Positions 1 to 59,371 of a stretch of DNA of 59,371 bases are shown in pieces. The translations under genes were made by a program, and so were the position numbers. The DNA lies in assembly GCA_905236285.1 (NCBI GenBank), contig CAJOPN010000003.1, positions 1-59,371 of the forward strand, given 5' to 3'. This stretch comes from an uncultured Selenomonadaceae bacterium. GTDB taxonomy: Bacteria; Bacillota; Negativicutes; Selenomonadales; Selenomonadaceae. The notes below the pieces were generated by a model. It had not been told where the DNA came from, made no database searches, and saw only the letters and a program-made list of their open reading frames with translations. Position 1 is the first letter of the stretch. Each line of letters opens with the position of its first letter.

Positions 1-29
1 AAATTTGATCCGCAAAAATAATTTTGGAG

Positions 30-671
30 ATGATAAAGCTGAAATTTATTAAAAAACCGATGGAAATTGAAAAAAGGTCTTTTGAAATTATCGCACCTCA
101 TTTAAAAAATTTAAATCTCAATGACGATGAAAAAAAAATTTATTCACGAATGATTCATGCCGCCGGTGATGTAGAATATGCACCGATAATTAAAATTTCA
201 TCAAATGCAATCGAAGCGGCGAAAAATGCAATTAAAAACGGCTGTAATATTTTTACTGATGTTGAAATGGTACGCACGGGAATTAACAAAAAAACTTTAA
301 AAAAATTCGGCGGAGAAGTATTTTGCAAAGTGGCTGACGATGAAATAAAAAAAATCGCCGAACATGAAGGAATTACTCGATCAATGGCGGCAATGAGAAA
401 TTTCGGTAAAAAATTAAATAATTCAATCATTGCAATCGGTAATGCTCCGACTGCTCTTTTTGAAGTTTTAAGATTAATTCGCGAAGAAAATATAAATCCG
501 GCTGTAATCGTCGGTATTCCTGTCGGATTCGTCGGAGCGGCTGATTCAAAAAAATCTCTCGTCGAACAAAATAAAATTCCTTTCATAACCGTTGAAGGTA
601 CGAAAGGAGGAAGTCCGATTGCAGTCGCCGCAATCAATGCAATTATTTACATGCTCGACAATTCACGCTGA
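30..671 (+). CDS. cbiC: Precorrin-8X / cobalt-precorrin-8 methylmutase
   Basis: This enzyme moves the C-11 methyl group to C-12 of (cobalt-)precorrin-8 to give hydrogenobyrinic or cobyrinic acid in cobalamin biosynthesis. The whole CbiC/CobH family is covered in about 214 residues: the N-terminal PMEIEKRSFEII, the histidine segment MIHAAGD, the TDVEMVRTGI segment and the C-terminal GGSPIAVAAINAI are all recognisable. The window probably starts inside a cobalamin operon, because a frame-1 reading ends with a TAA at 19-21 just upstream. The start is uncertain. ATG at 30 directly abuts the GGAG at 26-29, TTG at 24 has no ribosome binding site, and a start 9 bases further on (CTG at 39) would have better spacing. 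The last 9 bases overlap the convergent coaX gene. The family call is secure. Confidence 0.93.
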   Translation: MIKLKFIKKPMEIEKRSFEIIAPHLKNLNLNDDEKKIYSRMIHAAGDVEYAPIIKISSNAIEAAKNAIKNGCNIFTDVEMVRTGINKKTLKKFGGEVFCKVADDEIKKIAEHEGITRSMAAMRNFGKKLNNSIIAIGNAPTALFEVLRLIREENINPAVIVGIPVGFVGAADSKKSLVEQNKIPFITVEGTKGGSPIAVAAINAIIYMLDNSR

Positions 672-1436
672 TTTATTTCTCTCGTAAAGTACTCTCAAGC
701 CGTTAAGCGTCAAAAAATGATCTATATTGTCAATCGTCTTTGATTCTTTTGAAATCATCGTTGCCAATCCGCCGGTAGCGATGACTTTCATTTTTTCAGA
801 ACCGTATTCAATTTTTATTCGCCTTACTATTTCATCAATCTGACCAACGTATCCGAAAATTATTCCGGCCTGCATTCCGTGAATTGTATTATGACAAATA
901 ATATTTTTCGGCGGCACAAGTTCAACTCCGGGTAATTTTGCAGTCGATTTGATTAATGCCTCGCTTGATGACATTATTCCCGGTGCAATTACTCCTCCCA
1001 TAAAGTCGCCGTTTTCATTTATTACATCAAACGTTGTCGCCGTTCCAATGTCAATTATAATTGCAGGTCCGCCGTATTGATCAAATGCTCCGACAACATT
1101 GACGATTCGATCTGCTCCTATTGCACGAGGATTTTCATAATGCAAAATTATTCCTGTCTTCATTCCGGGACCGACTATCAACGGTTTTATTTTGAAATAT
1201 CTTTCGCACATTTTCGCAAAAGGAACTACCAGAGGAGGAACGACTGACGAAATAATTATGTCGCTGATGTCTGAAATTTCAAGTCCTTGATAACGGAATA
1301 AATCGTTTATAAGCATTCCGTATTCATCACCGGTTTTTTGTCTGTCCGTCGATACTCTCCAATGCTGCTGCAAATTTTTTTCAATATAAGTTCCCATCAC
1401 AATGTTGCTGTTGCCTATGTCTATTACAAGTAACAA
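663..1436 (-). CDS. coaX: Type III pantothenate kinase
   Basis: CoaX phosphorylates pantothenate in the first step of coenzyme A synthesis. It belongs to the ASKHA fold and is typically inhibitor-insensitive. The N-terminal phosphate loop is LLVIDIGNSN, the pantothenate site is GADRIVNVVGA, and the second phosphate motif is IIDIGTATTFDVI. A reading frame opens at 1451, but its first codons contain the GGAGG sequence. TTG at 1436 lies 6-7 bases after GGAGG and gives the canonical N-terminus MLLVIDIGN, so it is preferred (257 residues). The gene lies 22 bases behind dusB and is probably the last member of the sbcD-sbcC-dusB-coaX run. A dusB/coaX neighbourhood is common in Firmicutes. Confidence 0.95.
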   Translation of the reverse strand: MLLVIDIGNSNIVMGTYIEKNLQQHWRVSTDRQKTGDEYGMLINDLFRYQGLEISDISDIIISSVVPPLVVPFAKMCERYFKIKPLIVGPGMKTGIILHYENPRAIGADRIVNVVGAFDQYGGPAIIIDIGTATTFDVINENGDFMGGVIAPGIMSSSEALIKSTAKLPGVELVPPKNIICHNTIHGMQAGIIFGYVGQIDEIVRRIKIEYGSEKMKVIATGGLATMISKESKTIDNIDHFLTLNGLRVLYERNKSA

Positions 1437-1458
1437 AATTTTTTCCTCCAAACTTTTT

Positions 1459-2406
1459 TTAATTGTTTAAGCTGTCAAAAATTTTTATAAAATCTTCTTT
1501 CGATTCGGCACGATTGATTTTGTCTCTGAATTCTGCTCCTCCCGTTAATCCTTTCGTGTACCATGCCGCATGTTTTCTCATTTCGCGGATTCCGATATAT
1601 TCGCCTTTGAATTTTAAAAGTAAATCCAAATGTCGTTTGAGAATTAAAATTCTTTCCTCAATCGTCGGCGGATTTATTTTTTTTCCTGTCATCAAAAAAT
1701 TTTTCAATCGTTTAAAAATCCACGGATTTCCCATCGCCGCTCGTCCTATCATAAATCCGTCGGCATCCGTTTCTTCAATTATTTTCTTCAAACTTTCTTC
1801 ATCGCGAATGTCTCCGTTTGCAATCACCGAAATTTTTACGGATTTTTTTACTTTTGCAATTTCTGTCCAATTCGCAATTCCCGAATAAAATTGTTCGCGA
1901 GTTCTTCCGTGAACGGTTATAAATTTCACTCCGCAATTTTCGGCAATTTTTGCAATCTCGACGGCGTTAATATTTTCTTCATCAAATCCGAGACGCATTT
2001 TCACACTCACAGGCAAATTTGTTGAACTGCACAGAGCTTTTAAAATTTTTTCGACGAGTTGAGGATTTTTCATTAATGCAGAGCCTTCTCCGTTTTTTAC
2101 GATTTTCGGCGCAGGACATCCCAAATTAAAATCAATCGCACTTACATTTTTTAAATTTGAAATATATTTTGCAGATTCCGAAACATAATCCGGATTACTT
2201 CCGAAAATTTGAACGGCAATCGGTAATTCTTCATCAGTAAAATTCAACATACCGAAAGTTTTTTGACTTTTGTAATGAATTCCCGTCGAACTTACCATCT
2301 CCGAAAACATTAATTCATCAAAATCACCGAGTTCACGAATTAAAATTCTGAATGCGTTGTCGGTTACTCCTGCCATAGGAGCCAAATATATTTTTTTATT
2401 CAACAA
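1459..2406 (-). CDS. dusB: tRNA-dihydrouridine synthase (DusB/NifR3 type)
   Basis: This FMN-dependent enzyme reduces specific uridines in the tRNA D-loop. The TIM-barrel hallmarks are present: LAPMAGVTD at the N-terminus, NLGCPAPKIVKNGEGSALM around the catalytic cysteine, VKMRLGFD, VHGRTREQFYSG, NGDI and DGFMIGRAAMGNPWIF. The open frame reaches a GTG at 2418, but an AGG lies inside it, and TTG at 2406 has that AGG 6 bases upstream. TTG at 2406 or 2403 is therefore favoured, giving about 315 residues. The 5' end overlaps the 3' end of sbcC, indicating translational coupling. The family is certain; the exact Dus subtype is inferred from overall similarity to NifR3. Confidence 0.93.
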   Translation of the reverse strand: MLNKKIYLAPMAGVTDNAFRILIRELGDFDELMFSEMVSSTGIHYKSQKTFGMLNFTDEELPIAVQIFGSNPDYVSESAKYISNLKNVSAIDFNLGCPAPKIVKNGEGSALMKNPQLVEKILKALCSSTNLPVSVKMRLGFDEENINAVEIAKIAENCGVKFITVHGRTREQFYSGIANWTEIAKVKKSVKISVIANGDIRDEESLKKIIEETDADGFMIGRAAMGNPWIFKRLKNFLMTGKKINPPTIEERILILKRHLDLLLKFKGEYIGIREMRKHAAWYTKGLTGGAEFRDKINRAESKEDFIKIFDSLNN

Positions 2407-5095
2407 ATTTTGCCTCACTGCCTGTTTCTTTTTTTGTGACTTCCAATCTTACCGGTATTCTGTATTTCAATGATTCGACATGTGAAATTATTCCGACCAG
2501 TCTTCCGCCTTCCTGCAATGTCATTAATGCTTGTATTGCATTTTTTAATTTTTCGTTGTCGAGCGTGCCGAATCCTTCATCAATGAATATTGTATCAAGT
2601 TTCATACCGCCGTATTTACTTTGAACCGCGTCTGCAAGTCCCATTGCCAACGCCAGCGATGCCAAAAATGATTCGCCGCCTGAAAGTGTTTCAACCGGTC
2701 TGGTTGTGCCGTGATATGCGTGATAAATTTCCAGTTCCAAACCTGCCTTCGATGATTTTTTTTGTGCCGCAATTTTATTTCTCAACTCATATGCTCCGCT
2801 GCTCATTATTTTTAATCTTTGATTAGCCGCGTCAATTACCTTTGCCAATTTTGATTGAAGTGCATACCTTGAAAATGATATTTTATTTCCTTCCGATCCT
2901 TGAATTTTTTTTCCTCCCGCGACATTTGACAGCATATTCCAAATTTTATATTCAGCCTCTGTTTTTGAACTTTGCTCTTTGATTTTTTTCAACGTTTCAA
3001 GCTGTTCTTTTTGCCGGTTCAATTTCGATTTCAATTCTGCAATTCTGTCTTTATGATTCGTCAGCATTTCATCAATTTCATCAAATTTTTTTTGCAATTC
3101 TTCTACTTTCGGTCTGACTTTATCGGCAATTTCTTTTTTTATTTTTTCGTGATCTTCTTTTTTTATTTGAAGTGTTTTTTTCGCCGCCTCAAATTGTTTG
3201 CTCAATGTATTAAAATTTGTCTCCGCTTTCGTCCAAGCCGTTTTCATTGTATTTAATTTCAATTCAAATTTTTTTATCGTCTCGTCCAATTCTTCAATTT
3301 TTAAATCGAATGTTTTTAATTCTTCTTCAATTTGATTTTTTTGTGCCTTATAAATTCCCAAAAATTCAGCCTCAGTTTTCGATGTTTTATCTTTCTTTTC
3401 TTTTGCTTTCTCAAAATCTTCTTTTGCGCCTTTGATTTTGATTTCGCCTTTCTCTATTTTTTCATTGCACCATTTTAATTTGTCTGCAGCCATTTTCGCG
3501 GCATTTAACTCTTCATTTGCCTTTTTTGTTTCGCCGACTTCTTTCATTTCTTCGAGTTGTTTTTGTTTTTCCTCAAGCTGAGTTTTTATTTTTGTAAATT
3601 CATTTTGAGTATTGTTCTTTTCGACATCAAATTTTTTTAATATTTCGTTTTCCTTTTTTATTTCGATATCTGACGGCGTTTCTATTGAAGATTGTGCAAT
3701 TTTCGGATGATGAATCGAGCCGCAGACCGGACACGGATCACCTTCGGACAAATTCGCCGCCAAATGTGCCGCACTCCCTTTTCGCCATTTTTCATTGAGT
3801 TCATCAACTTTTTTCTGTTGGTTCATATATTTTGAATTGACATTTTTAAAATTTTTTTCTGCGATAATTAATATTCTTTTAAATTGAGAAATTTTTTCAA
3901 GCAATTCATCACGAATTTTACATTCACGCAATTTTTTTTGAGCCGTGTCAAATTTCGCCGCCTCTTGAATGTAATTTTCTTTTTCGCGTTTAAGTCTTTC
4001 AAGCCAATATTCGCAATCATTGACCAATTTTTCAGCCGCTTTGAATTGTTCATCAGCCTGCTTTGATTTTTCTGCTGCCTCTGAAAGTTTTTGTTTCGTC
4101 GATTCGAGATTTTTAAAATTTTTTTGAACTTTTTGCAATAAATTTATATCCGTCTCCAATTTCAAACGTTGAGCTTCTTCACTTTTTCGCAATTCATATT
4201 CTTCATGTGCCGTTTGAAATTCTTTTGAAGTTTTGGAAAGTTCTATTTCGGCAATTTTTATTTCTGAAATTTTTCTTTCCAAATCAGTAAATTTTAAATC
4301 AAGCTGTCTGCCTTCATTTAAAATTTTATTTGCTTCATCACGCGATTTTTTTAATGTTGATTCTTCCTGAGTCAATTTTTTTAATTCATCGGTTTTATCG
4401 TCAATCAATTTCAATAATTCGTCCGAATTGCCGACATTTGCATCCGTTAAAATATTGTTGTATCTCAAGCTGAAATTTTTTAATTCATTTTCTTTTGCCC
4501 TTGAACGTTCATAAAGTTCATTCTCCAATTTTTCATAAAAATCCGTCTTAAATAAAACTTTTAAAATTTTTTCGCGTTCTTCGGAATTTGCAGTTAAAAA
4601 TTTTTGAAATCGTCCTTGCGGCAAAAATACTACTTGACGAAATTGATCGCTTTCAAATCCTATCAATTCTTCAATTTTGTTTGTGACATAAGATGTTTTC
4701 TGTTCAATCAATTTTTCATTGCCGTTGAAATCTATTTCGTAAAGTTCCGCTGTTGATTCCTGTTCTCTCGTGCCTTCACCTTTTTTTCTTGCAATTATTT
4801 GTTTCGGCTTTCTCATCACACGATATTTTTTTTGACCGAGTGCAAAAGTAAAATTCACAAAAGTTTCAACGGAACTGCTTGCCTGTTCAGATCGCAGCAT
4901 GGATTTTGAACGCTCTCCCCCGCATGAATCATCATAAAGTGCATAACAAATTGCGTCGAGAATACTTGTTTTTCCGGCTCCGGTCTCTCCGTGAATTAAA
5001 AACATTTTTTTATCTTTCAAATGCTCTTCAAAATTCAATTCAATTTTATTCACATAAGGTTCAAACGCCGCCAATTCCAATTTTATCGGTCTCAA
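2396..5095 (-). CDS. sbcC: Exonuclease subunit SbcC (Rad50-like ATPase)
   Basis: SbcC is the SMC-like ATPase of the SbcCD nuclease, which cleaves hairpins and blocked DNA ends during repair and replication of palindromes. The Walker A motif GETGAGKTS lies at about residues 36-44. Two long Lys/Glu-rich coiled coils flank a zinc hook, CPVCG, near residue 453. The C-terminus has the ABC signature LSGGESFLASLALAMG and the Walker B segment DTIFIDEGFGTLD. At 899 residues it is shorter than the E. coli protein (about 1050), with the difference in the coiled coils. It starts with TTG, which overlaps the sbcD stop codon in a TTGA arrangement behind a GGCGGTGAG ribosome binding site, so the two subunits are translationally coupled. 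Confidence 0.96.
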   Translation of the reverse strand: MRPIKLELAAFEPYVNKIELNFEEHLKDKKMFLIHGETGAGKTSILDAICYALYDDSCGGERSKSMLRSEQASSSVETFVNFTFALGQKKYRVMRKPKQIIARKKGEGTREQESTAELYEIDFNGNEKLIEQKTSYVTNKIEELIGFESDQFRQVVFLPQGRFQKFLTANSEEREKILKVLFKTDFYEKLENELYERSRAKENELKNFSLRYNNILTDANVGNSDELLKLIDDKTDELKKLTQEESTLKKSRDEANKILNEGRQLDLKFTDLERKISEIKIAEIELSKTSKEFQTAHEEYELRKSEEAQRLKLETDINLLQKVQKNFKNLESTKQKLSEAAEKSKQADEQFKAAEKLVNDCEYWLERLKREKENYIQEAAKFDTAQKKLRECKIRDELLEKISQFKRILIIAEKNFKNVNSKYMNQQKKVDELNEKWRKGSAAHLAANLSEGDPCPVCGSIHHPKIAQSSIETPSDIEIKKENEILKKFDVEKNNTQNEFTKIKTQLEEKQKQLEEMKEVGETKKANEELNAAKMAADKLKWCNEKIEKGEIKIKGAKEDFEKAKEKKDKTSKTEAEFLGIYKAQKNQIEEELKTFDLKIEELDETIKKFELKLNTMKTAWTKAETNFNTLSKQFEAAKKTLQIKKEDHEKIKKEIADKVRPKVEELQKKFDEIDEMLTNHKDRIAELKSKLNRQKEQLETLKKIKEQSSKTEAEYKIWNMLSNVAGGKKIQGSEGNKISFSRYALQSKLAKVIDAANQRLKIMSSGAYELRNKIAAQKKSSKAGLELEIYHAYHGTTRPVETLSGGESFLASLALAMGLADAVQSKYGGMKLDTIFIDEGFGTLDNEKLKNAIQALMTLQEGGRLVGIISHVESLKYRIPVRLEVTKKETGSEAKFVE

Positions 5096-6222
5096 TTAAT
5101 CTCACCGCCTTTTATTTCGTTAAAACATTCCATAAAAGCCGATCTTTCATCTTCATTCATTCGCCGTCCCGTCATATCCTTAAAAAATGTTTCGAATAAT
5201 TCCGCATCGCTGAGATTTTCTCTTTCTCTCAATGCTTTACTTTCCGCTATTTCCTTTTCGGATATATTTTCAACTCCCAAAAGATTTTCAAATTTTTCTC
5301 TTCGCAGTACTTCACCGGCATTGTAAGGATTTTCATCTTTCAATCTCACCAAAAGATAATCATTGCTTTTAACTTGTTTTTCCAAAATATCATTCAAAAA
5401 GCCGTCGATAATTTTTACATCATGCAGCGGAGTAAGCGAAATTGAATTTATATTAATATTTCCTTCGCCGTCCATTTCAACAATGTCGATTCCTTTTTTA
5501 TGATTTTGTTCGTCGAATGAATATTTTAATAATGAACCGCTGTAACGAATTTTTTCGGCAATTTTAAATTGAGGTTTATGCAAATGTCCGAGTGCAACGT
5601 AATCAAAATTAATAAAAATTTCAGGATTAATTTCATCAATTCCGCCGACCATTTCAATTTCTGATTCCGAACGTTTTCCACCTTTAATAAACAAATGAGC
5701 GATTGCAACATTTCTTTTATTCGGTTTAATTTTTTTTCGTGAATCGTCGACAAGAATTTTTGCAGCCTCGTCGAAATCAATATAATTCTTTATATTAAAT
5801 TCTTCGCGGACTTTCGGCGGATAAAAATAAGGAATCATCGAAAAATAAATATCGCCGAAATCGTCTGACAAAATTACAGGTTCAGAATCTTGAATAATTT
5901 TTGTACGCAAAAAAAATCTGTTGCTCTCGAAAAGTTTTGAACCGAAATTTAATCTTGAACTGTTATCGTGATTGCCGGCAATGCAGAGGACAGGAATTTT
6001 CTTTTCAAGAATGATTTTCGTTAAAATTTCGTCGAATAAATCAACAGCCGCAGTCGGAGGCATTCCGCTGTCATAAATATCACCTGCTATTATAATTGCT
6101 TCAGGTTTTTGATCGTCAATCAATTTTAAAAATTCATTTAGTATATAAATTTGGTCTTCGATTAACGAATGTTCATGTAATTTTTTTCCGAGATGCCAAT
6201 CAGCAGTATGTATAAATCTCAT
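5092..6222 (-). CDS. sbcD: Exonuclease subunit SbcD (Mre11-like nuclease)
   Basis: SbcD is the metal-dependent phosphoesterase subunit of SbcCD. The calcineurin-like motifs appear in order: HTADWHLGK at the N-terminus, IIAGDIYDSG, IAGNHDNSSRL, AHLFIKGG and YVALGHLHKPQ. The remaining C-terminal part (to residue 376) corresponds to the region that caps the nuclease and contacts SbcC. The ATG start is preceded by GGGAG at suitable spacing. It is the first gene of the minus-strand sbcD-sbcC-dusB-coaX run. The 84 bases upstream are almost pure A/T tracts, and I could not assign a paired promoter there. Confidence 0.96.
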   Translation of the reverse strand: MRFIHTADWHLGKKLHEHSLIEDQIYILNEFLKLIDDQKPEAIIIAGDIYDSGMPPTAAVDLFDEILTKIILEKKIPVLCIAGNHDNSSRLNFGSKLFESNRFFLRTKIIQDSEPVILSDDFGDIYFSMIPYFYPPKVREEFNIKNYIDFDEAAKILVDDSRKKIKPNKRNVAIAHLFIKGGKRSESEIEMVGGIDEINPEIFINFDYVALGHLHKPQFKIAEKIRYSGSLLKYSFDEQNHKKGIDIVEMDGEGNININSISLTPLHDVKIIDGFLNDILEKQVKSNDYLLVRLKDENPYNAGEVLRREKFENLLGVENISEKEIAESKALRERENLSDAELFETFFKDMTGRRMNEDERSAFMECFNEIKGGEIN

Positions 6223-6306
6223 AAAAATCTCCCGTCAACAAAAAAATTTTCATCTCCAAAAAAATTTTTTTTTGATAAGAGACAAAAATTTTAATTAAAA
6301 AAATAT

Positions 6307-7284
6307 TCACATTTTCGTATAAGGCGTTGCAATTTTAATAAAAGTTCTTCCGCACTTGCAAGGCTCGCTCATTCGTCGAACTGCCTGTCCCGTGCGATAA
6401 CGAATTAACGGCATTGCCTGTGCAGATAAAGTTGTTATGACAAGTTCGCCCATTCTGTCATTTTCGTCCAAAATTTCTTCGCTGTCAAAATGCAAAAGTT
6501 CTGCGATAAAATTATCTTCCTGCAAATGCAAACCGTTTCTTTCCTTGCATTGATAAATTATTCCGGCAAATCCGATTTCAGGCGGCGCAAACATATTGTA
6601 AACGGTTGAATGCATTCTTTCCTGAATATGCTGCTGAAGAGGATTTTGAATATTGCTTGTATTAATGCAAAATGCTTTTGAAATCGGATAATCAATAATA
6701 TTTTTTCCTGTAGCTTGAAGTTGAATAACAAGCTGCATAATTAATTGAGGAGTGCTTATCAACGTATCAATGCTGACAATTTCAATCAGCCGCAGCCATT
6801 GACGATAATCCGTACCGAGTGGAACGACAGTTGCGCCGATCGATTCGAGAGCATAGAGAATATCAAGAAATTTACTGTTTGAAAGATCGCCTTGAATTCC
6901 GACGATTGAACCTCTCGTAACATCTGCTGCAATAAGACAGCGCGTCATCATTTCGACATCATTAAAAATATCGTCTTTGGTATATAATTTTGTAATTTCG
7001 CCGCTTGAATCAATTTCGTGACTGAATCTGAGTACGCTCGAAAGTGGAAGAGTCAAAATATCCAATGCGTCGGCTCGATGCAATGCGGCGCGATTCAAAA
7101 ACGGCAATTTTTTTAAATCGTCCAATGATTTAATGCAATCGGGATTTATTTTTCTTTTGCGAAATATCTGATTATAATATGCACTTTTTTCATAAGCCCA
7201 TTCGACAGTTTTTTTGAGACGTTCAAGCTGCAATTTTTTTAAATCTTCGCGGCTCATCGTTTCTACCTGTTCATTCGCGTACAT
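6307..7284 (-). CDS. Truncated phenylacetate-CoA ligase (PaaK)-family adenylate-forming protein
   Basis: The N-terminus (YANEQVETMSREDLKKLQ) and the segments VEWAYEKSAYY, LPFLNRAALH and MFAPPEIGFAG place this in the PaaK/coenzyme F390 synthetase family of acyl-adenylating enzymes. Two things are odd. The nucleotide loop that normally reads like SSGTTGKP is DSSGEITKLY here. The protein also stops about 10 residues after the CKCGRTF motif, so the C-terminal domain with the hinge and catalytic lysine is absent (325 residues against about 430). The 84 bases that follow contain no trace of the missing domain. A GTG at 7296 is possible, but ATG at 7284 matches the family N-terminus and has GTGAG upstream. 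It lies 19 bases behind the FkbM gene and is probably cotranscribed. Ligase activity is doubtful; a binding role or decay is equally possible. Confidence 0.72.
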   Translation of the reverse strand: MYANEQVETMSREDLKKLQLERLKKTVEWAYEKSAYYNQIFRKRKINPDCIKSLDDLKKLPFLNRAALHRADALDILTLPLSSVLRFSHEIDSSGEITKLYTKDDIFNDVEMMTRCLIAADVTRGSIVGIQGDLSNSKFLDILYALESIGATVVPLGTDYRQWLRLIEIVSIDTLISTPQLIMQLVIQLQATGKNIIDYPISKAFCINTSNIQNPLQQHIQERMHSTVYNMFAPPEIGFAGIIYQCKERNGLHLQEDNFIAELLHFDSEEILDENDRMGELVITTLSAQAMPLIRYRTGQAVRRMSEPCKCGRTFIKIATPYTKM

Positions 7285-7303
7285 GATCTCACTCACTTTA
7301 TTT

Positions 7304-7933
7304 TTAAGAATTGTCTTTCACTAAAAAAATATCTCCCATTGAGCCAGTTTCTACTCGTAAATTTTTATACTTAAGCAAATCATTTATCGGATACAAATTT
7401 ACATTTTTTTTATCATTATGCATTTCACTAATCATAATAAAATAATCATAGCAATCATTGAGTAACGTAACCATTTTTTCAAACAGTCCGCTCTGATTCC
7501 AAGTCATAGGGTTAAATTCCATGAAGATCGGAATACTGTTATTCATAATTAAATTTTTTGCTCCAATCAAAACTTGAGGTTCAAATCCTTCAGTATCTAT
7601 CCAAATATATTTTATTTCTTTTGGATTAATATTATTTTTTGTGATGTAATCATCGAGTTTTATAATATGAATTGTCTCAGTCGGCAATCCTTCCGAATCA
7701 GGAATAATTGTATTGTGACCTGGATTTGAAGGCGTAATGTGCATTATTTGTTCACTTTCGTGATCACCAAGACCGAAATTTTCAAGAATTGAATCATCCG
7801 ACATGTTATTCAATGCCACATTCATTTTGAGAAGCATATAATTTGTTGAATCAGGTTCAAAGGCAAGTATTTTTAAATTTTTATCAAATTTGTGTTTAAA
7901 ATAAATACAAGTTGTGCCGATGTTGGCTCCCAA
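7304..7933 (-). CDS. FkbM-family methyltransferase, 3' (catalytic) part of a poly-G-interrupted gene
   Basis: This segment holds the SAM-binding methyltransferase domain of the FkbM family. It begins inside motif I (LGANIGTT) and continues with ILAFEPDSTNYMLLKMNV, IKLDDYI, IWIDTEGFEPQVLIGA and IFMEFNP. FkbM enzymes O-methylate sugars or other small groups, and in host-associated bacteria they often act on surface glycans. It has no start of its own: the first in-frame TTG lies within motif I. Changing the 9-G tract at 7946-7954 to 10 (or 7) joins it in frame to the segment at 7936-8478 as ...NNQGGGYFLDLGANIG..., a 391-residue protein. As assembled, the methyltransferase is not translated from the upstream start. 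Confidence 0.85.
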   Translation of the reverse strand: MGANIGTTCIYFKHKFDKNLKILAFEPDSTNYMLLKMNVALNNMSDDSILENFGLGDHESEQIMHITPSNPGHNTIIPDSEGLPTETIHIIKLDDYITKNNINPKEIKYIWIDTEGFEPQVLIGAKNLIMNNSIPIFMEFNPMTWNQSGLFEKMVTLLNDCYDYFIMISEMHNDKKNVNLYPINDLLKYKNLRVETGSMGDIFLVKDNS

Positions 7934-7935
7934 GT

Positions 7936-8478
7936 CTAGAAAATACCCCCCCCCTGATTATTTTCATTATTATAAAATCGTTTTGCAAGAAAATAAAATA
8001 TTTCCATATCATTAGCTGCAAAATTTTCTCTCAAAAGGTAAGTCAATCTCATAATCGCCAAATCTCTTGCAGTAGCTATGTAAGAAAGTCCATCCTTCGT
8101 TGTGCAGGTTATGAATTTGTTGTTACGACGTTCTATATAAAAATCAAGCTGACGATGAATCATTGTATAATTTAATTCTCGCGGCTTAAATAATGTATAA
8201 AATGCTTGAAGATTTGACATCCAGCTTGAATCATCGAGTGCATAAATTATTTTCTCAGATTGAATTTGCAAATCACTCAAAACGAGTTTGAAAGCATCAC
8301 GCATTTTTTGTTCAAAAATTAAAACATAATCCCAAGAGGAATTTACAATTATGGCTCGTTGTTGATTACTGTTTTCAGGTCTTATAACATTAACAACTTC
8401 AATTTTATCGACGTTGAGGAATTTATCAATCCAATTTTTACTGTTGCCGACGTAATCCAGTATCAAAATTTTTGTCAT
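7936..8478 (-). CDS. N-terminal part of the poly-G-interrupted FkbM methyltransferase gene
   Basis: This frame starts at an ATG with a good AGGAAGGAT ribosome binding site and encodes about 180 residues before running out of frame at the G tract, ending QGGGIF-stop. The N-terminal part (MTKILILDYVGNS, then SWDYVLIFEQKM and YALDDSSWM) matches no domain I can name. The last 40 residues look like the helical lead-in that precedes motif I in long FkbM proteins. With one extra G the frame continues straight into motif I of the downstream segment. It follows cheR by 21 bases on the same strand. In the assembled state it would give a truncated, catalytically dead product; its presence with intact start signals argues for a switchable gene rather than old decay. 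Confidence 0.8.
   Translation of the reverse strand: MTKILILDYVGNSKNWIDKFLNVDKIEVVNVIRPENSNQQRAIIVNSSWDYVLIFEQKMRDAFKLVLSDLQIQSEKIIYALDDSSWMSNLQAFYTLFKPRELNYTMIHRQLDFYIERRNNKFITCTTKDGLSYIATARDLAIMRLTYLLRENFAANDMEIFYFLAKRFYNNENNQGGGIF
7946..7954 (-). repeat. Poly-G tract (9 G on the minus strand) inside the FkbM gene
   Basis: Nine consecutive C on the plus strand, read as G9 in the gene, in a roughly 30% GC sequence. It sits just before the methyltransferase motif I and is exactly where the reading frame breaks. Ten or seven G would restore a 391-codon frame. Such homopolymers are the classic substrate of slipped-strand mispairing. Confidence 0.9.
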
Positions 8479-8499
8479 ATGATCCTTCCTAATTAAAAA

Positions 8500-9288
8500 T
8501 CATTTCTGCGGTTTCTGATAGAAAAACGGTTTGTAACTTGTATATCCGATTTTTCTGAAATTTAAAATTGCTTCGGTCGCTCCGACAAAAAGTATTCCGC
8601 CGGGTTTAAGAGAATTCAGGAAATTTGTATAAAGCTGATCTTTTGCTTCTTCCGTAAAATATATTACGACATTTCTGCAAAGTATAAAATCAAAACCTTT
8701 TTCAAACGGATCTTTTAATAAATTGTGTCTTTTAAATTCGACGGCTGATTTTATATCGGAATTGACTGCATATTTTCCGTCAGATGTTTTTGTAAAATAT
8801 TTTGTCTTTCTGTCCGGTCTCATAGCTTTTATTTCATTTTCCATGTAAACGCCTTTACGTGCCTTTGCAAGAATATCAATATCAAGATCGGTTGCAAGGA
8901 TTCTGTGTCTGACATTCGGCGTTAATTCTTTCATTATTATTGAAAGAGAATAAGGTTCTGCACCTATTGAACAGCCTGCACTCCAGATATTAAGTTTCGG
9001 CGAGTTTTTCATAAGGTACGGAATAATATCTTTTTCGATCATATCAAATTTATCGGGATTTCTGAAAAATTCAGAGACGTTTATTGTCAAATATTCAATG
9101 AACTCTGCAAATTCTTCCTTGCTTTTGCAAACTTTATCGAAATATGCAACGAATGAATCCATTTCGGCACGTGTTACCAGATTGCCGATTCTGCGTTTCA
9201 TCTGCGGTTCTTTGTAAAGCTGCAAATCAATTCCCGTTTTTTGATCTAATTTTTTCTTGAACAATTCCCAATCGTTATTATCCATCAT
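8500..9288 (-). CDS. cheR: CheR-type protein-glutamate O-methyltransferase
   Basis: CheR methylates glutamates of chemoreceptors for sensory adaptation. The N-terminal all-alpha CheR_N domain occupies about residues 1-75 and includes LTINVSEFFRNPDKF. It is followed by the SAM-binding domain with IWSAGCSIGAEPYSLSI, ILATDLDIDILAKA, FILCRNVVIYF and LKPGGILFVGATE. Start: MM, ATG at 9288 or 9285, behind a strong AGGAGGT. A minus-strand promoter (TTGAAA-N17-TACAAT) lies 40-70 bases upstream. No other chemotaxis gene is in the window, so it is either an isolated CheR or one that serves a receptor elsewhere. It is probably cotranscribed with the FkbM gene that follows. Confidence 0.94.
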   Translation of the reverse strand: MMDNNDWELFKKKLDQKTGIDLQLYKEPQMKRRIGNLVTRAEMDSFVAYFDKVCKSKEEFAEFIEYLTINVSEFFRNPDKFDMIEKDIIPYLMKNSPKLNIWSAGCSIGAEPYSLSIIMKELTPNVRHRILATDLDIDILAKARKGVYMENEIKAMRPDRKTKYFTKTSDGKYAVNSDIKSAVEFKRHNLLKDPFEKGFDFILCRNVVIYFTEEAKDQLYTNFLNSLKPGGILFVGATEAILNFRKIGYTSYKPFFYQKPQK

Positions 9289-9326
9289 AAATTTTCGACC
9301 TCCTCACATTTTTCAAAATTTTTTTA

Positions 9327-9355
9327 ATTGTATCATTTAATTTTGAAAATTTCAA
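9327..9355 (-). promoter_or_regulatory. Sigma-70-type promoter of cheR
   Basis: On the minus strand, -35 TTGAAA (9350-9355), a 17-base spacer and -10 TACAAT (9327-9332), about 40 bases upstream of the cheR start. It points towards cheR, FkbM and the PaaK-like gene. Confidence 0.65.
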
Positions 9356-9409
9356 CTCAATTTTTATTTTTACTCAAAAGTTGTAATTCCTGCCTATGAA
9401 AAAATTTTC

Positions 9410-9438
9410 TTGACATTAAAAAAAAAATTTAGTAAAAT
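9410..9438 (+). promoter_or_regulatory. Sigma-70-type promoter of the tRNA-Gln gene
   Basis: TTGACA (9410-9415), 17-base A-rich spacer, TAAAAT (9433-9438). The predicted transcription start lies about 12 bases before the mature tRNA 5' end. This is a near-consensus, strong promoter. Confidence 0.85.
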
Positions 9439-9456
9439 ATTTTTCGGCAAACGCAA

Positions 9457-9532
9457 AGGGGCATCGCCAAGTTGGTAAGGCACCAGACTCTGAATCTGGC
9501 ATGCGTTGGTTCGAGTCCAGCTGCCCCTGCCA
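9457..9532 (+). tRNA. tRNA-Gln (anticodon CUG)
   Basis: The cloverleaf can be drawn directly. The acceptor AGGGGCA pairs with TGCCCCT, G is the discriminator and CCA is encoded. The anticodon stem CCAGA/TCTGG encloses the loop CTCTGAA, giving anticodon CUG, and the T-arm contains GGTTCGAGTCC. It reads CAG, a rare codon choice in so AT-rich a genome. A run of T starting at 9534 directly after the CCA may serve as part of its terminator. The gene is monocistronic, with its own near-consensus promoter. Confidence 0.95.
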
Positions 9533-9550
9533 ATTTTTTTTTGTAAATTT

Positions 9551-11050
9551 TTACCATGAACGGCGTTTTTTATCTATTCGTGCAAGTCCTATCAACATCA
9601 AAAATCCAAATATTTCCATTCTTCCGATTATCAATATTGCACAACATAAAATTTTCATTACGCCGGGCAGTTTTAAAAAATCACTCGTTTCACAAATTCC
9701 CGGCAAAGGTCCGATATTCGTCAAACATGCCGTCGTCATTGCTACCGACGTTGAAAAATTTTGTCCGCTCAACGATAAAATTACTGAAAATATAAACGAA
9801 GTCAACAAACTCAGAAAAAAGAAACTCAAAACTCTTCCGACAATTTTCATCGGTACTGATTCTCCGCTTACTTTTATACTCGTTATCATTCGCGGATGAA
9901 TTACTTTTAATGTTTCTGTTTTCGCCAATTTAAATAAAATTATTATACGAATTATTTTTAAACCACCTGTGACCGATCCCATACAACCGCCGAATGCCGC
10001 CAGAATATATAATAAAAATTTGTCATAGTCCGGTATCTTTCCCACTTCAATAAAATTTATTCCGGTCGTGCTTATATATGAAACGATATGAAACAATGCC
10101 ATTCTGAAACTTATATTACCGTCAAATTTTGTATTTTCAATAAAAATCGTAAATGTCATAAATATCATTACAAAAAATATCGTGAAATTTAAAAATTCTA
10201 CTTCCGAATTGCCGAAAAATATTTTTAAATTCGTTACGATATTTTTTTTCAATATTTTTAATGAAAAATTACTTTTCGGCGGCAAAATTGTATTGAGCAA
10301 TCGAAAATATAATAAAAAATTTCCGCACGCCATTAACATTGTAAATATCGCCGCATATTCCGAATAAATATTTCCTCGTCCCGCAAAGTAATTTCCGCCG
10401 CCTGTTGATATACATCTCATCGCCATAATTATTGAATCCCAAATATTTAATCCCGACATTTTAAATAAAATTACTGAAATTATCGTCAAAATTATATATA
10501 TTTTTAATATTTTTCGTGCCATTGTTCTCATTTGCCCGATCATCGACGAAAATATTTGTCCTTGATTCAATGATAATTCCATTCCGAAACAACCGCTTAC
10601 TTCAGGCAGTATCGTCACTAATAAACTTAAAAATACAAATGATCCCGTCCACATTTGCACCGCTTGCCAAAATTTTAATACGTATTCCGATTTCTCCGGC
10701 AAAAATGATACTCCGGCAGCTGTTAAATTTGAAATTGTCTCCAATGTTGCGTCGATTACATTTAAATTTTTCGTCGCGATAAACGGTATTTCACCTAAAA
10801 TTCCCAAGATTATCCATATTAAAAATATCGAGATAACCGATTCATTTACTTTTATTCTTTTTTTATGTTTTCGTCCGTAATAAGTAAAAATCATTCCGAT
10901 TATAAAACTTATCATCATCATTGAAAAAAATATCGTCAAAAAATTTTTTTCGTCCGTTTCAATTAAAATATATAAAATCGGAAAAATATAAGCAATTGAA
11001 ATTACGAAACATGCTCGTCCGAGTATGAAGTATATTGTTTTTTTGCTCAT
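9551..11050 (-). CDS. trkH: TrkH-family potassium uptake protein, membrane subunit
   Basis: This is the ion-conducting subunit of a Trk/Ktr potassium transporter in the inner membrane. The 499-residue protein is highly hydrophobic and has the four pore-loop segments typical of the family: ISNLTAAGVSFL, MRCISTGGGNYFAG, YISTTGINF and TACLTNIGPLPG. The selectivity glycines stand in the expected positions. Loop 3 has TTG, and GGCMGSVTGGLKIIRI follows it as in TrkH/KtrB. The ATG start has GGAG upstream. It follows trkA by 15 bases, so gating and pore subunits form one operon. KtrB is the closest alternative name, but the long N-terminal membrane region (about 80 residues before the first pore unit) favours TrkH. 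Confidence 0.93.
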   Translation of the reverse strand: MSKKTIYFILGRACFVISIAYIFPILYILIETDEKNFLTIFFSMMMISFIIGMIFTYYGRKHKKRIKVNESVISIFLIWIILGILGEIPFIATKNLNVIDATLETISNLTAAGVSFLPEKSEYVLKFWQAVQMWTGSFVFLSLLVTILPEVSGCFGMELSLNQGQIFSSMIGQMRTMARKILKIYIILTIISVILFKMSGLNIWDSIIMAMRCISTGGGNYFAGRGNIYSEYAAIFTMLMACGNFLLYFRLLNTILPPKSNFSLKILKKNIVTNLKIFFGNSEVEFLNFTIFFVMIFMTFTIFIENTKFDGNISFRMALFHIVSYISTTGINFIEVGKIPDYDKFLLYILAAFGGCMGSVTGGLKIIRIIILFKLAKTETLKVIHPRMITSIKVSGESVPMKIVGRVLSFFFLSLLTSFIFSVILSLSGQNFSTSVAMTTACLTNIGPLPGICETSDFLKLPGVMKILCCAILIIGRMEIFGFLMLIGLARIDKKRRSW

Positions 11051-11065
11051 AAATTTTTCTCCGAT

Positions 11066-12406
11066 TCATTTAAACCATTCCATTACTTTTTGCGCATAAT
11101 CCATCAAAATAAACAAAATTGCTCTGTCTCCCGGTAAAAGAATTGTATTGCCGTTTGGAATTGCCGCTTTTTCATCTCGAACGTACGCGCAAATCAAACA
11201 TTCTTTAGGCAAATTTATTTCCATTAATTTTTTTCCCGAAACTTTTGCTCCTTCTTGAACGATTACTTCAACTGCTTCTGCCTTCGCTCCTTCCAAAATT
11301 GAAACTGAAACTATTCCGCCGCGTCTGACGAATGCCAAAACTTCACTTGCCGATAAAAGTCTTGCTGAAATTACAATGTCAATTCCGACAGTTTCGATCA
11401 ACTCCGCGTATTCCGTCCGATAAATTCTGACGACGGTTTTTTTTGCTCCCATATGTTTGCAAAGAAGAGCCATCATCAGATTTAATTTATCGTCTTCGGT
11501 CAAACAAATTACCACGTCTGCAGAATTTACGCCTTCTTCAGTTAAAAGATCAATATTTGTTCCGTCGCCTAAAATTGCCATATTCGAGCCGCTCAAAAGC
11601 TCTGCCATTTCTTCACATCTCTGTCGATTTTTTTCAATAACTTTTACAAATACGCCGATTTTTGAAAGATTGACAGCCAAAGTTTTGCCGATTCTTCCTG
11701 CGCCGATTATCATTACTCTTTCGAGACGTTTTGACTCTTGATGAATAAAATTTTCGCTGAATTTTGAAATCTCTTCGGGAAATCCGATGAAATATGCATT
11801 GTCGTGAATTTGAAAAAAATCGTCGCCATGAGGAATTATCATTCTGTGATTTCGCAAAATCATTCCGGCTAAAACTCCCTTAGGCAATTTTAATTTTTTC
11901 AGCGGAATATTTGCAAGTTTTGAACGTTTATTTATTTTTGCCTCGAAAAGTCGAATTTTTCCGTGAGCAAAATCTTCAACATCAAGTGCGGCAGGCATCG
12001 TCAAAATTCTGTAAATTTCATTCGCCGCAATCATTTCAGGATTTAACATCAAATCAATGTCAAAAGTTTCTTTCACATAATTTTTTACTTCGCCCATGTA
12101 TTGCAAATCTCTGATTCTTGCTATCGTGTGAGTGATTCCGTGTTTTTTCGCCAGAATACAGCAAACCATATTCACTTCGTCAGTTGCCGTCACCGCAATC
12201 AAAATATCTGCGCCGTTCACGTCAGGATCGTCCATCGTTATCGGACTTGCACCGTTCGCCGTTATTGTCAGCACGTCCAAATTATTTTTCACGGCAACAA
12301 GCTGCTCTTCGTCATTGTCTATTACAACTACTTCGTGATTTTCCCGTGAAAGCAAATCGGCAATCGTATAACCCAATTTTCCCGCGCCGACTATTATTAT
12401 TCTCAT
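11066..12406 (-). CDS. trkA: Trk system potassium uptake regulator TrkA
   Basis: TrkA is the cytoplasmic NAD-binding gating ring subunit of the Trk transporter. Two tandem RCK units are visible. The first has the Rossmann motif IVGAGKLGYTIADLL at residues 3-17 and acidic VVIDNDEEQL. The second, from about residue 231, has MIIGAGRIGKTLAVNL and VKVIEKNRQRCEEM. Each is followed by a TrkA_C domain, the last one ending with LLPGDRAILFILM. A GAGGTGA ribosome binding site precedes the ATG. It is 15 bases upstream of trkH and starts 4 bases after the stop of the GH84 gene, so it may share a transcript with it. Confidence 0.95.
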   Translation of the reverse strand: MRIIIVGAGKLGYTIADLLSRENHEVVVIDNDEEQLVAVKNNLDVLTITANGASPITMDDPDVNGADILIAVTATDEVNMVCCILAKKHGITHTIARIRDLQYMGEVKNYVKETFDIDLMLNPEMIAANEIYRILTMPAALDVEDFAHGKIRLFEAKINKRSKLANIPLKKLKLPKGVLAGMILRNHRMIIPHGDDFFQIHDNAYFIGFPEEISKFSENFIHQESKRLERVMIIGAGRIGKTLAVNLSKIGVFVKVIEKNRQRCEEMAELLSGSNMAILGDGTNIDLLTEEGVNSADVVICLTEDDKLNLMMALLCKHMGAKKTVVRIYRTEYAELIETVGIDIVISARLLSASEVLAFVRRGGIVSVSILEGAKAEAVEVIVQEGAKVSGKKLMEINLPKECLICAYVRDEKAAIPNGNTILLPGDRAILFILMDYAQKVMEWFK

Positions 12407-12410
12407 TTAA

Positions 12411-13763
12411 TCACCTCAGATTTAAAACTTCGTCAATAAATTTTCGCGCACAATCATTTGAAATTTTAGCCGTATCATCAAATTTTTTTATCTCTTCAAG
12501 TTGACTGCGCAGCTTGGTCTCCAAAAATTTATCTTTCGTCTTAAAAAATTTCAATGCAGTTAAATCAGCATATAAAATTCTTTGAAATTGTTCAAGCTGA
12601 GGTTTACATTCATTCAAAAATTCTTTTGGAAGTTTTTTTTGTAAATTTTTCGTCGCCTTGAGCAAATTATTTAATTCATTTTGAACCTTTTTAAAATTTT
12701 TTTCGTTCGGATTTTTTAAAAATTCATCAAAATAATTTTTTAAAATCTTACCGTCAGAATTACCAATATTTGCCCAATTATTTTTTAAATGCTGACTGTG
12801 ATCCGCGAACATTTTAAAGTCTTCTGCACAACTGGGAATTAATTTTTCGATCGAATTGTTCCACGATTTTAAAGAAATGTAATTTTGAGGATCGTTTGTG
12901 TAATCAGCACCTGTTGCAAGTGAAATTTTGGATAAATTATAAAATTTCATCGGATTAAAAAAAACGGCATTAATATTTGAATTTTTGGGAAGATTATCAA
13001 TCGGACCGAGTGCCAATTTCGATTCCATATAATCATTTACGGGATAATTCCACCAAATTCCGAGATTTTTATAAATTTTATTGACTTTTGAAAAATTTTC
13101 ATCTGAAAGATCATTTAAAGCAACGCCTTTACCTGTATAAAGCACCAAAATATTTTTTGAAAGATTTTCAGAGAAATTTTTTGTATAAGATTTAATTTTG
13201 TCGTCATCGAACATATTATATTGAAAATATTCGGTTGGAACGGTGATAAGAGGCGAAATATCATCGTGAGCATTTATAAAAAATTTTTCGACGGAATTTA
13301 AAAATTGGGCCTGAGCAAATCCGTCTTTATTTTCAATGTCATCAAAAAAGATTGCAAAATCACGACAACCGAGATTATAAACTGAAGAAAGTTTTTGAAC
13401 CATAAAATTTAAATCATCATCTGAAAAATTTAAATCCAGACCGGGCGAAACCGCGAAAATAAACTTTACATTATTTTTTTTTGCTGAATCAATTAAAATT
13501 TTAATTTCATCCAATTTATCTTGAGGATAAGGCACACGCCAATTTTCGCGATGAAAAGAATCATCTTTCGGAGCATAAATATAAGCGTTGAAATTAAATT
13601 CACGGCAAAATTTGAATAAATCAACACGCTGTTCATTCGTGAAGGGAGTGCCGTAAAAGCCTTCGACTACTCCGCGAATCGGAATCGGATCGGCTGAAGT
13701 TTTTGAAATTGAAATTAATGTTGCAAAGAATAAAATTGAAATAAAAAATTTTTTTAAAAACAA
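12411..13763 (-). CDS. Secreted GH84 family beta-N-acetylglucosaminidase
   Basis: Glycoside hydrolase family 84 enzymes (O-GlcNAcase / NagJ type) remove terminal beta-GlcNAc from glycoproteins such as mucins. The catalytic domain begins at residue 30 with RGVVEGFYGTPF and continues with NAYIYAPKDDSFHRENWR, FIFAVSPGLDL and the catalytic aspartate pair in IFFDDIE (about residues 141-142). The C-terminal 150 residues are helical and charged and lack the cohesin/FIVAR modules of clostridial homologues. The open frame extends to 13814, but GAGGTG lies inside it. TTG at 13763 is correctly spaced and gives a clean signal peptide (KKFFISILFFATLISISKTSA). The protein is therefore periplasmic or exported. 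In gut bacteria such enzymes scavenge host glycans; that role here is inference. Confidence 0.88.
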   Translation of the reverse strand: MFLKKFFISILFFATLISISKTSADPIPIRGVVEGFYGTPFTNEQRVDLFKFCREFNFNAYIYAPKDDSFHRENWRVPYPQDKLDEIKILIDSAKKNNVKFIFAVSPGLDLNFSDDDLNFMVQKLSSVYNLGCRDFAIFFDDIENKDGFAQAQFLNSVEKFFINAHDDISPLITVPTEYFQYNMFDDDKIKSYTKNFSENLSKNILVLYTGKGVALNDLSDENFSKVNKIYKNLGIWWNYPVNDYMESKLALGPIDNLPKNSNINAVFFNPMKFYNLSKISLATGADYTNDPQNYISLKSWNNSIEKLIPSCAEDFKMFADHSQHLKNNWANIGNSDGKILKNYFDEFLKNPNEKNFKKVQNELNNLLKATKNLQKKLPKEFLNECKPQLEQFQRILYADLTALKFFKTKDKFLETKLRSQLEEIKKFDDTAKISNDCARKFIDEVLNLR

Positions 13764-13829
13764 AATAATCACCTCAAAAAAAATAGACGGTGAAAAATAA
13801 TAAACGACCGTCAAAAAATTTTTAAAAAA

Positions 13830-15071
13830 TTAATCTTCAGGCTTTGGAATCAAATCGGAAGGTTTCAAATCTTTTTTCATGGAAAATGCGGCAGTCGCAG
13901 TAAAAAGAACGTCGCTTGAAGAATTTAAAGCCGTCTCGCAGGAATCCTGCAGTACTCCGATAATAAAACCGATACCGACAACCTGCATTGCAATATCAGA
14001 ATCAATTCCGAAACTTGAACAGGCAACCGGAATTAAAAGAAGTGAACCGCCTGCAACTCCCGATGCTCCGCAGGCTCCGATAGTTGAAATTAAGCAAAGC
14101 AAAAGTGCAGTCGGAAGATCAACGCTGATATTCATAGTGTAAGCAGTAGCCAAAGACAAAACTGCAATCGTAATTGCCGCTCCGCTCATGTTGACAGTTG
14201 CTCCGAGCGGAATTGAAATTGAATAAAATTCGGGATCAAGTCCGAGACGTTTGCACAAATTCATATTGACAGGAATATTTGCAGCTGAAGAACGTGTGAA
14301 AAAAGCATATATTCCGCTTTCTTTGAGTGTCGCAAATACCAAAGGATACGGATTCATGTGAAGTTTCAAAAAAACTATCAAAGGATTCATAATCAAAGCA
14401 ACGCTGAAAAATACTCCGAGCAAAACTGCCAAAAGTCTTGCATAACCGAGAAGAGTTTCAACTCCGCTTGTTGCAATCGAATCGGCAACGAGTCCCATTA
14501 TTCCGAAAGGTGCAAGTCGAATTACCCATTGCACAACTTTTGTAACTGCTTTTGCCAAATCGGATATAATTTTGTGAGTTTCAGCGCCTGACGATTTCAA
14601 CGCCAAACCGATTATTACTGCCCATGCCAAAATTCCGATATAATTCGCAGTCGTGAGAGCATGAATCGGATTGTCAACAATATTCATTATAACATTTTGC
14701 AAAACTTCAACAATTCCCGACGGCGGAGAAATTTCAGCGTCGGACATTTGCAATTTTAAAGTTGTCGGAAATAGAAATGATGCGGCGACTGCAACGAGTG
14801 ACGCGCAGAAAGTTGCGAACATATACAAAAAAATTATCGGTTTCATTACTTTTGACGGTTCGGATTTTTGACTCAATGCGTTAATTACGAGTACAAAGAC
14901 GAGAATCGGAGCAACTGCTTTTAAAGCGTTGACGAATAATTTTCCGAAAACAGCAATCACAGGCACGACCGACGGAACGAATAACGCCAAAATTATTCCG
15001 ATTACAAGACCGATTGCAATTAATTTTATAAGTGCCGTTTCGCCATAAACTTTTGCGGCTTTACTGATCAA
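13830..15071 (-). CDS. sstT: Serine/threonine:sodium symporter SstT
   Basis: This member of the dicarboxylate/amino acid:cation symporter (DAACS) family imports serine and threonine with sodium. About eight membrane segments and two re-entrant loops are apparent. Substrate-site signatures include [14 protein letters not shown] (serine-rich loop HP1), [18 protein letters not shown] and [15 protein letters not shown] (HP2), then [18 protein letters not shown] near the C-terminus, which is characteristic of SstT. A GTG at 15080 is part of the GAGGTG ribosome binding site. TTG at 15071, 6 bases downstream, is the likely start (413 residues). The gene is preceded by rpmA on the same strand with a 73-base gap and may form its own unit. 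Confidence 0.93.
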
Positions 15072-15144
15072 AATTAACACCTCAATTAAAATAAAAAGCC
15101 GACATTAATTCTGCCGACTCATCACACGTTTTAAAAAAATTTTT

Positions 15145-15435
15145 TTATGCCATTGTCTCGACAGGATAAACGCTCACTTTGCGATTATAACGACCTTTGC
15201 GTTCAAATGCAACTTTGCCTGCGATTTTTGCAAACAATGTATCATCTTTGCCGATTCCGACATTGTTACCCGGATGAAAATGTGTTCCGCGCTGACGAAC
15301 AAGAATACTTCCTGCTTTAACGATTGTATTTGCCTGTTCCTTCACGCCGAGACGTTTCGATTCGCTGTCACGTCCGTTTCTCGTTGAACTGACACCTTTT
15401 TTGTGTGCGAAAAGCTGAATATCAAATTTAATCAT
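15145..15435 (-). CDS. rpmA: 50S ribosomal protein L27 with cleavable N-terminal extension
   Basis: L27 is a 50S protein whose N-terminus reaches the peptidyl-transferase centre. The body has [37 protein letters not shown] and the typical KDDTLFA. The first residues, [14 protein letters not shown], carry the Firmicute extension that Prp removes before the alanine. The cleavage motif (here [11 protein letters not shown]) is established for Staphylococcus aureus, and its use here is inferred from the sequence plus the adjacent prp. An in-frame GTG lies upstream at 15450, but ATG at 15435 with GGTGGTG upstream gives the expected length. It is the third gene of rplU-prp-rpmA. Confidence 0.97.
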
Positions 15436-15453
15436 TTCATTCACCACCAATTT

Positions 15454-15765
15454 TTATTTTTCGATAATTTTAACTGCTTTCGGTACAAGCTTTTCAATTT
15501 CTTTAAGTCCGATCAGCATTGTTTGAAAGACTGCCTCAGTCAAATCATCAGGCGGAGTTTTCAATTTTAAAATTAATTTGCCGGAACTTGCATCGCCGTC
15601 AATTTCTCTTTTCAAGTGATCGACAATGCACATATAAGCGGCTTGCGATAAAGTCGAAACTCCTGCGCAATAAATATCTTGACCTCGTGGAGCAGTTCCG
15701 CTGTGACCGTTTATTGAAAAACCTGTAATTTTGTCGCCGTCAGAAAAAATTTCAGCTTTAATCAT
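15454..15765 (-). CDS. prp: Ribosomal-processing cysteine protease Prp
   Basis: Prp trims the N-terminal extension of L27 so that it can enter the ribosome. The small 103-residue protein has the catalytic histidine in INGHSG and the catalytic cysteine in DIYCAGVSTL, with the conserved acidic end region following. It sits between rplU and rpmA, its usual position in Firmicutes, with its start overlapping the rplU stop codon by one base and 18 bases before the rpmA start. The pairing with an L27 that carries the extension makes the assignment coherent. Confidence 0.95.
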   Translation of the reverse strand: MIKAEIFSDGDKITGFSINGHSGTAPRGQDIYCAGVSTLSQAAYMCIVDHLKREIDGDASSGKLILKLKTPPDDLTEAVFQTMLIGLKEIEKLVPKAVKIIEK

Positions 15766-16076
15766 TACGCTTGAATTTTATTAATTTTAACTTTTGTAAA
15801 CGGCTGACGATGACCTATGCGGCGACGATAATTTTTCTTTGATTTGTACTTGAAGACATGAATTTTCGGACCTTTTCCGTTTTTTTCGACTGTGCCGGTA
15901 ACTTTTGCACCCTTTACGAACGGCTGACCAATTTTAACATCATCACCGTCAATGACAGTCAAAACTTCTTCAAAAGTAACGTCTTTGCCTTCCTCAACAT
16001 CAATTTTTTCAATGACGATGCTTTCTCCTTCGACGACTTTATATTGCTTGCCGCCGGTTTTAATGATTGCATACAT
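15765..16076 (-). CDS. rplU: 50S ribosomal protein L21
   Basis: L21 binds 23S rRNA in the large subunit. The complete family is visible in 103 residues: [14 protein letters not shown], the central [10 protein letters not shown], the basic [19 protein letters not shown] and the end VKINKI. An open frame extends to 16088, but GAGGTG falls there; ATG at 16076 is 9 bases further on and matches the family. It is the first gene of the rplU-prp-rpmA operon, with a near-consensus promoter and an untranslated leader of about 75 bases that may be regulatory. Confidence 0.97.
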
Positions 16077-16187
16077 TTTTAATAACACCTCTTCGGATGA
16101 ACTCGCCGACTTTGGTATGATTTTTCATCAATTTATAACCTCGTCGTGCGGCGTTAAAAAAATATCATATAAAAAAAATTTTGTCAA
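16077..16187 (-). promoter_or_regulatory. Promoter and 5' leader of the rplU operon
   Basis: Minus strand: -35 TTGACA (16182-16187), 17-base spacer, -10 TATTTT (16159-16164), so transcription should start near 16152. The leader of about 75 bases begins CGCCG, which can pair with CGGCG about 45 bases later, and has a second possible small stem (GATGAAAAATCAT). Autoregulatory L21 leaders are known in Firmicutes; assignment here is by position and foldability only. Confidence 0.6.
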
Positions 16188-16194
16188 GATAATA

Positions 16195-16224
16195 TTGACA
16201 ATTACATTTGTCGGAATTTAAAAT
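16195..16224 (+). promoter_or_regulatory. Promoter of argD-nudC
   Basis: TTGACA (16195-16200), 18-base spacer, TAAAAT (16219-16224) on the plus strand, 34 bases before the argD start. It is divergent from the rplU promoter, with the two -35 boxes 7 bases apart. Confidence 0.75.
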
Positions 16225-16257
16225 ATATCGAAAAAAATTTTTTTGGAGGAATTTAAT

Positions 16258-17463
16258 TTGCATAAAGAAAAAATTTTCGACGAAGATTCAAAAAATTATT
16301 TGCCGGTGTTTAATCGTTATAAAATTGTCGTCGATCATGGCGAAGGAGTTTACACTTTCGACAACGAGGGAAAAAAATATATTGATTTTCTCGCGGGAAT
16401 TGCCGTTAACGTTCTCGGACACAATTATAAACCTCTCGTCGATGCGATTTCAAATCAAGCATCGAAAGTAATTCACATTTCAAATTTGTATTACACTCAG
16501 CCTCAAGCCGATGCCGCAATGAAATTGGTTGAATTGAGCAGATTGGACAGAGCATTTTTCTGCAATTCGGGAGCTGAAGCAAATGAAGGCGCAATAAAAA
16601 TTGCAAGGAAATTTGCTCACGGAATCGACAAAAATAAATCACAAATTATAACTGCTTGGGACAGTTTTCACGGTCGGACACTTGCAACTTTGACTGCAAC
16701 GGGTCAGCCGCATTATCATGAAGGTTTTGAACCTCTTCCGCAAGGTTTCGATTATGTTCATTACAATGACATTGACGAACTTGAAAAGATGATGAGCGAT
16801 AAAACTTGTGCAGTCATGCTTGAGACGATTCAAGGCGAAGGTGGAGTATATCCGCCGAAAAATGATTATCTCAAAAAAGTTCGTGAACTCTGCGACAAAT
16901 TCAATGCACTTTTGATTCTTGACGAAATTCAGGCAGGAATGGGACGCAGCGGAAAATTTTTTGCATATGAAAATTACGGAATCAAGCCGGATATTGTAAC
17001 TCTCGCAAAAGGACTTGCCGGAGGAGTTCCGATCGGAGCATTTATTGTTACCGAAGAAGTTGCAAAATCATTCAAGCCCGGCGATCACGGTACAACTTTC
17101 GGCGGCAATCCTCTTGCATGTGCGGCGGCAAATGTCGTTCTCGATACCGTTCCCAATGAAAAATTTTTAAATCATGTCGTCGAAGTCGGAAATTATTTTG
17201 AGGAAAAATTAAAAGAATTGCAAAAAAAATATCCGTCATTAATTTCCGAAATTCGCGGCAAAGGTTTAATTCTCGGTGTGGAACTTACGGACAAAAATAA
17301 ATTAAGCGGTGTCGAAATCGTCAATGAATGTATGAAACGCGGAGCAATCATAAATTGCACAGTCGGAAAAGTTTTAAGATTTATTCCGCCGCTGATTATT
17401 GAAAAATCTCATGTCGATGAAGTTTTAAATATTCTCGATGAAGTTTTGCAGAGGAGCATTTGA
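16258..17463 (+). CDS. argD: Acetylornithine aminotransferase (class III PLP enzyme)
   Basis: ArgD converts N-acetylglutamate semialdehyde to N-acetylornithine in arginine synthesis and can also serve in lysine synthesis. Visible motifs are FLAGIAVNVLGH, FFCNSGAEANEGAIK, FHGRTLATL, LILDEIQAGMGRSG, the PLP lysine in TLAKGLAGGVPIGAF, TFGGNPLACAAA and the C-terminal LRFIPPL. The frame opens at TTG 16243, but that codon overlaps the GGAGG ribosome binding site; TTG at 16258, 8 bases after GGAGG, is the likely start (401 residues). No other arginine gene is nearby. It is cotranscribed with nudC, which follows after 2 bases. Confidence 0.88.
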   Translation: MHKEKIFDEDSKNYLPVFNRYKIVVDHGEGVYTFDNEGKKYIDFLAGIAVNVLGHNYKPLVDAISNQASKVIHISNLYYTQPQADAAMKLVELSRLDRAFFCNSGAEANEGAIKIARKFAHGIDKNKSQIITAWDSFHGRTLATLTATGQPHYHEGFEPLPQGFDYVHYNDIDELEKMMSDKTCAVMLETIQGEGGVYPPKNDYLKKVRELCDKFNALLILDEIQAGMGRSGKFFAYENYGIKPDIVTLAKGLAGGVPIGAFIVTEEVAKSFKPGDHGTTFGGNPLACAAANVVLDTVPNEKFLNHVVEVGNYFEEKLKELQKKYPSLISEIRGKGLILGVELTDKNKLSGVEIVNECMKRGAIINCTVGKVLRFIPPLIIEKSHVDEVLNILDEVLQRSI

Positions 17464-17465
17464 AA

Positions 17466-18299
17466 ATGATTCAAGATATTTCACCGCACAAATTGCATAA
17501 TGAATTTTTGACGAATATTAAACCGCGTGAAGATGATTTGATAATTTGTGTTAAGGAAAATTCATTTTTGATTGACACGCGAAAAAATGCTTTACTCTTT
17601 CCGAAACGTCAATATTTTGTCGATAGATCACTTGAAACGATTTATTTGTTTTCGATTGATGATCAAAGATTTTTTTTGCTGAATGATGAAATTTCGGAAT
17701 TGCCTACAGGTTTTGAATTTATGACGCTGAAAAATATTCGCGAAAAAATTAAAAAGCCTCTTTCAATGATGTATGCCGCTTATACTGCATGGCATCTTTC
17801 ACTTTGGTATCGCGACAATAAATTTTGCGGACGATGCGGAGGATTAAATAAACATTCCGATACCGAAAGAGCGATGATTTGTACTTTTTGCGCTCACATA
17901 GTTTATCCGCGAATAAATCCTGCGATAATCGTCGGCGTGACTAATGAAGATGAAATTCTTTTGACGAAATATACAGGCAAAGAATATCCGTTTTACGCAT
18001 TGATTGCAGGATTCGTTGAAATCGGCGAGACTCTTGAAGAATGTGTTAAGCGTGAAGTTATGGAAGAAGTCGGTTTGAAAGTAAAAAATATTCGTTACTA
18101 CAAATCGCAGTCTTGGGGAATTGCTCAAGATATTTTGTCGGGATTTTTCTGCGAAGTTGATGGCGACACGACAATTAAACTTGAACGAACAGAATTAAAA
18201 GAAGGAATTTGGGTTAAACGTAAACAGGTAATCGGACAGCCGGACGATTGGAGTTTGACCAATGAAATGATGATGGCTTTCAAATACGGCAAAATTTAA
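17466..18299 (+). CDS. nudC: NAD(+) diphosphatase / mRNA decapping Nudix hydrolase
   Basis: NudC hydrolyses NAD(H) to NMN(H) and AMP and removes NAD caps from RNA. The middle zinc ribbon is FCGRCGG...CTFC, followed by VYPRINPAIIVGV and the Nudix box with GFVEIGETLEECVKREVMEEVG. The SQSWGIAQ segment after it corresponds to the SQPWPFP-type NudC signature but is degraded (SQSWGIA), so substrate preference could differ. ATG at 17466 has GGAG 9 bases upstream; a TTG at 17460 overlapping the argD stop is less well spaced. The N-terminal 100 residues are divergent, as usual in the family. Confidence 0.88.
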   Translation: MIQDISPHKLHNEFLTNIKPREDDLIICVKENSFLIDTRKNALLFPKRQYFVDRSLETIYLFSIDDQRFFLLNDEISELPTGFEFMTLKNIREKIKKPLSMMYAAYTAWHLSLWYRDNKFCGRCGGLNKHSDTERAMICTFCAHIVYPRINPAIIVGVTNEDEILLTKYTGKEYPFYALIAGFVEIGETLEECVKREVMEEVGLKVKNIRYYKSQSWGIAQDILSGFFCEVDGDTTIKLERTELKEGIWVKRKQVIGQPDDWSLTNEMMMAFKYGKI

Positions 18300-18329
18300 A
18301 AAATTTTCTGCTCAATGTCAACAAAATAT

Positions 18330-18358
18330 TTGCATTTTTTTTTGTATGTGATTATAAT
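18330..18358 (+). promoter_or_regulatory. Promoter of the decarboxylase subunit genes
   Basis: TTGCAT (18330-18335), 17-base T-rich spacer, consensus TATAAT (18353-18358), about 40 bases before the first start codon. This is a good sigma-70 match. Confidence 0.75.
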
Positions 18359-18397
18359 GTTTGAGTACTTTTTTAATTTAATGAGGTGATTTAATTT

Positions 18398-18736
18398 ATG
18401 GGACATCCTGCAACGACAAATCCGCTCATCATAATGATGATTAACATGACAGTAGTTTTCATCGTTTTGGTCTCGCTGATTTATGTTATTAAATTGATTC
18501 ATTTTTTTGATCCGACGGCGAAGAAGGAAGAAGAAAAATCTGAAGAAAAAATTTCAACTCCTCCGCCTGCTCCCGTTCAAACGGCTCAAGTTGTCGAGGA
18601 AGGAATTCCTCAGGAAGTTATCGCCGTGATATGTGCTGCGCTTGCAAATTACGGTTACGCCGGCTCACAAATTCATGCGATTCGTCCGATTTTAAATAAA
18701 ACTTGGGAACATTCGGGACGATATTATCACGAATAA
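18398..18736 (+). CDS. OadG-family small subunit of a sodium-pump decarboxylase
   Basis: The protein has 112 residues with one N-terminal membrane segment (about residues 10-32, IIMMINMTVVFIVLVSLIYVI), then an acidic/lysine stretch and a Pro/Ala linker (TPPPAPVQTAQ). The C-terminus, IPQEVIAVICAALANYG, is typical of the gamma/delta subunits of oxaloacetate, methylmalonyl-CoA and glutaconyl-CoA decarboxylases. These subunits anchor and stabilise the complex at the membrane. The beta subunit gene follows after 20 bases. The ATG has GAGGTGA upstream. Subunit naming (gamma or delta, oad, mmd or gcd) cannot be settled from the sequence. Confidence 0.8.
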   Translation: MGHPATTNPLIIMMINMTVVFIVLVSLIYVIKLIHFFDPTAKKEEEKSEEKISTPPPAPVQTAQVVEEGIPQEVIAVICAALANYGYAGSQIHAIRPILNKTWEHSGRYYHE

Positions 18737-18756
18737 TTTAATGAGGAGGGAATTTT

Positions 18757-19890
18757 GTGGAATTTGTAAATGCTTTTTCCGTATCGCTGCAATCGGTTTG
18801 GTATGACAGCGGCTTTGCATCGTTCACGCTTGGAAATGGAATTATGATTGCAGTCGGTCTTTTGCTTTTGTATATGGCATTCGTAAAAGAATTTGAACCG
18901 CTTTTGCTCGGTCCTATTGCTTTCGGCTGTATCCTCGCGAATTTTCCGAATACCGGATTTTTCGGCGAAGAAATGAATGTTATGAAGGCGATCAATTACG
19001 GCATCACTTATGAAATTTTTCCGCCGTTGATCTTTTTGGGAATAGGTGCGATGACGGATTTTAGTCCGTTGCTTGCTCGTCCTTCAACTCTTTTGCTTGG
19101 AGCTGCTGCACAAATAGGCGTATTCGTTGCACTCGGTGGAGCAATGCTCGTCGGTTTTGATGTTCACGAGGCGGCGGCAATCGGAATTATCGGCGGTGCT
19201 GACGGTCCGACTTCAATTTATCTTTCAACGAAACTTGCGCCTCATCTTCTCGGAGCAATCGCAGTTGCCGCTTATTCTTATATGTCGCTTGTTCCTTTGA
19301 TTCAGCCGCCGATTATGAAAGCAATGACATCTCTTGAAGAACGTCAAATTGAAATGAAGGAACTCAGACAAGTTACAAAATTTGAACGTGTTGTATTTCC
19401 GATTGTTTCAACGATTTTCATCAGCTTGCTTCTTCCGCCGATTGCTGCATTGCTCGGCTGCTTAATGCTTGGAAATCTTTTCAGAGAATCAGGCGTGACG
19501 GATCGTCTTTCGGATACTGCTCAAAATGCTTTGATTAATATCGTTACGATTTTTCTCGGAACAGGTACAGGCATGACGATGAGCGCGGAAAGTTTTTTGA
19601 AAGCCGATACACTTTTAATAATTGCTCTCGGACTCGTCGCTTTCATGGGAGGAACTGCAGGCGGTTTGATTTTCGGCAAAATTATGTGTAAAGCTACCGG
19701 CGGTCAAATTAATCCTTTGATAGGTTCAGCAGGAGTTTCGGCTGTTCCTATGGCGGCTCGTGTCAGTCAAGTCGTCGGCATGCAGGCAAAACCCGGCAAC
19801 TTTTTATTGATGCACGCAATGGGTCCGAATGTTGCAGGTGTTATCGGAACTGCAGTTGCTGCCGGTACCATGCTCGCAATGTTGAAATAA
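18757..19890 (+). CDS. Sodium-translocating decarboxylase beta subunit (OadB/MmdB/GcdB family)
   Basis: The beta subunit decarboxylates carboxybiotin and couples this to sodium export. The 377-residue protein is very hydrophobic and has the family hallmarks: IGIIGGADGPTSIYLSTKLAP (with the key aspartate), YSYMSLVPLIQPPIMKA, FLGTGTGMTMSAESFL, NPLIGSAGVSAVPMAARVSQ and HAMGPNVAGVIGTA. The start is GTG behind GAGGAGGG. A biotin carrier and carboxyltransferase are absent on either side, so the pump must be completed by subunits encoded elsewhere. The family is certain; the substrate specificity is undetermined. Confidence 0.93.
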   Translation: MEFVNAFSVSLQSVWYDSGFASFTLGNGIMIAVGLLLLYMAFVKEFEPLLLGPIAFGCILANFPNTGFFGEEMNVMKAINYGITYEIFPPLIFLGIGAMTDFSPLLARPSTLLLGAAAQIGVFVALGGAMLVGFDVHEAAAIGIIGGADGPTSIYLSTKLAPHLLGAIAVAAYSYMSLVPLIQPPIMKAMTSLEERQIEMKELRQVTKFERVVFPIVSTIFISLLLPPIAALLGCLMLGNLFRESGVTDRLSDTAQNALINIVTIFLGTGTGMTMSAESFLKADTLLIIALGLVAFMGGTAGGLIFGKIMCKATGGQINPLIGSAGVSAVPMAARVSQVVGMQAKPGNFLLMHAMGPNVAGVIGTAVAAGTMLAMLK

Positions 19891-19980
19891 AAAAAATCTC
19901 TAAATAAATTATATCGAATAAAATCACTTTCAAATTTCGCCTAATCTTGAATTTTTAATGTAATTTTAATCTTTCATTAA

Positions 19981-20008
19981 TTGCATTCAAAGATTGGGCG
20001 TTTATTAT
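19981..20008 (+). promoter_or_regulatory. Likely promoter of the small secreted Gly-rich protein gene
   Basis: TTGCAT (19981-19986), 16-base spacer, TATTAT (20003-20008), 33 bases upstream of the ATG. The preceding 90 bases after the decarboxylase gene hold no other recognisable feature. Confidence 0.5.
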
Positions 20009-20041
20009 GTTCTCAACAAAAAAATTGAGGAAGTGATTTAA

Positions 20042-20326
20042 ATGAATGAGATAGCGAGGAAATATTTCTTGCCAATCCTTCTCGGCAGTATTATTGTCTT
20101 CGCTGTCGGTGATGAGGTTCATGCAAAATCGTTGTCGAATGAAAAAATTTCTTTCAATAATTTGGAAGACAGTTTTTGGGGAAAATTCCGCGATTCGGTT
20201 ATGAAGGACAAGGATAAGAATGATCCGAACGGCGGCGAACATTCCGAACCGTCAAGAGGCGGCGACGGAGAACACGGAGGGCAAGGCGGACGCGGTGACG
20301 GACATGGCGACGGACCTCCGAGATAA
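20042..20326 (+). CDS. Small exported protein with Gly/His/Asp-rich tail, function unknown
   Basis: I do not recognise this family. The 94 residues begin with a signal peptide (YFLPILLGSIIVFAVGDEVHA, cleavage after about residue 28). A 30-residue segment with aromatic FWGKFRDSV follows, and the last 35 residues are rich in Gly, Asp, His, Arg and Glu (for example GGDGEHGGQGGRGDGHGDG). The tail is hydrophilic and disordered and could bind metal ions through its histidines and aspartates. Coding is supported by an ATG with GAGGAAGTGA upstream, its own promoter and a terminator straight after. It converges on another small exported protein. Confidence 0.7.
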   Translation: MNEIARKYFLPILLGSIIVFAVGDEVHAKSLSNEKISFNNLEDSFWGKFRDSVMKDKDKNDPNGGEHSEPSRGGDGEHGGQGGRGDGHGDGPPR

Positions 20327-20344
20327 AATTAAATAAAAAAAACA

Positions 20345-20378
20345 CCGTCAACCTAAAAAATGACGGCGATTTTTTTTT
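20345..20378. terminator. Bidirectional intrinsic terminator
   Basis: The inverted repeat CCGTCA (20345-20350) / TGACGG (20361-20366) is followed on the plus strand by a T run ending at 20378 and preceded by an A run (from about 20334). It can therefore terminate both the plus-strand Gly-rich gene and the minus-strand gene that ends at 20391. Confidence 0.8.
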
Positions 20379-20390
20379 GCATAAAAATTT

Positions 20391-20837
20391 TTAATCGTTT
20401 TCTTCACATTTAATTTTTCTGATGATTCCGTTTACAACTTTGAACTCCATTTTATATTTGTAATCGGAACTGTAATAAGTATATTCTTTGTCGTAGCTGT
20501 CGACATCAATTTTGTCAGCCTTGCCGTATGCTTTATTGAGAGCATCTTCACTCATTCCGACAATTATTCCTTCCGAAGTTGCAAATCCGCTGTCCTCAGT
20601 TACAATTTCTTCTGCACGGCTTGCACGGTTGTTGACTTCGATATAAAAGCCTTTGTAATTCCATTTGTCGCCTACAACGCTGAGAGGTTCTCCGTAAATT
20701 TCTTTGATTTTGCTTACTCTCATTCCCGGCTGAAGATCTCCGAGTACAACTTGATCACTTCTCACGGTTGCAAATGCCATTGATGATACTGCCATCAATG
20801 CGCCGCAAATTAATGCCGTCATTTTTTTGTTTTTCAA
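20391..20837 (-). CDS. Exported protein with two SmpA/BamE-like repeats
   Basis: A signal peptide (MTALICGALMAVSSMAFA) is followed by two related units of about 55 residues. The first contains LQPGMRVSKIKEIYGEP and the second VGMSEDALNKAYGKAD, each followed by beta-strand-like segments. The GM-x-x-x-x-(I/L)-x-x-x-YG-x-(P/A) pattern recalls SmpA/OmlA (BamE-like) domains of diderm periplasmic proteins, but no lipobox is present, so it would be soluble in the periplasm. An ATG at 20846 directly abuts GGGAG; TTG at 20837, 9 bases after it, is more likely the start (148 residues). The function is not known to me. Confidence 0.7.
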   Translation of the reverse strand: MKNKKMTALICGALMAVSSMAFATVRSDQVVLGDLQPGMRVSKIKEIYGEPLSVVGDKWNYKGFYIEVNNRASRAEEIVTEDSGFATSEGIIVGMSEDALNKAYGKADKIDVDSYDKEYTYYSSDYKYKMEFKVVNGIIRKIKCEEND

Positions 20838-20937
20838 AATAAACATCTCCCAAAAAAATTTATTTATTTAATTTGAAGTTTTCGATTGAATTTGTGATAT
20901 AATGTCCGAAAAATTTTTTTAATTGGAGTGATTAAAA

Positions 20938-21174
20938 TTGTGTTTGGCATTTCCTGCAAAGATTATTGAAAAAAAAGATTTAATGGCTAAAGTTGAACTT
21001 TCAGGCGTTACTCGTGATGTAAGTTTAATGCTTTTGCCTGAGGCTCAAATCGGCGATTATGTTTTGGTTCATGCAGGTTTCGCAATGCAAATCGTTCATC
21101 AGAAAGAAGTTGATGAAATGCTTGCTTTATTCGATGAAATGGATGGTGCTCCACGTACCGTTAAAAATATTTAA
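20938..21174 (+). CDS. hypC: HypC/HybG-type hydrogenase maturation chaperone
   Basis: HypC binds HypD and the hydrogenase large-subunit precursor during assembly of the Fe(CN)2CO group of [NiFe] hydrogenases. The essential N-terminal cysteine is present (MCLAFPAKI), followed by VELSGVTRDVSLMLLPEAQIGDYVLVHAGFAMQ, here split by the usual small beta barrel, and a short helical end with 78 residues in all. The start is TTG with GGAGTG upstream. A consensus -10 TATAAT lies at 20898-20903, with a weak -35 19 bases before. No other hyp or hydrogenase gene is in the window, which is unusual. Its stop overlaps the convergent LCP gene by 4 bases. Confidence 0.93.
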   Translation: MCLAFPAKIIEKKDLMAKVELSGVTRDVSLMLLPEAQIGDYVLVHAGFAMQIVHQKEVDEMLALFDEMDGAPRTVKNI

Positions 21175-22325
21175 ATATTATTCTCCGCAATCTCAAAATT
21201 TCTTTCAGACAAATATTCAATGAGTTGGCGGTCTTTTTCTTTGTTCACATTTTCATCATATTCATCGCTGAATTCACTTACATAATATGGAACTGAATCT
21301 TCATATTCATAAGCCATTTTTTCAAAATGTTCATCAATTTTTTCGTCGGCAATTCCGAGATTTTCAGTCACGATTGATTCAAGTCTCTCAATATTCGGAA
21401 CGAGATAACTCACGCCGTTTATATAAGTCCAGCGACCCGGTACAATCCCCGTTTTAAATCCTTCGCTGCTTTCATCGGCAATTTTTAAAGTTTGAGCAAT
21501 TTCTATCATTTGACTGATTGATAAATCCGTTTTGACTGCATTTCGTGCCTCTTTCAATATTTCAGGCAACTTCATTACGACAGTCGGCGAACTCATTTTA
21601 TCGAGACATGCACGCATAAATTTTTGCTGACGGCGTACTCTTCCGGCATCTCCTTCTTCATCACGATAGCGAACATAAGTTATTGCCGTTTTTCCGTCCA
21701 TATGCTGAAGTCCCGGTTTTAAATCTATTACTAAGCCGCCGTTATCGTCCCATGGATCTTCATAAAACATTTTCTTTTCAACGTCAATATCAACTCCGCC
21801 GATTGCGTCAATCATATTTGCAAATGAATCCGTGCTGACAATTACATAATGATTAATATCAATTCCCAAAAATGATTCGACCGTGCTTTGACTGAGTGAT
21901 TCGCCGCCGTAAGCATAAGCCGCATTAATTTTGTCGTAGCCGTAACGTTTTATTTTTACTCTTGTATCACGCGGAATTGACAAAAGTGAAACAGTATCTT
22001 GATTTGAATCTACCGACGCGACCATCAAAGTATCCGATCGTCCGACATCTTCATTTCTTTCATCAACGCCCATTAACATTATATTTATTCTTTCATTATT
22101 TTTCTTAATCGGTGCGATTGCCTTTTCATTTTTGACGGATTGAACATTTTCAATTTGTTTCGCCGTGTTATTCGCAAATGGCAATTCATTAAAATTAAAT
22201 CCTGCATAAAACAAAAGAGATGATGCTGCTATTCCGGCACTAAGCAACAACATTTTTATTTTTTTATTTCTTCGTGCTATTTTCAAACGTTTTTCTGTCA
22301 TTCTCGTTCTGGGAGCACCTGTCAT
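21171..22325 (-). CDS. LytR-CpsA-Psr (LCP) family cell-wall glycopolymer transferase
   Basis: LCP proteins attach polyprenyl-linked glycopolymers to peptidoglycan. The topology is a short basic cytoplasmic tail, one membrane segment at about residues 24-44, then an extracytoplasmic domain. The LCP motifs appear in order: INIMLMGVDER, VGRSDTLMVASVD, LSIPRDTRVKI, KINAAYAYGG, INHYVIVSTDSFANMIDAIGGV and ITYVRYRD followed by RVRRQQKFM. The conserved arginines and aspartates for pyrophosphate binding are in place. The C-terminus is acidic. GGAGGTAA precedes the ATG. In a diderm the acceptor polymer is unclear; the glycan genes elsewhere in the window may supply it. Confidence 0.92.
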   Translation of the reverse strand: MTGAPRTRMTEKRLKIARRNKKIKMLLLSAGIAASSLLFYAGFNFNELPFANNTAKQIENVQSVKNEKAIAPIKKNNERINIMLMGVDERNEDVGRSDTLMVASVDSNQDTVSLLSIPRDTRVKIKRYGYDKINAAYAYGGESLSQSTVESFLGIDINHYVIVSTDSFANMIDAIGGVDIDVEKKMFYEDPWDDNGGLVIDLKPGLQHMDGKTAITYVRYRDEEGDAGRVRRQQKFMRACLDKMSSPTVVMKLPEILKEARNAVKTDLSISQMIEIAQTLKIADESSEGFKTGIVPGRWTYINGVSYLVPNIERLESIVTENLGIADEKIDEHFEKMAYEYEDSVPYYVSEFSDEYDENVNKEKDRQLIEYLSERNFEIAENNI

Positions 22326-22438
22326 TTTAATTACCTCCGATAAATCCTTGCAAAAAAAAAATTTTCAATTCATTGCGATATAAATTACCACAAATCTATG
22401 AAAAACTTATGTAATTAAGCAGAAATTTAATTTATTTT

Positions 22439-22834
22439 TTACTTTTTAATTTTTGAATCGGCTTTAGATTGAAATTTTTCTTTTTCTACTATGTACCTTT
22501 CATGCGTTCCGCTTCCGATTTCATTCACTTCATCATATGCTTTTACCGCAAAATAAATTTTTTTCCCTTCGATTTTTGTAATTTCAGCCTCTGCACTTAT
22601 TTTTAATCCGATCGGTGTCGGTGATTTATGCGCTATATTTATTGAAATTCCGACTGAAGTTAAGTTTTCCGACAAATTTTTTTCAACGAGTTCTGCTGCC
22701 GCCTGCTCCATTAAACAAATCATCGCCGGTGTCGCCAATACTTTTAACGTTCCGCTTTTCAATTCAAGTGCCGTCGTCTCTTTCGTCGATTGCGATTCAA
22801 TTTCATTTCTTAAACCAATTTTTAATTCTTCCAA
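22439..22834 (-). CDS. Hotdog-fold thioesterase (FlK-like)
   Basis: A single hotdog domain of about 131 residues. It opens LKIGLRNEIE and has ATPAMICLMEQAAAELVEKNL, SVGISINIAHKSPTPIG and FAVKAYDEVNEIGSGTHERYIV. This organisation matches the family around the fluoroacetyl-CoA thioesterase FlK, whose members cleave small acyl-CoA thioesters. The canonical Thr/Glu/His catalytic set seems present as the Glu of MEQAA, the His of AHKSPT and a Thr near the start, but I cannot align it with certainty. GTG at 22843 overlaps the GAGGTG ribosome binding site; TTG at 22834 is preferred. It begins 11 bases after the serpin stop and may be cotranscribed with it. The substrate is unknown. Confidence 0.8.
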   Translation of the reverse strand: MEELKIGLRNEIESQSTKETTALELKSGTLKVLATPAMICLMEQAAAELVEKNLSENLTSVGISINIAHKSPTPIGLKISAEAEITKIEGKKIYFAVKAYDEVNEIGSGTHERYIVEKEKFQSKADSKIKK

Positions 22835-22844
22835 AATTTTCACC

Positions 22845-24062
22845 TCACAAATTATTTACAACTCCGACAAATAAATCTTCATTGCTCTGCACATCTTTTA
22901 TCACAAACAAAAATGGTCTGTCTGCATAAAAATCTTTTATCATTTCGGGAATCGGTGCTGCTCCCGTTACCATCATTCCTATTTCTGTTATCGCTGCAGC
23001 CTCTGTTCCTTTTTCATCTGTTTTTATTTTTGCTCTGTGTTTTATATCAGTTATTTTCAATGCCTTGTTATTTATTATTTTTAAAAATTCCGCATCATCG
23101 GTAAATGCTCTTCTTATTCCAATTTTTTGCAAATTTTCTTCTATTTTATTTTCCACGTCCATTTCAAATTTCGGTACTTTTACAAATACTTTGCCGTGAA
23201 ACGTCGGTGCATTTTTTATTTGTTCCAAAAAGTTTTCTTTATATTCCGTTGCTTCTTCATTCCATTCTTCTGCAATTTCCAAATCATTATTTTTTTTCGG
23301 CATTATCAAATACATTGAAACTATACTCAAGCCGTTTTCTTTTTTATACGGCAATTCGATTGATTTATATTTTTCGTCCTCGTAATATCTTATTTTGTTT
23401 CGGAATGTTTGATTCATCATCTTTACGTCAATTTTCGTCTCATTTTTATTTGTAAATTTTTCGACTGCCGTATTTTCAGCTTTAAATTGATTTTCCCAGT
23501 CTCCTTTAAAATATATTACATTTAATATATCAGTTACCGTTTCTGCCTTTATTGTTGATTTGTAATCGTTTATAAAATCATTCGTCTTTTCTTTCACAAA
23601 TTTTGTTATATATTTTTTTTCGCCTTCCAAATTGTTTTCAAAGTCTGCCGTTCTCACTTCTGATTTATATATTTTTTCTGCTGTATTTTTATATTCTTCA
23701 TTTATTCCGTTGGCTGCATATTTTTTGTTGATTGAGATTAAATTTGTTTCCTGCAATTTACGGCTCTCCGAATTGTAATTTTCAAAAATAATTTTTTGCA
23801 TTTCTTCTGTTTTTTTGTTTACGTCATCTATTGATTTTTCAGATATTAATTTTAAAATTTCTTCTTGAGTTTGTCCTTCAGCTCCGTTCGCCGTCAAACT
23901 TAACGCTGATTTTATGCTGTATGGCGAATAAAATATATTTTCGTCCTTGTTCAAAGTAGAAAAATATTCCCAATTAAAATTTTTTTCCGATTCTTCTGCC
24001 GAGCATGATGAGGTTACGATCATCATCGGCATTAATGCACTCAATAAAATTTTTTTAAACAT
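22845..24062 (-). CDS. Serpin (serine protease inhibitor), predicted lipoprotein
   Basis: Serpins trap serine or cysteine proteases irreversibly. The fold is recognisable throughout: NIFYSPYSIKSALSLTANGAEGQTQEEI, NVIYFKGDWENQF, MMNQTFRNKIRYYE, VSMYLIMPK, VKVPKFEMDVE and, at the C-terminus, DRPFLFVIKD. The hinge before the reactive loop reads EKGTEAAAITE, which fits the inhibitory consensus. The scissile region falls within IGMMVTGAAP, suggesting a small or hydrophobic P1 rather than Arg/Lys. The N-terminus is a signal peptide ending TSSC, a plausible though imperfect lipobox. ATG at 24062 has AGGTG 7 bases upstream and is preferred over GTG 24071. It lies 15 bases after tonB and is probably part of that operon. 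Confidence 0.92.
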   Translation of the reverse strand: MFKKILLSALMPMMIVTSSCSAEESEKNFNWEYFSTLNKDENIFYSPYSIKSALSLTANGAEGQTQEEILKLISEKSIDDVNKKTEEMQKIIFENYNSESRKLQETNLISINKKYAANGINEEYKNTAEKIYKSEVRTADFENNLEGEKKYITKFVKEKTNDFINDYKSTIKAETVTDILNVIYFKGDWENQFKAENTAVEKFTNKNETKIDVKMMNQTFRNKIRYYEDEKYKSIELPYKKENGLSIVSMYLIMPKKNNDLEIAEEWNEEATEYKENFLEQIKNAPTFHGKVFVKVPKFEMDVENKIEENLQKIGIRRAFTDDAEFLKIINNKALKITDIKHRAKIKTDEKGTEAAAITEIGMMVTGAAPIPEMIKDFYADRPFLFVIKDVQSNEDLFVGVVNNL

Positions 24063-24077
24063 TTTTTTCACCTTTCA

Positions 24078-24812
24078 TCAAATATTTTTGAAGTCAAAAG
24101 TAATAATTTTATTTGATTCCATAGCATTGCCGTCTTGATCGAGAGCAGGTTTAAAAATCCAATTTTTCGCCGCATTCAATGCAATATTGTCAATTATGAT
24201 TCGTTCGGACGATTTTATTACCTTCATCGCTTTTATTTTTCCGTCAATTCCGATCGTCACCAATACGCTCACATATCCTTTAAATTCCAAACCGATTTTC
24301 GGAGGATAAATTTCCTTTAAGGCAACAGGCGGCTGGCTCATTTGATGTTCAGCTGCATTTTTTTTGTCATCACTTATTTTTTCATCTTCAATATTTCTTT
24401 CGAGTTGATTTAAAACTTCGGCTTCATTTCGCGATAAAAAAGGCTGTCTTTCTTGAAGAGGTCTGTACTCATTTTTTTCCTGTTCGGTTTGCGATTGCGA
24501 TTCAATTTTTTGCTGAGGAATTTCTTCGACAAAAGAATCTTCAGCGGGAAAATCAGGAATTACAAGCGGCGGAAAATCTTCTGAAAGAAATTCTGATTTT
24601 TCATCTTCAATTTCAAACGTCTGTAAATCATCATCGGCAATCGGCAAATCTTCCGTTAAATCGACATCAACCCAATTCATTTCAATTATTTTTTCAATTT
24701 CAGGTTTCGGCATCAAATATGGAAGAATAAAAGCAAATCCGACACATGCAAACAAATGAAAAATTATCGCTGCAAAAATAGTTCGCCACCAATATGATGA
24801 ATATTTTTTCAT
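24078..24812 (-). CDS. tonB: Energy transducer TonB
   Basis: TonB transmits proton-motive force from ExbB-ExbD to outer-membrane receptors. One membrane anchor lies at about residues 9-33 (WWRTIFAAIIFHLFACVGFAFIL in part). A periplasmic spacer follows, rich in Glu, Asp and Gln rather than the usual Pro/Lys. The C-terminal domain is typical: FKGYVSVLVTIGIDGKI, MKVIKSSERIIIDNIALNAAKNWIFKPA. The ATG overlaps the exbD stop codon (ATGA) and has CGGAG upstream. No TonB-dependent receptor gene is in the window. Its presence requires an outer membrane, so it is one of the strongest indications of a diderm host. Confidence 0.93.
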   Translation of the reverse strand: MKKYSSYWWRTIFAAIIFHLFACVGFAFILPYLMPKPEIEKIIEMNWVDVDLTEDLPIADDDLQTFEIEDEKSEFLSEDFPPLVIPDFPAEDSFVEEIPQQKIESQSQTEQEKNEYRPLQERQPFLSRNEAEVLNQLERNIEDEKISDDKKNAAEHQMSQPPVALKEIYPPKIGLEFKGYVSVLVTIGIDGKIKAMKVIKSSERIIIDNIALNAAKNWIFKPALDQDGNAMESNKIITFDFKNI

Positions 24813-25231
24813 TTTTCAAGCTCCGTTTTTATTTCTGTGGCGATTGATACATGACGAGTTCCCGATTTTTTTAACAAATCCAAAATTGCAACGACATTTT
24901 CATATTTTGCCGATTTGTCTCCTCTTATTACAAATACCGTTTCGGAATTTTCTTTGAGCGAATTATAAATTTTTTCCGACAGTTCTTTATTTGTTACATT
25001 ATCTTTGTCGTACAAAATATTTCCGTCAGCATTTACCGTTATCGGAATAATATTTGGTCGCGTATCTTGTTTTGCGTTTGATGATTGCGGCAAATTCACC
25101 TGCAATGTATTTATCTGAACCATGTAAATTGTACTTATCATAAAAAATACCAGAAGAAAGAGCATTATATCAATCATCGGAATTATCATTACAAGCGGCT
25201 GATTTTTTTCGCGAAATTCTCGACGACGCAT
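24809..25231 (-). CDS. exbD: Biopolymer transport protein ExbD
   Basis: ExbD is the small proton-channel subunit of the Ton motor. One N-terminal membrane helix contains the essential aspartate (MIIPMIDIMLFLLVFFMIST, Asp near residue 21). It is followed by a periplasmic domain with NLPQSSNA, ITVNADGNILYD, VFVIRGDKSAKYENVVAILDLLKKSG and a short Glu/Lys end. The 140-residue length is normal. The ATG has AGGTG upstream and starts 3 bases after exbB ends. Together with exbB and tonB it forms one translationally linked operon. Confidence 0.95.
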   Translation of the reverse strand: MRRREFREKNQPLVMIIPMIDIMLFLLVFFMISTIYMVQINTLQVNLPQSSNAKQDTRPNIIPITVNADGNILYDKDNVTNKELSEKIYNSLKENSETVFVIRGDKSAKYENVVAILDLLKKSGTRHVSIATEIKTELEK

Positions 25232-25234
25232 TTA

Positions 25235-25840
25235 TTACACCTGCCTTGTCAATGAAATTAAAACGATGTTCATTGTTTTTTCCAAAAGTGCAAGTATTTC
25301 ATCAAGTTTTTGAGCAAAATATGTATGAACGAGCAACGCGAAAATTGAAACACAAAGACCTGTCGCAGTTGCAATCAGTGCCTCGCCTATTCCGCCGGTA
25401 ATTGCCAGCGGTTGACCTGCTTGTATGCTGAATATGTTAAATGATTCTATCATTCCACTTATTGTTCCCAACAATCCAAGCAATGGTGCAAGCGTTACAA
25501 TCATTGATAAATAATTTAATCTCGCTCTCAATTTCATTGCTTCTTCATCGTGAGCATTCAATAATGCAAGTTCAATATTTTCTCTGTTCATTGCCGCATC
25601 AATTCCGGCTCGTGCAATTTTTCCGAGTGAATTATTTTCATTTTGACAATATGCAAACGTCGTTTTTATATCCTGCGATTTTAATCTTGCATTTAATCCG
25701 TTCAGAAAATCTTCGCTGTCTTTTATCGCGTAATTATAAAATCTAAATCTTTCTATTCCGATTGCCAAAACTGCTATAGAACTTATCAAAAGCAAATACA
25801 TTATCGGTCCGCCTTTTTCAAAAAGTTCAACTGCATCCAA
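25235..25840 (-). CDS. exbB: MotA/TolQ/ExbB proton channel family protein ExbB
   Basis: ExbB forms the pentameric scaffold of the Ton motor. There are three membrane segments: one near the N-terminus (GGPIMYLLLISSIAVLAIGIE in part) and two in the C-terminal half. The signature APLLGLLGTISGMIESFN and TGGIGEALIATATGLCVSIFALLVH carries the channel threonines. The open frame reaches TTG at 25867, but AGAGGAGAG falls just inside it; TTG at 25840 gives an N-terminus (MDAVELFEKGGPIMY) matching short ExbB proteins, so it is preferred (201 residues). It is the first gene of exbB-exbD-tonB and follows nagZ by 45 bases. Confidence 0.94.
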   Translation of the reverse strand: MDAVELFEKGGPIMYLLLISSIAVLAIGIERFRFYNYAIKDSEDFLNGLNARLKSQDIKTTFAYCQNENNSLGKIARAGIDAAMNRENIELALLNAHDEEAMKLRARLNYLSMIVTLAPLLGLLGTISGMIESFNIFSIQAGQPLAITGGIGEALIATATGLCVSIFALLVHTYFAQKLDEILALLEKTMNIVLISLTRQV

Positions 25841-25885
25841 TAATTTTTCTCTCCTCTCTTTTTTCAAATTATATCATTTCCATTA

Positions 25886-27052
25886 TTAATTGCCTTGCAA
25901 ATATTTTATTTTCATCTTTATTATTCGTCTGACCGATTCGTTTAATCTTTCGTCCGTCAAAATTCCTTCGCGATACGCTTTCATTAATCCGTCAAATATT
26001 GCCTGTTCATGTTCGTATTCGTGACAAATCAAAACAATATCTGCTCCTGCTGTTATAGATTTGACTCCGACATCTGCAAAATCATAATATCGACTTATTG
26101 CTCCCATTTCCATATCATCAGTTATTATTATTCCTTTGAATCCGAGTTCTTCTCTCAATAAATCCTGCATTATTATTTTTGATAAACTCGCGGGATTTTC
26201 AGAATCAAACGCCGGATAATTTACGTGTGTAATCATTATAAAATAATTTTCTTCATTTCCTTCAATCACTTTCTGAAACGGATATATATCTTCATATCTC
26301 AAAGTTTCGGCATCGGCATTTACTATTACTTGATCCAAATGTGAATCGGTTTCGCCTTTCCCTATTCCCGGAAAATGTTTTAAACTGCACATTAAATTTT
26401 CTTCCGAATATCCTTCAACTGCTTTTTGTACAAATTTAAAAACTTCTTCGGCATTTGTACTGTATGATCTTTCATAAGTCGAACCAATATCCGCTACCGG
26501 TGCAAAATTTATATTAAATCCAATTTCTTTTAATTCAACCGATATTTTTTTTGCCCATTCTTTTGCTTGATTCGGATCGCCTGCCTCTCCTATTTTTTGT
26601 TGCGACGGCGGTGGATTTAAATCGTTTTTCATTCTTGCTACAAATCCTCCTTCTTCGTCAACCGCAATGAACAGCGGCAATTTACTTTTATTATTTTTTT
26701 GTATTGATTGATTGAGTTCCTTAACTTGATTTTTCGTCTCCATGTTTCTGTTAAATAAAATTATTCCGCCGAAATGATAATCATTTAACATTTGTGCAGA
26801 ATACTCGTCCAATTTCGTTCCGTGTATTCCGACCATCATCATTTGACCTATTTTTTCTTCGGGAGACATCTTTGATAATATGTCTTCCGCTTTTTCATCA
26901 AGTGTCATTTCTTTATTTGCCGATGCTTTATTTTCGTTTCCATTTTTTTCATTTTCAAACGGCATTGCTACACTTCTTATCATCAAAACTATCATGATTG
27001 CCGCAACAATTAATATCGCCAATCTGTCTTTTCTTAATTTTCTTTTTTCCAT
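25886..27052 (-). CDS. Membrane-anchored GH3 beta-N-acetylhexosaminidase (NagZ-like)
   Basis: A glycoside hydrolase family 3 enzyme that releases GlcNAc from peptidoglycan fragments. An N-terminal membrane segment at about residues 10-28 is followed by a 35-residue linker and the catalytic barrel. Barrel motifs are EKIGQMMMVGIHG, FGGIILFNRNM, LFIAVDEEGGFVARM, CSLKHFPGIGKGETDSHLD and GIIITDDMEMGAIS. The DSH loop and the nucleophile aspartate in TDDMEMG are intact. The uncleaved anchor places it on the periplasmic face, unlike cytosolic E. coli NagZ. The ATG has GAGAGAG upstream, a weak ribosome binding site. The gene lies 15 bases after the EAL protein gene and may share its transcript. Confidence 0.92.
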   Translation of the reverse strand: MEKRKLRKDRLAILIVAAIMIVLMIRSVAMPFENEKNGNENKASANKEMTLDEKAEDILSKMSPEEKIGQMMMVGIHGTKLDEYSAQMLNDYHFGGIILFNRNMETKNQVKELNQSIQKNNKSKLPLFIAVDEEGGFVARMKNDLNPPPSQQKIGEAGDPNQAKEWAKKISVELKEIGFNINFAPVADIGSTYERSYSTNAEEVFKFVQKAVEGYSEENLMCSLKHFPGIGKGETDSHLDQVIVNADAETLRYEDIYPFQKVIEGNEENYFIMITHVNYPAFDSENPASLSKIIMQDLLREELGFKGIIITDDMEMGAISRYYDFADVGVKSITAGADIVLICHEYEHEQAIFDGLMKAYREGILTDERLNESVRRIIKMKIKYLQGN

Positions 27053-27067
27053 TTTAATCTCTCTCTT

Positions 27068-29881
27068 TCATTGTAAAGGTGATGATTCCGAATTTAAAAA
27101 TCCTTGACCGAATTGACAGCCGATTTTTTTCAATAAATCTTCCTGAGATTTTTCTTCTATTCCTTCACATACGACGCGCATTTTTAATTTTTTTCCCATT
27201 TCCGTTATCGCAGTCAATATTTCCTCCATTCGTTTTGATTTTGTTGCTCCGTGTAATATATCACCGTTGATTTTTATTTCGTCTATCGGCAAATGTTCCA
27301 ACAGCTTGAATGATGAATAACTTCTGCCGAAATTGTCAACGGTTATTTTTATTCCGAGTTTTTGAAAGGCTCTTATCATTTTGTCAACATGTTCAAGCTG
27401 TTTTTTGTCGCTCAATAAATTTTCAAATGCTCTTTCATTAAATTCAAGTTTTACTACTCCTTTCGGCAATTTATATTTTTTGAATATACTTTTTATTTTT
27501 TCAATGTAATGTTCTTCAGTCAAATGCAAACTCGATTGATTGACGCTTATCGGTATCATCTCCGATTTTTCATCTATTCGCGACCTCTGTAATTTACAGA
27601 CTTCATCGAATATGAAATAATCCGTCGACAAAATAAATCCGTTTCGTTCAAATATCCCGATAAATTTTTCAGGCAGCAAAAATCCCAATTCCGCACTCTG
27701 CCATCTTATATATGCCTCACAACCTACCGTTTTTAAATTTTTTATTTCATATTCATTTTGATACCACGCTTGAAACTCTCCTTTTTCAAGTGCCGTATTC
27801 ATATATTTTTCTACTTCTTCTTCAAATTCCAATTTTTTTTCAAAATGTGAATCAAACATCAAAACGTCTTCCGTTGCCCATTTGCAGGCTATTTTTGCAT
27901 TGTCGATATTTTTATTTATTTCATTTCCTTTTACTCGGCTGATTCCCGCTTTCATGTTGATCCAAATTCTTGATCCGTTTGTATTTATAAATCCGAATTC
28001 GTTAAGTGAGACCTGAGCATATCGAACTATTTCGGAATTGCTTTTTGCTTTGCAGAGACAAAATAAACTTCCACTTGAATCTCCTATTGTCGTTAAAATA
28101 TTTCGATCGTCTCTTGAAATTCCTTCAGCCATATTTTTCAACTGTGCATCTCTCAATTTTTTGTCCGACATCAAATTATTGTCTTGTTTGTAAAATGACG
28201 CAAATTTTATTACATAAATATTTTCTTCACCTTCAAAATTTTTGTAAATCAATGCCGCCTGTTCTCTGAAATATGTTGCATTGTGCAAGCCGTATCTCGA
28301 ATCGCTATAAGCCATTTGTTTAATAATTTTCGATTGCTTTCTTCTCAAATATATTCTGTAAATTATTGGGGCTCCTATTATAGCCGCCGCAAAAATAAAA
28401 ATTGCAAATGAACGAATCGGATATTGATGAATGAAAAATTGTAAATTTAAATTTGTATTCGCCGCGCTTACGTCTGCATTGACTGACGTTCGGATTTTAC
28501 TTATATCTAAATGATTTACTTCTTTGTTCAAAATTCGCCACAATCTGCTGTCAGATTTATTATATACTCCCAAACTCAATTCATCTGAAAATGCACTTTC
28601 CGATGCCGTGTCCAAATTATAAGTTCCCGCCTCTTCCATTAAATACGGTACTTCACTTCTCGGAGCAAATAATATATCTGCCTTGCCGTCATTCAATAAT
28701 TTGAAACATTCTCTCAAATCTTCCGCAAAAATTCTGTGGTCTTCATCAAATCGCGGATATATAAAATTTTCGGTGTAAAGCAAATTTTTATCGCATGCCG
28801 CCGTCAATGAACCGTCCAAATTTATATTCGGTCGCGTCACCGGAACATATTCAAGCAACAAATATGATTGCGTCGGTGTCATATTCAATTCATTTGCCCA
28901 ACTGAAGTCGCAAACTGCATCTGCTATAAAATCTATTTGTCCACTTTTTATTAATTGTTCCGTTTCAGCCGGCGTTTTTGTATCAACTATTTCTATTTCT
29001 ATATCCAAATCAATCGCTATCTGTTGAATTATTCTCGGAATTACTCCGTGTAATTCTCCTTTGTCGTTTACATATGCATATGGTTTTGCTTTCACCAATA
29101 TTGCCGTTCGTAACTTTTTTTTCTCCTGCAAATATTCTTTTTCTTGTCGATTTAAAATCAAAGGCGAGCCGCTTTCTCTGAAATATTTGTCATTCAATCT
29201 GTTTCTTATATTCGGCTGATCCATCAGCATTTCGTCCATTGCAATATTCATCGCCGCAAGCAAATCTTTTCTGTCACTTCTTACAAGCAGTCTGTAACTT
29301 TGACGATCAAAAATTGATGCAACATTTTTTTCTTTATTCGGTTCAAGCATCGGTGCAATATATCCGTCAAGTTCGCGACGATTGAATGACTCTTCCATTT
29401 CAAAAAACGTCGCAAAATTTACAAGTTCATATTCAAATCCTTCATTCGCGGCTACTTTTTGCAATGACGGAGTCGGAGCATTTGCTGCACACGTTCCTAT
29501 TCTCATATGCGATTGAATTTTTCCGTCATGCGTAATTAATTCCATCGGATAACGTCCTATTACATGATCCGTTCTCGTCACGTTTTGCAATGTCCTGTAG
29601 TCTCCCGGTATTGCAGGCAATAAATCTATCGCTCCGCTTTGAATTTTTTCGCCGCATTCTCTCCATGTCGTACAAGGCACGTATTCAAATTCCCAATTCC
29701 CATACTTCGACAAAAATTCCATATATTCATAGCCGTATCCGCGAAGATGTCCATTTCGATCTTCTTCCAAAAATCCTGTTTCGGGCATATATCCGACTCG
29801 ATATTTTGTTTCGGCAAATATATTCTCATTTAACGCTGTCATCAACAAAAATATTATAATTAAAATTTTTTTCAATCTCAT
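27068..29881 (-). CDS. Signalling protein with two periplasmic solute-binding domains and degenerate GGDEF and EAL domains
   Basis: After a signal sequence, two bacterial solute-binding (SBP_bac_3) domains follow in tandem, at about residues 25-245 (YRVGYMPETGF; AIDLLPAIPGDY) and 255-470 (LRTAILVKAKPYAYV; IDFIADAV). A membrane helix lies near 490-510. The cytoplasmic GGDEF-like domain lacks the signature (GDSSGSLFCL stands near its place). The terminal EAL-like domain has EAYIRW, SVNQSS, LEFNERAFE, DNFGRSYSSFKLLEHLP, EIKINGDIL and VVCEGIEE. Two catalytic positions are changed: DDFG to DNFG and KID to KIN. It probably binds ligands outside and senses or binds cyclic-di-GMP inside rather than making or degrading it; that is inference. 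It is divergent from the EIIC-like operon, 148 bases away. Confidence 0.85.
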   Translation of the reverse strand: MRLKKILIIIFLLMTALNENIFAETKYRVGYMPETGFLEEDRNGHLRGYGYEYMEFLSKYGNWEFEYVPCTTWRECGEKIQSGAIDLLPAIPGDYRTLQNVTRTDHVIGRYPMELITHDGKIQSHMRIGTCAANAPTPSLQKVAANEGFEYELVNFATFFEMEESFNRRELDGYIAPMLEPNKEKNVASIFDRQSYRLLVRSDRKDLLAAMNIAMDEMLMDQPNIRNRLNDKYFRESGSPLILNRQEKEYLQEKKKLRTAILVKAKPYAYVNDKGELHGVIPRIIQQIAIDLDIEIEIVDTKTPAETEQLIKSGQIDFIADAVCDFSWANELNMTPTQSYLLLEYVPVTRPNINLDGSLTAACDKNLLYTENFIYPRFDEDHRIFAEDLRECFKLLNDGKADILFAPRSEVPYLMEEAGTYNLDTASESAFSDELSLGVYNKSDSRLWRILNKEVNHLDISKIRTSVNADVSAANTNLNLQFFIHQYPIRSFAIFIFAAAIIGAPIIYRIYLRRKQSKIIKQMAYSDSRYGLHNATYFREQAALIYKNFEGEENIYVIKFASFYKQDNNLMSDKKLRDAQLKNMAEGISRDDRNILTTIGDSSGSLFCLCKAKSNSEIVRYAQVSLNEFGFINTNGSRIWINMKAGISRVKGNEINKNIDNAKIACKWATEDVLMFDSHFEKKLEFEEEVEKYMNTALEKGEFQAWYQNEYEIKNLKTVGCEAYIRWQSAELGFLLPEKFIGIFERNGFILSTDYFIFDEVCKLQRSRIDEKSEMIPISVNQSSLHLTEEHYIEKIKSIFKKYKLPKGVVKLEFNERAFENLLSDKKQLEHVDKMIRAFQKLGIKITVDNFGRSYSSFKLLEHLPIDEIKINGDILHGATKSKRMEEILTAITEMGKKLKMRVVCEGIEEKSQEDLLKKIGCQFGQGFLNSESSPLQ

Positions 29882-30029
29882 AAAATTTCCTCACTCAAAA
29901 AAATTTTTTCATCTCAAAATATTTATTCGACTTCATTCAATTAAATCCTATGTGTATTTAGAAGGTAAATTAATCTTTGCGTCGAAATTCTTTTAAAAAT
30001 GTTTAAAATTTTTTCAAGGATTGATTTTA

Positions 30030-31325
30030 ATGGGAAATATTTATTCCTTCTGGGAAACTTGGCTGATTCCTCATGTTGAACAATTTTATCACAATAAATA
30101 TTTTACGGCAATTCGCAAAACTTTTTATGTTTTGATTCCGTTCTGGCTTACAATGTCAACTCTTGACGTTATCGACAATTTAATTTTAAATCCGAACGGT
30201 CTTATAATGAGCAGTAAAGGTTTAAATCTCGGTTATTGGATCACCGGCGGATTAAGCGGAGATGATTTTTTAAACAGCGGATTTGCAAATATTTTGTTGA
30301 CTTACAAAAAAATTGTCGACATCGGTTACAAAATAATTACGATTTTAATTGTCTCGATACTTTCAAAATATTTGGCTGAAATTTTTGATTCCGATAAATA
30401 TTTGACGATTTTTTGTTCACTTGCATCATTTTTATTTTTCAGTCAAGTATTGAATACAAATCATTCCGAAATCGGAGATTATTTTTCACGTCGCGGCTAC
30501 TTTTCCGCTTTCTTCGTCGCTTTTACTTCCTCATTTCTTTTTGCGAAATTGACAAAGGTTAAAAAATTAATAATTAAAACTCCCGAATCATTGCCACCTG
30601 AAATGGCAAATTATATTTCAAAAACATTCCCGATTCTTTTGACTTTGATGATTTTTTCTTTGATGTCTTTAATTTTAAATCTTCTCAATCAATCATTTGA
30701 ATCATTTGAAATTTTTTTGTCTCAATCCGATATTTTTCAAGAACCGATTTTTGTAATGCTCTATCAATTTATAGTTTGGATATTGTGGTGGCTCGGTATT
30801 CCCGGTTATGCCGTCACTTCCAAAATTATGGAACTCGGTTATATTCCTGCTCAACTTTCAAATCAAATCGGTGAAAGTTCAAAAATTTTTTCGACAGGAT
30901 TTTTTGAGGCGGGAGTAATTCATGTAATGGGATTGATGATTGCAATTTTGGTTTTTTCTCAACATGATCATTGGAGATCGGTAGCAAAATTTTCTATGAC
31001 GGCAATGTTTTTTAACATTCAAGAAATTTTTATATTCGGACTGCCTGTAATTTTAAATCCGATTTTTTTGGTTCCGTATATTTTGGCACCGCTTGCAAAT
31101 GTTTTTGTCGGTTACATTGCAATTTCATGGGGAATAGTTCCGATTTTTCAAGTAGATATTCCTTGGACGATGCCGTTAATTTTAAGTGCGGCTATTGGTA
31201 CTCATTCAATCATGGGTGCAATTTTACAAATCGTCTGGCTTATCATGGATATTTTTATTTATGCTCCGTTTGTGATAACTGCAAATGCCATAGAAACTTC
31301 AGCCGATAAGGCGGTGAGCCAATGA
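30030..31325 (+). CDS. PTS EIIC-like (lactose/cellobiose family) membrane protein without the GIHG histidine
   Basis: About ten membrane segments with the ChbC/CelB-type EIIC fold. The clear family signature is FFNIQEIFIFGLPVILNPI, containing the conserved Glu (residue 332), followed by FLVPYILAPL. The otherwise conserved WxxGIHG loop reads WWLGIPG (Pro 258), so the histidine that sits by the sugar 6-hydroxyl in ChbC is missing. No EIIA or EIIB gene is nearby. The two genes behind it encode a tethered binding protein and a hybrid kinase, the first overlapping by 4 bases. A receptor or transport-coupled sensor is therefore more likely than phosphotransferase uptake; this is inference. ATG at 30030 has AAGGA 9 bases upstream. 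Confidence 0.8.
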   Translation: MGNIYSFWETWLIPHVEQFYHNKYFTAIRKTFYVLIPFWLTMSTLDVIDNLILNPNGLIMSSKGLNLGYWITGGLSGDDFLNSGFANILLTYKKIVDIGYKIITILIVSILSKYLAEIFDSDKYLTIFCSLASFLFFSQVLNTNHSEIGDYFSRRGYFSAFFVAFTSSFLFAKLTKVKKLIIKTPESLPPEMANYISKTFPILLTLMIFSLMSLILNLLNQSFESFEIFLSQSDIFQEPIFVMLYQFIVWILWWLGIPGYAVTSKIMELGYIPAQLSNQIGESSKIFSTGFFEAGVIHVMGLMIAILVFSQHDHWRSVAKFSMTAMFFNIQEIFIFGLPVILNPIFLVPYILAPLANVFVGYIAISWGIVPIFQVDIPWTMPLILSAAIGTHSIMGAILQIVWLIMDIFIYAPFVITANAIETSADKAVSQ

Positions 31326-32422
31326 GTCCCGAAGAAAAACTTTCAAGACGCTTTTACATTTTAAATGCTGTCGTCGCTTTAATTCTTCTTTTTGCAATTT
31401 TTATTTCAGTCAATCAATTCGGTGCTCAGGCTTGGCAGCAGCGTCAACAAATTGCCGTTATTTTACCGGGCAAAAAAGATCAACTCGGCTGGAATAAATC
31501 TCATTATCTAGCTGCAAAAAATTCTTGTGACGATCTCGACTGCGATTTGATAATTCGTGAAAATGTTCCTTCCGATACAAATTCATGCCGTCAAATTGCC
31601 GATGAACTTTCAAAACGTGGTGTTAAAACCATTGTTTTTGTCAATGCCTGTCGTTTGAATGATTTAATTGAATTTGAAAGAATTTATCCAAAAATTAATT
31701 TTTACACCATTGAATCAATTTCGGTTCTTTACAACGGCGAAAAATTGTCCGTCACTTGCTTTGAGGCCTCTTATCTTGCAGGAATATTGGCGGGACTTCA
31801 TACGAAAACAAATAAAATCGGTTACATTGCTCCTTTTGCCGATTCGGAAATTAATCAGGGAATTAACGCCTTCACAATCGGAGTGAAAAGAGTTAATCCC
31901 GATGCAGAAATTCTTCTGAATTGGACCGGCAGTTTTGATAATCCATTGAGCGAAGAGCAGACTGTTCAAAATTTAAAAGCTGCTCATGCCGATTTTTTAA
32001 CTTATCATCAAAACGGCGAAACAATTCCGAATGTCTGCGCGAGACTCGGAATAAATTTTGTTTCATTCAACGAAGTTTATCCGAACAATCCAAAATGTTT
32101 GGCGGCAATCAAAATTAATTGGGATAAAATTTATAATAATTTAATAAAATACAAAGACATTTACGACATGAAATCAAATTATTCAGCCGGAATAAATCAC
32201 GGAATGGTAGATTTTCAAATCATCGGCGAACTTAGCAAACGCGAAAAAATTTTGATTGAAACTGCTCTTTGGGAAATAAAAAACGGTCGTTTAATTTTTT
32301 CGGGTGAAATTTTCGATCGCAACGGTAATCAAAGATGTGCCGCCAATGAATCTATAAGTTTGAAAAGTCTTCAGGAAAATATGAATTGGCTGGTCAAAGG
32401 AGTGAAAATTGTTGGAAACTGA
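31322..32422 (+). CDS. Membrane-tethered BMP/PnrA-like periplasmic binding protein
   Basis: One N-terminal membrane segment (residues 13-32, [20 protein letters not shown]) is not followed by a lipobox cysteine, so the protein is a tethered extracytoplasmic binding domain. The core has [58 protein letters not shown] and [16 protein letters not shown]. This is the pattern of the BMP (Med/PnrA) family, which binds nucleosides or related ligands. About 370 residues are present in full. The start overlaps the EIIC-like stop (ATGA), and its stop overlaps the kinase start by 14 bases. No ABC transporter accompanies it, so it may present a ligand to the kinase or to the EIIC-like protein. Confidence 0.8.
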
Positions 32423-34997
32423 AAAATCCAAAAAAAATGTTTTTCAATTCGCGCTGAAATTGGTCAGTCGATTTTTAATTTTTTTAACGATTTTATCTTT
32501 AATCGGCTGGTTAATATTGACAAAAATGGAAAGCATGCTTGAAGCTGAAATAGAAGAATTTGCAGTAAGTCAAGCAGAAATTACGGCTCAAACGGCATCA
32601 GAAAGAATTGACGGCGAATTGATTCAACTTCACAGATACGGCAAACAACTTGAGAACGGCAATTTAAATCCCGAATCTTTAATTTCTGCCATAAATTCAT
32701 CCGAACTCGGAGTTTGGGGCGGTATCGTCGATATAAATTCAAATTTAATTGCAGGTGAAAAGTTGCCTGAAAATTTATCGATTGACATTAAGCAAGCAAT
32801 GAGCGGCGATTCTTTTGCTTTGTATTCGGATAATATCGGTCTTATTATGTTTACTCCGGTTATTTTTAACGGCAATGTTCGTTACGTCATTTACAAGGTT
32901 TATAATGATACCGTCCTGAAAGACAAATATTTTCATCTCGAAAATAAATTCAGTCAAACTATTTTTATCTGTGACACAAATTTAAATAAAATTATCGTGC
33001 CGTATTCCAATTTTTCGGAAGACGATATTTTTTACGATAAGAAAAAAAATTTGCCGCTTGGTTACGACAGAATCATTACAAAAATGAATTCAAGCAATTT
33101 GCATGGAGCAGCAATTCATTCAAATGACATAAATGAAGATTACATTGTTTTCGCATCTGAAGTTCAAGGCAATTTTGTAATCGTCGGTTATTCGGATTGG
33201 AATTATTCGGCGATTGAAGGAATTTTCAGCGTTCACAGAATTGTTGTTTGGGTTTTCTTTCTTTTAATTGTTTTGTTCAGCATTTTTGTTTTGTATTCAT
33301 TCACGGCTGAATTGAAAGTGGCAGAGAGTGATGAACTCAGAGAGGCAAAAGACGATGCTGATCGAGCGAATAAAGCGAAGTCGGAATTTTTGGCGAATAT
33401 GAGTCACGAAATCAGAACTCCTTTAAATGCCGTGCTCGGAATGGACGAAATGATTTTGCGTGAGGCTCCGATGGATTCGCCTTTGAGAACTTACGCTTGG
33501 AATATTAAAAGTGCCGGCGAAACTCTTTTGTCTCTGATTAATGACATTTTGGATTTTTCAAAAATAGAAAGCGGCAAAATGGAAATCGTCGAAACAACTT
33601 ATTATTTGTCTTCAGTACTCAATGATATTTTTAATATGATGAGATTTAAAGCTGAGCAGAAAGGATTAAATTTTAAAATAGAAGTTGATGAAAATGTGCC
33701 TGATGTTTTATTCGGCGATGAAGTCAGAATAAGACAGGTAATTGTAAATATTTTAAATAATTCAGTTAAGTACACAAATGAAGGCAGCGTAACTTTTAAA
33801 GTCGGCTGGAACAGAATGGCAGACGGCTCGGCGATGATGATTTTTTCTTCGATTGATACGGGAATCGGAATTAAAGAAGAAGATCTTCCTAAATTGTTCA
33901 GCAAATTTCAACGTCTCGATCTTCAAAAAAATCGTACGGTCGAAGGAACAGGCTTGGGCTTGTCAATTACGATTAAACTTGTTAAAATGATGAGCGGCGA
34001 TTTAAAAGTTGAGAGCGAATATGGAAAAGGTTCTACGTTTTCAATTATTTTGCCGCAGAAAGTTGAAAAATATGAACCGATAGGAGATTTCAGAGCAAGA
34101 GCTGAAGAATTTATAAAACAGCAAAAAATTTCCGAAGAATCTTTCATTGCTCCCGATGCAAATATTCTTGTCGTCGATGACAGCGATATGAATTTATTTG
34201 TTGTCGAAAATCTTTTAAAGAAAACCAAAATTCAAATTACACGTTCAATGAGCGGAAAAGATTGTCTTGAAAAAATGACTCAAAATCAATACGATATAAT
34301 TTTCCTCGATCATATGATGCCAGAGATGGACGGAATAGAAACGCTTGAACGCTCGAAAAATTTGGAGAACAGTCAAAATCTTTCAACGCCGATAATCGCA
34401 TTAACTGCAAACGCAATAAGCGGAGTCAGAGAAATGTTTTTGAGCAAAGGTTTTACAGATTACTTATCAAAACCTGTTGACGGCAAAATACTTGAAAGAA
34501 TGATTCAAAAATATTTGCCTCCCGAAAAAATTCAAATCATTGAAGATGAAGAAAATGAAAATATCGAATCGGAAGAAGAATTTATTAACGATGAAAATCA
34601 AGAAGAAATTAACGAAAATGAATCAACTGAAGAAAAAAATTTAAATATTGATGTTGATTTGGGAATGGGATATTGCGGCGGAATGGAAGAGATGTACAAG
34701 GAATTTATAAAAATGTTCTGCGACAAAAAATCGGAGACGCAAGAAAAATTGCAAAAGGCATTTGACGACGAAGATTGGCAGAATTACACAACTTTCATTC
34801 ACGCGCTGAAATCCGGATCGTTGAGCGTCGGCGGAAAAATTTTATCTGAACAAGCCAAAGCGTTGGAGATGGCGGGACATGCTTATTTGAACGAAAACGA
34901 CACTTCTCAAATTGAATATATAAAAGAAAATCATCAAAAAGCAATGAAACTTTACGACGATTTTGTAAATGAGGCAATCGAAAGAAAACTTTTTTAA
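32409..34997 (+). CDS. Hybrid sensor histidine kinase with receiver and Hpt domains
   Basis: This 862-residue membrane kinase has an N-terminal helix (about residues 15-36), a 230-residue extracytoplasmic sensor resembling a Cache domain, and a second helix near 277-300. HisKA follows with [19 protein letters not shown], then the ATPase domain ([32 protein letters not shown]), a receiver ([13 protein letters not shown], phospho-acceptor in [11 protein letters not shown]), an acidic linker and a C-terminal Hpt ([14 protein letters not shown]). It starts at tandem TTG codons (32409 or 32412) behind AGGAGTG. All phosphorelay residues are present, but no separate response regulator is encoded near it. 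It overlaps the BMP-like gene and most likely reads that protein's ligand state. Confidence 0.92.
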
Positions 34998-35010
34998 AGG
35001 AGAGATTTAA

Positions 35011-37325
<2,315 letters not shown>

Positions 37326-37346
37326 AAAAGAATTGAGATGAAATTA

Positions 37347-39938
37347 ATGGCAGTAACGCCGATGATGCAGCAATATACGGACGCAAAAAATCAATGTCCA
37401 GATTCGCTGCTTTTTTTTCGACTTGGTGATTTTTATGAAATGTTCGGAGACGATGCAAAAATTGCTTCGAAAGAACTGAGCTTGACATTGACTCATCGAC
37501 AGGATCAGCCGATGTGTGGAGTACCTTATCATGCGATTGACAATTACGTTCAAAAACTCGTCAAAAAAGGTTACAAAGTTTCGATAGTCGATCAAACAGG
37601 CAATCCTAAATCAAAAGGATTAACTGAGAGAGCAATAACAAAAGTAGTAACGCCGGGTACAATTTTGACTGACGACACAATTGCAAATGCCGGCAACAAT
37701 TATATAGCAATCGTACTTGAACAGATCGGCGAAGGAATAATGGCAGCGGCTGATATTTCAACGGGTGAATGTTTTTATGGATTGTATGATGGCGATGATT
37801 TTGAGCAAATGATTTTTGATGAATTGTATCGAATTGAACCGTCAGAAATATTAATCGACGGAAATTTTCAAAAAAATTTTCAAAAAAATTTTGATACGTT
37901 TATTGCGTTGAAACTTCCTGAAAGTACAATCACAAAAATTGAAGAGACAAGTTACAAAATGCCGGACATAATTGAAAAACATTTTTCTGAAAATGAAATT
38001 CCGACAAGTCCGCTTGCAGTAAAAGCAGTAACAATTTTGCTGACGTACATTCACAACACGGTAATGACGGATTTAAATCATATATCGAGATTGCGGCGAA
38101 TAGAAATAAGCGATCGAATGATATTAGGATCGACGACACTTAAAAATTTGGAATTGGTAAGAAATTTAAAAGACGGCAGCAAACGAAATACATTATTTTC
38201 GATATTGGATTTTACAAGAACGGCATCCGGAACGCGATTACTGAAAAAATTAATTGAAAGACCTTTGACAGAAATATTGGCAATAGAAAGAAGATTGGAC
38301 GCTGTCGAGGAATTATATAAAAATTATTCATTGAGAACGAAAATTCGCGAATTGTTAAAAGAAATAAGCGATCTTGAAAGATTGATGATGAAAATAGAAA
38401 TCGGCTCGGCGAATCCGATTGACTTGGTTGCGTTAAAAATTTCTCTTAAAAAAATTCCATTAATGAAAGAGGCGATGAGAGAAGTAAAAAGCGACATATT
38501 GATTGCATGTCAAAAATTAAATGATTATGATGAAGTTGTAAATTTAATAGAAAAAGCAATAAAAGAAAATCCGAATAATTTAATACGAGAAGGCGGAATA
38601 ATACGAGACGGATACAATAAAGAACTTGACGATTACAGAAGAATCGCAACGGACAGTAAATCATTATTGCAGGAAATTGAAACACGAGAAAAAGAAACGA
38701 CGGGAATAAAATATTTAAAAATCGGATATAATAAAGTTTTCGGATACTATATAGAAGTGAGACACAGCGGCAAGGATAAAATTCCCGAACATTACATAAG
38801 AAAACAAACGTTGACGGGCGCAGAAAGATATATCACGGAAGAATTAAAAAATTTTGAAACAAAAATACTCGGAGCGCAGGAAAAAATATTTGCAACAGAA
38901 TATAATTTATTTGTTGAAGTGAGAGAGGAAATAAAAAAATATTTAATACAAATACAAGATACGGCGCGACGAATTGCAATGACAGATGTATTAGCAAGTT
39001 TAGCGGAAACGGCGGCGAATTATAATTATATCAGACCTGAAATCAGAACCAATGGAGCAATCGAAATAAAAGACGGAAGGCATCCGCTGGTAGAAAGAAT
39101 TTTAAAAGAAAATTTATTTGTGCCGAACGATACAAATTTGAATCATAAAAATTGCGAATTGATGACGATAACCGGACCGAATATGGCAGGAAAATCAACA
39201 TATATGAGGCAAACGGCATTGATAACGTTGATGGCACAAATTGGAAGTTTTGTACCCGCGAAATCGGCATCAATAACACCTGTTGACAGAATTTTTACGA
39301 GAATAGGAGCAAGCGACGATTTAATAAGCGGACAATCAACGTTCATGGTAGAAATGAATGAAGTAGCACAAATATTAAAATATGCAACAGAAAATTCATT
39401 GATAATTTTGGATGAAGTCGGACGCGGAACCTCAACATTTGACGGAATGAGCATAGCGCGAGCGGTAATAGAATATATCATAAAAAAAATACACGCGAAA
39501 ACATTATTTGCGACGCATTATCACGAATTGACAGACATGGCAGATTCATTTGAAAAAATAAAAAATTATTGCGTGGCAGTCAAAGAAAGAAATGATGAAG
39601 TAATATTTTTGAGACGAATAAAAGAAGGAGGAGCAGACAAATCATACGGGATACAAGTTGCAAAACTTGCTGGACTGCCAAAATCGGTAATGAATCGCGC
39701 CGAAAAAATTTTGAAAGAATTGGAAAATAAATCGGAAGATGAAAATAAAAATTCGGAGACGGAAGAAAAAATTTTTTTAAAAAATTCAAAAGAAGAAAAA
39801 TTGCCGACATTGTTTCAATCGGAAACATTGGAAGAATTGGCGAAAATGGACGTTACGACATTCACACCGATAGAGGCAATGAATATTTTATATAAATTAA
39901 ATGCGCAGGCAAAAAAGGAATTGGGCGAAAATAATTGA
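37347..39938 (+). CDS. mutS: DNA mismatch repair protein MutS
   Basis: MutS recognises mismatches and small loops. The N-terminal mismatch-binding domain has TPMMQQYTDAK and the Phe-x-Glu motif in GDFYEMFGDDA. The connector, core and clamp follow. The ATPase has Walker A TITGPNMAGKSTYMRQ, LIILDEVGRGTSTFDGMSIA and FATHYHELT, and the C-terminal part ends with a dimerisation helix. ATG at 37347 (MAVTPMMQQY) fits the family and has GAG 9 bases upstream; ATG at 37338 is an alternative. The connector holds a 12-base tandem repeat in frame. MutS loss would raise the rate of slippage in homopolymers such as the two G tracts in this window. Confidence 0.96.
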   Translation: MAVTPMMQQYTDAKNQCPDSLLFFRLGDFYEMFGDDAKIASKELSLTLTHRQDQPMCGVPYHAIDNYVQKLVKKGYKVSIVDQTGNPKSKGLTERAITKVVTPGTILTDDTIANAGNNYIAIVLEQIGEGIMAAADISTGECFYGLYDGDDFEQMIFDELYRIEPSEILIDGNFQKNFQKNFDTFIALKLPESTITKIEETSYKMPDIIEKHFSENEIPTSPLAVKAVTILLTYIHNTVMTDLNHISRLRRIEISDRMILGSTTLKNLELVRNLKDGSKRNTLFSILDFTRTASGTRLLKKLIERPLTEILAIERRLDAVEELYKNYSLRTKIRELLKEISDLERLMMKIEIGSANPIDLVALKISLKKIPLMKEAMREVKSDILIACQKLNDYDEVVNLIEKAIKENPNNLIREGGIIRDGYNKELDDYRRIATDSKSLLQEIETREKETTGIKYLKIGYNKVFGYYIEVRHSGKDKIPEHYIRKQTLTGAERYITEELKNFETKILGAQEKIFATEYNLFVEVREEIKKYLIQIQDTARRIAMTDVLASLAETAANYNYIRPEIRTNGAIEIKDGRHPLVERILKENLFVPNDTNLNHKNCELMTITGPNMAGKSTYMRQTALITLMAQIGSFVPAKSASITPVDRIFTRIGASDDLISGQSTFMVEMNEVAQILKYATENSLIILDEVGRGTSTFDGMSIARAVIEYIIKKIHAKTLFATHYHELTDMADSFEKIKNYCVAVKERNDEVIFLRRIKEGGADKSYGIQVAKLAGLPKSVMNRAEKILKELENKSEDENKNSETEEKIFLKNSKEEKLPTLFQSETLEELAKMDVTTFTPIEAMNILYKLNAQAKKELGENN
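37862..37892 (+). repeat. In-frame 12-base tandem repeat within mutS
   Basis: A period-12 repeat of A7/T4-type sequence (about 2.6 copies) encodes NFQKNFQKNF in the connector domain. Copy-number change would alter length by four residues without a frameshift. It is AT-rich and may be only compositional. Confidence 0.6.
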
Positions 39939-39971
39939 ATAAATAAAAAAAATTTGAAGGGAGATTTTTAA

Positions 39972-40715
39972 ATGAGTTCACCACACAATGCGGCAAATGT
40001 CGGAGAAATTGCCGAAAGAATTTTATTGCCGGGAGATCCTCTCAGAGCAAAATATATTGCGGAAAATTTTTTGGAAGGAGCAAAACTTTATACAGATATT
40101 CGCAACGTTTACGGATACACGGGAAAATATAAAGGCGTTGAAGTATCAGTACAGGCAACCGGAATGGGTATACCCTCATTTTCAATTTACGTTTACGAAT
40201 TGATTCATACCTACGGAGTAAAAAAATTGATTCGAGTCGGAAGCTGCGGCGGAATGCACAAAAATGTAAAAATTCGCGATGTATTGATTGCACAAGGAGC
40301 GACGACCGATTCATCAATAGTTCATCAAGTATTCGGCGGTGCAGTAAATTATTCATTGATTTCAGATTTTGATCTTTTGGAAAAAGCAGTCGCCAATGCA
40401 CGAAAATTAAAATTGCCCGTGAAAGTCGGAAATGTAATTTGCACGGACAGATTTTATAATGATTACGGAGATGTAAACGGAATATTCGGAGACGGAAAAC
40501 GTTCACTCAATGAAAAATTGGTTCAATACGGAATACTTGCAGTAGAAATGGAAACGGCAGCATTATATTTATTGGCGGCTGAAGGAAATGTTCAAGGTCT
40601 CGGAATTTTTACGGTAAGCGATCATCTTTTGACGCATGAGGAAGTAGAGCCTCGTGAAAGAGAAAATTCATTCAACGACATGATAAAAATAGCACTCGAA
40701 ACGGTGATTGAATAA
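39972..40715 (+). CDS. deoD: Purine-nucleoside phosphorylase
   Basis: DeoD splits purine ribo- and deoxyribonucleosides with phosphate in nucleoside salvage. The hexameric bacterial type is indicated by MSSPHNAA, the phosphate-site GDPLRAKYIAENFLE, IRVGSCGGM, the substrate-site EMETAALY and the catalytic aspartate in TVSDHLLTHE. The length of 247 residues is typical. The ATG has GAAGGGAGA upstream. It follows mutS by 33 bases and abuts the DUF4422 gene. A purine permease is encoded 9 kb away on the other strand. Confidence 0.95.
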   Translation: MSSPHNAANVGEIAERILLPGDPLRAKYIAENFLEGAKLYTDIRNVYGYTGKYKGVEVSVQATGMGIPSFSIYVYELIHTYGVKKLIRVGSCGGMHKNVKIRDVLIAQGATTDSSIVHQVFGGAVNYSLISDFDLLEKAVANARKLKLPVKVGNVICTDRFYNDYGDVNGIFGDGKRSLNEKLVQYGILAVEMETAALYLLAAEGNVQGLGIFTVSDHLLTHEEVEPRERENSFNDMIKIALETVIE

Positions 40716-42116
40716 ATGTATAAACCAAAAATCATAATGATAGGTGAAGTCAAAAATAAAAAAAAATATGAAGTCATCGAAAAAACGGAAGTAAAAAAAA
40801 TAGAAAAAATAATCGGTAAAAAAAATTTCGATTACATAGTATTTGAAAAAGATTCGGAATATATGAAATGTCGAGACGAATTAACAAAAAAAATGGAAGG
40901 CAGTCAAATAACGACATTGAATTTTTTGGAGAATAATTCTTTAAAAAATTTTTATTCATACCGCAATCAATATTTGTTGTATGAGATAATATCAAGAAAA
41001 AATATAAATTCATTGCTGGATTATGATTTGTATTTTGCAAACGGACAAATGTATTTGAAACCTTTTTCGCTGTCTCAAACGACAATAGACGGAATAGGAG
41101 CTAAAACAAATTATCCGATGATTGATGAATTTTACGAAAAAATATTTGATTCAGTCAAAAAGTGCGAGCTAAATCATTATGAGGCAATTTTGTTGACGGC
41201 AGAGCGAAAAATTGAAGAATTGAAAGAAATAATTTCATCAACGGAACATATGACGAATGAATATATAATTTTCAATCGTGAGACAGATGAAACGGTAAAA
41301 AAATTATTGCATGAAAAAAAATTTACCAATGCACAAGCAGTAAAATGTATCAACGGCACATATTATTTATTGAATAATCGCAGACAGGAAAATATTTCAG
41401 TATATGTAGTGACGCATAAAAAATTTGAAATGAATCTGCCGCAAGGTTATCAAATAATTCATGCCGGTCGAGAACTTAACAACGATTTGGGATATAACGG
41501 CGACAATTCGGGAGAAAATATTTCAAAATTAAATCCGTATCTTAATGAATTGACGGCGATGTATTGGATATGGAAGAATACAAAAAATGATTATGTCGGA
41601 ACGGCACATTACAGAAGATATTTTTCAGATCGAAACAGTTATCAATTTTCAGCGGAAAGTATTTTGAAAGTTCAACAAGCATACGAATACTTAAAAAAAT
41701 ATGATGTGCTGATTGGCCGTGAAGGAGTAAGCAGCAATACTCAAAGAACATTAATAATGGCGGAAGATTCGGACGGCAATGAAGAAATCGCAATTAAAGC
41801 AATAACAATCATAAAAAAAATGATTGAAAAATATCAATCAAAATATTTGGATGCGTTTGACAAGATAATGAACAGTCAAGGATTTTTTTACTGCAACATG
41901 CTGATAACGAGAAAATATGTTTATGATGAATTATGTCAATGGCTGTTTTCATTTATACTGCCTGCGACTGAAGAATTTTTAAAAGAAGTAAGTGTTGATG
42001 AATTGACGACGAAACAAAAAAGAATTTTGGGATTTTGTGCAGAACGAATGATGTCGGTGTGGCTGTTGAAACAAAATTTAAGACTTTTTGATTTTCCTAT
42101 AATGGTCAACAATTAA
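40716..42116 (+). CDS. DUF4422 glycosyltransferase with an uncharacterised 200-residue N-terminal domain
   Basis: The C-terminal half (about residues 220-466) is a DUF4422 domain, a family linked to capsule and surface polysaccharide glycosyltransferases. Visible segments are VYVVTHKKFEMNL, IHAGRELNNDLGYNGDNSGENIS, LNELTAMYWIWKN and YVGTAHYRRYFSD, with FFYCNMLITRKYVYDELC later. The N-terminal 215 residues are Lys/Glu-rich with IIMIGEVKNKK and LYFANGQMYLKPF; I do not recognise them. No membrane segment is seen. The ATG follows the deoD stop immediately (TAA-ATG), so it is translated from the deoD message. A terminator follows, and it converges on the glycan cluster whose products it probably joins. 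The acceptor is unknown. Confidence 0.8.
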   Translation: MYKPKIIMIGEVKNKKKYEVIEKTEVKKIEKIIGKKNFDYIVFEKDSEYMKCRDELTKKMEGSQITTLNFLENNSLKNFYSYRNQYLLYEIISRKNINSLLDYDLYFANGQMYLKPFSLSQTTIDGIGAKTNYPMIDEFYEKIFDSVKKCELNHYEAILLTAERKIEELKEIISSTEHMTNEYIIFNRETDETVKKLLHEKKFTNAQAVKCINGTYYLLNNRRQENISVYVVTHKKFEMNLPQGYQIIHAGRELNNDLGYNGDNSGENISKLNPYLNELTAMYWIWKNTKNDYVGTAHYRRYFSDRNSYQFSAESILKVQQAYEYLKKYDVLIGREGVSSNTQRTLIMAEDSDGNEEIAIKAITIIKKMIEKYQSKYLDAFDKIMNSQGFFYCNMLITRKYVYDELCQWLFSFILPATEEFLKEVSVDELTTKQKRILGFCAERMMSVWLLKQNLRLFDFPIMVNN

Positions 42117-42122
42117 AAGAAT

Positions 42123-42153
42123 TGAGTTTCGCGAGGAGCTCATTATTTTTTTT
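42123..42153 (+). terminator. Intrinsic terminator after the DUF4422 gene
   Basis: An 8-bp stem (TGAGTTTC with GGAGCTCA, two G-T pairs) closed by a GCGA tetraloop spans 42123-42142 and is followed by TTA and eight T. The tail overlaps the stop codon of the convergent glycosyltransferase gene. Confidence 0.75.
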
Positions 42154-43159
42154 GTTGTTGAGAACGAATTAAATTATTTCTGTAAACATTCATCGAATTG
42201 AAAATATATGACATAAATGCCGAATCGTCTTTTGATTGAGAGAAAAACTTTTTTAAAATATCATCGAGAGCATGAGGAGGAACTTGATTATAAATTCCGC
42301 GCATGTACCAATCAAGACCTTCTTGAATAAAACGATCTATTACGGCGTATCTTAAATCGGGACGTTTCAATAAAATTTCGACGGAATTCATAAATTTATC
42401 CAGGAATTTTACGCCTTCAATCATATCTTTGAGCCATTTATTCATATGTTTATCTAAAATAATTTGTTTTGAACGTGATTGAGATGCATCTTGAAATCGA
42501 TAAATATTGACGATATTGGGAACGCGAACATAATTTTCGGCCAGACAAAGGCATTGAAAACAAAACATAATATCATCACGAGCAGGCATTGTTTGAGGAA
42601 AGTATATATTATTTTCAATTAAAAAATCTCTGCGGCAGAATTTAGTCCAAGGATAACCCCAATAAGCACCTTTACAAAAATTTAAAACTCTTTCGAGAAT
42701 ATTTTTCGTTTCAAATGAAGGTTTATCGACAGGTTTAACTTTTTCGGGAGATTCAATTTTTAAATCGCTCTCGGAATTTTTCATTAAATAATACTTTTCG
42801 GCATGAACAACATCAGCTTGCATATTTTTGGCGACGGAATAAAATTCTTCAAGCGCAGTTTTAGTAAATAAATCGTCGTTGTCAATATTTGCGATATATT
42901 CACCGCGAGAAAAATTTATTGCAATATTGCGAGGCAGAGCCGGACCTCCCGAATTTTTTTTTAATTTTATCAAATGAAACCTTCCGTTAAATTTTGATGA
43001 AAATTTTTCGACAATATTAACAGACTTGTCTGTTGAGCAATCATCAACTGCTATAACTTCAAAATCTTGAAACGTTTGGTTTAAAATACTTTCGAGACAT
43101 TTAGAAATATATTTTTCAGCATTATAAATCGGAATTATTACTGAAATTGCAGGCAACAA
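42143..43159 (-). CDS. GT2-family glycosyltransferase
   Basis: A GT-A fold family 2 enzyme that transfers a sugar from a nucleotide donor. Motifs are ISVIIPIYNAEKYISKCLESILNQT at the N-terminus (split here into its nucleotide-binding strand and helix), VIAVDDCSTDKS, the DxD-type IANIDNDDL and a WTKFCRRDFL segment. The C-terminal 120 residues are helical. No membrane segment is present. GTG at 43168 overlaps the previous stop; TTG at 43159 behind GGGAAGTGA is more likely, with TTG at 43156 as alternative. It is paralogous to the next upstream gene (same layout, both with KKNSGG and PRNI), suggesting duplication within the cluster. Confidence 0.9.
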   Translation of the reverse strand: MLPAISVIIPIYNAEKYISKCLESILNQTFQDFEVIAVDDCSTDKSVNIVEKFSSKFNGRFHLIKLKKNSGGPALPRNIAINFSRGEYIANIDNDDLFTKTALEEFYSVAKNMQADVVHAEKYYLMKNSESDLKIESPEKVKPVDKPSFETKNILERVLNFCKGAYWGYPWTKFCRRDFLIENNIYFPQTMPARDDIMFCFQCLCLAENYVRVPNIVNIYRFQDASQSRSKQIILDKHMNKWLKDMIEGVKFLDKFMNSVEILLKRPDLRYAVIDRFIQEGLDWYMRGIYNQVPPHALDDILKKFFSQSKDDSAFMSYIFNSMNVYRNNLIRSQQQKK

Positions 43160-43164
43160 TAAAA

Positions 43165-44250
43165 TCACTTCCCGAATTTTTTCTTTTTGTTTTGCAACGA
43201 TAAAATTTGCTGCTGAAGCCGGTTGATTTGATTTTGTAATTGAAGATTAGTCAAATAATAATGATTCATCGCCGCAAAAGAATAAATATTCAAATCTTTA
43301 ACATCTTCAAAATCCGGCGGCAATTCTTCGCGTAAAATTAAATCTGAAATTTGAAAAGGGAGCTTTGTATAATAAATTGCTCCCCATTCAATATTTATTT
43401 TTATGACGAAATTTATTACCATATGAATGAATTGATTTTGTTCCGAAAAAAATTTTATTTCTTTCATAAAATTTCCCATTAAAGTTGAAGCATTTATAAT
43501 ATTTTTGACATACTGGCGAAAACTGTCCTGCATTGATAACGGCTTATGCAAAAAAGAATTTTTTCTTACGCGATAAATATTTAAGACATTGGGAATGCGA
43601 ACGTATTTTTTTGCAAGACACAGACAATAAAAGCTGAATATCATATCGTCAATAACTTTTACATTTGGAAATTCAAGATTATTTTCCATAATAAAATCGC
43701 GGCGAAATAATTTGTTCCATACATGCCACGAAAATCTTTTTTTGCAATACAAATTCATTCGCTCAGCTAAATCTTCTGTTTCAACCGTTACTTTTTTTAC
43801 AAATCCACCTTCTTCAAATGTATTTATCTTGAACTTGGTATTTTGATTAATCTCTTCGGAATCATCAAAAGGTTCAAGCCATTTTTCCATATGCAAAACA
43901 TCTGCTGCCGTTTCTTCAGCCGTATTATAAAGAATCTCCAGCGCATTATTTAAAATCAAGTCATCATTATCCAAAGGCAAAATATATTTTCCGCGTGCAA
44001 TTTTCATTCCTATATTTCGTGGAATTGCCGCACCACCCGAATTTTTTTTGCATTTTATTATTTTTAAACGTTCATTAAATTTCGGCATCATATTTTCAAC
44101 TTTTTTAATTGAATTATCGGTTGAGCAGTCATCGACAATAATTACTTCATAATCGTCAAATGTTTGATTCAAAATACTTTCCAGGCATTGCTCAATATAT
44201 TTTTCGGCGTTATACATTGGAATGACAACTGAAATTGCAGGTATTTTCAT
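43165..44250 (-). CDS. GT2-family glycosyltransferase (paralogue of the following gene)
   Basis: Family 2 glycosyltransferase with ISVVIPMYNAEKYIEQCL, VIIVDDCSTDNS, KKNSGGAAIPRNIGM and the acidic ILPLDNDDLI. The segment NKLFRRDFIMENNLEFPN and a C-terminal helical region ending in a Gln/Lys-rich coiled coil (QNQINRLQQQILSLQNKKK) follow. ATG at 44250 has CGGAG 8 bases upstream and is preferred over ATG 44268, which lies before that ribosome binding site. The gene starts 14 bases after licD ends and its stop overlaps the next frame, so cotranscription is near certain. Donor and acceptor cannot be inferred. Confidence 0.9.
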   Translation of the reverse strand: MKIPAISVVIPMYNAEKYIEQCLESILNQTFDDYEVIIVDDCSTDNSIKKVENMMPKFNERLKIIKCKKNSGGAAIPRNIGMKIARGKYILPLDNDDLILNNALEILYNTAEETAADVLHMEKWLEPFDDSEEINQNTKFKINTFEEGGFVKKVTVETEDLAERMNLYCKKRFSWHVWNKLFRRDFIMENNLEFPNVKVIDDMIFSFYCLCLAKKYVRIPNVLNIYRVRKNSFLHKPLSMQDSFRQYVKNIINASTLMGNFMKEIKFFSEQNQFIHMVINFVIKINIEWGAIYYTKLPFQISDLILREELPPDFEDVKDLNIYSFAAMNHYYLTNLQLQNQINRLQQQILSLQNKKKKFGK

Positions 44251-44264
44251 AAATTTTTCTCCGT

Positions 44265-44999
44265 TCATTTGAAAATAATTTTCGAGTAATGTCCCTTTCG
44301 TTCTTCAACAGGCGGAAGTTTCATATAATCGCCGTAAATCTCCGTTAAAATTTTGTCGGCATTGTTCGGTCCGTAAAATTCTGTATCTTCAAATTTATAT
44401 TTTTTCAATGGCAATATATCTTCAATGTAATGTCTTTTACATTTATACGGATTTATTACGGCATAAATTAATTTGTCGCCGTCTTCTTTTATAAAATTTT
44501 GCGGATCAATTTGAAAATTTTTGATTCTACTTTCATATTCTTCAGTAGTAATTAAATTCTTTTTTAAACGACGATTTAAATAATTCAAATTTTCTTCTTC
44601 AATATATGCAGATAATTTATTTGCAGATATTTTTTTTAATTTATATAAATCTAAATTGATTCCCTTGTGTCGATAAAAATTATCTTGAGCAAAAGCCGCA
44701 TTAAAAACTTCCGTCTTCAAATCTTTTAATCGCGCCCATGCATGAAAAAATTTTGGTTCTGTCTTTTCATCTTCAACAAATAAATCATCAGGCAATTCTT
44801 CTCTCAAATAATTTATTGCCTCTTGATAAGAATCTTCAAAGAGATTTAAATCAAAATCGTCGTCCCATTCAATAAAACCTTTATGTCGAACTGCGCCTAA
44901 CAATGTGCCGTAAGCTATCATATAAGGAATATTTTTTTCTTCCAAAATTTTCGCTGCGGATTTTGCCATGTATAATAATCTCTCTTGTATTTTTTGCAC
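44265..44999 (-). CDS. LicD-family phosphotransferase
   Basis: LicD proteins transfer phosphocholine or similar phospho-substituents from CDP-alcohols to sugars of surface polymers. The diagnostic N-terminal block is MIAYGTLLGAVRHKGFIEWDDDFDL, with its metal-binding aspartates (cited in two parts: YGTLLGAVRH and EWDDDFD). It is followed by ARLKDLKT and the end YGDYMKLPPVEERKGHY. At 244 residues it is a standard single-domain form without membrane helices. The start GTG (44999) directly follows the previous stop TGA, with AAGGTGA as ribosome binding site; ATG at 44969 is possible. No choline uptake or licC gene is in the window. Substrate choice is unknown. Confidence 0.9.
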   Translation of the reverse strand: MQKIQERLLYMAKSAAKILEEKNIPYMIAYGTLLGAVRHKGFIEWDDDFDLNLFEDSYQEAINYLREELPDDLFVEDEKTEPKFFHAWARLKDLKTEVFNAAFAQDNFYRHKGINLDLYKLKKISANKLSAYIEEENLNYLNRRLKKNLITTEEYESRIKNFQIDPQNFIKEDGDKLIYAVINPYKCKRHYIEDILPLKKYKFEDTEFYGPNNADKILTEIYGDYMKLPPVEERKGHYSKIIFK

Positions 45000-46289
45000 T
45001 CAATCACCTTCTTTATAATTTAAAAGACTTTCAATCATATCAACATCAAAAACCGAAATATTTAAATGCGATTTGACTTCAAGCCGTTCTGCAAATGAAT
45101 CATCAATAAAAATTGCTTTTTGAGATTTTATAAATTCCGATTTTTTTTGTTCTAAATTTAAAACATTTATCGTATCAAAAAGTTCGGAAGATATTTTATA
45201 TTTTTTTAATGTATCGAAAACATTTTCTCTGTGACGAGTCAAAAGATGAATTTTTTTATTTTCATTTACTGATTGATATAAAAATCGAATCAACGTTAAA
45301 TTAACCTTATCGCGAATGATTAAGGTATCATCAAGATCAATATAAATATCATCGTAATTTAAATTAAAATATTTATATCGGCTGATAAAAGCACGTTCAA
45401 CCAAAATTTTCTTGTCATTTAACATCAATTTGACTGATTGTTCATTAAAAGTGAAAATTGTGAGGAGAGGAAAATTCACGCCTAAATTTCTGGTTAAACC
45501 CATTGTTCCCGAAATACGAGCCGAAACTTCAAGTAATTTCAAATTGCCTTCATAATCTTCTTTTAATTGAAAATACCATGCGCCGACAAATTTTAATTTC
45601 TTGTTTAGCGTATCGGCAATTTTTTTTATTTGAGGATTTAAATCAAAAATACGAGATCGAACGCTGATTCCGTTTCTTATTCTCTCACGAGTACGCGGTA
45701 CTGTTAAAAGAAGATTACCTTTAAAGTCCGTGAAACAATCAACCGTGAACTCATTACCGGCTAAATATTCACAAATAATATTTTGCGGGTTATCAGAAAT
45801 ATTTTGAAACAAATCTTCTTGAGAATTAATTTTCAAAGCACCTTGCGAACCTTGACCGATTTCAGGCTTGACAAAGACAGGATATTTATCGACTTCGCCA
45901 ATACTTTCAAAAATTTTCGGAATAAAATTTTCACCTTCAAAAAAATTATAAGTTTTTTTCTTTGAACGACAAATTTCTATTGTCTCCAAAGGTGAACTTA
46001 AAATTTTCGCCGATAAATTATTTTCATTTCGAGACAAAAATAATTGAACGTCATCGTAAGCAGGATAAATATAATCAATAGCATTTTCTTCAAGAATTTT
46101 GTTGAAATCTGAAAGAAAATTTCTATCGGTAATGAACGGAACATTTTTTATATAATTCTCAAAAAGCATTTCGGCATGACAATCAACACTCGTTGCGCCG
46201 AACAAAGATACAAATTTGGAATATTTTAAAGCATGAAAAATTTCAAAAGAAATTTCGGTTCCCGCCGGAAAAATTAAAATTTTAAGCAT
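45000..46289 (-). CDS. ATP-grasp enzyme fused to a HAD-like phosphatase domain
   Basis: Residues 1 to about 300 form an ATP-grasp ligase of the carbamoyl-phosphate-synthase-like type: ILIFPAGTEISFEIFHAL, YPVFVKPEIGQGSQGALKI, IICEYLAGNEFTVDCF and LKLLEVSARISGTMG. The last 115 residues are a HAD domain with motif I IYIDLDDTLI, HLLTRHRENV and motif IV IFIDDSFAER. The fusion suggests the ligation product or substrate is also dephosphorylated, or that the HAD part is regulatory; both are inference. It lies between a DegT aminotransferase (overlapping start) and LicD in a glycan cluster, so it may add an amino acid or acyl group to a sugar. The exact reaction is unknown. Confidence 0.85.
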   Translation of the reverse strand: MLKILIFPAGTEISFEIFHALKYSKFVSLFGATSVDCHAEMLFENYIKNVPFITDRNFLSDFNKILEENAIDYIYPAYDDVQLFLSRNENNLSAKILSSPLETIEICRSKKKTYNFFEGENFIPKIFESIGEVDKYPVFVKPEIGQGSQGALKINSQEDLFQNISDNPQNIICEYLAGNEFTVDCFTDFKGNLLLTVPRTRERIRNGISVRSRIFDLNPQIKKIADTLNKKLKFVGAWYFQLKEDYEGNLKLLEVSARISGTMGLTRNLGVNFPLLTIFTFNEQSVKLMLNDKKILVERAFISRYKYFNLNYDDIYIDLDDTLIIRDKVNLTLIRFLYQSVNENKKIHLLTRHRENVFDTLKKYKISSELFDTINVLNLEQKKSEFIKSQKAIFIDDSFAERLEVKSHLNISVFDVDMIESLLNYKEGD

Positions 46290-47407
46290 TACTTTTTTAA
46301 CTCCAAAATAATTTTACAAATTCGATCGACATCATTCAAATCAAGTTCGGAATAAATAGGAAGTGTCAAAACTCTATTGCTCACATATAACGCAGTCGGT
46401 GTTTGTGATACATCAAATATTCCGTGAAAACATTCAAACGAATTTGTCAAAGGATAAAAATATTTCCGCACATATATTTCATTTTTAGCCAATCGATCAA
46501 AAATTTCATTTCGTGACGCACCAAAAACTTTTTCATCAAATACGACAGGGAAATAAGCATAATTCGATTGAATTTCATCGGGAATTTTATTTAATTTCAA
46601 ACCTTCAATATCAGATAAATTTTCTATGTAACGATCATAAGCGATTTTTCGTTTTGCAATTTCTTCATCAATATGTTTCAAATTGCAAAGTCCCATAACT
46701 GCACAAAACTCATTTAATTTTGCATTTGCTCCGACATCTTCTACACTTTCCGGTCCATTGATTCCGAAATTTTTGAGATTATAAAGTTTTTTACCAATTT
46801 TTTCATTACGAAAACAAGCCGCACCGCCTTCGATTGTATGAAAAACTTTTGTTGCATGAAAACTGAAAATAGAAATGTCACCAAAATTTGCAGTACTGAT
46901 TCCTTTGTAACGAACTCCGAAAGTATGAGCCGCATCATAAATTATTTTCAACTCATATTTTTTTGCAAGACGATCAATTTCTTCGACATTGCATACATTC
47001 CCGTAAACATGAACAGGCATTATTGCACAAGTTTTGTCGGTTATCAATTTTTCGATTTTTGAAACGTCTATCGTATAATTTTCAAAATTTATATCACAAA
47101 ATACGGGAATCAAACCATTTCTGATTATTGCGTGAGTAGTTGATGCAAAAGTAAACGGCGTTGTAATTACTTCATTTCTGCCGTTTTGAAAATTCATCGC
47201 TTGAAGTGAAAGTTCCAATGCCATATGTCCGTTTGTAAATAATTCGATATTTTCGGTTACAAGATATTTTTTTAATTCTGCTTGAAATTCTTTGTGATAT
47301 TTGCCCATATTCGTCAGCCGTCTGCTTTGCCAAATATCTTCTATTAAATCGACATATTCATTTAATGGCGGCATTGATGATTGAGTTACCAAAATTTTTT
47401 CGGACAA
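46289..47407 (-). CDS. DegT/DnrJ/EryC1/StrS sugar aminotransferase
   Basis: A PLP-dependent enzyme that aminates keto-sugar nucleotides, giving amino sugars for surface glycans. Motifs are LTNMGKYHKEFQ, LFTNGHMALELSL, TTPFTFASTTHAI, IIYDAAHTFGV, the PLP lysine in FSFHATKVFHTIEGGA and the C-terminal LPIYSELDLNDV. TNGHMAL is reminiscent of VioA/FdtB-type enzymes acting on dTDP-4-keto-6-deoxyhexoses, but no dTDP-sugar genes are near to confirm that. The start is TTG with GAGG upstream, and it begins right after the stop of the GT2 gene. The end overlaps the ATP-grasp start by one base. Confidence 0.9.
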   Translation of the reverse strand: MSEKILVTQSSMPPLNEYVDLIEDIWQSRRLTNMGKYHKEFQAELKKYLVTENIELFTNGHMALELSLQAMNFQNGRNEVITTPFTFASTTHAIIRNGLIPVFCDINFENYTIDVSKIEKLITDKTCAIMPVHVYGNVCNVEEIDRLAKKYELKIIYDAAHTFGVRYKGISTANFGDISIFSFHATKVFHTIEGGAACFRNEKIGKKLYNLKNFGINGPESVEDVGANAKLNEFCAVMGLCNLKHIDEEIAKRKIAYDRYIENLSDIEGLKLNKIPDEIQSNYAYFPVVFDEKVFGASRNEIFDRLAKNEIYVRKYFYPLTNSFECFHGIFDVSQTPTALYVSNRVLTLPIYSELDLNDVDRICKIILELKK

Positions 47408-47409
47408 TT

Positions 47410-48369
47410 TTACTTCGCCTCTTTTGATTTTTGATAATTTGACAACTTGCCGGCAAATTTAAAAATAATTTTCTCTTGAGATTTAACCAATTCACTTTCC
47501 ATATCGGAATAAATTTTTAAAAGTTTATTGTCAACTTGTAAACAATTTTCTTTTTTTAAAACTTGAAAGTAATCGAAAATTTTTCTTGATATTGTACTTT
47601 GATATTTATCATTTGTATAATCATTCAATTCAATTTGCATTTTTATCATTTTCAAAACATGACTTGCAAGATATTCTTTGTTGCCGCTTCGCCTCGAAGT
47701 CCAAGATCCGGCATGTCCTTGACGATAGCAGCACATTACGTCAGGTAAATAATGAACCGTTCCGGTAAGTGCCGATAAAATTTGTAAAGGATAATCTCCA
47801 ATATCGGCAGTTACTCTCCATTTCGGCCATTGGACTGCAATATCTCTTTTAACTACCATTGATGCAGTAGGAATTATTATTCCGCCTCCGCCTCCTTTGT
47901 CAATTATAAATTCTACCCTCAAATTAACTTCTTTATCCCAATACCTCGTTTGTTGAACAATTTTTTCATTTGTGATTATATTCGCAGGATGAATTGTCAA
48001 ATTGCAATCAGGATTATTTTCCATGTAATTCACTTGTTTTTGTAATTTTTGTTTATCAATCCAAAAATCATCACCTTCACAAAGAGCAACATATTTTCCC
48101 TTAGCATTTGGCAATAAAATATCTTTCGTAATTCTTACATTTCTGCTGTATTGATTTTCTTTTTGATAGATTGGTTTTATTATTTCAGGATATTTTTTTT
48201 CATATTCTTTTATTATTTCGGCTGTATTATCTGTTGACGCATCATCATGTACTATTACTTCAAAAGGAAAATTTGTTTCTTGATTAACAAAACCTTTTAA
48301 TGCATCTTCTATATATTTTTCATGGTTGTAAGCCGCACACAGTACAGAAACCAAAGGCAAATTATTCAT
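47410..48369 (-). CDS. GT2-family glycosyltransferase with a poly-Gly loop
   Basis: Family 2 transferase with LVSVLCAAYNHEKYIEDALKGF, VIVHDDASTDNTAEII, a CEGDDFWID acidic motif and YLPDVMCCYRQGHAGSW, a layout common in capsule and lipopolysaccharide enzymes. A GGGGG stretch (DKGGGGGIII) lies in the middle, encoded by alternating GGA/GGC-type codons rather than a G homopolymer. The C-terminal third is helical. ATG at 48369 with AGAGGATA upstream is preferred over the longer in-frame start that would lie inside the permease gene. It starts 6 bases after the permease stop and heads the six-gene glycan cluster reading towards 42 kb. Confidence 0.9.
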   Translation of the reverse strand: MNNLPLVSVLCAAYNHEKYIEDALKGFVNQETNFPFEVIVHDDASTDNTAEIIKEYEKKYPEIIKPIYQKENQYSRNVRITKDILLPNAKGKYVALCEGDDFWIDKQKLQKQVNYMENNPDCNLTIHPANIITNEKIVQQTRYWDKEVNLRVEFIIDKGGGGGIIIPTASMVVKRDIAVQWPKWRVTADIGDYPLQILSALTGTVHYLPDVMCCYRQGHAGSWTSRRSGNKEYLASHVLKMIKMQIELNDYTNDKYQSTISRKIFDYFQVLKKENCLQVDNKLLKIYSDMESELVKSQEKIIFKFAGKLSNYQKSKEAK

Positions 48370-48374
48370 TTTTT

Positions 48375-49688
48375 TTATCCTCTCATGAAAAGATTTATTA
48401 AAAATGCAATGCTCACCAGCCACATTACAGGATGAATTTCCTTAATTTTTCCGCCGATACTTTTCATAAATACGAAACTCACAAATCCGAAAGCAAAACC
48501 GTTTGCAATTGAAGAAGTCATAGGCATCATAATAATTGTAAGAAATGCAGGAAGTGCGTCGGTGAAATCATCAAAATTGACATTTTTAATACTGCTCATC
48601 ATCATTGTGCCGACAAGAATCAAAGCAGGCGAAGTTGCGAAAGCCGGAACCAATCCGATAAGGGGAGCAAAAAGCAAAGAAATTACAAACATAATTGAAA
48701 CGATAACGGCAGTTAAACCGGTCTTTCCTCCTGCGGCAATTCCTGCTGCACTTTCAATATAAGAAGTAACGGTTGACGTTCCGAAAACTGCGCTTGCAAT
48801 CGTTCCTACTGCGTCAGTCGTCAATGCTCTGTCAAGATTTTCAATGTGTCCGTCTTTATCAACAAGATTTGCCTTTTGCGTCAAACCTATCAATGTACCC
48901 ATGTTATCAAAAAGTTCAACGACCGTAAAAGTAAAAATTATTGAAACTATTCCGTAATCCCATGCGCCGATTATATCCAATTTTCCAAAAGTCGCCTCAA
49001 GACTCGGCAATGACGTACTTAAAATATCTCCAATTCCCGAAGGTGACGGAGAAAGTCCCAAAAACATTGAGACGATTGTTGTTGCGATGATTCCTATTAA
49101 AATTGCACCTTGAATATTAAGAGCGACGAGAGCACCTGTAAGTAATAAACTGAAGAGAGATAAAAGAGTTGTCGGTTCACCGATATGTCCCAAAGTTATA
49201 AAAGTTGCCGGATCTGAAATTATAATTCCCGTTCCTTTGAGTCCGATGAATGAAATAAATAATCCGATTCCTACTCCTATTGAATATTTTAAATTTTGCG
49301 GTACACAATTTATAATTGCTTGACGAATTCCTCCGATAGTCAGAATCAAAAATAAAATTCCAGAGAAAAAAACTGCGCCGAGTGCAACAGTCCAATGAAG
49401 TCCCAAAACTCCGCAGACATAATAAGCAAAAAAAGCATTTAAGCCCATACCGGGGGCAAGTGCAACGGGATAATTTGCAAAAATTCCCATCACGAGCGAG
49501 GCAAGTGCGGCAATCCAAATTGTCGAGGCAATCGCTGCTTCTTTCGGCACTCCCGCATCAGCCAAAATGTTCGGATTGACAAACATGATATAAGAAAGTG
49601 CAATAAAAGTTGTAATTCCTGCGATAAGTTCCGTGCGAATCGTCGAGCCTTTTTCATTTATTTTAAAAAAATTTTCCAATGCATTCAA
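48375..49688 (-). CDS. NCS2-family purine permease (AzgA/PbuG type)
   Basis: A 12-14 helix proton symporter for hypoxanthine, guanine or adenine. The family start LENFFKINEKGSTIRTELIAGITTF (cited in part: NEKGSTIRTE), FVNPNILADAGVP, NYPVALAPGMGLNAFFAY, VVELFDNMGTLIGL and FGTSTVTSYIESAAGIAAGGKTGL all match AzgA-type permeases. A frame extends to 49718, but AGAGGTG lies inside it; TTG at 49688 gives the standard N-terminus MNALENFF. It is 26 bases behind prfC. It supplies bases complementary to the purine-nucleoside phosphorylase encoded earlier. Confidence 0.92.
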   Translation of the reverse strand: MNALENFFKINEKGSTIRTELIAGITTFIALSYIMFVNPNILADAGVPKEAAIASTIWIAALASLVMGIFANYPVALAPGMGLNAFFAYYVCGVLGLHWTVALGAVFFSGILFLILTIGGIRQAIINCVPQNLKYSIGVGIGLFISFIGLKGTGIIISDPATFITLGHIGEPTTLLSLFSLLLTGALVALNIQGAILIGIIATTIVSMFLGLSPSPSGIGDILSTSLPSLEATFGKLDIIGAWDYGIVSIIFTFTVVELFDNMGTLIGLTQKANLVDKDGHIENLDRALTTDAVGTIASAVFGTSTVTSYIESAAGIAAGGKTGLTAVIVSIMFVISLLFAPLIGLVPAFATSPALILVGTMMMSSIKNVNFDDFTDALPAFLTIIMMPMTSSIANGFAFGFVSFVFMKSIGGKIKEIHPVMWLVSIAFLINLFMRG

Positions 49689-49714
49689 ACGAAAACACCT
49701 CTGATTATAAATTT

Positions 49715-51325
49715 TCAATTTGTTTCTTCAAAAGGTACTGCATTTAAAATTAAATTCGGATTGTTTTCACGAATCCAGCCGAGCGCCCATTCATTTTCGA
49801 CGAGCAAAACCGATTGATCGTTTCTGTCGGTTACGAACATTCCGCGATCTGCTCCGCGAAGTGATGACGGCGTAACTTTTTTTCCGTCTTCAAATTTCAG
49901 CCAGCGTGCCACTTCAAACGGCTGCATCGTCAATAAAACATCGACTCCGTATTCCGATTTTAAACGATATTGCAAAACTTCAAATTGTAAAGTTCCGACT
50001 GTTCCGACTATATACGATTCAGTTCCTGCACCGACTTGATTAAATAATTGAATCGCTCCTTCCTGCGTGAGTTGTTCTATTCCTTTTGAAAATTGTTTTC
50101 GTTTCATTGTATCTTTGGCTTGAACGCGAGCAAATTTTTCAGGAGGAAATATCGGAAAATCTTCAAATTTAAATTTATGTGATGAATCTGTCAATGTATC
50201 GCCGATTCCGAAAATTCCCGAATCGAATAATCCGACTATATCGCCCGGATATGCCTCTTCAATAATTTGTCTGTCCTGTGCCAAAAATTGTTGAGGCTGT
50301 GAGAGTTTTATCAATTTGTCTTCCTGCGCATGCCAGACATTCATATTGCGTTCAAATTTTCCGGAGCATATTCTTATAAATGCCAATCTGTCGCGATGTG
50401 CAGGATTCATATTCGCTTGAATTTTAAAAACAAATGCCGAAAATTTTTCATCGTCGGGTTCAATTATTCCATCCGTTGACATTCTCGGTGCAGGTGCAGG
50501 TGCCATTTTTAAAAATTCTTCCAAAAAATTTTGTACTCCGAAATTTGTCATTGCACTTCCGAAAAATGTCGGCGTTAAATCTCCTGCATCTATTTTTGCT
50601 TTATCGAAATGTTCTCCTGCCTCATCAAGCAACATTAAATCATCTTGCAAGGCATTAAAATTTTCTTGACCGATTCTTTTTATCATTTCATCAGAATCTT
50701 TTTCAAATATTTCAGATGCTCTTTCTTTTTGTCCGTGTGATGTATCCTCCGCGAACAATTCAACACATTCTTTTTGTCGATCATATACGCCCAAATATTT
50801 GCCGTCAATTCCTATCGGGAAATTCATCGGATAAGTCGGAATTCCCAATACTTTTTCAATTTCGTCCATCAAATCGAGCGGTGCTTTGCCGTAGCGATCC
50901 AATTTGTTCACAAATGTAAAAATTGGGATTCTTCTTTCGCGACAGACTTTGAAAAGTTTTTTCGTTTGAGCTTCAACGCCTTTTGCTGCGTCTATTATCA
51001 TTACTGCACTGTCTACTGCCATAAGCGTGCGGTATGTATCTTCAGAAAAATCTTGATGTCCCGGCGTATCCAGTATATTTATTTTAAATCCGTTGTAATC
51101 AAATTGCAAAACCGAACTCGTTACCGAAATTCCGCGTTGTTTTTCTATTTCCATCCAATCTGAAACGGCATGCCTTTGAGTTTTTCTTGACTTTATCGAG
51201 CCGGCAAGATGAATTGCTCCGCCGTAAAGCAATAATTTTTCGGTAAGCGTCGTTTTTCCTGCGTCCGGATGCGAAATTATTGCAAATGTTCTGCGTTTAT
51301 TTATTTCTTCCAAAATTGTTGACAA
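49715..51325 (-). CDS. prfC: Peptide chain release factor 3
   Basis: RF3 is the GTPase that recycles RF1/RF2 from the ribosome after termination. G motifs are ISHPDAGKTTLTEKLL (G1), RGISVTSSVL (G2), LDTPGHQDFSEDTYR (G3) and FVNKLDRYGKAPLDLMDEIE (G4). RF3-specific segments such as SDWMEIEKQRG and KARWL-like EVARWLKFEDG are present, and the length of 536 is normal. The start is TTG with GAGGAGGAAA upstream. The upstream 75 bases are A/T-rich and separate it from the B12 radical SAM gene; I see no paired promoter there. Confidence 0.96.
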   Translation of the reverse strand: MSTILEEINKRRTFAIISHPDAGKTTLTEKLLLYGGAIHLAGSIKSRKTQRHAVSDWMEIEKQRGISVTSSVLQFDYNGFKINILDTPGHQDFSEDTYRTLMAVDSAVMIIDAAKGVEAQTKKLFKVCRERRIPIFTFVNKLDRYGKAPLDLMDEIEKVLGIPTYPMNFPIGIDGKYLGVYDRQKECVELFAEDTSHGQKERASEIFEKDSDEMIKRIGQENFNALQDDLMLLDEAGEHFDKAKIDAGDLTPTFFGSAMTNFGVQNFLEEFLKMAPAPAPRMSTDGIIEPDDEKFSAFVFKIQANMNPAHRDRLAFIRICSGKFERNMNVWHAQEDKLIKLSQPQQFLAQDRQIIEEAYPGDIVGLFDSGIFGIGDTLTDSSHKFKFEDFPIFPPEKFARVQAKDTMKRKQFSKGIEQLTQEGAIQLFNQVGAGTESYIVGTVGTLQFEVLQYRLKSEYGVDVLLTMQPFEVARWLKFEDGKKVTPSSLRGADRGMFVTDRNDQSVLLVENEWALGWIRENNPNLILNAVPFEETN

Positions 51326-51400
51326 ATAAATTTCCTCCTCATATTTTGGATTATGCCGCAGAAATTATATAACAAAGATTATAAAACGTCCAGAATTTTT

Positions 51401-53062
51401 TTATTTACATACTCCGCAACGTTTGCAATTTTCAAAGCATTTTAATGTTTTCTCCATTTTTTCAGCTTTTTTATATTCTTCATACAAATATTTTTTTGAA
51501 AATCCCATATCCAAAAAATCCCAAGCAAATTTTTCATCTTTGTCGCGTTCTCTGTATAAATATTCTTTTTCATCGACATCTAAAATTTTCATTGCTTGTT
51601 TAAATTTTTTTATCCCTCCCATTTCGTGCGATTTTAATAAAATTTCTCCGATTTTTTCGTCGCCGCGTGATAAAATTCCTTGAATTTCAGTTTCTCGTGT
51701 CGATTCGGCTATTATTTCTATGTTTTTTTCTTTTAATTCTTTTCGGATTTTTTTTAAACTTTCGTCCAAATATTTTTTTTCTGCCATTTTCGACCATTGA
51801 AACGGAGTAAAAGGTTTTGGAATGAAAGGATTTATACTTAGTGTCAATTTTCCGTTTGATTTTTTTATTTCCATATATTTTTTTATTCGTTTGGCAAGTT
51901 CAATTATCGCGTCAACATCTTCAAATGTTTCAAAAGGCAGTCCGATCATAAAATAAAGTTTAAAATTTTTAATTCCCGCCGAAATTCCCAATTCCAAAGT
52001 TTTAAAAATATGTTCTTCTTCAATTCCTTTGTTAATTACTGCCCGCATTTTTGAACTTCCGGCTTCAGGAGCAATCGTCAACGTTTTCAAGCCGCTTTCT
52101 GCCAATAATTTTACCAATTCTTCAGTCACGGAATCTGCTCGAAATGATGCAACCGACATCGGCAAATTATTTTCGCGAATTATTTTACAAATTTCATTTA
52201 TTTGAGGATAATCCGAGATTGCTGCTCCCATTAATCCGATTTTCTTATTAAATTTTTTGGCAGACAAAATTTCTTCACGCAAAATTTCCAATGAGCGATT
52301 GCGAGGATTTCTGAAACAATATCCTGCCATGCAAAAACGACAGTGACGACCGCAGCCTCTGGCAGTCTCAATTAAATACATGTTAAATTCGGCATCATCG
52401 GTAACAATAATTGTATGAGCCGGAAATTCATCAAGATTTTTTAAAAATTGTCTGCGAACGATTTTTTTAAATTTTGGAACGAAAACGCCTTCAACTTCAG
52501 ATAATTTTTTTAAAATTTCAATTCGTGATAAATTTTGGGATTTTGCGAGATAAAAAGTATCGAAAAAATTCGGCAAAACAACTTCAGCTTCACCGATTAT
52601 GAAAGCGTCAACGAAATCTTGCAAAGGAACGGGATTAAAAGTTGCACAAGGACCGCCGGCAATTATAATCGGATCAAAATCATTCCTTTCCGATGACTTT
52701 AATTTAATTTTACCGATTTGAAGAATTTTTAAAAAATTAAAATAATCCGGCTCGAAAGAAAGAGAAAAACCTATAAGAGGAAATTTGAAAAGCGGCGTTT
52801 GAGATTCCGTACTCAAAATTGGAGAATCCGATTTTTCAAGCATTTGAAGAAATTTAAAATCAGGCAAAAAAAATCTCTCACAGGAAGTATCGGAGCGAGA
52901 ATTGAGTAAGTCATAAATAATGTGAATGCCGAGATTGCTCATGCCGACGTGATAAAGATTCGGATAAACCAGAGCAAATTTTTGACGACCTGCTCCATTG
53001 TGAATTACATAACCTTTTTCATTTTTAAGGCGATTTTTTAAAAAATTTGTAAAAGTATTCAT
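51401..53062 (-). CDS. B12-binding-domain radical SAM protein (YgiQ/TIGR03960-like)
   Basis: The N-terminal 200 residues resemble a cobalamin-binding-like domain (ALVYPNLYHVGMSNLGIHI, PIIIAGGPCATFNPVPL). The radical SAM domain has ETARGCGRHCRFCMAGYCFR, IAPEAGSSKMRAVINKG and YFMIGLPFETFEDV. The C-terminus ends with a further cysteine cluster (CFENCKRCGVCK) that may bind another iron-sulfur cluster. In Firmicutes similar proteins occur near rplU-prp-rpmA or RNase G; the function is unproven and may concern RNA or ribosome modification. ATG at 53062 has no Shine-Dalgarno sequence, and a promoter -10 (TATACT) ends 8 bases before it, so the message is probably leaderless. Confidence 0.85.
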   Translation of the reverse strand: MNTFTNFLKNRLKNEKGYVIHNGAGRQKFALVYPNLYHVGMSNLGIHIIYDLLNSRSDTSCERFFLPDFKFLQMLEKSDSPILSTESQTPLFKFPLIGFSLSFEPDYFNFLKILQIGKIKLKSSERNDFDPIIIAGGPCATFNPVPLQDFVDAFIIGEAEVVLPNFFDTFYLAKSQNLSRIEILKKLSEVEGVFVPKFKKIVRRQFLKNLDEFPAHTIIVTDDAEFNMYLIETARGCGRHCRFCMAGYCFRNPRNRSLEILREEILSAKKFNKKIGLMGAAISDYPQINEICKIIRENNLPMSVASFRADSVTEELVKLLAESGLKTLTIAPEAGSSKMRAVINKGIEEEHIFKTLELGISAGIKNFKLYFMIGLPFETFEDVDAIIELAKRIKKYMEIKKSNGKLTLSINPFIPKPFTPFQWSKMAEKKYLDESLKKIRKELKEKNIEIIAESTRETEIQGILSRGDEKIGEILLKSHEMGGIKKFKQAMKILDVDEKEYLYRERDKDEKFAWDFLDMGFSKKYLYEEYKKAEKMEKTLKCFENCKRCGVCK

Positions 53063-53070
53063 AATTTGAA

Positions 53071-53098
53071 AGTATAACACAGACTTGACGAAAATCAA
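53071..53098 (-). promoter_or_regulatory. Promoter of the B12 radical SAM gene, positioned for a leaderless transcript
   Basis: Minus strand: -35 TTGATT (53093-53098), 16-base spacer, -10 TATACT (53071-53076). The expected start point is about 2 bases before the ATG at 53062. It overlaps the divergent promoter of the phosphoethanolamine-transferase-like gene. Confidence 0.6.
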
Positions 53099-53114
53099 AA
53101 AAATATGTTAGACT
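53085..53114 (+). promoter_or_regulatory. Promoter of the phosphoethanolamine-transferase-like gene, positioned for a leaderless transcript
   Basis: TTGACG (53085-53090), 18-base spacer, TAGACT (53109-53114). The ATG at 53121 is 7 bases after the -10 element, where transcription should begin, and no Shine-Dalgarno sequence precedes it. Its -35 region overlaps that of the minus-strand promoter. Confidence 0.6.
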
Positions 53115-53120
53115 AAATAA

Positions 53121-54938
53121 ATGGAAGAGAAAGAATTTTTGCAAAAAGCGGCGATTGCATCGATAAGTTATTTTGTATCGATGATTGCATTTTATTTGGA
53201 CATAGGTCAAAATATGGGAAATTATTGGCTTAATGCAATAATTCCGATGATATTTTGTTTGATTTTAATTCAATATTCGACGAAAAAATATATCTTCACG
53301 AAATTTATGATTCCAAATTTATTGAGCGGACTTTTGTGGAGTAGTGCATTTCCGATTTTATACGTTTGGACTTATGAAAAAGCATGGTTTATGTCGCTGA
53401 CTTATTACGATTTTGTAATAGGAACGTCGATTTTTTTATTTTTGACAAGTTTGGAAGTAATTTTGAATTGGAAAATATCGAAAAAGAAAAGTTCAGCGAT
53501 AATGGCGGCATTAAATTTTATATTTATTTTGATTCCATTCATAGAATACGCATATTATTTTATGACTTGGCATTGTCTTTCACCGGCATCACTTATGGCG
53601 TTATACTTGACGAATTGGAAAGAAAGCATAGATTTTTTGCGCGGAAATGTCGGCGATATAAATTTAATAATAATTTTTGTCGTGACGGGATTTTTATTAA
53701 AAAAATCGTATGAAATTCACAAAAAATTTGCCGAAGAAATAAAAAAATTGCCTAAAAAAAATTATGAAAAAATATCTGCAATAATCGTTGTAGTTTGTTC
53801 GAGCCTGGCATTAATTTATTATCCGCCGCAAAGCTCAATAGCAACGTTGTGGAAAAATGTTACGGACTATGTTGAAAAAATGCAAGAATATAATGTCGGA
53901 CATGCAGAAAGATATGAAAATTTACAAATAGACGAAAAAAATACATTGGCGGCAAAAACGACGGGAACAGTAATAATTGTAATCGGAGAGAGTGCATCTC
54001 GAAGTTATATGAAGGCATTTAACGAAAAATTTGAATTTGAAGACACACCGATATTGAGCGCGAAAAAAATTGAAGGATTTGAAAAAAACGGCTTTATAAT
54101 TTACGAAAATATTTATTCATCGTGGTCTCAAACAGTTCCTTCATTACAAAGAGCATTGACGGAACAAAGTCAATATAACGAAAAAGAATTTGAAAAATCT
54201 GTGTCGATAATAGATGTTGCCAAAAAATCGGGATACAAAACGTATTGGTTCAGCAATCAAGGACGATATGGAGAATATGACAGCGCAATAACATTGGTAG
54301 CAAAGACTGCAGAAATTTCAGAGTGGACGGACGATGCTTACGATTTTTCAGACAAATATGATTCTGCGCTTCTTAAATATTTGGAAAAAGTTGACGGAAG
54401 AGAAAATAATTTTATAGTTCTTCATTTAATGGGAAGTCACATTTATTATAATAATCGCTATCCGAAAGAATTTAAAAAATGGACGACGAAAGACGGAACG
54501 GGAATGGCGACGGCTGCTCCTTCATATGCAAATTCAATTTTATATACTGATTATATTTTGAATGAAATTTATGAATATGCGAAAAAAAATTTAAATTTGG
54601 AGGCGATGATATATTTTTCGGATCACGGCGAAAATTTAAATATTTCACATAATCCTGATGTATTCAGTTTTGATATGGTTAGAATTCCGATGTTTGTATA
54701 TTTATCTGAAGAATATCGCGAAAAATTGCCTGAGAGAACGGAAAATTTGCGAAGGAATGAGAAAAAATATTTTACAAACGACATGCTGTATGATACAATT
54801 TGCGGAATAATAAATGCGCCGTCAAATAAGTATGAGGTACGACAAGATTTTTCGTCTGAGGGATATAATTTTAATCGTGAAAATTTAACGACGATGCTCG
54901 GACAACATTCATTGAAGGAAGATGTCGAGCAAAATTAA
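53121..54938 (+). CDS. Phosphoethanolamine transferase-like membrane sulfatase-fold enzyme (EptA/CptA family)
   Basis: These inner-membrane enzymes transfer phosphoethanolamine to lipid A, core or other glycans on the periplasmic side. The first 250 residues hold about six membrane segments. The catalytic domain starts near 280 with VIIVIGESASRSYM (metal-ligand Glu), then the presumed nucleophile Thr in WSQTVPSLQRALTE, a zinc-type YFSDHGENLN and a histidine in HLMGSHIYY. Length is 605. Overall arrangement fits the family, although the CGTxT segment of EptA is replaced by SQTVPS. The ATG has no ribosome binding site. It is followed after 18 bases by the radical SAM gene and then legionaminic acid genes, pointing to surface or flagellin modification. 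Confidence 0.85.
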   Translation: MEEKEFLQKAAIASISYFVSMIAFYLDIGQNMGNYWLNAIIPMIFCLILIQYSTKKYIFTKFMIPNLLSGLLWSSAFPILYVWTYEKAWFMSLTYYDFVIGTSIFLFLTSLEVILNWKISKKKSSAIMAALNFIFILIPFIEYAYYFMTWHCLSPASLMALYLTNWKESIDFLRGNVGDINLIIIFVVTGFLLKKSYEIHKKFAEEIKKLPKKNYEKISAIIVVVCSSLALIYYPPQSSIATLWKNVTDYVEKMQEYNVGHAERYENLQIDEKNTLAAKTTGTVIIVIGESASRSYMKAFNEKFEFEDTPILSAKKIEGFEKNGFIIYENIYSSWSQTVPSLQRALTEQSQYNEKEFEKSVSIIDVAKKSGYKTYWFSNQGRYGEYDSAITLVAKTAEISEWTDDAYDFSDKYDSALLKYLEKVDGRENNFIVLHLMGSHIYYNNRYPKEFKKWTTKDGTGMATAAPSYANSILYTDYILNEIYEYAKKNLNLEAMIYFSDHGENLNISHNPDVFSFDMVRIPMFVYLSEEYREKLPERTENLRRNEKKYFTNDMLYDTICGIINAPSNKYEVRQDFSSEGYNFNRENLTTMLGQHSLKEDVEQN

Positions 54939-54956
54939 GGGAGGCGACTTATTTTT

Positions 54957-55583
54957 ATGAAATATTCATTGTGCGATGATTTTTTAAATTCCAAAAAAAT
55001 AATTTATCCGTTGGCAAAATATTTATCGCCGTATTTGAAAGGAAAAACAAATTTTACACCTTGGGCAGTAGAAATACATCCTACAGCAAAATGCAATCAT
55101 CAATGTATTCATTGTTCATATAAAGAAAGAAATTCAAATCGTGTCGAAATGCCGACGGAAGTTTTTCAAAAATTAATAAATTCTTTAATAGAAATGAAAA
55201 TCAGAGGCGTTTATTTTTCGGGAGGCGGCGAACCTTGCACTTATCCGGAACTTCCTTCAGCGATAAAAAAATTGAATGAAAACGGGATCGAAGTTGCATT
55301 GGTTACGAACGGGACATTGTTTGAAAAAAATGGTTTAAATGAGATTGCAAATCATATAAATTATATTGCTGTATCAGTTCCCAGTTGTACAAAAAATATT
55401 TATGAAAAAATAACAGGTCGCGACTTAATGGAAAAAATAATTTCTTTGCCCAAAAATATAAAAAGCAAATGGAAAAATGAATCGCCGATAATCGGAGCAA
55501 GAGTTGTAATAACAAATTTAATTGCGGAAGAAGTTCCACATATTTTGAATACTCTCAGCAAAGAAGTAGGGGGGGGGGTATGA
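54957..55583 (+). CDS. Radical SAM/SPASM-type protein, 5' part of a poly-G-interrupted gene
   Basis: This part contains the radical SAM core: AKCNHQCIHCSYKER (the CxxxCxxC motif), YFSGGGEPCTYPEL, VALVTNGTLF and a barrel end. It starts at ATG with GGGAGG upstream. The frame fails at a run of ten G, ending EVGGGV-stop. Removing one G (or adding two) joins it in frame to the segment at 55591-56043 as EVGGGYDYVLFK, a 361-residue protein. Radical SAM/SPASM enzymes of this type modify peptides or sugars; the neighbouring legionaminic-acid genes suggest a role in glycan or flagellin modification, which is inference. As assembled the product lacks its C-terminal half. Confidence 0.85.
   Translation: MKYSLCDDFLNSKKIIYPLAKYLSPYLKGKTNFTPWAVEIHPTAKCNHQCIHCSYKERNSNRVEMPTEVFQKLINSLIEMKIRGVYFSGGGEPCTYPELPSAIKKLNENGIEVALVTNGTLFEKNGLNEIANHINYIAVSVPSCTKNIYEKITGRDLMEKIISLPKNIKSKWKNESPIIGARVVITNLIAEEVPHILNTLSKEVGGGV
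55569..55578 (+). repeat. Poly-G tract (10 G) inside the radical SAM gene
   Basis: The upstream frame, which ends VGGGV-stop, requires ten consecutive G here. The downstream frame opens if one is lost (9 G) or two are gained (12 G). The tract encodes the GGG that precedes YDYVLFK and is the second such G run in the window; both sit at the point where the host gene breaks. Confidence 0.88.
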
Positions 55584-55590
55584 TTATGTT

Positions 55591-56043
55591 TTGTTCAAAA
55601 TCGTTCGTGATTATGAAGATCGCGGACTCGGTTTATCTGAAGAAATGGTCATAAAATTAAAAAATGAAATAAAAATTTTAAGCGACGAAGGAAAAATAAA
55701 TCATCGTTTTACAAATCTTGATAAAATTTTTTCTTATCGCAAGCCTTATAATCCTGAAGGCAAATGTCATATAAATCGAATGGGATTATTGGCAGTCGTT
55801 ACGCCTGAAGGTGATGTTTATCCCAACATTGCAGAAATTGGAAATGACGAATTTTGTGCAGGAAATTTAAGTAATTTGCCTTTTGAAAAAATTTGGAACG
55901 GCGAAAGACATTTGCAAGTCAAAAATAAATCCGATGAACAATGGCAAGAAGGAAAATGTAAAAATTGTCGTGCTGTTTCATATAATCTCAGAATAAATGA
56001 TATTTTATTGGAAATTCCGATTGAGGAAGATCCTTTCTTGTAA
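55591..56043 (+). CDS. Radical SAM/SPASM-type protein, 3' part (C-terminal cysteine-rich domain)
   Basis: This is the continuation of the radical SAM gene: FKIVRDYEDRGLGLSEE, then a helical segment and a C-terminal part with the cysteines of a SPASM-like auxiliary cluster (KCHINRMGLLAVVTPEGDVYPN, DEFCAGNLSNLPFEKIWNG and GKCKNCRAVSYN). A TTG lies at 55591 but has no ribosome binding site, so this part is probably expressed only when the G tract restores the frame. It is 150 residues long, ends 56 bases before legB and shows no other defect, which favours a switchable gene over an old pseudogene. Confidence 0.85.
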   Translation: MFKIVRDYEDRGLGLSEEMVIKLKNEIKILSDEGKINHRFTNLDKIFSYRKPYNPEGKCHINRMGLLAVVTPEGDVYPNIAEIGNDEFCAGNLSNLPFEKIWNGERHLQVKNKSDEQWQEGKCKNCRAVSYNLRINDILLEIPIEEDPFL

Positions 56044-56099
56044 ATTTTTTATGTCATCACTTTCTGCAAATTTTTTTCTTTCGGAAAGTGGTGATTATT

Positions 56100-57104
56100 T
56101 TGCATTACAAAAAAATATTGGTTACAGGCGCAGACGGATTTATCGGTTCGCATTTAACCGAGACTTTAATTCGTGAAGGCAATAATGTAAAGGCATTCGT
56201 TCAATATAATTCTTTCAACTCATGGGGCTGGCTCGATTGTACGGATACCGAAATAAAAAAATCTCTGGAGGTATTTTCGGGAGACATTCGCGATTCGCAC
56301 GGAGTCAAAACAGCGATGAAAGACTGCGATTGCGTAATAAATTTGGCGGCATTGATTGCAATTCCTTATTCTTATCATTCGCCGGATACTTATATTGATA
56401 CAAATGTCAAAGGTGCATTGAATGTTGTGCAGGCGGCACGAGATCTAGATATTTCAAAAATTGTCCAGACCTCAACTTCTGAAGTTTATGGAACGGCGCA
56501 ATTCGTACCGATAACCGAAAAACATCCTCTGCATGCTCAATCACCGTATGCAGCAAGCAAAATCGGAGCCGATCAAATTGCAATGTCGTTTTATAATTCA
56601 TTTGGATTGCCGGTTGCAATAATAAGACCTTTCAACACGTACGGACCGAGACAATCGGCAAGAGCAGTAATTCCGACGATTATAACGCAAATCTTAAACG
56701 GAAACAAAAAAATAAAATTGGGAGCAATTTCACCTACTAGAGATTTTAATTACATCAAAGATACCGTTCAAGGCTTTATATCCGTTGCAAATTCGGAAAA
56801 ATCAATCGGCGAAGTTATAAATATCGGAAGTAATTTTGAAATTTCAATAGGCGAAACTGCGAAACTCATTGCCGAAATTTTAAATGTCGAAATTGAAATT
56901 GAAACTGATGAAATAAGATTGAGACCTGAAAAAAGTGAAGTCAACAGGCTTTGGGCAGACAATTCAAAAGCAAAAAATTTATTGAATTGGCAGCCGAAAT
57001 TTTCAGGAAAAGACGGAATGCGGAGAGGTTTAAAAGAAACGATCGAATGGTTTTCAAATAACGAAAATATTAAAAAGTACAAGGCAGATGTGTATAATTT
57101 ATGA
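56100..57104 (+). CDS. legB: NAD-dependent 4,6-dehydratase of legionaminic acid synthesis (LegB)
   Basis: LegB removes water from GDP- (or UDP-) GlcNAc to give the 4-keto-6-deoxy sugar in the first dedicated step of legionaminic acid synthesis. The SDR fold is clear: ILVTGADGFIGSHLTETL, VINLAALIAIPYSYHSP, TSTSEVYG, the YxxxK motif in SPYAASKIGADQ, IIRPFNTYGPRQSARAVIPTI (cited in part: NTYGPRQSARA) and INIGSNFEISIGE, the phrase typical of LegB. GTG at 56088 lies inside the ribosome binding site; TTG at 56100 gives MHYKKILVTG and is preferred. The gene overlaps legC (ATGA). A small hairpin upstream could hide the ribosome binding site. Confidence 0.92.
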   Translation: MHYKKILVTGADGFIGSHLTETLIREGNNVKAFVQYNSFNSWGWLDCTDTEIKKSLEVFSGDIRDSHGVKTAMKDCDCVINLAALIAIPYSYHSPDTYIDTNVKGALNVVQAARDLDISKIVQTSTSEVYGTAQFVPITEKHPLHAQSPYAASKIGADQIAMSFYNSFGLPVAIIRPFNTYGPRQSARAVIPTIITQILNGNKKIKLGAISPTRDFNYIKDTVQGFISVANSEKSIGEVINIGSNFEISIGETAKLIAEILNVEIEIETDEIRLRPEKSEVNRLWADNSKAKNLLNWQPKFSGKDGMRRGLKETIEWFSNNENIKKYKADVYNL

Positions 57105-58288
57105 CTAATGAAGAAAAATTTTTTATTGAAAATATCAGAAAAAAATTAAAACAGGCTTTGAATGCAGAAAATTTTATTCCATTGCATGAACCGAATTTCA
57201 GCGGCAATGAAAATAAATATGTCAGCGAATGTGTAAATACCGGATGGGTATCTTCAGTCGGAAAATTTGTTGATTCATTTGAAAAAAATTTGGCTGAATA
57301 TACCGGAGTAAAAAGAGCAGTAGCAGTCGTCAACGGAACTTCGGCACTTCATATAAGTTTAATTTCAGTCGGAGTTAAGGCGAATGATGAAATATTAATT
57401 CCGGCTCTTACATTCATAGCAACAGCAAATGCAGTAACTTATTGTAATGCGATTCCTCATTTCGTTGATAGTGCAGATGATACATTGGGAATTGATCCGA
57501 TTAAATTGGAATCTTATTTAAGAGAAATATCCGAAATACGAAACGGATTTTGTTACAATAAGTTAACCGATCGCCGAATTTCTGCAGTCGTTCCAATGCA
57601 CACTTTCGGTCATCCCGTTGATATGGAAAAATTAATTGAAGTCGCTGAAAAATATAATCTGGTTATCGTCGAGGATTGTGCAGAATCAATCGGATCATTT
57701 TATAAAAATATCCACACGGGAAATTTCGGAAAAGTGGCGGCAATAAGTTTTAACGGAAACAAAACAATTACGACAGGAGGAGGCGGTGCAGTTCTTACGA
57801 ATGATGAAGAATTGGGAAAATTTATAAAACATATCACGACTCAGGCAAAAATACCTCATCGTTGGGAATTTTCTCACGATTATATCGGTTACAATTATCG
57901 AATGCCGAATATTAATGCCGCTTTGGGTTGTGCACAGCTGGAACAATTAAATAGTTTCATTGAGAAGAAAAGAAAACTTGCGGTGAAATATAAAAATTTA
58001 TTCCAAACGATTGAAGGAATTAAATTTTTTGAAGAACCGAAATTTGCCAAAAGTAATTATTGGCTCAATGCAATTATTTTAGAAAAGAAATATCAACATT
58101 TGAGAGATGAATTACTTTCAGAATTGAACGACAACAATATAATGTCACGTCCGATTTGGAATTTGATGTATAAAATGAAAATGTATGAAAATTGTCCGCG
58201 AATGAATTGTGAGACGGCTGAAGAAATAAATCGGAGACTAATAAACATTCCGAGTAGTGCAAAATTGGCAGAGGATTTTAAAAAATGA
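57101..58288 (+). CDS. legC: LegC-family aminotransferase
   Basis: LegC is a PLP enzyme that aminates the 4-keto sugar made by LegB. The family start FIPLHEPNFSGNENKYV, CVNTGWVSSVGKFVDSFE, VAVVNGTSALHISL, PALTFIATANAVTY, VVPMHTFGHPVDMEKL, IVEDCAESIG and the PLP lysine in SFNGNKTITTGGGGA identify it. The order legB-legC with overlapping starts is that of known legionaminic acid clusters. It is 395 residues, normal for LegC, and its stop overlaps the next start. The two missing residues between dehydration and condensation (acetyltransferase LegH, epimerase LegG, synthase LegI, activator LegF) would lie beyond the window. Confidence 0.92.
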   Translation: MTNEEKFFIENIRKKLKQALNAENFIPLHEPNFSGNENKYVSECVNTGWVSSVGKFVDSFEKNLAEYTGVKRAVAVVNGTSALHISLISVGVKANDEILIPALTFIATANAVTYCNAIPHFVDSADDTLGIDPIKLESYLREISEIRNGFCYNKLTDRRISAVVPMHTFGHPVDMEKLIEVAEKYNLVIVEDCAESIGSFYKNIHTGNFGKVAAISFNGNKTITTGGGGAVLTNDEELGKFIKHITTQAKIPHRWEFSHDYIGYNYRMPNINAALGCAQLEQLNSFIEKKRKLAVKYKNLFQTIEGIKFFEEPKFAKSNYWLNAIILEKKYQHLRDELLSELNDNNIMSRPIWNLMYKMKMYENCPRMNCETAEEINRRLINIPSSAKLAEDFKK

Positions 58289-59370
58289 AAATTGAGGAAT
58301 TAAATAAATATCTTGGAAATATTCAAATGACGATAGTCGAGGCAATGCAGAGAATCGATAAAAACAATGCAGGAATTTTATACATTGCCGATGAGCAAAG
58401 AAAATTAATCGGAAGTTTAACGGACGGAGATATAAGAAGATGGATAATCAAAACAGGCGAATTGACTGGAAAAATTGAACAAGCAATGTTTTGCAATCCA
58501 AAATTTTTATTTGAAGAAAATTATAATTACGAAACCGAAAAAAATTTTTTTTCATCAAATACTCTGCAGTCTGTTCCGATAGTCGACAAAAATAAAAAAA
58601 TCATCAATATTATATTCAGAAATAAAAATGCAATAAACGTTCTCAACAAAAATAATATCTCACTTTCAAAGATTCCGATTATAATAATGGCAGGCGGAAA
58701 AGGCACCAGATTATATCCTTATACAAAAATTATTCCTAAACCTTTGATTCCGATCGGTGATGTTCCGATTATCGAAAGAATTTTAAATCGTTTCAGAAAA
58801 TATGGAGCAGAAAAATTTTTTATAACCCTCAATCATAAAAAAGAAATGATAAAATCATATCTCAATGAACTTAATGTCAATTATGAAATTAATTACGTTG
58901 AAGAAAATGAGCCGCTCGGAACGGCAGGAAGCATAAGACTGATTGATGAAAAATTTGATACTCCGATCATTGTGACAAATTGTGATATATTGATTGAAAC
59001 AAATTACGAAGATATTTTTTTGCATCATAAAAAATTTAAAAATGCTTTGACGATTGTATCCTCATTAAAAAATACAACGATTCCTTACGGCGTGATTCAT
59101 TCTCGTGAAGAAGGAATAGTATCATCGATGGAAGAAAAACCGATAATTTCATATCTGATAAATACGGGAATGTACATAATAAATGCGGAGCATATTGAAA
59201 AAATTCCGAAAGATGAAGTTTTCAATATGACAGATTTGATTGACAGACTGATTAAAGAAAATTATAAAGTCGGAATATATCCAATTAGTGAAGATTCATT
59301 TTTGGATATGGGAGAATTTGAAGAAATGAAACGAATGGAAGAAAAAATTTACAGCAATGTGATTCGCTGA
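58285..59370 (+). CDS. ptmE: CBS-domain nucleotidyltransferase, PtmE-like glucosamine-1-phosphate guanylyltransferase
   Basis: The first 120 residues form a CBS pair (GSLTDGDIRRWI; VPIVDKNKKII). The nucleotidyltransferase follows from residue about 130 with IIIMAGGKGTRLYPYTKIIPKPLIPIGDVPI (cited in part: MAGGKGTRLYPYT), GTAGSIRLI and NCDILIETNY. In Campylobacter, PtmE of this architecture makes GDP-GlcN for the GDP-based legionaminic acid route. The gene directly follows legB-legC and ends at the last codon of the window. The GTP preference is inferred from context. An UTP- or CTP-using relative with CBS domains is the alternative. Confidence 0.88.
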   Translation: MKIEELNKYLGNIQMTIVEAMQRIDKNNAGILYIADEQRKLIGSLTDGDIRRWIIKTGELTGKIEQAMFCNPKFLFEENYNYETEKNFFSSNTLQSVPIVDKNKKIINIIFRNKNAINVLNKNNISLSKIPIIIMAGGKGTRLYPYTKIIPKPLIPIGDVPIIERILNRFRKYGAEKFFITLNHKKEMIKSYLNELNVNYEINYVEENEPLGTAGSIRLIDEKFDTPIIVTNCDILIETNYEDIFLHHKKFKNALTIVSSLKNTTIPYGVIHSREEGIVSSMEEKPIISYLINTGMYIINAEHIEKIPKDEVFNMTDLIDRLIKENYKVGIYPISEDSFLDMGEFEEMKRMEEKIYSNVIR

Positions 59371-59371
59371 A

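Follow-up and report, generated by a model that had tools for sequence, protein, structure and literature searches.

A Radical SAM/SPASM Gene Interrupted by Ten Guanines

In the genome of an uncultured Selenomonadaceae bacterium, a run of ten guanines interrupts a radical SAM gene that lies just before genes for legionaminic acid, raising the question of whether the run is a reversible switch, a defect, or the boundary between two genes. The window analyzed (the whole stretch of DNA, 59,371 nucleotides of contig CAJOPN010000003.1) carries this radical SAM/SPASM gene on the forward strand at 54957–56043, where the tract at 55569–55578, also on the forward strand, breaks it into two frames exactly as the first-pass annotation had stated. 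The upstream frame (54957–55583, 208 aa, ending in SKEVGGGV-stop) contains the radical SAM core, with the CxxxCxxC motif present as CNHQCIHC at residue 46 and a PF04055 match of 64.8 bits (cut-off 29.5). The downstream frame (55579–56043, 154 aa, starting with YDYVLFKIV) contains the SPASM half, matched by PF13186 (32.1 bits, cut-off 21.5) and TIGR04085 (31.9, cut-off 27). Reading through both halves yields 361 residues, in agreement with the annotation's further claim that nine G would restore a full enzyme with both motifs. A single-base change in tract length therefore shifts the gene between truncated and full-length frames. The assembled genome, a MAG in which the consensus tract length may be wrong by one G, presents the OFF state (ten G). 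The resulting 208-aa stub covers positions 2–164 of the 166 in the PF04055 profile, nearly the whole core.

The family membership of the enzyme is clearer than its identity. With the halves scored, no NCBIfam equivalog model for a named radical SAM enzyme reached its cut-off, all falling far below; the best was TIGR04317, with 94 bits for the core half against a cut-off of 380. Profile comparison matched solved radical SAM enzymes (5wgg, viperins, BtrN, MoaA, and DesII) to the core, the SPASM part, or both (best E 6.8e-10), but at a distance too large for substrate transfer.

The tract lies inside an open reading frame and exceeds the length of at least 7–8 G or C that marks poly-G contingency loci. 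Shuffling of the 59-kb window gave an expectation of 0.07 matches to G8, vs. five overlapping matches from two tracts in the real sequence. No other run of at least six G or C occurs in the window besides the G10 at 55569–55578 and a C9 at 7946–7954; the latter corresponds to nine G on the reverse strand, within an FkbM methyltransferase gene that it places out of frame, and has the same flanking motif.

Gene Neighborhood and Legionaminic Acid Genes

Profile scores bore out the neighborhood described in the first-pass annotation. A phosphoethanolamine-transferase-like gene with a sulfatase fold (53121–54938, forward; PF00884, 132.8 bits) lies upstream, separated from the radical SAM gene by 18 bases, and is also matched by the CptA/EptA models, at scores under their cut-offs. 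Downstream, all on the forward strand, are legB (NAD-dependent 4,6-dehydratase, 56088–57104; TIGR04180, 535 bits, cut-off 475), legC (aminotransferase, 57101–58288; TIGR04181, 553 bits, cut-off 420), and a ptmE-like gene with CBS and sugar nucleotidyltransferase domains (58285–59370; PF00483 and PF00571) that reaches the contig end. With both LegB and LegC over their cut-offs, the region fits a legionaminic acid locus.

A strong hairpin (56053–56095, forward; −18.1 kcal/mol, z −5.8) stands between the radical SAM gene and legB and has TTATTTT directly on its 3′ side; a strict terminator scan did not include it among its terminators. It could be a terminator, an attenuator, or a cover of the legB start, and may separate transcription of the radical SAM gene from that of legB-legC. 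With termination or attenuation possible at this point, any polar effect of the OFF state on legB and legC is uncertain. The 3′ arm of the hairpin overlaps the legB start region.

LegB scored over the NCBIfam cut-off in just one of 66 genomes of the genus, namely the source genome, so the leg cluster was probably acquired. Such an origin fits an explanation in which the gene is a pseudogene that decayed through a one-off G insertion after arriving with the leg cluster, or else is intact and only appears broken through a consensus error, to which a MAG consensus lends itself. We regard this explanation as unlikely, since the two halves are intact in other respects and retain their domains and cysteines, the gene contains no other frame break, and the genome has 49 further tracts that match this one in length class and motif.

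An Uninterrupted Homologue in Selenomonas ruminantium

A search of 189 genomes of the family with the 361-residue read-through found one close homologue, 69% identical and encoded in a single open frame. None was added by 301 genomes sampled across the class, and homologues of the radical SAM gene were not found in the plasmids and viral contigs searched. The homologue belongs to another genus, in Selenomonas ruminantium Z108 (NZ_FOQK01000004.1), where it lies directly before legC, with no legB between, and is followed by NeuD-, NeuC-, NeuB-, and PtmE-type genes. The gene on its other side appears, in our reading of the sequence, to be an FkbM-like methyltransferase. When the two proteins are aligned, the tract appears as three extra glycines (SKEV-GGG-YDY vs. 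KKRN---FDY), and the Z108 protein, which is encoded without a tract at the corresponding site, is three residues shorter. A run of seven G is present at another site in the same Z108 gene (L031:2015–2021) and is possibly a tract of its own.

This comparison decides between one gene and two. A TTG at 55591, just past the G run, would in principle permit re-initiation, and the annotation had named homologues occurring as two independently translated proteins as evidence against its own reading. The sole close homologue is instead one uninterrupted frame, which rules out two separately translated proteins; being tract-free and beside legC, it identifies 54957–56043 as one gene that is now OFF. 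The annotation's suggestion that the tract might be conserved next to legB in other Negativicutes found no support, given the single LegB-bearing genome of the genus and the lack of a tract at the site in Z108.

Fifty Tracts Across the Source Genome

The source genome is a MAG of 2.07 Mb in 199 contigs, 81% complete and with 34% GC. It contains 50 G/C tracts of 8–12 bases with a mode of 10, distributed as 4 of length 8, 14 of length 9, 28 of length 10, 3 of length 11, and 1 of length 12. Matches to G8 numbered 133 vs. approximately two expected (scaled from the shuffled window), so that the tract class is over-represented genome-wide, as is characteristic of contingency loci. Shorter runs do not grade into this class: runs of six or seven G/C were absent from the 202 kb examined, which held 54 runs of four and four of five. 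The frame was open in 12 of 37 interior tracts (32%, vs. the one third expected from drift), although ON/OFF assignment is uncertain for short or poly-C tract cases.

Two further explanations were considered. Long homopolymers can cause transcription slippage (reviewed in PMC3711429). If this, or frameshifting of ribosomes, took place at the G run, one sequence could yield both protein forms simultaneously. Recoding of this kind is highly improbable here, as the one close homologue, that of Z108, lacks the frameshift site, and the genome's tract lengths fall in all three classes, as drift predicts. We give equally little credence to domain switching, in which the core-only protein and the enzyme with core plus SPASM would both be functional. 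The near-complete core of the stub would suit it, and homopolymer tracts are reported to switch C-terminal sequences in Helicobacter canadensis (PMC2823697); however, the close homologue is full length, and the other tracts of the source genome cut genes at arbitrary points.

The tracts are found mainly in genes for glycosyltransferases, methyltransferases, and nonulosonic acid or sugar enzymes. They include FkbM and other methyltransferases; glycosyltransferases of families 1, 2, 9, 10, and 11; NeuC, NeuD, epimerase, DegT aminotransferase, PIG-L, LuxC, ATP-grasp, and AMP-binding genes; and two proteins with weak, below-cut-off matches that are MptE-like. NeuB was found on three contigs of the source genome, with C139 carrying NeuB-NeuD-NeuC; the window's own contig stops after the ptmE-like gene. 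Poly-G tracts were also observed in a gene beside NeuB-type synthases on three contigs (L094 on C139, L104 on C190, and L107 on C198), the tract-bearing neighbors across these being NeuD, NeuC, a methyltransferase, and an ATP-grasp gene. As all three contigs have a tract in a neighbor of the synthase, nonulosonic acid pathways appear to be a repeated target of switching.

Three more radical SAM genes in the source genome bear tracts. One, on contig C66 (L082), has by the look of its sequence a cobalamin-binding N-terminal domain; another, on C84 (L084:7656–8813), reads ON; and the third, on C149 (L097:1453–2463), has a SPASM-like tail and is split by poly-C. Two tandem copies related to the C84 gene, with tracts too, occur in the related species G061 (L154). 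The C84 gene is absent between the same two neighboring matches in two related species (G087:C4 and G065:C23), so it looks like a movable cargo gene. Comparison with close species gave no empty sites, as the tract genes were the non-conserved genes of the region searched. One methyltransferase gene is common to the source genome and G087 and has a tract at the corresponding place in both, with differing flanks.

Further tracts were seen in related species. G068 has 90, with a mode length of 12 in the sample read (L233–L252), and several of these lie in tandem gene copies with common flanks (e.g., four in L243). Some tracts are placed between TTGACA- and TATAAT-like boxes, as in CTTGACACT-G12-TATAAT (L213 in G068) and CTTGACAAAAT-G16-TATAAT (L218 in G065), an arrangement that suggests transcriptional phase variation by promoter spacing.

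A Species-Specific Motif Flanks the Tracts

All 50 tracts of the source genome have flanks in common, summarized as AAnAAnTA-G10-TATT. The base before the tract is A in 49 of 50 and position −4 is A in 42 of 50, while the base after is T in every case and the next is A in 48. The radical SAM tract fits this motif, reading AGCAAAGAAGTA-G10-TATG together with the flanking bases (55557–55582, forward). Information in the flanks amounts to 7.3 bits for the 50 tracts, whereas equally sized samples of G3–5 runs averaged 1.1 bits and did not exceed 1.9, and the pattern A-G8-N0-4-TA had 51 matches in the source genome vs. none for its reversed control. The motif is present whether G lies on the coding strand (in each codon phase) or C does, and also around edge and intergenic tracts.

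Two simple origins of the motif were ruled out. It does not derive from gene copies in the source genome, where the flanks of all 50 tracts are non-homologous over 150 bp on each side, nor is it a property of any G run, as G3–5 runs are without it.

Compared across species, with one genome per species, the motif changes. In G068, where gene copies do occur and were collapsed to leave 30 non-homologous tracts, it reads TTCTC-G12-CA (7.4 bits); in G121 it is C-G8/9-TA (5.1 bits) and in G061 CAA-G9-TA (5.6 bits). Weaker A/TA forms are seen in G087 and G091, and G100 has a GCGT-G11-TT form that is marginal at n = 10. No flank motif was visible in G165 and G174 (n = 10 tracts each).

A species-specific motif on both sides of the tract is not what ordinary slippage, even with switching under selection, would predict, and it poses a harder problem than the on/off switch itself. 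It gives a hint that the tracts are formed or maintained by some sequence-specific process. The cause could be an activity that recognizes a sequence and there creates or lengthens G runs, the copying of short tract-plus-flank units between loci, or a species-specific DNA-binding or methylation context that favors tract survival. In the first case, G runs could be inserted or extended wherever the site is recognized, thereby placing on/off switches genome-wide, including that in the radical SAM gene. For NeuC (C190) and NeuD (C139), comparison by eye with their relatives suggests that the tract took the place of existing residues and added few or none, which differs from the radical SAM gene. 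Simple insertion may therefore not explain all cases. We offer as a tentative and somewhat doubtful proposal that the tracts are more than slippage-prone runs kept by selection, and that a sequence-specific process, with a target motif of its own in each species, creates or maintains them.

Proposed Mechanism and Precedents

We consider it highly probable that 54957–56043 is a poly-G phase-variable contingency gene, switched by slippage and acting in Leg or glycan chemistry such that surface or flagellar glycans vary. The phase-variable reading is well supported by the 50 like tracts, the tract-free full-length homologue beside legC, the peak of tract lengths at 9–10, and the roughly one third of genes that are ON. 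Slipped-strand mispairing would add or remove G's at 55569–55578. Tract lengths that are multiples of three, in practice nine, would give the full-length enzyme of approximately 361 residues, and the present ten the 208-residue stub without the auxiliary iron-sulfur (SPASM) domain, which is presumably inactive. In C. jejuni, published rates are biased toward loss for ten-G tracts (0.0018 per division) and toward gain for nine-G tracts (0.001) (PMC8224891; see also PMC8355987); at such rates, the gene would flip mainly between nine G (full) and ten (truncated). Actual switching of the tract length is predicted here from sequence. The substrate of the enzyme most likely lies in Leg-type or glycan chemistry, judging from gene linkage in two genera; it could be the nonulosonic acid, a nucleotide-sugar precursor, or a glycan made from it, and the result would be cells that differ in surface or flagellar glycan chemistry.

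The closest parallels come from Campylobacter. There, poly-G tracts are likewise intragenic, spanning 8–12 G with lengths that peak at 9–10 (PMC6321876), and lie in many genes for methyltransferases, glycan enzymes, and motility accessory (Maf) type proteins, as well as in radical SAM genes. Two poly-G genes of the core phasome of C. fetus, CFT03427_1545 and CFT03427_1558, are listed as "Radical SAM superfamily" (PhasomeIt, Table 1, PMC6321876), and in C. jejuni HS:19 the anaerobic sulfatase-maturating (radical SAM) gene CjjRM3420_1441 carries a G/C tract (PMC8743553). The C. jejuni gene shares with the present one its radical SAM product, its homopolymeric G/C tract, and its place in a surface-modification cluster, but that cluster is for sulfur modification rather than nonulosonic acid, and the proposed substrate is a sulfatase. 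The system described here differs from the Campylobacter phasome in its host, a member of the Selenomonadaceae, in the position of the radical SAM gene next to legB-legC, and in its species-specific flank motif, of which we saw no description for Campylobacter in the literature searched.

The first-pass annotation had proposed a phase-variable radical SAM enzyme in a glycan or flagellin modification locus as something undescribed. The phase-variable part of that proposal stands, and the C. fetus and C. jejuni cases make "undescribed" too strong. A phase-variable radical SAM gene thus has precedent, and the link to leg genes is, as far as we found, new. In the literature searched, which excluded most subscription journals, we came across no account of a phase-variable radical SAM gene beside legionaminic acid genes, no paper joining radical SAM with legionaminic acid, and nothing on poly-G phase variation in Selenomonadaceae.

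The tract set documents a poly-G phasome of Campylobacter scale in the Selenomonadaceae. Single cells could differ in surface sugar chemistry if a radical SAM enzyme next to leg genes is switched on and off at random. If the species-specific flank motif holds, the origin of contingency tracts, and the question of a dedicated activity that makes or keeps them, would become testable.
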